This document shows positions 1 to 21,896 of a stretch of DNA of 21,896 nucleotides, piece by piece (the first letter of the stretch is position 1; each line of letters opens with the position of its first letter). The stretch spans positions 1 through 21,896 of IMG/VR virus record IMGVR_UViG_3300044858_004326; one strand, written 5' to 3'. The position numbers and the translations under genes are program-made. A model generated the notes under the pieces. The model did not search any database and was not told the origin of the DNA. It saw only the letters and a list, made by a program, of their open reading frames with translations. This stretch comes from a virus.

Positions 1-629
1 TCGGAAAGCATGGCCTCCTGCTGTGCCTTTGTGTACTGCGGAGCAGCAGGCTTTGTGAGAGCCTTGTATTCATCAGAGCCTTTTATTTTCTCCTGAAGGA
101 AATTAGGCATACTCTCGAACTTGGCTTGGTCGAATTCGTTAATGCTGAACTCAAATGTAGGATTCACCTGCGGAGGGCACACCATGCCTTTCGGAATAGG
201 CGTAGCAGAAGCGATTTCGTCAAACACTTTGGAAGGGTCTTTGCGGCCTTGCTTGTGAATGATGTTGAGCAGGCAAGGAACGCCCAGCAGCTTCGTTACA
301 TCAAAGGCAGAGGCTTCCTCGTCTGTGAATGCCTTGCCTCTCCACGATGTCAGGAACGCACGGAGGTTGGCCTTCTCATTCATGGACAGCGTGAACTCCT
401 TGCTGATTACACAGGGCTGCTCTCCCTTCTCAGGATTAAACACCTTCAGTTCTGTGGGCAGTTCGAATGTGATGCGCACCTTGTGCACCACCTTCTTCTG
501 CCCAAGGATTTCCTCTTCACGAGTGCCGAGGTCAATCATGGAGTAACAACGGGCGACATAATTGCCTGCCGGAATGGGGGAATAAGCGACACCATCGCCA
601 TTCCCAGAGCTTTTTGCTATAATAGCCAT
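1..629 (-). CDS. Phage protein, possibly single-strand DNA-binding (3' end cut by window)
   Basis: The frame is open from an ATG at 629 to the window edge (209 codons), so the C-terminus is missing. The protein begins MAIIAKSSGNGDGVAYSPIP and contains PAGNYVARC, then a beta-rich segment (KVRITFELP), then a conserved-looking block LRAFLTSWRGKAFTDEE...LLGVPCLLNI around residues 90-125. From memory this pattern belongs to a phage family found beside replication and recombination genes, usually annotated as hypothetical or as OB-fold ssDNA-binding; that function is inference. The start follows a good promoter (TTTG at 703-700, 21 bp, TACATTTG at 678-671), which gives an mRNA leader of about 35 nt. 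It is the last gene of the leftward block in this window and appears to have its own promoter, suggesting stronger or separate expression. Existence is near certain; the function is weak. Confidence 0.85.
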   Translation of the reverse strand, partial: MAIIAKSSGNGDGVAYSPIPAGNYVARCYSMIDLGTREEEILGQKKVVHKVRITFELPTELKVFNPEKGEQPCVISKEFTLSMNEKANLRAFLTSWRGKAFTDEEASAFDVTKLLGVPCLLNIIHKQGRKDPSKVFDEIASATPIPKGMVCPPQVNPTFEFSINEFDQAKFESMPNFLQEKIKGSDEYKALTKPAAPQYTKAQQEAMLS

Positions 630-670
630 AACTTGTGAAAATAATTGTTAAACATTTTGCTTTGCGGAGG

Positions 671-703
671 CAAATGTAATAACGCCTGTTTGTATTTTCC
701 AAA
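671..703 (-). promoter_or_regulatory. Bacteroidota-type promoter for the leftmost gene
   Basis: On the minus strand TTTG (703-700) is followed after 21 bp by TACATTTG (678-671), matching the -33/-7 pattern TTTG-N(19-21)-TAnnTTTG known for Bacteroides. The start codon lies 41 nt beyond the -7 box. The 5' leader contains AAAGCAAA before an in-frame-closed 12-codon ORF (655-617), a version of the leader seen before other genes of this block. Confidence 0.65.
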
Positions 704-814
704 TATAGAGGATAAATTATTGAAAAACAAACGCATACACACTTGCAAAATGGACAGAATTTCCGGCCTGTCCGTGCCGTAATTAAAGGCCATATTTCCA
801 AGAATTGCCGCCAT

Positions 815-994
815 TTACGGAAATGCTGAAAGTGCCTTTAGTATAATTCCGAGTAGGGAAAACAGCAATGTACCGAAGCCTTCGCCCATTGCCTCAGCAT
901 CTCGCTTCTTGTAGGCTTCGTAAATGTGGCGCAAGGAGGCCGTGAATACGCAAACGAGTATCAGGCAAATGAAGAACTGAGAGCTGTCTTTCAT
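815..994 (-). CDS. Small membrane protein, 59 aa, two predicted TM segments
   Basis: ATG at 994 overlaps the TGA of the preceding gene (ATGA, 994-991). The protein starts MKDSSQFFICLILVCVF. A first hydrophobic segment covers about residues 6-21, a charged loop holds YEAYKKRDAE, and a second hydrophobic segment (TLLFSLLGIILKAL) runs to near the C-terminus. It is the distal member of a five-gene translationally coupled chain starting at 2022. No family is recognised. A two-TM protein this short beside another two-TM protein could be a holin, a superinfection-exclusion factor or an anti-defence membrane protein; the sequence does not decide. Confidence 0.7.
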   Translation of the reverse strand: MKDSSQFFICLILVCVFTASLRHIYEAYKKRDAEAMGEGFGTLLFSLLGIILKALSAFP

Positions 995-1167
995 GCGTAC
1001 ACAAAGGATTGAATACAGAAAATGATACAAGCAAGCAGCCACAGCAGCAAGTAAATGTAGCCCAGGCGGACATAGCCTTTGGCAAAGTTTACATGACTCC
1101 GCCAAATACAGAACAGGCCGGAGATGACACATCCGAGCAGGATGAACAGGTCTAATAGAATATTCAT
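991..1167 (-). CDS. Small membrane protein, 58 aa, two predicted TM segments
   Basis: ATG at 1167 overlaps the stop of the 130-aa gene upstream (ATGA) and its own TGA overlaps the next ATG (ATGA). The N-terminus MNILLDLFILLGCVISGLF is a hydrophobic helix at about residues 3-21. A short basic loop (WRSHVNFAKGYVR) follows, then a second helix, YIYLLLWLLACIIFCI (37-52). The frame is hidden behind a longer out-of-phase ORF, but the coupled start and stop and the membrane-protein composition support it. Function is unknown; it is likely co-translated with, and perhaps partner of, the adjacent 59-aa protein. Confidence 0.7.
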   Translation of the reverse strand: MNILLDLFILLGCVISGLFCIWRSHVNFAKGYVRLGYIYLLLWLLACIIFCIQSFVYA

Positions 1168-1556
1168 TGTCTTGAAAGGAAATTGTCAGTGTCTCGTTGC
1201 GTTTCTTCCCTATCGTCTGTGTCTTCCCAAATCTTGTGTTGACATTCCTGAACGGCTTCAATAAGCGTTTCATGCCGTGCCCATTTGCCTTCGTGGCGTT
1301 CGTATGTGTCAAAGTCGGGAATTGTGAGGTAGAGATAGGTTCCCCACACAAGCCATCCGAAGCCCTCCACTTCGTGATAGGAATATGCGCTGTGGCATAG
1401 CCCCGTCCATTCGGACGGAGCGTTCCCCATGTAGAGCCTTATTGTGTCAAAGAACTCTTGTGCCGAGGGAGCCTCCCCATTCAGGGGCGTTTCCATTAGG
1501 CTGTCGTCTCCTGCCAGAAGAAACAGCCTCATTGCTTCTTTCCATTCTGTATTCAT
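1164..1556 (-). CDS. Hypothetical protein, 130 aa, Trp/Tyr-rich and acidic
   Basis: ATG at 1556 overlaps the previous stop as ATGA and the TGA overlaps the following start the same way. The soluble protein begins MNTEWKEAMRLFLLAGDD and contains an aromatic centre (FGWLVWGTYLYLTIPDFDTY) and an acidic, helical C-terminus (EDTDDREETQRDTDNFL). No membrane segment or catalytic motif is visible and I do not recognise the family. Its position inside a chain of coupled genes indicates expression in fixed proportion with its neighbours. Confidence 0.8.
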   Translation of the reverse strand: MNTEWKEAMRLFLLAGDDSLMETPLNGEAPSAQEFFDTIRLYMGNAPSEWTGLCHSAYSYHEVEGFGWLVWGTYLYLTIPDFDTYERHEGKWARHETLIEAVQECQHKIWEDTDDREETQRDTDNFLSRQ

Positions 1557-1750
1557 GGGCGTGTGTGGTTTGCGTATTCCTTAGCCCGTTTAATGATTTC
1601 CCGCACTTGCTCATAGGCGGTGGTGGCTTTGCCTCTCAGGCGCTCATTGAGCCATTCTGCTTGCGTTAAAAACTCTTGGCCGTGTGTGGGCTTCCCTTGC
1701 TTCCTGCATAGCTCCTGTATGGCTTGGAGGCGTTGTGTTGCTGTTGTCAT
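1553..1750 (-). CDS. Hypothetical helical protein, 65 aa
   Basis: The start was set at 1750 (MTTATQRLQAIQEL) rather than an upstream ATG at 1789 because 1750-1747 forms an ATGA overlap with the stop of the 91-aa gene, the rule followed by its neighbours. The product is basic and almost entirely helical in appearance (EWLNERLRGKATTAYEQVRE), which would suit a small nucleic-acid- or protein-binding helical hairpin. No motif is recognised. Confidence 0.75.
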   Translation of the reverse strand: MTTATQRLQAIQELCRKQGKPTHGQEFLTQAEWLNERLRGKATTAYEQVREIIKRAKEYANHTRP

Positions 1751-2022
1751 ATTGTTACGCTTAACATTGTGTAATGTTTGTGCAGCCATATTTCAGCAGC
1801 CCCTTCGGCTTTTATTGTTAGCCTGTCGTTGGCTTCGCTCACAGATATTTCCTTTCCGTTGGGAATGATGGAAATGCGGGCGTGTTTGATTTCAATTGAA
1901 AGCACAGGAATAAACGAGGTGTTTTCGTATGCTTCAATCAGCAGGATGCCGTAGCGCTCCCGATAGGCTTCGGGAATCTTGTCATAAGCCTCCCGAAAAT
2001 AGGTGTTTACATTATTATTCAT
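1747..2022 (-). CDS. Hypothetical protein, 91 aa
   Basis: It starts at 2022 behind the shared leader (ACAACAAAGCAAA before ATG) and heads the ATGA-coupled chain that runs to 815. The N-terminus is asparagine-rich (MNNNVNTYFREAYDKIPEAYRERYG), followed by beta-strand-like alternation (LSIEIKHARISIIPNGKEISV). No family is recognised. It is presumably translated independently, with the four genes behind it coupled to it. Confidence 0.8.
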   Translation of the reverse strand: MNNNVNTYFREAYDKIPEAYRERYGILLIEAYENTSFIPVLSIEIKHARISIIPNGKEISVSEANDRLTIKAEGAAEIWLHKHYTMLSVTI

Positions 2023-2035
2023 TTTGCTTTGTTGT

Positions 2036-2368
2036 TCAGAACGCTGTTCCCCGTTTTGTTTTAATTGTAAATAATGGTTCAGAAGAAAACGAGGCGTAGG
2101 CGTTCATCAATTCTAACGCCCTATGGCCTGCGTGTAGTTCTATTTTAATGTCTCCCACATAAATCAAGGGAGCGTTCGTTCTGCACGGAATGCCGTGTGC
2201 TGTGGCGATGTCGTGAAGCATCAATACAGCGTCTATTTTCCGAGGGAACACTTGTATGCCAAACAGAAGGCCGGAGGGCATAGCGTGAGGCGTGAAGCCA
2301 AGGGAGGCAATGTCTTCCTCCCTGTGTGGCTTGCTTGTTCGTTGTCTGATTAACAGAATGGCTTTCAT
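2036..2368 (-). CDS. Hypothetical protein, 110 aa
   Basis: ATG at 2368 overlaps the stop of the 90-aa gene as ATGA. The protein begins MKAILLIRQRTSKPHREEDI and has alternating hydrophobic stretches typical of a small alpha/beta fold, including ALELMNAYASF and a basic tail KTKRGTAF. No motif or known family is recognised. It ends 14 bp before the start of the next gene, a gap filled by the shared A-rich leader. Confidence 0.8.
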   Translation of the reverse strand: MKAILLIRQRTSKPHREEDIASLGFTPHAMPSGLLFGIQVFPRKIDAVLMLHDIATAHGIPCRTNAPLIYVGDIKIELHAGHRALELMNAYASFSSEPLFTIKTKRGTAF

Positions 2369-2637
2369 TTCCGTATTGTTAGGGGCTTAAACATTTCGCC
2401 AAGCGTTCCGAAAATGTCATCGAGAGCGGGAGGCATTTCTTCTGAGGCGTTCTTTGCGTTCAGGTCAATGCTGTGAATGGTTTTGTTTCCGTTGTCGTAA
2501 AAGACATCCACATCTTCTATCTGCATCCGGTCTCCATTCACGAATATGCTTATAGGAATGTCGAGGCTGCCGTGTTCCTGATGTAGCTGCAAGAGTTGTT
2601 CAAATAGTCCCTGAGCGTTGATAAATTGCTTTGTCAT
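2365..2637 (-). CDS. Hypothetical acidic protein, 90 aa
   Basis: The start at 2637 follows a short A-rich leader (AATCAATAACGAAC). The protein has a helical N-terminus (FINAQGLFEQLLQLHQEHG), a beta-rich middle (DIPISIFVNGDRMQIEDVDVFYD) and an acidic C-terminal helix (PPALDDIFGTLGEMF). It looks like a compact alpha-beta-alpha protein. No family is recognised. It is coupled by ATGA to the 110-aa gene downstream, so the two may act together. Confidence 0.8.
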   Translation of the reverse strand: MTKQFINAQGLFEQLLQLHQEHGSLDIPISIFVNGDRMQIEDVDVFYDNGNKTIHSIDLNAKNASEEMPPALDDIFGTLGEMFKPLTIRK

Positions 2638-2642
2638 GTTCG

Positions 2643-2852
2643 TTATTGATTAGATTTGTACATCTGATAGATTTCTTCGACTGACTCTTTCACGGTGCAG
2701 CTTGTAACCATTGCGGCTCTACTTTCAATAGTAGTTCCAAGGTAGCCCTCTTCTACATTGATAATACTTTCAACGCCAATCAGTATCGGCTTTTCCATTA
2801 GCCTTCCTTCTTTGTCTTTCCAAACCTTTGATAATTTTAATAGTTTTTCCAT
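2643..2852 (-). CDS. Hypothetical protein, 69 aa
   Basis: The frame extends up to an ATG at 2885, but the start at 2852 is preferred because it sits immediately behind the shared leader (TTTAAACAATTAAGCAAA) and does not run into the previous gene. The product begins MEKLLKLSKVWKDKEG and contains KPILIGVESIINVEEGYLG, a likely beta hairpin, then a short C-terminal helix. No motif is recognised. Confidence 0.75.
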   Translation of the reverse strand: MEKLLKLSKVWKDKEGRLMEKPILIGVESIINVEEGYLGTTIESRAAMVTSCTVKESVEEIYQMYKSNQ

Positions 2853-2865
2853 TTTGCTTAATTGT

Positions 2866-3096
2866 TTAAATTGCTCCTGAATCAATCATTCCTCCGTTGG
2901 CTTCGTAAAGCTCCCAAACGTCGGGAACATCCTCGACACTATCTAAAAGGACTTCGCCTGATAGCATCATTTGCTGTTCGTTTTCGACAAACTTCTTAGC
3001 TTGTTCGTTTGCTTGTTCTTCTGTGTCGGCCTGAATTGTGAACTCCGTTCTTCTCCATGCCATTACTTTTTCGTCAATAAAAAATCTGTATTCCAT
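2866..3096 (-). CDS. Hypothetical acidic protein, 76 aa
   Basis: The start at 3096 (MEYRFFIDEKVMAWRRTEF) is chosen over an ATG at 3153 because of the leader TTTAAACAACAAAGCAAA directly before it. The pattern is strand-strand-helix: FTIQADTEEQANEQAKKFVE suggests a small fold with a long helix, followed by an acidic tail. The TAA stop forms part of the leader of the next gene. Function is unknown. Confidence 0.78.
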   Translation of the reverse strand: MEYRFFIDEKVMAWRRTEFTIQADTEEQANEQAKKFVENEQQMMLSGEVLLDSVEDVPDVWELYEANGGMIDSGAI

Positions 3097-3116
3097 TTTG
3101 CTTTGTTGTTTAAAAG

Positions 3117-3344
3117 TTAATATAAATTGTTTTTCCGTTTGCATTCGTTCCACAGCGTTTGCAGGGCTGCCTTCTGTGTGTACAGCTTGCCTCTGCTATC
3201 TTCGTCCATGTGCCTATCGTAGGCTAATGAATCGCTGCTGATGCAGCTATATTGTTTGCCCCTGTAACGAATGGTTACTTTGTAGTGCCCGTAGCTTGTA
3301 GTGGTGCGGACATTGATGCGTTCTAAAAATTGTTGCGTTGTCAT
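3117..3344 (-). CDS. Hypothetical basic protein, 75 aa
   Basis: It starts at 3344 behind TTTAAACAATAACGAAA. The protein is basic: MTTQQFLERINVRTTTSYG, then YKVTIRYRGKQYSCISSDS, and a lysine/arginine-rich C-terminus (LWNECKRKNNLY). The YKVTIRYRGKQYSC segment reads as a beta hairpin, consistent with a small nucleic-acid-binding protein, but no family is recognised. Confidence 0.78.
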   Translation of the reverse strand: MTTQQFLERINVRTTTSYGHYKVTIRYRGKQYSCISSDSLAYDRHMDEDSRGKLYTQKAALQTLWNECKRKNNLY

Positions 3345-3364
3345 TTTCGTTATTGTTTAAATTA

Positions 3365-3676
3365 TTACTGGTGGCTAATTTCAAGAACCTTTCGGAATTC
3401 CTCGTTGCAGTCCTGACATTCAAAATGAGCATACAAATCCTCATCGTATTGTCCGTACATCTCAAGGTCTTTGCCATAAGCCAAGGGCTCGTAGTCGGTC
3501 ATGCCGCACTTAGTGCTTTCGCAGTGCGGGCATTTAATGGGCTCACTCATGGCCTTTGCTTTAAGCAATAGTTCACTGAGCATTTTTAGTTCCTGTTTGG
3601 ATACATTATCTGAATGCTCTGCTGCTGTCATGATAGCAATGTATGCATGACTGAAATCAATTTGTGCGTTTTTCAT
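3365..3676 (-). CDS. Zinc-ribbon-like protein, 103 aa
   Basis: The N-terminal half is helical (AYIAIMTAAEHSDNVSKQEL, then MLSELLLKAKAM). The C-terminal half holds two paired cysteine knuckles, CPHC at about residues 49-52 and CQDC at about 87-90, with an additional Cys (STKCG). CPxC spaced from CxxC is the usual arrangement of a zinc ribbon, so this is probably a metal-stabilised nucleic-acid- or protein-binding module. It starts at 3676 behind TTTAAACAGAAAGCAAA. The exact role is not evident; a transcription-associated small phage protein is possible. Confidence 0.82.
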   Translation of the reverse strand: MKNAQIDFSHAYIAIMTAAEHSDNVSKQELKMLSELLLKAKAMSEPIKCPHCESTKCGMTDYEPLAYGKDLEMYGQYDEDLYAHFECQDCNEEFRKVLEISHQ

Positions 3677-3749
3677 TTTGCTTTCTGTTTAAATGTTTGC
3701 GAAATAATTGTTTGAAAATGTTTTGCTAAATTGGTTTGTGATGGGCGGC
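3677..3749 (-). other. Gap with a degenerate copy of the leader region
   Basis: On the minus strand this 73-nt gap contains AGCAAAACATTTTCAAAC followed by AATTATTTCGC and then the leader of the zinc-ribbon gene. It resembles the 5' leader of the leftmost gene (AGCAAAATGTTTAAC, then AATTATTTTCAC), so the leader unit seems to have been copied between sites. No TAnnTTTG box is seen. Confidence 0.4.
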
Positions 3750-3905
3750 CTAATTGCTACACAGGCGGCCTGATAGCTCCTTAGCGGCCATTCCGGCAAG
3801 GTAGTGGCCTGATAGTACAAGGGAAATGAGGCGTTGCCTGTTTGCGGCCTTTAAGTCAATGAGGCTTATAAGCCCTGCTGAATTGAGAATGTTTTTTGCT
3901 TTCAT
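3750..3905 (-). CDS. Hypothetical basic protein, 51 aa
   Basis: An ATG at 3905 opens a 51-codon frame ending in TAG at 3752-3750: MKAKNILNSAGLISLIDL followed by KAANRQRLISLVLSG and a short tail ending RLCSN. It fills what would otherwise be a 240-bp hole in a tightly packed operon. It is preceded by the same kind of A-rich leader (TTAAACCAACAACACT), 12 bp after the stop of the 84-aa gene. It has two amphipathic helices and no recognised family. The short length makes this less certain than its neighbours. Confidence 0.62.
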   Translation of the reverse strand: MKAKNILNSAGLISLIDLKAANRQRLISLVLSGHYLAGMAAKELSGRLCSN

Positions 3906-3917
3906 AGTGTTGTTGGT

Positions 3918-4172
3918 TTAATTGTTGCACAATAATTTTACAGCAACCTCAATTCCATTTGGATTTGCTCCGGCATACAGCATGGCAAGTGCCAATAACT
4001 TGATTTTAGCAGGCTCTTTTGCGCTCCCTAAAATCTCCATGTATTCTCCGTAATAGTCTTTTGTTGTTGGAATCCCTGCATGAATGCTGTCCAATGCGGG
4101 CTGAAGCGTTACGGATATTTGCTCAATGGCATTTAATGATTGAGCCGATAAATTTTGAAATGCTTTGTTCAT
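3918..4172 (-). CDS. Hypothetical helical protein, 84 aa
   Basis: It starts at 4172 after CAACAAACAAATAATAAC. The sequence is mostly helical: AFQNLSAQSLNAIEQISVTL, then a Gly/Tyr-containing loop (TKDYYGEYMEI) and a hydrophobic C-terminal helix (IKLLALAMLYAG). No transmembrane segment is long enough to be convincing. No family is recognised. Confidence 0.78.
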   Translation of the reverse strand: MNKAFQNLSAQSLNAIEQISVTLQPALDSIHAGIPTTKDYYGEYMEILGSAKEPAKIKLLALAMLYAGANPNGIEVAVKLLCNN

Positions 4173-4176
4173 GTTA

Positions 4177-4464
4177 TTATTTGTTTGTTGGTGTAAGATA
4201 GACGGAAATTGTGTTGTAAATGCCGTGGTCGGCGTGGTAATTCATCACCATTGATGCCAGCATTTCAGGGCTTTCGTTTTCGAAGCCGTCAATAGCTTCC
4301 TCAATGTCGTCAATGCCGCATTCCTTGCGGAAATGTTCGGCTGAACGCCTTATTTCTTGCCTGTCCTTTTCCGTTATTATTTCAGGGCTGCAGTAGTCCA
4401 CCTGAACGGAATAGTTCTTTAAGTCTTTCACAATGGAAAGCACATTTTCTGCTGTTGTTTTCAT
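4177..4464 (-). CDS. Hypothetical acidic protein, 95 aa
   Basis: It starts at 4464 behind TTTAAACACAAAGCAAA. The protein is acidic and helical in its second half (EHFRKECGIDDIEEAIDGFE, then PEMLASMVMNYH) and ends in a strand (TISVYLTP). Strong negative charge in a small early-type phage protein would fit a DNA mimic or protein inhibitor, but nothing specific supports that. No family is recognised. Confidence 0.8.
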   Translation of the reverse strand: MKTTAENVLSIVKDLKNYSVQVDYCSPEIITEKDRQEIRRSAEHFRKECGIDDIEEAIDGFENESPEMLASMVMNYHADHGIYNTISVYLTPTNK

Positions 4465-4476
4465 TTTGCTTTGTGT

Positions 4477-4755
4477 TTAAATTGTTTCTGTTTCTGATAG
4501 CATGGCAAAATACACCCTGCCTTCGTGTAGTTCTGACTTTTCGCATACCAACCGGATTCCGAATTTTTCCACTATTACTTGACTTGCAGAAAAAGAAGAA
4601 TGCCATCCGTGTTGTGTCATACTGAATTCATGGCAATCAGGGAAAGCAAGGCGTACAATTTCGCCTAAAACCCTTTGTGCTTTTGATTGCTTCTTTTTAG
4701 ACCAATATCCAACGGTTGATTTTATTGGCCAATTTCCGATACTTTGAATTTTCAT
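4477..4755 (-). CDS. Hypothetical basic protein, 92 aa
   Basis: It starts at 4755 behind TTAAACAGCAAAACAAC. The N-terminus is basic (GYWSKKKQSKAQRVLGEIVR) and is followed by an alternating His/aromatic-rich segment (CHEFSMTQHGWHSSFSASQV) and two strands (IRLVCEKSEL, RVYFAMLSE). It could be a small alpha/beta protein. No catalytic motif is recognised. Confidence 0.78.
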   Translation of the reverse strand: MKIQSIGNWPIKSTVGYWSKKKQSKAQRVLGEIVRLAFPDCHEFSMTQHGWHSSFSASQVIVEKFGIRLVCEKSELHEGRVYFAMLSETETI

Positions 4756-4768
4756 GTTGTTTTGCTGT

Positions 4769-4984
4769 TTAATTTTTTGTGCTTATTATTTCCATTTTCT
4801 CAGACGGCTTTGAGAATGTGAATACCTCTGAAGTGGGTATAATGTTGCCCTTGCGTCTATCATCGGCAAGCTGAACCTGCCACATTCCCTTTTTGTTTTC
4901 GTATGCATCAGAACCACAAGTCCACTTGCTTTGTGCATAAAAAAATGTGTCTCCCTTTTTTAAAAATTGCGCTTGTTTTTTCAT
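4769..4984 (-). CDS. Hypothetical protein, 71 aa
   Basis: The frame is open from 5062, but the start is set at 4984 (MKKQAQFLKKGDTFFYAQSK), directly behind GGAAACGAAA. The upstream part would cross a large hairpin and lacks a leader. GDTFFYAQSKWTCG and the later GNIIPTSEVFTF suggest a small beta-barrel (SH3- or OB-like). Function is unknown. Confidence 0.75.
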   Translation of the reverse strand: MKKQAQFLKKGDTFFYAQSKWTCGSDAYENKKGMWQVQLADDRRKGNIIPTSEVFTFSKPSEKMEIISTKN

Positions 4985-5026
4985 TTTCGTTTCCGTTCGG
5001 CACACCCGTTCCCGTGTTTTAGTTGG

Positions 5027-5073
5027 AGGCCGGAGGAATTTATGACAATTCCCAAAGTGCATATTTCCGGCCT
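5027..5073 (-). promoter_or_regulatory. Large intergenic hairpin between two leftward genes
   Basis: AGGCCGGA (5073-5066 on the minus strand) pairs with TCCGGCCT (5034-5027), and inside it GGAATT (5053-5048) pairs with AATTCC directly next to the outer 3' arm, leaving a 13-nt one-sided bulge. It lies about 40 nt upstream of the 71-aa gene and about 13 nt after the stop of the 63-aa gene. There is no T-run after it, so it is more likely an RNA-processing, stability or translation element than a terminator. Confidence 0.45.
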
Positions 5074-5085
5074 TGTGGGTGATGG

Positions 5086-5277
5086 TTAGGCGTAGTATTC
5101 CGGCCTATCAAATTGTTTGTAAAAAACTACCATGCTTCTATTGGAATCTGGAAAGGATTGAACTATTCTTTTCGCCTCTTCCAATGTCAGCCCTTTTTCT
5201 AAAATTTGATGCCTACGCGAAACCCTGAAGATTTTAACTACTTTGTAAGGCCCGAAATACTCTTTTTGCTTTTCCAT
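5086..5277 (-). CDS. Hypothetical protein, 63 aa
   Basis: It starts at 5277 behind AACAATTAAACATTACAGAC. The sequence YFGPYKVVKIFRVSRRHQIL, then LTLEEAKRIVQSFPDSNRSM and VVFYKQF, gives a strand-helix-strand pattern. I recall similar short proteins with LTLEEAQRIV...SNxSMVVYYKQ in Bacteroidota genomes and mobile elements, where they remain of unknown function. This recollection supports the host group and the reality of the gene, not a role. Confidence 0.8.
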   Translation of the reverse strand: MEKQKEYFGPYKVVKIFRVSRRHQILEKGLTLEEAKRIVQSFPDSNRSMVVFYKQFDRPEYYA

Positions 5278-5295
5278 GTCTGTAATGTTTAATTG

Positions 5296-5526
5296 TTAAT
5301 AGAAAAATTCTTGTTTCAATTGTGAGCCCTCAAAGAAGGACAAAAGGTCTTTTCTGCTCACTTTTTGCGCCTTGTTGTTCCAAAAGTGATAAATTTTGAA
5401 ATAGCCCTCCCTGCATCCAAATTCCTTAATTACTTGATTGAGGTCTGTAATGTTGCAGAACGCTTGTTGGCCTAAACTGGTTACCACTTGATAAACCCGT
5501 AGGTTGTTGTCGATTTGTGTTTTCAT
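5296..5526 (-). CDS. Hypothetical protein, 76 aa; first gene of the leftward block
   Basis: The longest frame begins at 5622, but the first 32 codons cross what looks like promoter sequence. The start at 5526 (MKTQIDNNLRVYQVVTSLG) follows an A-rich leader. The product has a strand-rich N-terminus and FKIYHFWNNKAQKVSRKDLL. It is the first gene of the 19-gene leftward unit, transcribed away from the repeat-rich region, and so is probably made early. No family is recognised. Confidence 0.75.
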   Translation of the reverse strand: MKTQIDNNLRVYQVVTSLGQQAFCNITDLNQVIKEFGCREGYFKIYHFWNNKAQKVSRKDLLSFFEGSQLKQEFFY

Positions 5527-5549
5527 ATTTTTTTTCGTTTTTGTTTCTG

Positions 5550-5557
5550 CAAATGTG
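5550..5557 (-). promoter_or_regulatory. Candidate -7 box for the leftward block (weak)
   Basis: On the minus strand CACATTTG is followed by CAGAAACAAAAACG and an ATG 24 nt later. It differs from TAnnTTTG only at the first base, but no TTG is found at the expected -33 distance. It is placed correctly to drive the whole leftward operon, for which no better promoter was seen near 5526. Confidence 0.4.
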
Positions 5558-5679
5558 AAATAAATAATTGGAACGGAAAGCCTGTTTTCGACGAACGGAA
5601 ATAAAATCGGGATGAACGGCAAAAAATAAGGGACAAGCGGTAACGAAATTCTGTTTTCTTTCGTGCGTGCGTATGAGCG

Positions 5680-5731
5680 AAAAGGAAGGAAGGAAGGAAA
5701 GCGGGAAAGGAAGGAAGGGGAAGAAGGAAGG
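5680..5731 (+). repeat. Homopurine tract of GGAA repeats
   Basis: The top strand is purine over 52 bp with one interruption (C at 5702), built from tandem GGAA/GGAAA units. Such polypurine-polypyrimidine mirror-like tracts can form triplex (H-DNA) and can stall polymerases. It ends in GGCC, where the sequence flips to pyrimidine-rich repeats. Confidence 0.8.
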
Positions 5732-5757
5732 CCGTCCCTTTCCGTTCCGCCTTAATG

Positions 5758-5842
5758 GCTTTTCCGTTTCCGTCCTTCCGGCCTTCTGTTTCGTTTCCGT
5801 TTCCGTCCTGTTCCTTCCGGCTTTCAGCCGTCCTTCCGGAAG
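5758..5842. repeat. TTTCCGT/TTCCGG repeat cluster with palindrome
   Basis: Repeated TTTCCGTTTCCGTCC-like units occur around 5760-5776 and 5790-5808. They are followed by a small hairpin (CGGC TTTCA GCCG) and the perfect 12-bp palindrome CCTTCCGGAAGG (5831-5842), with TTTTT shortly after. The reverse complement of the unit (GGAAACGAA, GGAACGAA) recurs at 5872-5955, so the two halves of the region are loosely inverted copies. Confidence 0.65.
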
Positions 5843-5871
5843 GCGTTTTTAGTTTCCTCCCTTGTCAGCAC

Positions 5872-5955
5872 AGGAACGAACAGGAACGAACACAAGGCCA
5901 CAAGGAACGAAACAGAGGGACGGGGCTTAGGGGAAACGAATTGGGAACGAAACGG
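5872..5955 (+). repeat. GGAACGAA repeat cluster
   Basis: GGAACGAA-type units occur at about 5872, 5882, 5902, 5932 (as GGAAACGAA) and 5944, some separated by 10 bp. Regular short repeats of this kind can be binding sites for an initiator or regulator; the neighbouring RepL-like protein would be an obvious candidate ligand (inference). Confidence 0.6.
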
Positions 5956-5957
5956 AA

Positions 5958-5977
5958 GGGAGGGGAGGGGAGGGGGG
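5958..5977 (+). repeat. G-quadruplex motif
   Basis: Four G-runs (3, 4, 4 and 6 Gs) are separated by single A residues, the most stable loop arrangement for an intramolecular G-quadruplex. A second run with three tracts, GGGAGGGGAGGGG, lies at 6047-6059. Both are on the rightward-coding strand of the control region. Confidence 0.8.
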
Positions 5978-5981
5978 CCAT

Positions 5982-6042
5982 CCCCATTACGTACTCTGAC
6001 AGTTCCTGGGGGCACCCTATTCCCCATTACGTTATCTGACAG
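5982..6042 (+). repeat. Two direct repeats exactly 40 bp apart
   Basis: CCCCATTACGT..TCTGACAG occurs at 5982-6002 and 6022-6042, 19 of 21 positions identical, with a start-to-start distance of 40 bp (close to four helical turns). A looser third element (TACGTCA) follows at about 6064. The helical phasing suggests cooperative protein binding on one face of DNA, as for iterons or operators. Confidence 0.7.
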
Positions 6043-6350
6043 CAACGGGAGGGGAGGGGAGTGTACGTCACGCTCTTCCTGTCATTGCCCTGCCTCCGGC
6101 AGAACGTTCCTTGTGTGGAAAACGTGGAAAAATATTTCCATTACAATTCCATGCGAAATGTGCGTTCCTGATAGCTCAGAAGGCGTTTTTACGTCCCTTT
6201 TCGTTCAAGGTCGTTTCTGATGTATTATTCAATATATGTATCCAAAACGAGAATGCTTGTAACGTTATGAGAGAGTGTAAGTTACGCCACTTTTCAGAGG
6301 AAATAAATTTCCGCTTTTTTTCGTCCTTTTAAATGAATAATGGAAATAAA

Positions 6351-6382
6351 TTGCCGTTTCGGTAAAATATTTCCTATTTTTG
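6351..6382 (+). promoter_or_regulatory. Promoter of the rightward arm
   Basis: TTG at 6351-6353 is followed after 21 bp by TATTTTTG (6375-6382), matching the Bacteroidota consensus. The preferred ATG is at 6391, only 8 nt beyond the -7 box, so the mRNA would have a leader of a few nucleotides at most. Confidence 0.65.
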
Positions 6383-6390
6383 CTTTCATA

Positions 6391-6900
6391 ATGGAAAGAG
6401 AAGGTAAAAAATTTCCACGCAGAATTTTACGTCCTGAGATAAAGGAAGAGAGCCTTGGTCGCAATCCCTTTGTCGCTTCCTTGGAGATACGTGTTCGTCC
6501 CATTCGCAGTGGGTATGTTGCCGATGAGGACATGATAATGGTGGAAAACTTTGTGGACATGGAAATGGACACATACGCCAAAGTGTTCGACAAGTCTGAG
6601 CAGCGGATGATAATGGCTGGCCTTTCGTTTCGAGCCCTACAAGTGTGGACATGGAGTGTGTACACGATAGAGAGCGGAAAGGATTATTTGTGGGTGAATG
6701 TAGTTCGTGTCATGGAGGAGTGCGGAATGAAGAGCATAAAGACGTTTAAGGCCGCTATAGCGGAATTGTGTCGTTATGGCTACATAGCCCCTTGTGTTGG
6801 CCACAAGAACGTCTATTGGATAAACCCCGCCATTGCCTTTAAAGGAAACAGGGCTAAGAAGTTCCCTGAGAATGTTGTACGTAAAAAAATAGAGGAATGA
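6391..6900 (+). CDS. RepL-like winged-helix replication/regulatory protein, 169 aa
   Basis: The start is placed at 6391 (MEREGKKFPRR) because the TATTTTTG promoter box lies inside the longer frame that begins at 6340. The C-terminal part has the winged-helix layout of plasmid replication proteins of the RepL type: helices SFRALQVWTWSVYTIE and KTFKAAIAELCRYGYIAP, then a wing ending KNVYWINPAIAFKGNR. The YWINP..FKG(N/D)R ending is characteristic of such proteins in Bacteroidota (family knowledge from memory). It is the first rightward gene beside the repeat-rich region, fitting an origin-binding initiator or regulator acting there. It ends in an ATGA overlap with the next gene. No nuclease or helicase motif is present. 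Confidence 0.72.
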   Translation: MEREGKKFPRRILRPEIKEESLGRNPFVASLEIRVRPIRSGYVADEDMIMVENFVDMEMDTYAKVFDKSEQRMIMAGLSFRALQVWTWSVYTIESGKDYLWVNVVRVMEECGMKSIKTFKAAIAELCRYGYIAPCVGHKNVYWINPAIAFKGNRAKKFPENVVRKKIEE

Positions 6901-7079
6901 CAGAGCAGGAGTATAGAAAGCTTCACGAGGCCCATATAAGACGCTTGAACACTTTGGATAGACAATACGCTTCTGACAGGCCGGATAGCCCTGAAGAGGC
7001 TGAATGGCTTGAGAAACGCATGAAGGAAGTGCTCTCTATGGAGCATAACGACACAAGTGAAGAAAATTTGCCATTTTAA
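6897..7079 (+). CDS. Hypothetical charged helical protein, 60 aa
   Basis: ATG at 6897 overlaps the stop of the RepL-like gene (ATGA), so it is translationally coupled to it. The protein is charged and helical throughout (YRKLHEAHIRRLNTLDRQYA, PEEAEWLEKRMKEVL) and ends ENLPF. The terminal acidic-hydrophobic ENLPF resembles the DDDLPF-type C-terminal tails of SSB proteins that dock partner proteins; that comparison is only suggestive here. Confidence 0.75.
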   Translation: MTEQEYRKLHEAHIRRLNTLDRQYASDRPDSPEEAEWLEKRMKEVLSMEHNDTSEENLPF

Positions 7080-7080
7080 T

Positions 7081-7088
7081 TATATTTG
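7081..7088 (+). promoter_or_regulatory. -7 box upstream of the 69-aa gene
   Basis: TATATTTG ends 8 nt before the ATG at 7097, the same spacing as for the gene at 6391. No clear TTG is found 20-21 bp upstream, so promoter strength is uncertain. Confidence 0.55.
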
Positions 7089-7096
7089 CCCCCATT

Positions 7097-7306
7097 ATGG
7101 CCATAAATTACGCCCTCTGTTCAAACAAGAAGTGCTACATGAAGGCACAATGTTTACGCCATTTCCTTTTCAAGAGCGACCTTACAGCCCCTACAGACGA
7201 AGTGGAGGAGTTTTGGCCTAACGAGGACGGGGAATGTCAGCACTTCCTTTCCTTTCTTTTTGATGAAGAGAACGAATTGGACAACACAGCAGAAGGAAAC
7301 GAATAA
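7097..7306 (+). CDS. Small cysteine-motif protein, 69 aa
   Basis: MAINYALCSNKKCYMKAQCLRH shows three cysteines spaced C-x4-C-x4-C at about residues 8, 13 and 19, followed by an aromatic/acidic segment with another Cys (GECQHFLSF) and an acidic tail. The four cysteines could bind zinc. The same C-x4-C-x4-C-x-R signature recurs in the gene at 17125, so the two are probably distant paralogues. Function is unknown; I recall similar short proteins in Bacteroides phages and mobile elements. Confidence 0.78.
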   Translation: MAINYALCSNKKCYMKAQCLRHFLFKSDLTAPTDEVEEFWPNEDGECQHFLSFLFDEENELDNTAEGNE

Positions 7307-7311
7307 CGAAT

Positions 7312-7635
7312 ATGGGAAACATTATTACAGGCTATTTAGACAGCCTTCCTGATGAAATAAGGAACCCCTTGGCCGAGTTTAAGAAGGAGGCAGAGAGGGC
7401 TAAACAGGCAAGCGTTGAGCAAAATGTTAATTCTCCGAAGCATTACGGAGGAAAAGACAACGTTTACGAGGCGATTAAAGTGATAGAGGCACACGGAATG
7501 GGGCATGATTTTTGCCTTGGGAATTGCTTAAAGTACCTCCTAAGAGCAGGAAAGAAAACGGAAAACCCATTTGAGGACTTAAAGAAGGCTCAATGGTATT
7601 TAAACAGACTAATAGCGCAATGGGACAGCAAATGA
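7312..7635 (+). CDS. DUF3310 family protein, 107 aa
   Basis: The C-terminal 65 residues carry the DUF3310 pattern: SPKHYGGKDNVYEAIKVIEA, then a Cys/Gly turn with GNCLKYLLRAGKK and a final helix DLKKAQWYLNRL. The family is widespread in phages; some members are annotated as nucleotide kinases related to T7 gp1.7 (family knowledge, not visible as a P-loop here). The N-terminal 40 residues are a charged helix (LAEFKKEAERAKQAS). It starts 5 bp after the previous gene and overlaps the next as ATGA. It is probably a DNA-metabolism accessory protein. Confidence 0.85.
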   Translation: MGNIITGYLDSLPDEIRNPLAEFKKEAERAKQASVEQNVNSPKHYGGKDNVYEAIKVIEAHGMGHDFCLGNCLKYLLRAGKKTENPFEDLKKAQWYLNRLIAQWDSK

Positions 7636-7892
7636 GAACAAGGGAGGCAAGCGAAACGGCCATAAAACAACTTGAGAGGGAAGTGGTGTTCCTTGAAACG
7701 CAACAGACAGAGCTTATACGCAAGAAATGGGCCTTGGAGGACAAAATAAGAAAGCAACAAGAGCTTATTGAACGCTTCCAATTTGAAGGCCAGGAGGCCA
7801 AAAAGGGCCTTTCTGTGTGGAAAAAAGTGGCCTTAATGTTTGCTGTAGTGTGGGGCCTCGTGCTTTCCTTTTTCAATATTGACAGAAAATGA
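7632..7892 (+). CDS. Coiled-coil protein with C-terminal membrane anchor, 86 aa
   Basis: The start at 7632 (MRTREASETAIKQLEREV) gives an ATGA overlap with the DUF3310 gene; an ATG at 7620 or 7593 in the same frame is possible. Residues about 8-58 form a heptad-like coiled coil (QTELIRKKWALEDKIRKQQE). It is followed by a single transmembrane helix, VALMFAVVWGLVLSFF, and a 5-residue tail. A tail-anchored coiled coil could be a spanin-like, holin-like or scaffold protein. It is the last gene before the terminator at 7974-7997. Confidence 0.75.
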   Translation: MRTREASETAIKQLEREVVFLETQQTELIRKKWALEDKIRKQQELIERFQFEGQEAKKGLSVWKKVALMFAVVWGLVLSFFNIDRK

Positions 7893-7904
7893 AAGGAATT
7901 CCGC

Positions 7905-7997
7905 TATATTTGCTGTTAGTTGAAAATTAAATTGAATTTAAGAATTCATTTTGCTTTGTCATAGCAAAAAAGGGAGAGGCCAATGGCTTCTCTTTTT
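7905..7997 (+). ncRNA. Candidate small structured RNA with own promoter and terminator
   Basis: TATATTTG (7905-7912) is a good -7 box with no gene behind it. About 80 nt follow with three consecutive hairpins: TGAATT/AATTCA (7933-7948, loop TAAG), TTTTGCT/AGCAAAA (7949-7969, 7-nt loop) and the terminator GAGAGGCC/GGCTTCTC plus T5 (7974-7997). The next CDS has its own promoter beyond the terminator. No ORF of useful length lies inside. This could be a small RNA or a terminator region with accidental extra hairpins. I do not recognise a known RNA family. Confidence 0.5.
7974..7997 (+). terminator. Intrinsic terminator
   Basis: GAGAGGCC pairs with GGCTTCTC (8 bp, one G-T pair) around a three-base AAT loop, followed by TTTTT and TATTTT; an A-run precedes it, so it may act in both directions. 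It separates the 6391-7892 operon from the metallophosphoesterase gene, and argues against the latter starting at the ATG at 7983, which lies in the hairpin loop. Confidence 0.8.
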
Positions 7998-8007
7998 ATT
8001 TTATGCT

Positions 8008-8015
8008 TACATTTG
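8008..8015 (+). promoter_or_regulatory. -7 box of the metallophosphoesterase gene
   Basis: TACATTTG lies 18 nt before the ATG at 8034 and just after the terminator. A -33 TTG is not evident, because that position falls in the terminator stem and T-run. Confidence 0.55.
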
Positions 8016-8033
8016 TATTTCAATACATTAGAA

Positions 8034-9056
8034 ATGACAAAATCAAGCGTTGCTCGTTCCTTTCGTGATAGATACGGAATGGAATTGCCGACAAAGAAAT
8101 TAGCAAGAATGATGTATGAGGCCCATCCCCTTCTTTTTACAAATGTGGAGGATGCAAGAAGCGTTCTGCGCTACATTGAAGGAAAGAACGGAGAAAAGAA
8201 CAGGGAATACATTAAAGACAAGGAGCATTACATGGACGGGGCTCGCCCTCTCAATCCCTACAGCCTCCCGGCAAGCGACGAAAAAGAATACGTTCCACAC
8301 GTTATAGAAGGGCCACAGCGAATTGCGGCCCTTTTTGATGTCCATGCCCCCTATCACAGCATAGAAGCGCTCACAGCGGCCTTAGAATGGCTACACGAGC
8401 AGGAGCCTACAATTCTCCTCATAGGAGGTGACTTCTTTGATTTCTATGGCCTGTCACGCTTTATGAAGGACCCTGATAAACGTTCTCCTGCCGAGGAAAT
8501 AAGAATAGGCGTGGAGTTGCTGAAGGCCCTGTACGTTGCCCTGAAGCCTAAGAACGTCATATTTAAAATGGGTAATCACGATGAACGCTTTGAGCACTTC
8601 CTGTGGCAGAAGATGGGGGAGATGAGCGGCCTACAGGATTTGGAGGAACTGAAGGAAATCACGCTTGAGAATATTCTTCGTAAACGGCTCGGACATGAGA
8701 TGATTCCTCTTGAATTCGTGGGAGACAAGAGGATAATTAAGGCAGGCAATTTAAACATTACACATGGCCATGAGTTTCCCTCTGGCATAGCGTCTCCCGT
8801 GAACGTGGCAAGGGGGCTTTATTTGAGGGCTAAGGCTAACGCTATATGTGGCCATTCGCACAAAAACAGTGAGCATTCCGAAACGGACATTAACGGACAC
8901 ATGATTACAACGTGGTCTGTGGGCTGCTTGTGCGACCTCCATCCCCTCTATATGCCCATAAATAGCTGGAATCACGGCGTGGCCCTCATTACGCTTGACG
9001 AGGAAGGGAACGTGGACGTTCAAAACAAGCGAATAAAGAACGGCAGGATTATGTAA
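8034..9056 (+). CDS. Calcineurin-like metallophosphoesterase with N-terminal helical domain, 340 aa
   Basis: The start at 8034 (MTKSSVARSFRDRYG) is chosen because the upstream ATG (7983) lies within a terminator. Residues 1-50 look like a helix-turn-helix-type segment (SVARSFRDRYGMELPTKKLA). From about residue 98 all metal-binding motifs of the calcineurin-like phosphoesterase superfamily are present: DVH (D102, H104), GGDFFD (D133), GNHDE (N181-H182-D183), HGHE (H244, H246) and GHSH (H274, H276), so the enzyme should bind two metal ions and hydrolyse phosphoesters. The substrate cannot be read from sequence; DNA, cyclic nucleotides or phosphoproteins are all possible. The N-terminal domain hints at nucleic-acid targeting, and a role in nucleotide-signal-based defence evasion is only a speculation. 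Confidence 0.88.
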   Translation: MTKSSVARSFRDRYGMELPTKKLARMMYEAHPLLFTNVEDARSVLRYIEGKNGEKNREYIKDKEHYMDGARPLNPYSLPASDEKEYVPHVIEGPQRIAALFDVHAPYHSIEALTAALEWLHEQEPTILLIGGDFFDFYGLSRFMKDPDKRSPAEEIRIGVELLKALYVALKPKNVIFKMGNHDERFEHFLWQKMGEMSGLQDLEELKEITLENILRKRLGHEMIPLEFVGDKRIIKAGNLNITHGHEFPSGIASPVNVARGLYLRAKANAICGHSHKNSEHSETDINGHMITTWSVGCLCDLHPLYMPINSWNHGVALITLDEEGNVDVQNKRIKNGRIM

Positions 9057-9061
9057 CTTTG
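9054..9061 (+). promoter_or_regulatory. -7 box at the end of the phosphoesterase gene
   Basis: TAACTTTG includes the phosphoesterase stop codon and ends 4 nt before the ATG at 9066. With a start point about 4 nt beyond the TTTG the transcript would begin at or next to the AUG, that is, be leaderless. No good -33 TTG is visible. Confidence 0.5.
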
Positions 9062-9065
9062 TGCT

Positions 9066-9614
9066 ATGCCCAAACACACCTCTCTCCCGTTCCATTTCTA
9101 TGTGAACGTCAACAACGCCTTCCTCGGCCCCGATATGCCGGAGGGCGTTACGAAGGGAATATGGCACGGGGTGTATTGCCGGGAGTACCAAGTGCTTTCC
9201 TGTCACGTTTTCCTTGAGAGCGGGGCGCATTGGAGTGGGCTTCCAATTCAGGCATTGTCAGCCACAGAAGATTTCCGTTATGGCCCTGAAGTGCTGATGC
9301 CTTGGTGCGGAATGGGAGAGGAAATAGAGGCCATACATATGCCGTTCCTTGAGGGCTTAGAGGCAAGGCCAATGATTGCTACCCCCGGAAGTCCCAAAGG
9401 AAGGCACACAGGAATTATTATTGATTGGAAGGACGGCTACTCCCGCTATCCTGAAGAACACAAGCCCCTCTCCCTGATTCAGCTTGAAACGGGGCAGTTC
9501 GTTCTGCTCCCTAACAACTATGTGACGTACAAGGAGAAGCACTTCGTCAATGAAAAGGCAAAGGAGAACATGAAGCATTACAGGAGGGGAGAGAAGGTGT
9601 ATTGGGAAAAATAA
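9066..9614 (+). CDS. Hypothetical protein, 182 aa
   Basis: It begins MPKHTSLPFHFYVNVNNAFL and is rich in aromatic residues, Gly and Pro, with strand-loop alternation typical of beta-rich enzymes or virion-associated proteins (CHVFLESGAHWSGLP, HTGIIIDWKDGYSRYP). The C-terminus is basic and helical (KAKENMKHYRRGEKVYWEK). No catalytic motif is recognised. It sits between the phosphoesterase and a metallopeptidase, each preceded by its own TAnnTTTG box. Confidence 0.82.
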   Translation: MPKHTSLPFHFYVNVNNAFLGPDMPEGVTKGIWHGVYCREYQVLSCHVFLESGAHWSGLPIQALSATEDFRYGPEVLMPWCGMGEEIEAIHMPFLEGLEARPMIATPGSPKGRHTGIIIDWKDGYSRYPEEHKPLSLIQLETGQFVLLPNNYVTYKEKHFVNEKAKENMKHYRRGEKVYWEK

Positions 9615-9616
9615 TT

Positions 9617-9624
9617 TAATTTTG
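9617..9624 (+). promoter_or_regulatory. -7 box of the metallopeptidase gene
   Basis: TAATTTTG ends 4 nt before the ATG at 9629, the same spacing as for the gene at 9066. It overlaps the intergenic space right after the TAA of the preceding gene. The -33 element is not clear. Confidence 0.5.
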
Positions 9625-9628
9625 CGTT

Positions 9629-10648
9629 ATGGCATATACGGATTTTGGGTTTATGAGGCCCGACAACGGGGAAAATGGGGATGTTCCTGCTTCTACGCCT
9701 CCTGTAATGCCTGAAGAGCAAAGGAGGAAAATGGTGGAAGAGGAGCGCCAAAAGTATTTGTCTTTCATGCAGCACCCCTCTTACAGGAAGCGCTTGCTTA
9801 TGGAAATGTATGGCAAAGAAGCCAACCCTGAAAGCGCCGAGCAACAACAAGCATTAGAAGAAGAATACAAGCAACGGCAGAAGACCATTTCAAACATTCC
9901 TGTCAAGTTTAAAAACATTCCCTATTTTGGCCAAACCATCCCAGGAGACTACACAGCAAAGCGCATCATCCTATCCCCAGAACGCGAAATGGCTACAAAC
10001 CCTGAGCAGTTTCAGGATGTTATAAGGCATGAATTTGGGCACGCTGTAAACAACGCCATTCTTGGAAGAGGGGGCAGCGGAATGAACCCTGTTGAGGGTA
10101 TTATGATGCAGCAATCACGCCCCGGAAGAAAGGCTATGGCAGAACTTATGTCCGAGTGGTCCTCTCAGAAGGCGAGCTGGGATAGGGGGGAGAAGCAGAA
10201 GGCTATTCAGGCAGCAACAAAAGAGTTCGGGCCAGAAGCAGTGAATAAGGTGTTGCAGCTTAGAAAGGCTTCTGACGAAGAAAAACTTAGGAACGCCGGG
10301 AAAATAGCTTTTGGGAAATATGAGCCCAAAATAGACGAATGGCCCGAGTTTAACAAAATAATGGACAGGGACACGTTCGAGTTTCTCTACCAAAACCCAA
10401 CAGAGGCTGCGGCAAGACTTGGCAATATTCGCCGCATTGCTGCGGAGAAATTCGGCCACAACCTTAACGAGGACTTTGACATTAAGAAATATGGCCCCCA
10501 AGTGGAGCAGTTTTACAAAGAGAAGAATGTTAAATCTCCTCTCCAGGACCTAAAAGAGCAAGGCTTTACTGACGAGGCCATTAACGAAATGATGAAATAT
10601 ATTGCCCGTGTTCCACAGGGGCGGCAAACTTCAAGATATACAGCATAA
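9629..10648 (+). CDS. Zincin-type metallopeptidase, 339 aa
   Basis: Residues 133-139 read RHEFGHA, giving the HExxH zinc site (H134, E135, H138). E259 in NPTEAAARLGNIRR is a plausible third ligand, about 120 residues downstream as in gluzincin-like enzymes. The N-terminal 90 residues are charged and probably a flexible or helical targeting region (EEQRRKMVEEERQKYLSF). No signal peptide is present, so it probably acts in the cytoplasm or is packaged in the virion. Phage zincins are known, including in crAss-like phages, with unclear targets such as virion maturation or host proteins. The neighbouring 249-aa protein shares the opening MAY and may be co-expressed. Confidence 0.82.
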   Translation: MAYTDFGFMRPDNGENGDVPASTPPVMPEEQRRKMVEEERQKYLSFMQHPSYRKRLLMEMYGKEANPESAEQQQALEEEYKQRQKTISNIPVKFKNIPYFGQTIPGDYTAKRIILSPEREMATNPEQFQDVIRHEFGHAVNNAILGRGGSGMNPVEGIMMQQSRPGRKAMAELMSEWSSQKASWDRGEKQKAIQAATKEFGPEAVNKVLQLRKASDEEKLRNAGKIAFGKYEPKIDEWPEFNKIMDRDTFEFLYQNPTEAAARLGNIRRIAAEKFGHNLNEDFDIKKYGPQVEQFYKEKNVKSPLQDLKEQGFTDEAINEMMKYIARVPQGRQTSRYTA

Positions 10649-10653
10649 ACAAT

Positions 10654-11403
10654 ATGGCATACGGAATAGACGAAGGAGACGGTCCGGTGAGCTTCACCCC
10701 CATCAAGGGTCTTGCAGCCCCCACAAGGCAAGACACGCTTGATTTGATTCAGCGCAGCGAAGCCGTAAGACAGTTCATGGAGAACGCCCGTAATGAAAAA
10801 GGGAAGCCAATGTACGAGGTGGACGAAACTCTTTCAAGGAAGAAGAGTATGCCCAAAGCTGCCGCTATGGCAAAGCTGGAGAACGCTCGTAACGCTATGG
10901 CCCAAAGGGAGGCTATGAATGCTCGTACAATATTAAACTCCGAAGAAGGCCGCACATCCGGGGTGCTTCCATTTGGGGAGTATGCTCGACCCATTTCCCC
11001 TGAGCGTTTTGAGCAGCGTGAAATAGAAAGCCAAATTATCAATCCTGCCGCCCCAATGTCAATGTACGACACGAGGATTCAGCCAGATACGGTGTATTTG
11101 TATAAGCAACGGACAAAGGGCGGCCTCGCTCCTGATTTGGTGAGTATTCCGGGATATAGCACACGAATGCTTCCTGACATTCCACAGGCCGAATCAACGC
11201 AGCCAGTTATTGTCGCTCCCGTAAAAAGGCCCGCACAGCGCGTTCCACGTTACGAAGAAACAGAGCGCGTGTCCTTTGGAACGAGGGGAAATAGGCCGCT
11301 TTATAGCCCAGGGCCAGCAGGAAGAAGAGGAGGGAGTAATAGGCTTCAGGGCCAAGGGGCGTTTATGAATGCTTTGGAAAGAGTTAGAGATTTTTTTGAT
11401 TAG
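10654..11403 (+). CDS. Hypothetical protein, 249 aa, possibly disordered/structural
   Basis: It starts 5 bp after the metallopeptidase stop. The product begins MAYGIDEGDGPVSFTPIKGL and is rich in Pro, Arg, Gln and Gly, with an Ala/Met helical section (PKAAAMAKLENARNAMAQRE) and a low-complexity C-terminal third (RGNRPLYSPGPAGRRGGSNR). Composition suggests an extended or partly disordered protein. It could be a substrate or partner of the upstream metallopeptidase, for instance a virion-associated or scaffold-like protein; this is inference from adjacency. No homologous family is recognised. Confidence 0.78.
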   Translation: MAYGIDEGDGPVSFTPIKGLAAPTRQDTLDLIQRSEAVRQFMENARNEKGKPMYEVDETLSRKKSMPKAAAMAKLENARNAMAQREAMNARTILNSEEGRTSGVLPFGEYARPISPERFEQREIESQIINPAAPMSMYDTRIQPDTVYLYKQRTKGGLAPDLVSIPGYSTRMLPDIPQAESTQPVIVAPVKRPAQRVPRYEETERVSFGTRGNRPLYSPGPAGRRGGSNRLQGQGAFMNALERVRDFFD

Positions 11404-11405
11404 GC

Positions 11406-11437
11406 TTGCGAATGTGAAATAAGTTTCGCTACCTTTG
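11406..11437 (+). promoter_or_regulatory. Promoter of the structured RNA
   Basis: TTG at 11406-11408, 21 bp, then TACCTTTG (11430-11437): spacing identical to the promoters at 6351 and on the minus strand at 703. Transcription should begin near 11441, exactly at the first hairpin of the RNA below. Confidence 0.7.
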
Positions 11438-11440
11438 CAG

Positions 11441-11576
11441 AGCCGAAAGGCCCGGATTGCGACCCCGGTTATTCTTAACGGAGAAATAAAGAAATTTAAA
11501 GACCTCATTCGGTCAGTACCAAGCAGCCGTATTTCCGTGGCTGGTCGCACTTGGGAACACCGGATGGGGTTTTTTA
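11441..11576 (+). ncRNA. Candidate structured RNA or leader upstream of GIY-YIG gene
   Basis: The roughly 135-nt transcript starts with a GCC-GAAA-GGC hairpin (11442-11451) carrying a GNRA tetraloop. GCGACC (11459-11464) can pair with GGTCGC (11543-11548), enclosing three hairpins: CCGgTTA/TAACGG (11465-11481), GACC/GGTC (11501-11514) and AGCC/GGCT (11525-11542). The end is GGGGTTTTTT. ACCCC (11462-11466) could instead pair with GGGGT (11566-11570) directly before the T-run, which is exclusive with the first pairing and would give a terminator-like fold. There is no ORF. I do not recognise a known riboswitch, ribozyme or intron family; it may be a free RNA or an attenuating leader of the nuclease gene that begins 4 nt after the T-rich stretch. 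Confidence 0.6.
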
Positions 11577-11580
11577 TTTT

Positions 11581-11928
11581 ATGAAAAATCACTCAAAGTA
11601 TGAGATTGAATGGGTTGGGTTCCCTAAAACCCACCGAAAAGTTCGTGGTGTTTATATGATTGGCCCCTCTATTTATCTTGGGGCGAGCTCCCACATTCGC
11701 TGTAGAGTGTTGCAGCATATTCATAATTCATGCAGAAGGCAGCATATAAACTCAAGTGTGCAAGAATATATTTTGATTCAAATTGAAAAAACCCTCCCCG
11801 TATTAGTTACCTTACTTAGTACAGACCCTTTTATGGAATTTGAGATGAGGAAAAGTATTGGCTTGCCTATAAATCCTCGTGAAAGGTACTACCATGAAAA
11901 TTTTTCTCGATTTAAAACTCTTTCCTAA
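11581..11928 (+). CDS. Free-standing GIY-YIG endonuclease, 115 aa
   Basis: The start at 11581 follows the T-run of the structured RNA. The N-terminal half has the GIY-YIG core: GVY (23-25), then IYLG (31-34), the conserved Arg in SSHIRCRVLQH (R42) and H46. A catalytic-type Glu occurs in FMEFEMRKSIGLP (E86 or E88). It therefore is a single-domain nuclease without an obvious DNA-recognition domain, as in many phage mobile homing-type endonucleases that spread into neighbouring loci. It interrupts the path from the unknown/metallopeptidase genes to the replication genes and ends 5 bp before the next start. DNA nicking or cleavage is the family activity; the target is unknown. Confidence 0.8.
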   Translation: MKNHSKYEIEWVGFPKTHRKVRGVYMIGPSIYLGASSHIRCRVLQHIHNSCRRQHINSSVQEYILIQIEKTLPVLVTLLSTDPFMEFEMRKSIGLPINPRERYYHENFSRFKTLS

Positions 11929-11933
11929 TAATT

Positions 11934-12650
11934 ATGGCACTGAAAATAATCCAAAGGTTTTTTGGGGCAGCTCCAAACGAACTTTTAAACAACCCTCAAA
12001 TTTCCCTTAAAGCAAAGGGGCTGTATTCTTATTTAAACAGCAAGCCAGAGAACTGGGACTTTAGTGTTGAAAGCATAGCAAACCAAGTGAAAGAAGGGAT
12101 AGACTCAGTGCGAGCCGCTGTGCATGAACTTGAAAAGTTTGGGTATTTAATAAGAGAAAAGCACCAAAACGAAAAAGGATTTTGGGAGGTCGATTACCTT
12201 CTTTTTGTAAGTCCTATGGAGTCGGAATCCTACCTCGGAAAATCCAACGAAGGAGAACACCCCAAACAATATAAGAAAGAAGATACAAAGAAAGAATATA
12301 CAAAGAAAGAAGAAATCCCCCCTTTATCCCCCCAAGGGGAAACAGAAGGGGTGGATTTCAGAGGTTTGAAAGACGCTGTTCAATTATGGTTGAAGTATAA
12401 AGCAGAAAAGAAGCAGAAGTACAAATCCAATTCTTCTGTACAAGCCATGATAAACAAACTTCATACTCTCTCAAACGGAAGCGCAGAACTTGCTATTGAA
12501 ATCATAGAAGAAGCTATGTCTAACAATTATCAAGGATTCTTCGCCCTAAAAAACAAAAATAGGGACGGACACCATAATGTTCCGCCGGCGGCCCCGTCCC
12601 GCAAACTTCACGAATCATTTAATTTTAAAATTACAAACAATGAAATTTGA
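11934..12650 (+). CDS. Winged-helix replication protein, putative helicase loader, 238 aa
   Basis: Residues 1-95 form a helix-turn-helix of the type seen in phage replication initiators: LSLKAKGLY-like QISLKAKGLYSYLNSKPENW, then SVESIANQVKEGIDSVRAAV and KFGYLIRE. A lysine/glutamate linker (residues about 108-125, KKEDTKKEYTKKEE) leads to a C-terminal helical domain ending EIIEEAMSNNYQGFFALKN, matching the C-terminal YxGF(F/W) motif of DnaD/DnaT-type primosomal proteins. With DnaB directly downstream and overlapping by 11 bp, a role in loading the helicase is likely. The last coding part contains a strong stem-loop (12562-12600). Confidence 0.8.
   Translation: MALKIIQRFFGAAPNELLNNPQISLKAKGLYSYLNSKPENWDFSVESIANQVKEGIDSVRAAVHELEKFGYLIREKHQNEKGFWEVDYLLFVSPMESESYLGKSNEGEHPKQYKKEDTKKEYTKKEEIPPLSPQGETEGVDFRGLKDAVQLWLKYKAEKKQKYKSNSSVQAMINKLHTLSNGSAELAIEIIEEAMSNNYQGFFALKNKNRDGHHNVPPAAPSRKLHESFNFKITNNEI
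12562..12600 (+). repeat. GC-rich stem-loop inside the 3' end of the loader gene
   Basis: GGGACGG (12562-12568) pairs with CCGTCCC (12594-12600), and the 25-nt loop contains the perfect palindrome CCGCCGGCGG (12582-12591). It encodes only DGHHNVPPAAPSR, a likely disordered linker, so the DNA or RNA structure is not forced by protein constraints. It lies 40 nt before the dnaB start. Confidence 0.6.
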
Positions 12651-14004
12651 AAATGAAGACTTGGAAAAGCAGGTGCTTTCCGCAATGATGCTTTCTGACG
12701 AGGAAAGACTAACAGCCTTCTCTGCCCTTCCCACCTTGGAAATTTTCCAAATAGCCAAAAACAGAATTATTGCCGAAGGCATACAAGCCTTGCAGGAGGC
12801 CGGAGAATCTGTTAGTTTGGAAACCGTAGCCGACACCTTGAAGAAATCAGGACTGATGAAGGAGGCGGGCGGTGTAGCCCATCTCGCTAATGTTTTCTCA
12901 AGCCTTAAAAAGCCGGGCTATGTAGAAGTTCACTGCCGCATTCTGATTGAGCACTACCTTCGGACTAAAGCCCACCTCATAGCCACAGACCTTCTTGCTA
13001 AAACAAATAGCGACACGGGAGACATCTTCGACATCCTAAACAAAATCCAAGTGAGCACTGATGCGCTCCTTGCCCAAACAATAAGCAAATCTGACGATAA
13101 CTTTCATGAGCAACTTGAAGAATCCGCAGCAATGTGGATGAATAAGGCTTCTGGGGAGATAGCAGGATATAGAACGGGCGTGGAAAGCCTTGATAGGCTA
13201 TGTGGCGGCCTTACGAATTCAGAACTCACCATTGTGGGAGCAAGGCCTGGACAGGGCAAGACGGCACTTGTCGTGAGCTTGATGCGTAATCTTGCCAAGC
13301 AAGGGATAGGGTGTGGCCTATTCAGTTTGGAAATGTCCAAGCACGAAGTGGTGCAAAGGCTCGCAAGTCAGGAGTCGGGAATATTTGCCTATAAAATGAA
13401 GCAGGGAGAAATGTCTAATTACGACAAATCAAACCTAATGGATGCCGTTCATAGGATGAAAAGCTGGAACATAAAAATCAGCGATGAGGGGTATTTAAAC
13501 ATGAATAAGATACGGGCTAAGGCTACAATGTGGAAAAACAAGTTTAACATCAAAGTGATTTTCGTGGACTACATTGGCCTCATCAACAGCAATAACCCAA
13601 AGGAAACAAACAGGGTGAATGTAGTGGGCGAAATCAGTAGGGGCTTGAAACTGCTTGCAAGAGAACTTGACGTTCCTGTTGTTGCCCTAAGTCAGCTTTC
13701 CCGAAAGGTGGAAGAGCGAAATGACAAGATGCCGATAATGTCTGACCTTCGGGAGTCGGGGTCTGTCGAGCAAGATGCTGACGTGATATGGATGATGTTT
13801 CGTCCTGAAACGTATGATGAGAATGGGACATTCAAGATGGGCACGGTGGAAATCCCCAACAAGGGACTTTGCATCATTGACCAAGTGAAGATGCGTTCGG
13901 GCTCTACAGGAATCGTTCCTTTGCAATTCGATGGCCCCTTAATGCGAATCAAGGAATATACGCAGCAAGAAGACAAGCATTCGCATGATGGCCATCCATT
14001 CTAA
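12640..14004 (+). CDS. dnaB: Replicative DNA helicase DnaB, 454 aa
   Basis: The start at 12640 (MKFENEDLEKQVLSAMML) is preferred over an in-frame ATG at 12577 because DnaB proteins begin with this motif and the leader AATTACAAACA precedes it. Residues 1-105 are the DnaB N-terminal helical domain. From about 175 comes the RecA-like motor: GYRTGVESLDRLCGGL, Walker A GARPGQGKT (200-208), Walker B IFVDY (D310), the LSQLSRKVEER motif and SDLRESGSVEQDADV. Length and order are normal for the family. It unwinds DNA at the phage fork as a hexamer. The gene overlaps both the loader gene and the following gene, so the module is translated as a unit. Confidence 0.96.
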   Translation: MKFENEDLEKQVLSAMMLSDEERLTAFSALPTLEIFQIAKNRIIAEGIQALQEAGESVSLETVADTLKKSGLMKEAGGVAHLANVFSSLKKPGYVEVHCRILIEHYLRTKAHLIATDLLAKTNSDTGDIFDILNKIQVSTDALLAQTISKSDDNFHEQLEESAAMWMNKASGEIAGYRTGVESLDRLCGGLTNSELTIVGARPGQGKTALVVSLMRNLAKQGIGCGLFSLEMSKHEVVQRLASQESGIFAYKMKQGEMSNYDKSNLMDAVHRMKSWNIKISDEGYLNMNKIRAKATMWKNKFNIKVIFVDYIGLINSNNPKETNRVNVVGEISRGLKLLARELDVPVVALSQLSRKVEERNDKMPIMSDLRESGSVEQDADVIWMMFRPETYDENGTFKMGTVEIPNKGLCIIDQVKMRSGSTGIVPLQFDGPLMRIKEYTQQEDKHSHDGHPF

Positions 14005-14440
14005 CGCCTCCGCTCAACGCAAATGGGACATAGTGGAAACCTTCTGCTATGCCTACATCTGCCAACCGCCCCAGGAGTATTGGGGAGACGAGCAGTTTAT
14101 GGCAGAACGTGATTTTCTCCTGAACGCCATAGGAAATAACGTCCACGTTACGAACTGGAAGCAAGTATTGAAGGAATATTCCGAAATGAGGCCCGTAACA
14201 TTGAGCATAAAACACGCAAAGGAATTTTATGAAGCGGAAGTCCAAAATGAAGAAACGGAGGCTTACAGAGCGATTAAAAGCTATTTTGTAAGAACGGACA
14301 GACAGAGGGAGATTATACGTAATACTCCGGGCTGTAGCATTTCTTACATAACGCTCTATTTGAGAGAAGGAGAGCAATACAGAAACCCCACGGAGTCGTG
14401 GGCAATTGAAACGAAGAAAACTAAAACAAAAGCAAAATGA
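13985..14440 (+). CDS. Hypothetical protein, 151 aa
   Basis: It begins within the last 20 bp of dnaB (ATGATG at 13985; the second ATG at 13988 is equally good) and ends in an ATGA overlap with the NinB-like gene. It contains a Trp/Cys/Tyr-rich N-terminal half (KWDIVETFCYAYICQPPQEY), a charged helix (IKHAKEFYEAEVQNEETEAY) and a basic C-terminus (IETKKTKTKAK). No motif is recognised. The location between helicase and recombination genes suggests a replication accessory protein. Confidence 0.82.
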   Translation: MMAIHSNASAQRKWDIVETFCYAYICQPPQEYWGDEQFMAERDFLLNAIGNNVHVTNWKQVLKEYSEMRPVTLSIKHAKEFYEAEVQNEETEAYRAIKSYFVRTDRQREIIRNTPGCSISYITLYLREGEQYRNPTESWAIETKKTKTKAK

Positions 14441-14829
14441 TAGACTTACTAATCAATTTCGACAAAGAGGAGGACAAGAAGAAGTTGTTCTCGATTATGA
14501 GGGTGCTCAAGGGCGAACACGCTGTAGCCATTAAAAAGAAACGAGCGCAGCGTTCCACACAACAATCAAAATACTACTGGGGAGTTGTAATCACTTATTT
14601 GTCAGAAGATTTGGGATATACGAAGGAGGAGGTGCATCAGCTCATGGGCAGGATGTTTCTCAAATACGTTAAAAGCGTATCTGACGGAAGGGAGGAAGTA
14701 TTTGTTCGCTCCACCACCTCTCTCGATTCGGCAGAGATGACCATTTATATCGAATCAATTCGCACCTTTGCATTATCCGACCTCGGAATTTACATCCCAG
14801 ACCCCTCGGAGATTATATATGAAAAGTAA
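14437..14829 (+). CDS. NinB-like recombination protein, 130 aa
   Basis: It starts with an ATGA overlap at 14437. The core KKKRAQRSTQQSKYYWGVVITY resembles the RSxxQNxYYWG(V/M) signature of NinB-type (lambda Orf) proteins found in phage recombination modules, and the C-terminus has the helix-strand ending IRTFALSDLGIYIPDPSE usual in Bacteroidota versions (both from memory). Lambda Orf helps load recombinase onto SSB-coated single strands. Next to it lies an HNH protein, echoing the ninB-ninG neighbourhood of lambdoid phages. It overlaps the next gene by 11 bp. Confidence 0.62.
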   Translation: MIDLLINFDKEEDKKKLFSIMRVLKGEHAVAIKKKRAQRSTQQSKYYWGVVITYLSEDLGYTKEEVHQLMGRMFLKYVKSVSDGREEVFVRSTTSLDSAEMTIYIESIRTFALSDLGIYIPDPSEIIYEK

Positions 14830-15232
14830 AAGCAAGCCAAGAAAGACCGTAACGCCTCGTGTTGAACGGACGAGAAACGGCGGGAGCGAAACTCATTCGC
14901 AGCATATGGGAAAGATACGCTCTGCTCTGCGAAACATTTCCCGTTGGTGGAAACCCTTTGCCATAGCCTTAAAGGCCGCCTCTCACACTTCCTATGTTGG
15001 CAAGGCGAAACGTGTGATGTACCTGTGTGCCTCCTGCAACAAACTACACGGAAGGAAGAACGTAGAAGTAAACCACATGATTCCACTTGGAAGCCTAAAG
15101 TCTTATGCGGACCTCCCAGGCTTCTGCGAAAGGCTTTTCGTGGAGGACATTAGCCATCTTGAAGTGCTGTGTAAGGAATGCCACAAGGAGGAAACGGCAC
15201 GGCAACGGGAGGAGCGGAAGGCTGTGGAGTAA
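14819..15232 (+). CDS. HNH-type nuclease, 137 aa
   Basis: The start at 14819 (MKSKSKPRKTVTPRVERT) is inside the end of the NinB-like gene; a longer frame from 14768 is less likely. The first 60 residues are basic. A zinc-supported HNH domain follows: LCASCNKLHGRK (CxxC), EVNHMIPLGSL (the H of the first strand), and LEVLCKECHKEET (CxxCH). This order C-x2-C...NH...P...LC-x2-CH is typical of HNH endonucleases. Given the neighbouring NinB-like gene, a recombination or branch-processing role like NinG is possible; a homing-type nuclease is the alternative. Confidence 0.8.
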   Translation: MKSKSKPRKTVTPRVERTRNGGSETHSQHMGKIRSALRNISRWWKPFAIALKAASHTSYVGKAKRVMYLCASCNKLHGRKNVEVNHMIPLGSLKSYADLPGFCERLFVEDISHLEVLCKECHKEETARQREERKAVE

Positions 15233-15239
15233 AAATATT

Positions 15240-15270
15240 TTGAAATTATTTCACAATGGGTTTATATTTG
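15240..15270 (+). promoter_or_regulatory. Promoter upstream of the 80-aa gene
   Basis: TTG (15240-15242), 20 bp, TATATTTG (15263-15270). The ATG follows at 15318 after a 47-nt leader ending GAATAGATACGAAT, so unlike other units here this one has a real 5' leader. Confidence 0.65.
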
Positions 15271-15317
15271 CCCCGTGACGAGCAAGCTGTGACAAATTGG
15301 AACGAATAGATACGAAT

Positions 15318-15560
15318 ATGGAACGAATAACAGTGGTACAATGGATGCTTGACAAAATCATTGAGCATAATGGCATCCTCCCGATGAATGACATTAGAAC
15401 GGCAATAGGAATGCACAATGAGCAATTATCTGCTGCCTACACAGAAGGATTTAAACGGTGCAAATACATTAGGGAGTTAAGCACCGGAGTGATTCCCGAT
15501 GCTTCCGAGCCAACTCCAGATGACTTTGACACTTATTATACCAAAACCTATGGAGAATAA
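15318..15560 (+). CDS. Hypothetical protein, 80 aa
   Basis: The start is set at 15318 (MERITVVQWMLDKIIEHNGI) rather than 15297 because the upstream ATG-containing segment repeats the same GAACGAATA sequence and the second ATG has the A-rich context. The helical N-terminal half is followed by an acidic Pro/Asp-rich C-terminus (PDASEPTPDDFDTYYTKTYG). Its ending resembles that of the next protein (TKTYGE versus EATYGS), and the two may be related. Function is unknown. Confidence 0.75.
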   Translation: MERITVVQWMLDKIIEHNGILPMNDIRTAIGMHNEQLSAAYTEGFKRCKYIRELSTGVIPDASEPTPDDFDTYYTKTYGE

Positions 15561-15771
15561 AAAGCAGACGGCAGTGGAATGGTTGAAAGAGCAACTCACT
15601 CCTTCAATATCATTACAACAAAAGTACATAGATGAGATTTTTGACAAAGCCAAAGCAATGGAGAAGGAGCAAATCATTGATGCTCACGATGCCGCTTACA
15701 TTGCCATGAACCTTGCCTTCCGGGGCTTTGACAGGAGCTTAGAGTATTATGAGGCCACTTATGGGAGCTGA
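15550..15771 (+). CDS. Hypothetical protein, 73 aa
   Basis: It starts at 15550 (MENKKQTAVEWLKEQL), overlapping the previous gene by 11 bp. TAVEWLKEQL...QKYIDEIFDKAKAMEKEQI is a pattern I recall in many small Bacteroidota phage and mobile-element proteins of unknown function. It is helical, with an acidic-aromatic C-terminus (FDRSLEYYEATYG). It is the last native gene before the methyltransferase cassette, whose flank begins right after the TGA. Confidence 0.8.
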   Translation: MENKKQTAVEWLKEQLTPSISLQQKYIDEIFDKAKAMEKEQIIDAHDAAYIAMNLAFRGFDRSLEYYEATYGS

Positions 15772-15883
15772 TGTACCAAATGGTATAATACCGAATGGTA
15801 TCAATTGCTGATAACGGTTCACGGCTTTGCGAAGCGGTGGATTTTGAAAAACAAATGTTCAATTAATCACAAAAGTTCAATAG

Positions 15884-16669
15884 ATGCAACCAAGTTCAAT
15901 ATTAGTACAAATGCCACCGTTTTGCAAAACCGATGTTGGCAGAAGTGCTTTGTTTCACGCTGATTTTTTCGATGTGTTCCCGTACATTAAAGACAAAAGC
16001 GTAGATGTTATTTTCGCTGATTTACCTTACAATACAACTAAATGCAAATGGGATACTCCAATAGATTTAGTCAAATTATGGGATAACTATAAGCGAATAA
16101 TCAAAGATAGAGGTGTAATAATTCTTTTTGCACAAACTCCTTTTGATAAAGTTTTAGGGGCTTCAAATATTAAGTGGCTTAAATACGAATGGATTTGGGA
16201 AAAGACTTCAGCAACAGGTCATTTAAATGCAAAGAAAATGCCAATGAAAGCACACGAAAATATTTTAGTGTTCTATAAAAAAACTCCTAAATTCTATCCA
16301 CAAAAAACTGATGGGCATATTAGAAAAGTAAGTAAAGCAGAACACAAAGTAAATTGTATTGAAAGTGATGTTTATAATAAAGGTCAAAAATTAACTTCTT
16401 ATGATAGTACAGAAAGGTATCAAAGAAGTGTATTAAAATACCCAAGTGATAAGCAAAAGAAAAACGGTTTGAAAATGCACCCAACACAAAAACCTTTTGC
16501 TTTGGTTGAGGAGATTTTAAAATCTTATGCTACTTCAGAAAGCATTGTATTGGATAATTGTATGGGTTCAAATACAACTGGAGCAGTTTGTCAAAAGTTA
16601 AACATTCCATACTTAGGAATAGAAAAAGAAAATGAATGGTATGATGTTTCGGTTCGTAGGGTCTCGTAG
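15884..16669 (+). CDS. DNA methyltransferase (N6-adenine/N4-cytosine type), 261 aa
   Basis: Catalytic motif IV reads ADLPYN (D46-L-P-Y49), a variant of (D/N)PPY. The SAM-binding motif comes after it: HPTQKPFALVEEIL, then VLDNCMGSNTTGAV (D224), where the usual FxG-type loop DPFMGSGTT is modified to DNCMGSNTT. The order motif IV before motif I is that of class beta amino-methyltransferases. The length is normal. The first 18 residues are encoded by palindromic cassette flank, with the conserved part starting at SALFHADFFDVF. No restriction gene is adjacent, so it is probably an orphan methylase protecting phage DNA or altering regulation. The A+T-rich composition sets it apart from its neighbours. 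Activity depends on whether the LPY and GSN variants are tolerated. Confidence 0.88.
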   Translation: MQPSSILVQMPPFCKTDVGRSALFHADFFDVFPYIKDKSVDVIFADLPYNTTKCKWDTPIDLVKLWDNYKRIIKDRGVIILFAQTPFDKVLGASNIKWLKYEWIWEKTSATGHLNAKKMPMKAHENILVFYKKTPKFYPQKTDGHIRKVSKAEHKVNCIESDVYNKGQKLTSYDSTERYQRSVLKYPSDKQKKNGLKMHPTQKPFALVEEILKSYATSESIVLDNCMGSNTTGAVCQKLNIPYLGIEKENEWYDVSVRRVS

Positions 16670-16726
16670 CATTTCTGCCAACTACACTATTGCCGCAATA
16701 TTGCGTGATATATGGCGCACAGAACA

Positions 16727-16750
16727 ACGGCAAAACAGAACAATTGCCGT
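16727..16750 (+). terminator. Hairpin at the right end of the methyltransferase cassette
   Basis: ACGGCAA (16727-16733) pairs perfectly with TTGCCGT (16744-16750) around a 10-nt loop; ACAGAACAA is directly repeated at 16719 and 16735. There is no T-run after it, so it may be part of the cassette end rather than a terminator. Confidence 0.35.
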
Positions 16751-16761
16751 AGAATTAATAT

Positions 16762-16832
16762 AGTCAGATAGCTTAATGGCTAAAGCCCCAAGATGACTTG
16801 GAAGATTGTAGGTTCAATTCCTTCTCTGACTA
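16762..16832 (+). tRNA. tRNA-like gene with short anticodon loop
   Basis: The acceptor AGTCAGA/TCTGACT is a perfect 7 bp, the D-arm is GCTT/AAGC with GG in an 8-nt loop, and the T-arm is GTAGG-TTCAATT-CCTTC with one mismatch, giving 71 nt in all. The anticodon stem CCAA/TTGG encloses only 6 nt (GATGAC), so the canonical 7-nt loop cannot be drawn and the anticodon is uncertain (GAC if T16794 is position 33). No CCA is encoded. It may be a decayed tRNA, or one with an unusual loop. Confidence 0.6.
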
Positions 16833-16850
16833 CAAAATAGGTGATTAATT

Positions 16851-16870
16851 ATAGGGTTCGAATCCCGCAT
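16851..16870 (+). pseudogene. Orphan tRNA T-arm fragment
   Basis: GGG-TTCGAAT-CCC (16854-16866) is a classical T-loop with stem, but no D-arm, anticodon arm or matching acceptor lies upstream within tRNA distance. It looks like the remnant of a third tRNA gene lying between two intact acceptor-stem pairs. Confidence 0.5.
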
Positions 16871-16932
16871 CTCTTTTTGGGGGTGTGTAAATTAATTTAA
16901 ATGTGACCGTTGGAAAACAGCCTATTTAACAT

Positions 16933-17041
16933 AGTCAGGTGGCGGAATGGTAGACGCAACCACAGAGCGTGATGGGAGTTAAGCTGAATGTAAGACCCAT
17001 CGTTGGTTCAGCAATTACAGGTTCGAATCCTGTCCTGACTA
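16933..17041 (+). tRNA. Leu-type tRNA-like gene with enlarged core
   Basis: The acceptor AGTCAGG/CCTGACT, the D-arm GCG-GAATGGTAGA-CGC (the form usual in tRNA-Leu) and the T-arm ACAGG-TTCGAAT-CCTGT are all perfect. Between D- and T-arms there are 59 nt, about 20 more than expected even for a long-variable-arm tRNA. They contain a 6-bp stem GATGGG/CCCATC with a 19-nt loop (which includes TTAAG) and a small hairpin GTTG/CAGC. No standard anticodon arm can be drawn. It could be a tRNA with an insertion, or a tRNA mimic. Confidence 0.55.
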
Positions 17042-17052
17042 CTAACACACCT

Positions 17053-17098
17053 CGTTGCTATCAACGATGTGTCGCAAAAGTTGGCTATAATTGCGACA
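17053..17098 (+). promoter_or_regulatory. Two hairpins and a weak promoter after the tRNA cluster
   Basis: CGTTG/CAACG (17053-17066) is followed by TGTCGCAA/TTGCGACA (17070-17098, 8 bp, 13-nt loop). Inside the second lies TATAATTG (17086-17093), one base from TAnnTTTG. The element could end or process the tRNA transcript and start that of the cysteine-rich gene. Confidence 0.4.
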
Positions 17099-17124
17099 AG
17101 ACACTCTCGAATTGTATGGCTAAA

Positions 17125-17331
17125 ATGACAAAATGTTATGGCGGTGACTGCCCCTTAAAGCCCACTTGCCATCGCTACACAAAATCCCAAAGCACAGACT
17201 TTCAACCTTATTTTGGATGGCCTCCATTTACTTTTGTTGATGGAGAAGTGTTTTGTGAAATGTATTGGGGGGATGAGCAGCAAAAGCTGAAAGACCTCCT
17301 CATGTCCATTAACATCGAAAAGGAAAAATAA
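17125..17331 (+). CDS. Small cysteine-motif protein, 68 aa
   Basis: The frame continues upstream into the tRNA, so a start at 17125 (MTKCYGGDCPLKPTCHRYTK), or 17116 for three extra residues, is required; A-rich sequence precedes 17125. C4, C9 and C14 follow the C-x4-C-x4-C pattern, and a fourth Cys occurs in GEVFCEMYWG. Metal binding is plausible. The same spacing is present in the 69-aa protein at 7097. The pattern DCPLKxxCxRY is one I associate with short Bacteroidota phage and mobile-element proteins of unknown function. Confidence 0.75.
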   Translation: MTKCYGGDCPLKPTCHRYTKSQSTDFQPYFGWPPFTFVDGEVFCEMYWGDEQQKLKDLLMSINIEKEK

Positions 17332-17341
17332 GCCTTTTGTT

Positions 17342-17370
17342 TTGTTTGTGAAAATAAGAGCGTACATTTG
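17342..17370 (+). promoter_or_regulatory. Promoter of the MazG/GroES/terminase operon
   Basis: TACATTTG (17363-17370) is preceded by several TTTTG/TTTG words (17337-17348), one of them (17342-17344) 18 bp upstream. The ATG is 8 nt after the -7 box, so the leader is very short. The genes from here to the window end are contiguous, so this is the likely promoter for the whole run. Confidence 0.6.
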
Positions 17371-17378
17371 CGCTCTGT

Positions 17379-17771
17379 ATGGAAAAGCAAATAAAACACG
17401 TAGAAGAATTTTATAGGGCTTACAACATCCCCATTCCAGAGGGAATGCGTTTCCTCCACAAGGAGAGAGCCCTGCTCCGTCACAAGCTCATTCAAGAAGA
17501 AGTGGGTGAGCTTCTTGATGCCTCCATGTCCTCGCAAGGAACGCTTGTGGATGTAGCAGATGCAATCGCAGATTGTTTTTACATCCTCATAGGAACGGCA
17601 TTAGAATATGGCATTGCCGACAAACTCCCCGCCCTGTTTGACGAAGTTCATGCCAGCAACATGAGCAAACTTGGAGAGGACGGAAAGCCCATTTACAGGG
17701 AGGACGGAAAGGTGATGAAAGGACCGAATTACAAAAAACCAAATTTAAAATCTATAGTATATGGCGAGTAA
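17379..17771 (+). CDS. MazG-like nucleoside triphosphate pyrophosphohydrolase, 130 aa
   Basis: LIQEEVGELLDA (E40, E41, E44) and DVADAIADCFYILIGTALEY (D61, D65) are the metal-binding helices of the all-alpha NTP-PPase (MazG/HisE-like) superfamily. The C-terminal NMSKLGEDGKPIYREDGKV followed by MKGPNYKKPNL is the ending of the phage subgroup. The enzyme hydrolyses (d)NTPs to (d)NMP and pyrophosphate; in phages it is thought to clean nucleotide pools or affect nucleotide signalling. It is the first gene of the last operon and overlaps the co-chaperonin gene by 11 bp. Confidence 0.9.
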   Translation: MEKQIKHVEEFYRAYNIPIPEGMRFLHKERALLRHKLIQEEVGELLDASMSSQGTLVDVADAIADCFYILIGTALEYGIADKLPALFDEVHASNMSKLGEDGKPIYREDGKVMKGPNYKKPNLKSIVYGE

Positions 17772-18042
17772 AAATGCCCCAAAGGTGACAATGATTGAAA
17801 CACGTGTCCTTGTCCTCCCCGACAAGGCTGCTGACTTTTATGACGAAAAGGGAACTCTTATAATTCCCGATTCCGCAAAAGAATCCCCTCCACAGGGCGA
17901 AGTGATTGCCATTGGCGAAAAGGTGGAAGTGGTGAAAGTGGGCGACAAAGTGTTGTACACAAAGGGAGCTGGAACGAGGGCCGAGTTTAACAAAACTGAA
18001 TACCTCATCATGCGGGAATACGAAATCCACTGCATTCTGTAA
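17761..18042 (+). CDS. groES: GroES-like co-chaperonin (Cpn10), 93 aa
   Basis: The sequence aligns by eye along its length with Cpn10: TRVLVLPDKA at the N-terminus, then GTLIIPDSAKESPPQGEVIAIG (the mobile-loop and following strand region), VKVGDKVLYTKGAGT and EYLIMREYEI at the end. Length and all landmark segments are those of a single-domain GroES. It would cap the host GroEL to fold phage proteins, as T4 gp31 does for its capsid protein (family knowledge). No GroEL gene is in the window. It joins the next gene by TAATG. Confidence 0.92.
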   Translation: MASKNAPKVTMIETRVLVLPDKAADFYDEKGTLIIPDSAKESPPQGEVIAIGEKVEVVKVGDKVLYTKGAGTRAEFNKTEYLIMREYEIHCIL

Positions 18043-18686
18043 TGGCATTTGTCGCTAAATATACGGACAGCATAAAGCCCATCAGAGAGTACCTGGTGGA
18101 GATAGACGGCATTTATCAGGAAACTATTGAATACGGAACGCTCCTCCTCCACAGACCCTCAAGCATATATAACGAAACAGGCGGCCTATGTGAGGAGGGC
18201 GTTGTTGTTAAGGCTCCGTTAAAAGATGGCTTTGAGGAGGACATCGTAGGAAAGCGTGTTAAGTTTTGGTTCTCCGAGGCCCATGCCACATACAAGGGCA
18301 ATATGCCGAAAATAGACGGACATCTTATGGTGGCCCCTAAAAGCATTATAAGCGTTGAAGACCGTGAGGTGGGCGACCACATCCTCTGTAAGCCCATAGA
18401 AACAGCACGGAGCGCAGCGGGCCTTATCATTCCCAATATAGAACTTATAAGCTACGACACGCTTCAGAAGCCCGTAGAAAACGTCAGGGAGTTTTATACA
18501 GACAAAGGAATTGTTCAGGGAAAGAACGACCACTTCCCCGCAGGAGCGCCATTGTTCTGGGGAGACGAAAGCAATGTTCGTGTAGGCTATAACGGATGCT
18601 TCCTTGTCAGAAAGAGAATGGTGATGGCAAGCGGAGAGGATGCGGCCAAGCTGATTTACATTAAGAAAAAAGTGAAGAAAGCGTAA
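18042..18686 (+). CDS. Putative tandem GroES-like co-chaperonin, 214 aa
   Basis: Two successive segments have the Cpn10 strand pattern. Residues 10-105 include REYLVEIDGIY, TLLLHRPSS, EEGVVVKAP and IVGKRVKFWFSE; residues 106-205 include VGDHILCKPIET, GLIIPNIEL, DKGIVQG, FPAGAPLFWG and GCFLVRKRMVMAS. The similarity is in spacing and strand pattern rather than in identical residues, so this is less secure than for the preceding gene. It starts within the previous stop (TAATG) and leads into the next gene the same way. It probably assists the host chaperonin together with the 93-aa protein, perhaps as a mixed lid or to widen the cavity. Confidence 0.65.
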   Translation: MAFVAKYTDSIKPIREYLVEIDGIYQETIEYGTLLLHRPSSIYNETGGLCEEGVVVKAPLKDGFEEDIVGKRVKFWFSEAHATYKGNMPKIDGHLMVAPKSIISVEDREVGDHILCKPIETARSAAGLIIPNIELISYDTLQKPVENVREFYTDKGIVQGKNDHFPAGAPLFWGDESNVRVGYNGCFLVRKRMVMASGEDAAKLIYIKKKVKKA

Positions 18687-18928
18687 TGGCTAAGAGCAAA
18701 ATAGAAGTGCCTCTGTTTGAGGAAAAGAGGCATCGTGGAAGGCCAATTAAATACGACTTCTCTCCCTTCAAAAAGGAAAGCACCAAGTACCTTGTTATTC
18801 CCAATGTCGGCCATCAAGAATACGACTCCCTGCGTTCCACATTTGCAAGATGGCGTAAAATAGAAGGCATAAAGGGGAGATTTAATTATGACTTCCTGAA
18901 AACAGATATAGCTATATGGAGAGCCTGA
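18686..18928 (+). CDS. Small basic protein, 80 aa (member 1 of a local family of three)
   Basis: It starts within the previous stop (TAATG). The N-terminus is basic with an AT-hook-like RHRGRPIKY. The C-terminal half, YDSLRSTFARWRKIEGIKGR to the final strand IAIWR, has the pattern of small phage DNA-binding-like proteins (SxR...R/K...K...hxVxR). Similar endings occur in the proteins starting at 18916 and 19838. Function is unknown; nucleic-acid binding is plausible. Confidence 0.75.
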   Translation: MAKSKIEVPLFEEKRHRGRPIKYDFSPFKKESTKYLVIPNVGHQEYDSLRSTFARWRKIEGIKGRFNYDFLKTDIAIWRA

Positions 18929-19233
18929 ATGAAAAATATTTCATCTCATACACGAAACACAGGAGAGGAAGAATACGCTTCTATCAGTTTGATTCCTTTT
19001 TTCGTTTTGGCATTCAATTCTACCCTTATGCGTCCATTCAAGAACTAAGCAGGTCATGGAGAATAACAAGAAAGCTACTAAAGACACGCTCAAGGCCAAA
19101 GGCGCTTCGGGGAATACAGAACGAGAAGGAGGGAGTGTTTGTGTTCCGAACGCCAAGGATTTATGGAGAAGAGTTTTTAACAAAAATCTTAGGTGCTACG
19201 AAGTTTACGTCAGAAAGTCCAACATACTTGTAG
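18916..19233 (+). CDS. Small basic protein, 105 aa (member 2), deep overlap with next gene
   Basis: It overlaps the previous gene by 13 bp. The product begins MESLNEKYFISYTKHRRGRI; ASIQELSRSWRITRKLLKTR to VFVFRT matches the pattern of the neighbouring 80-aa protein. It continues past that point for about 25 residues, overlapping the next gene by 178 bp in another frame. The matching core supports reality; the C-terminal tail may only be what the overlap allows. Confidence 0.62.
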   Translation: MESLNEKYFISYTKHRRGRIRFYQFDSFFRFGIQFYPYASIQELSRSWRITRKLLKTRSRPKALRGIQNEKEGVFVFRTPRIYGEEFLTKILGATKFTSESPTYL

Positions 19234-19505
19234 CTACGGGCATCGGCAACACGGGGGATAGTTTCCTCATTGGTGCGCTTCCTGCTATAATGACAACATT
19301 CATACAAATAGTTAAACAAATAGAAGATGGCGAAGTCAGCGAAGAAACATACAGAAACGCCCTCGGCCTCATTCATGGATTCAAGCAAAATATCAGAAAA
19401 GGAGAAAATGTGGATAGAGGCGGTTTATTCGGACTCAATTCCATTGAGCTTGACCTGGAAGGGCAGGGTGGAGGAAGTTACAAGGAGGCTCGGCTATACG
19501 ATTAG
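19056..19505 (+). CDS. Hypothetical protein, 149 aa, overlapped at both ends
   Basis: MENNKKATKDTLKAKGASGN begins inside the previous gene, and the last 179 bp overlap the next gene. The stretch 19234-19326 is covered by no other frame, which supports coding. The middle has a hydrophobic helix (GDSFLIGALPAIMTTFIQIV) and a helical EDGEVSEETYRNALGLIHGF. No family is recognised. The true start could be internal. Confidence 0.5.
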   Translation: MENNKKATKDTLKAKGASGNTEREGGSVCVPNAKDLWRRVFNKNLRCYEVYVRKSNILVATGIGNTGDSFLIGALPAIMTTFIQIVKQIEDGEVSEETYRNALGLIHGFKQNIRKGENVDRGGLFGLNSIELDLEGQGGGSYKEARLYD

Positions 19506-19896
19506 CGACAATACACTACGGCTTGGGTCGCAGCTATTTTTCATTCACAACATCAAAGCGGAGGCGTATTGGAGTATGGTGATGATGTATCACAATGTAT
19601 GCGATTCTATACGCACCCCCGAAGCATCGGGAGAGGGAAAGGCATCCAACGAGAACTCTTCTTATAAGGTGAAGATAGAGAACAGCCTGAAGCTAAAGCC
19701 CGTCATGGACGAAATTAAAAGATTGGCAGAGGATTTGTTTAAGAAGAACGAAGTGGCCGAGGCCGACTTCAATGCTGGCAAATTGGAAAGTGACTTCGGA
19801 GAGGGAGCGTTAGAGGCTGCACTAAGAGAGGTGAACAATGGGAATGAAGGTGACAATATCCCGGCCAAAAAAAGAAAAGCGGCCAAGGAAGCCTAA
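19327..19896 (+). CDS. Hypothetical protein, 189 aa, possible terminase small subunit
   Basis: The frame begins MAKSAKKHTETPSASFMDSS; internal starts at 19375 or 19408 would shorten the overlap with the previous gene. KMWIEAVYSDSIPLSLTWKG, then VEEVTRRLGY and SDNTLRLGSQ, could form a DNA-binding helical domain, and the C-terminal half is a long charged helix with a basic tail (AKKRKAAKEA). A DNA-binding N-terminus, oligomerising helix and basic tail two genes upstream of terL would suit a terminase small subunit, but no sequence signature proves it. Confidence 0.62.
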   Translation: MAKSAKKHTETPSASFMDSSKISEKEKMWIEAVYSDSIPLSLTWKGRVEEVTRRLGYTISDNTLRLGSQLFFIHNIKAEAYWSMVMMYHNVCDSIRTPEASGEGKASNENSSYKVKIENSLKLKPVMDEIKRLAEDLFKKNEVAEADFNAGKLESDFGEGALEAALREVNNGNEGDNIPAKKRKAAKEA

Positions 19897-20176
19897 GCGG
19901 GAGGAATACATTTTCCGTAGCCGTACACTATGGGAAGTTCCTTTAGGCCACTTGTTTGTAATAGAGAAAAAGCACTTCGTTTCCTATACATACATTGAGT
20001 TTAAGAAGTACCTCCGCAGAATGTTTAGAAGATGCTTCACGCTCTTTGCCGAAACAAAAACAACATGGATAGTTAAGAGAGTAAAATATGCCCCAGAAGA
20101 AACCCAAGAAGATGATTCACCTCGCAGAAGGTACTACTATCTACCTAAAAGGGCATCAGGTAATAGTACGTTATGA
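19838..20176 (+). CDS. Small basic protein, 112 aa (member 3)
   Basis: It starts at 19838 or 19844 in the end of the previous gene. The N-terminus is very basic (SRPKKEKRPRKPKREEYIF), and YTYIEFKKYLRRMFRRCFTL ending WIVKRV repeats the pattern of the proteins at 18686 and 18916. The last 30 residues overlap the next gene by 89 bp. It fills 19897-20087, where no other frame is open. Confidence 0.6.
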   Translation: MGMKVTISRPKKEKRPRKPKREEYIFRSRTLWEVPLGHLFVIEKKHFVSYTYIEFKKYLRRMFRRCFTLFAETKTTWIVKRVKYAPEETQEDDSPRRRYYYLPKRASGNSTL

Positions 20177-20501
20177 GGTGGAGCGAATTGACGAGAACGG
20201 CCATTGCCATTTCGTTCAGAACGGAGAAGTGAAAAAACACTTTGTCTATCCCGCCACAATGTATGCTCTTGGAGAGCCATTGTTCAGGTATGGACTTCGT
20301 GCCTTTCCTCCCTCTACGCTCCTTGAACGAGATTGGGAAGCCTTTGAATCACGAAAGAAACTAATGGGTTTATTCAAGAGGTTTGACAAAATCGGCAGGC
20401 GCATTCCCAACTTGCAGAGCAGCAAGAAAATGCTAAATTGCATAAACATAATAGATGAGTTTATAGGAAAGATGCAGGAGGCAATGCGGAAGCAAAAATG
20501 A
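20088..20501 (+). CDS. Hypothetical protein, 137 aa
   Basis: It begins MPQKKPKKMIHLAEGTTIYL; a start at the second Met (20112) is possible and would reduce the overlap. The first half is beta-rich (HQVIVRYEVERIDENGHCHF) and the second half is helical and basic (FKRFDKIGRRIPNLQSSKKM, IIDEFIGKMQEAMRKQK). It ends in an ATGA overlap with terL, so it is translated with the packaging ATPase and may be part of the packaging module. No family is recognised. Confidence 0.8.
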   Translation: MPQKKPKKMIHLAEGTTIYLKGHQVIVRYEVERIDENGHCHFVQNGEVKKHFVYPATMYALGEPLFRYGLRAFPPSTLLERDWEAFESRKKLMGLFKRFDKIGRRIPNLQSSKKMLNCINIIDEFIGKMQEAMRKQK

Positions 20502-21896
20502 AACTATCGGAAACACAGAGAATAGAGAAGGGAAAGCTCATTGAGCGCATTTGGGCGCTTGAATGCGTTACGCCCCCTATTCCCGAAGACCTTACGATTG
20601 TTCCGGGCTACGGCAATCCCAAGGCTAAGTTTCAAAGAACGCCCATCCCCGAATACATGGCCATCGAAAAGAGCCAAATCCAAACGGACGGCTCAATTCG
20701 TTACACGCCCCTTCAGCAGCAATTCATTCGGGAGGAGGTGAAGAAAATATTCCATTCAGGGCAATGGGTGTACATCAGAGGGAACTTGACATGGCTCACG
20801 CCTTGGATGTACTTCGGCCTTAATTATTGGAAGCCTTCTGTGGAAACCAATGATGGCTTCCTTGAATACCGTGACCGCCAAAGGAAAATCCTTCATTTCT
20901 GTTGGAACATCCATCAGCACCACAAAGAACTTGGTGTCATATATCTGAAAGGCCGTCAGGAAGGCTTGTCCACATGGGGCCATTTAATAATGTTTTGGCT
21001 TGCCATTCGTGCTGAACGGCAGAACATAGGACTTTCATCCTCGGACCAAAAGCTCGCTGACGAGAACTTTGACGAGCTGATAAGTAAGCCTGTAAATGCC
21101 CTACCTCTGTGGCTTATTCCTGTTCACAGAATGAACAAGAACGAACTCTTGCTCGTTGAGCCACCGGAGCGCCAATCGAAAACGAAGAAAACTGCCAGCG
21201 TTTCCAAGGCTCTTGGAGGGTCGATAAGACTTCGTGCTTTGACAAAACGAGGATGGGATGGTAAGCGTTTGAATGGCCTCTTTGCTGATGAAGGCGGTAA
21301 GTGGGTGCAGGTGCAAATCAGTAAGTGGTGGAGTAAGCAGGTGAGGGCCCTGATGGTGAATGGCCGTAAAAGGGGCTTTGCGTTCTTCCCGACAACAACG
21401 GAAGAAGGCGACCAAGGAGGAGCAGAGTTTCAGCGCTTCTATTCCCAAGCCGACATTGACACAAGGCAGAATGGCAAATACCCCACCACGACAAACAAAC
21501 TCGTAAACCTTTTTCTTCCCGCCTACATGGGATTGCCCGGATGGACCGATGCCTACGGGAACGACATCGTGGACACTCCTGATGATGAGCAGTGGGAGTG
21601 GATGCAGAGAAACGGACACGATGAACGAATAGGGGCGAAGGAGAAACTGATGCGTGACCGCCAGCAGCTCCTTGACGCAGGGCTTGACGACCTGTACGCA
21701 GAGGAAATGAGGCAGAATCCCTTCACGCCCTCTGATGCGTTCAATAGCCTCAATGAGCATTGCCCATTTGATGTCACAATTCTGCAAGCCCTGAAACGCA
21801 CGGCAGACACGCAGGAGGTACAGGGAAGAATCAGGAAGGGATATTTCTATTGGCTTGACGTAAGGGAGCGTAGCATCGTTGGATGGAAAGAAGATG
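20498..21896 (+). CDS. terL: Terminase large subunit (3' end beyond window)
   Basis: ATG at 20498 overlaps the previous stop (ATGA); 466 codons are open to the window edge. Residues 147-160 (VIYLKGRQEGLSTW) are a divergent Walker A of the terminase type (KxRQxGxS/T), and LNGLFADEGGKW (D264, E265) is Walker B with the DE(A/G)GK form I associate with large terminases of Bacteroidota phages. The following FFPTTTEEGDQGG is the coupling motif. The first 100 residues are an extended N-terminal region, and the nuclease domain lies outside the window. It would power DNA packaging into the prohead. This gene marks the boundary to the structural module. Confidence 0.82.
   Translation, partial: MKLSETQRIEKGKLIERIWALECVTPPIPEDLTIVPGYGNPKAKFQRTPIPEYMAIEKSQIQTDGSIRYTPLQQQFIREEVKKIFHSGQWVYIRGNLTWLTPWMYFGLNYWKPSVETNDGFLEYRDRQRKILHFCWNIHQHHKELGVIYLKGRQEGLSTWGHLIMFWLAIRAERQNIGLSSSDQKLADENFDELISKPVNALPLWLIPVHRMNKNELLLVEPPERQSKTKKTASVSKALGGSIRLRALTKRGWDGKRLNGLFADEGGKWVQVQISKWWSKQVRALMVNGRKRGFAFFPTTTEEGDQGGAEFQRFYSQADIDTRQNGKYPTTTNKLVNLFLPAYMGLPGWTDAYGNDIVDTPDDEQWEWMQRNGHDERIGAKEKLMRDRQQLLDAGLDDLYAEEMRQNPFTPSDAFNSLNEHCPFDVTILQALKRTADTQEVQGRIRKGYFYWLDVRERSIVGWKED

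Follow-up and report, generated by a model that had tools for sequence, protein, structure and literature searches.

RNA control through leader open reading frames (ORFs) and pseudoknots is classical in plasmid replication. In the repY/repZ system of ColIb-P9 (IncI-alpha) and IncB plasmids, a pseudoknot activates the translation of repZ and is controlled by an antisense RNA; it was reportedly Asano and Mizobuchi who, in 1998, described the RNA pseudoknot of the ColIb-P9 repZ leader as a switch. In the repC attenuator of pT181, a terminator hairpin is located just before the start codon of the initiator, and control involves a countertranscript together with an antiterminator as the alternative fold. 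Other structured RNAs have been reported, e.g., the SAM-II leader of Sinorhizobium metA, in which a pseudoknot over the first AUG is followed by an sRNA-releasing terminator and a second AUG, and for which AUG1 proved not to serve as the start (PMC9373788). The put element of HK022 is a structured RNA of phage early transcripts that acts in cis on transcription, suppressing termination by binding to RNA polymerase (PMC9378689), and type III toxin-antitoxin systems (ToxIN, AbiF) are arranged in the order promoter, structured RNA, terminator, and gene (PMC12373285).

The RNA analyzed here is encoded in a virus record of IMG/VR with 21,896 bases (the window, i.e., the whole stretch of DNA), for which no close relatives were found among INPHARED phages. 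It would resemble the repY/repZ leader in principle, i.e., in the combination of a pseudoknot with a leader ORF before a replication initiator, but not in sequence or topology; this ORF is a feature of most relatives of the long form (type A) and not of the window, and the RNA differs further in its terminator stem, its two pseudoknots of another topology, and its location in phage genomes. No antisense promoter of the type TAnnTTTG was noticed by eye in the element sequences. As in pT181, a terminator-like hairpin lies just before a start codon, but neither a countertranscript nor an alternative antiterminator fold was found; with respect to mutually exclusive terminator and antiterminator helices, the only alternative helix proposed lacks covariation. 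The order of pseudoknot, terminator, and second AUG is shared with the SAM-II leader, whose fold is unrelated and which serves a metabolic gene with a known ligand. The put element, with which resemblance was compared via Rfam alone, has no terminator at its end. The order of promoter, RNA, terminator, and gene is also that of type III toxin-antitoxin systems, but the element is single, without tandem RNA repeats and without a constant partner protein, and the genes that follow it serve replication or are small, variable orphans; membership in this class was ruled out on the basis of the single element and the unrelated downstream genes. No description of the RNA was found in the open-licence literature, and we rate it as a new RNA family, absent from Rfam 15, within the known class of cis-acting leaders.

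The element of the window and its relatives

All coordinates refer to the plus strand of the window. The promoter predicted from the sequence (11406..11437) consists of a -33-like TTG (11406-11408), a spacer of 21 nt, and the -7 box TACCTTTG (11430-11437). By sequence comparison it fits the Bacteroidota promoter consensus TTTG/TAnnTTTG (PMC6847099), in agreement with the initial annotation, which had assigned the RNA a promoter of its own. The whole structured RNA extends over positions 11440..11575 (covariance model R1; alignments A2, A4, and A6), and R1 matches the window at 11440-11574 with 116.6 bits, the window sequence being part of its seed. The GNRA hairpin proposed for the 5' end and the terminator-like 3' end GGGGTTTTTT are both present, and an ATG follows downstream at 11581. 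A scan with Rfam 15 at the gathering threshold left the element unmatched, a tRNA elsewhere being the sole match in the window, and when the window element and five relatives were scanned permissively, all matches lay far below threshold. A tRNA gene at 16762-16833 of the window obtained 48.5 bits with Rfam and a two-base anticodon 'tg' with ARAGORN. Folded alone, the window sequence was modestly better than its shuffles (z of -2.26, 4/200), and z values as low as -3.9 were obtained for relatives. Since the window fold is only mildly unusual and Rfam provided no match, relatives were needed to decide whether the RNA is genuine. On this comparative evidence, which we consider to settle the question, the structured RNA is real.

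Pattern and covariance searches located the RNA in about 100 other IMG/VR contigs, which look like Bacteroidota phages. A search based on the replication initiator retrieved contigs in which a region of 72% identity directly precedes the initiator and the nuclease gene of the window is absent, as well as others that are alike only in the promoter and the first hairpin. The pattern of promoter plus first hairpin occurred in 47 viral stretches, and with two exceptions these were judged genuine. With the flipped stem GGC-GAAA-GCC, 42 matches were obtained, 28 of them true and located on 24 new contigs; the remaining 14 were dropped because the structure was absent. Two further patterns that were blind to the promoter and the first hairpin added about 30 contigs, and matches without the structure (L200, L205, L208, L210, L225, L229-L232, and others) were discarded. 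In the promoter-free matches, TAnnTTTG or a close variant is still present 2-7 nt upstream of the first hairpin, and the link between promoter and RNA is therefore no search artefact. In a phage record of 69,098 bp (G020, contig L029), the element was observed at both ends (3-129 and 68974-69098); this genome is probably circular or terminally redundant and was opened inside the RNA.

Searches outside IMG/VR were negative. Neither blastn with five family sequences against INPHARED phages nor blastn with one family sequence against plasmids detected a homologue, and in view of the INPHARED result, no cultured phage is known as a carrier. The 34 matches of the variant pattern of GCC-GAAA-GGC in 84,980 bacterial and archaeal genomes were all judged to be chance on inspection, and model R1 with strict filters had no match in 395 Bacteroidota genomes.

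Fold and covariation

The RNA has a length of roughly 105-135 nt and occurs in two conserved forms, which have in common the capping hairpin P1, the hairpin P2, an internal loop of AGUA and GAA, the P3 stem with its U-run, and the pseudoknot PK1, in which the P2 loop pairs with the apical portion of the long 3' stem. The window harbors the long form (type A), as judged from P1, P2, PK1, P3-P5, PK2, and the U-run, with both pseudoknots retained. Its elements are arranged in the order P1, P2 with PK1 in the loop, a linker with PK2, P3, P4, and P5, after which one continuous strand pairs successively in PK2, P5, PK1, and P4, followed by P3 and the U-run. The short form (type B) is devoid of P5 and PK2 and has a P4 of only 3 bp (GAG/CUC, GGG/CCC, AGG/CCU, or CGG/CCG).

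The 5' hairpin P1 (GCC-GAAA-GGC, 11442..11451) shows stem swaps in relatives (GCC/GGC, GGC/GCC, GUC/GAC) and loop variants (GAAA, AAAA, GUAA, and once UUCG, in L228). Compensatory changes were also found in P2 (CCGG-ATTGCGACC-CCGG, 11452..11468), whose loop contains the 5' strand of PK1 (TGCGAC, 11458..11463); the 3' strand GTCGCA (11544..11549) covaries with it, and in 48 distinct type-A sequences 100% of the PK1 cells are paired, with 61 double-sided changes. The complementarity GCGACC/GGTCGC recognized in the initial annotation is thus genuine, but it does not form a closing helix around three hairpins, as GCGACC lies in the P2 loop and its helix with GGTCGCA is PK1. The second pseudoknot, PK2, was absent from the initial annotation and covaries as well; its 5' strand ACGGAGAAATA (11478..11488), with a GA bulge, pairs with the P5 loop TATTTCCGT (11530-11538), the 3' strand. 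In type A, the match between a sequence's own linker and P5 loop exceeds that with the loops of others (mean of 13.6 versus a best permutation of 10.6; 0/10000).

The 3' part consists of a single long stem (ACCTCATTCGG/CCGGATGGGGT) that encloses two inner stems. The 5' strand of P3 (11502..11512) pairs with positions 11560-11570, 99.2% of the cells are paired, and double changes occur at five pairs; together with the U-run, the 3' strand constitutes the terminator-like end (11560..11575), whose stem and U-run are kept in nearly all members. A consensus terminator scan did not detect this end, since the stem encloses a structured loop of 47 nt and the scan is blind to loops of more than 8 nt. 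A U-G pair inside P3 is found in 43 of the 48 type-A sequences, which indicates that the selected object is the RNA and not a DNA cruciform. The AGUA half of the internal loop (11515..11518) and its GAA counterpart (11555-11557) are conserved, apart from small variations, in both types; by sequence, the loop resembles the loop E/sarcin-ricin motif, a three-dimensional motif that we infer. P4 (CCAAG, 11519..11523, with CTTGG, 11550-11554) and P5 (CAGCC...GGCTG, 11524..11543) show double-sided changes at five of five pairs each.

The covariance search for compensatory changes that had been recommended for the candidate was clearly positive: every helix, including both pseudoknots, covaries, and overwhelmingly so. 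Standard pairs occupy 98.6% of the pair cells in the 48 distinct type-A sequences, and both sides have changed in 23 of 34 pairs, with 246 such cells versus 66 in shuffles (0/500); tests of this kind are inflated by sequence relatedness, yet the changes are numerous and are spread over diverged lineages. When the partners are shifted by one column, type-A pairing falls to 44-51%. In type B, 99.3% of the cells are paired, with double changes at 15 pairs. Structure-free MAFFT seed alignments gave the same covariation result, and nested folding of single members recovered the nested stems unaided. The proposal of an unrecognized structured RNA was hence well founded, but the switch pairing ACCCC/GGGGT suggested with it has to be abandoned, as it lacks covariation, is equalled in 142 of 500 shuffles, and has one pair broken in 26 of 48 sequences.

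Replication operon and leader ORF

The first gene downstream of the RNA in the window (11581..11928) encodes a protein of 115 amino acids (aa) and is followed by an HTH_36 replication initiator (11934-12650) and a DnaB-like helicase (12577-14004), both identified via Pfam/PHROGs. The first product was initially annotated as a GIY-YIG nuclease, and the resemblance holds at the level of the motif (GVYMI...IYLGAS...R...H...E...N), but searches of Pfam, PHROGs, and PDB sequences found no match, and an AlphaFold model of the single sequence was uninformative (pLDDT of 47). Other genes occupy this position in relatives, and the first gene varies by phage between orphans of 57-74 aa, a 171-aa protein, the GIY-YIG-like protein, and the initiator Rep itself. 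The small, variable orphan proteins between RNA and initiator were observed in L010, L014, L018, L022, L023, L031, L043, L054, and L154, and this slot looks like an accessory-gene hot spot. The first ORF past the RNA of L012 (171 aa) has an HNH-nuclease-like look (C-x2-C ... HVHH; motif only), which makes this contig the second with a nuclease-like gene in this slot. The content of the operon is constant, i.e., a Rep initiator plus DnaB or a primase-helicase. Two of the RNA-bearing phages have different terminase families. The RNA is not tied to the nuclease, a link that the initial annotation had considered; the same RNA precedes many other first genes, in L006/L007 it directly precedes Rep without a nuclease gene, and its constant partner, as far as gene content indicates, is the replication operon.

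In 42 of 47 sequences, P3/U-run and the next ATG are 8-13 nt apart, with non-homologous first genes downstream; in five short-form cases the distance is 19-35 nt. Four phages (L022, L023, L028, and L040) harbor a short form, one small gene, and a long form in tandem, about 340-590 nt apart. In a promoter subgroup (L004, L006, L008, L018, L023, L040, and others), AATTGTGAAATAA was observed between the -33 and -7 regions; this motif is located just upstream of the -7 box, these promoters precede different replication genes, and it is possibly an operator or an extended promoter.

Most long forms contain a leader ORF. An AUG within a few nucleotides of the PK2 strand is found in 45 of 47 distinct type-A sequences; the frame it opens comprises about 31 codons and crosses the terminator as far as the next start, and stops are present in 0/45 sequences in the leader frame versus 45/45 and 42/45 in the other two frames. 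In the window, the corresponding frame (11486..11584) is open and its stop TGA overlaps the ATG at 11581, but AUA replaces the AUG; the leader AUG is likewise absent from L012 (ACG) and the short forms, and its absence from the window and L012 qualifies the leader ORF as a frequent addition rather than a core feature. Several diverged members retain the end frame via compensating length changes. The evidence is suggestive but not conclusive, since the lineages of L022, L026, and L028 use another frame at the 3' end, the leader peptide is not conserved throughout, and column shuffling in the main group gives about 76% open frames by chance. Initiation in Bacteroidota prefers A at -3, -6, -12, and -13 and little structure (PMC6847099). 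The leader AUG is in an A-rich context (-6 A of 0.71) and the downstream AUG in a U-rich one (-3 U of 0.89), which suggests that the former is favorable and that the downstream start's own context is poor.

Possible roles of the RNA

We incline, with slightly more confidence than doubt, to regard the RNA as an attenuator, i.e., a structured leader that acts in cis on phage replication operons. There is no space for a second promoter between the RNA and the first gene, and the operon therefore needs read-through from here or from upstream; as the terminator-like stem separates the promoter from the first codon, control of read-through is the simplest role. The attenuator is favored because of the covariation, the abutment to the ATG, the constant operon, and the tandem forms that each precede a gene, and the earlier suggestion of a cis-regulator would thus probably apply to the replication operon and not to the nuclease specifically. 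A conserved antiterminator pairing was not found. In the fully folded RNA, P3 and the U-run would act as an intrinsic terminator and stop transcription just before the operon. Relief of attenuation by translation of the leader ORF, in the long form only, is a more tentative proposal: a ribosome initiating at the leader AUG while the P5 loop has yet to be transcribed would cross P3-P5 and block the formation of the terminator, and leader translation would hand ribosomes over to the next start codon, which is probably weak alone. If no ribosome is loaded, PK2 would close over the stretch immediately preceding the AUG and PK1 would then lock the fold, resulting in a stable terminated RNA. Since the window and the short form have no leader AUG, another kind of relief has to be assumed there, e.g., leaky termination, a protein, or antitermination.

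A trans-acting phage small RNA would likewise account for a discrete RNA that has a capped 5' end and stops at a terminator. In this case, the product would be the terminated RNA itself, with a host protein, RNA polymerase, a ribosome, or a defence component as its binding partner, and expression of the replication genes would depend on read-through. The stable hairpin at either end, the compact fold kept while downstream genes change, and the single RNA per replication module (two in few phages) are in line with this role, which we nevertheless consider rather unlikely, as the constant abutment to the start codon and the linkage to replication operons would be unneeded, a conserved single-stranded seed was not seen, and each tandem copy precedes a gene. 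An antitermination element in cis, comparable to put of HK022, or a landing site of a phage antiterminator, in which case the folded nascent RNA would modify the polymerase to pass this terminator and later ones, is improbable: a structured 5' RNA at the transcript start of the replication operon recalls the position of put in early transcripts (PMC9378689), but the strands of the pseudoknots sit in the terminator stem, so that folding should aid termination, and a phage antiterminator was not identified. We give little credence to a 5' leader for mRNA stability or translation, with the U-run as a landing site for ribosome/S1 instead of a terminator; the stable P1 cap at the 5' end and the start codon 8-13 nt past the U-rich tract would suit it, but the G-rich stem directly before the U-run is terminator-like and U at -3 is unfavorable in Bacteroidota (PMC6847099). 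A ligand-binding riboswitch controlling replication is very unlikely, for despite the pseudoknotted fold, the conserved internal loop, and a terminator like that of an expression platform, few unpaired bases besides the A-rich linker and the AGUA/GAA loop are invariant, a conserved alternative pairing is missing, and the P1 loop is replaceable by UUCG (L228). The assignment of the RNA to a mobile GIY-YIG nuclease unit, which the initial annotation had considered and which the adjoining position in the window suggests, can practically be discounted, as the RNA occurs in about 100 other contigs, of which those examined have other first genes and lack this nuclease, and the sole contig found to share the gene encodes a 100% identical protein in a region of 99.6% identity.

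Returning to the attenuator, we propose, still more speculatively than the leader-ORF mechanism itself, a cotranscriptional choice between a stable, double-pseudoknotted terminated RNA and a translated replication mRNA, set by the timely loading of a ribosome on the leader ORF and possibly accompanied by a second role in trans. If this holds true, the translational state of the host would gate phage DNA replication. The family, whose carriers include unrelated tailed phages, would lie at the control point of genome replication. A phage counterpart of the plasmid leaders in apparent Bacteroidota phages would offer a testable regulatory switch in a poorly studied host group and link the control of plasmid and phage replication.
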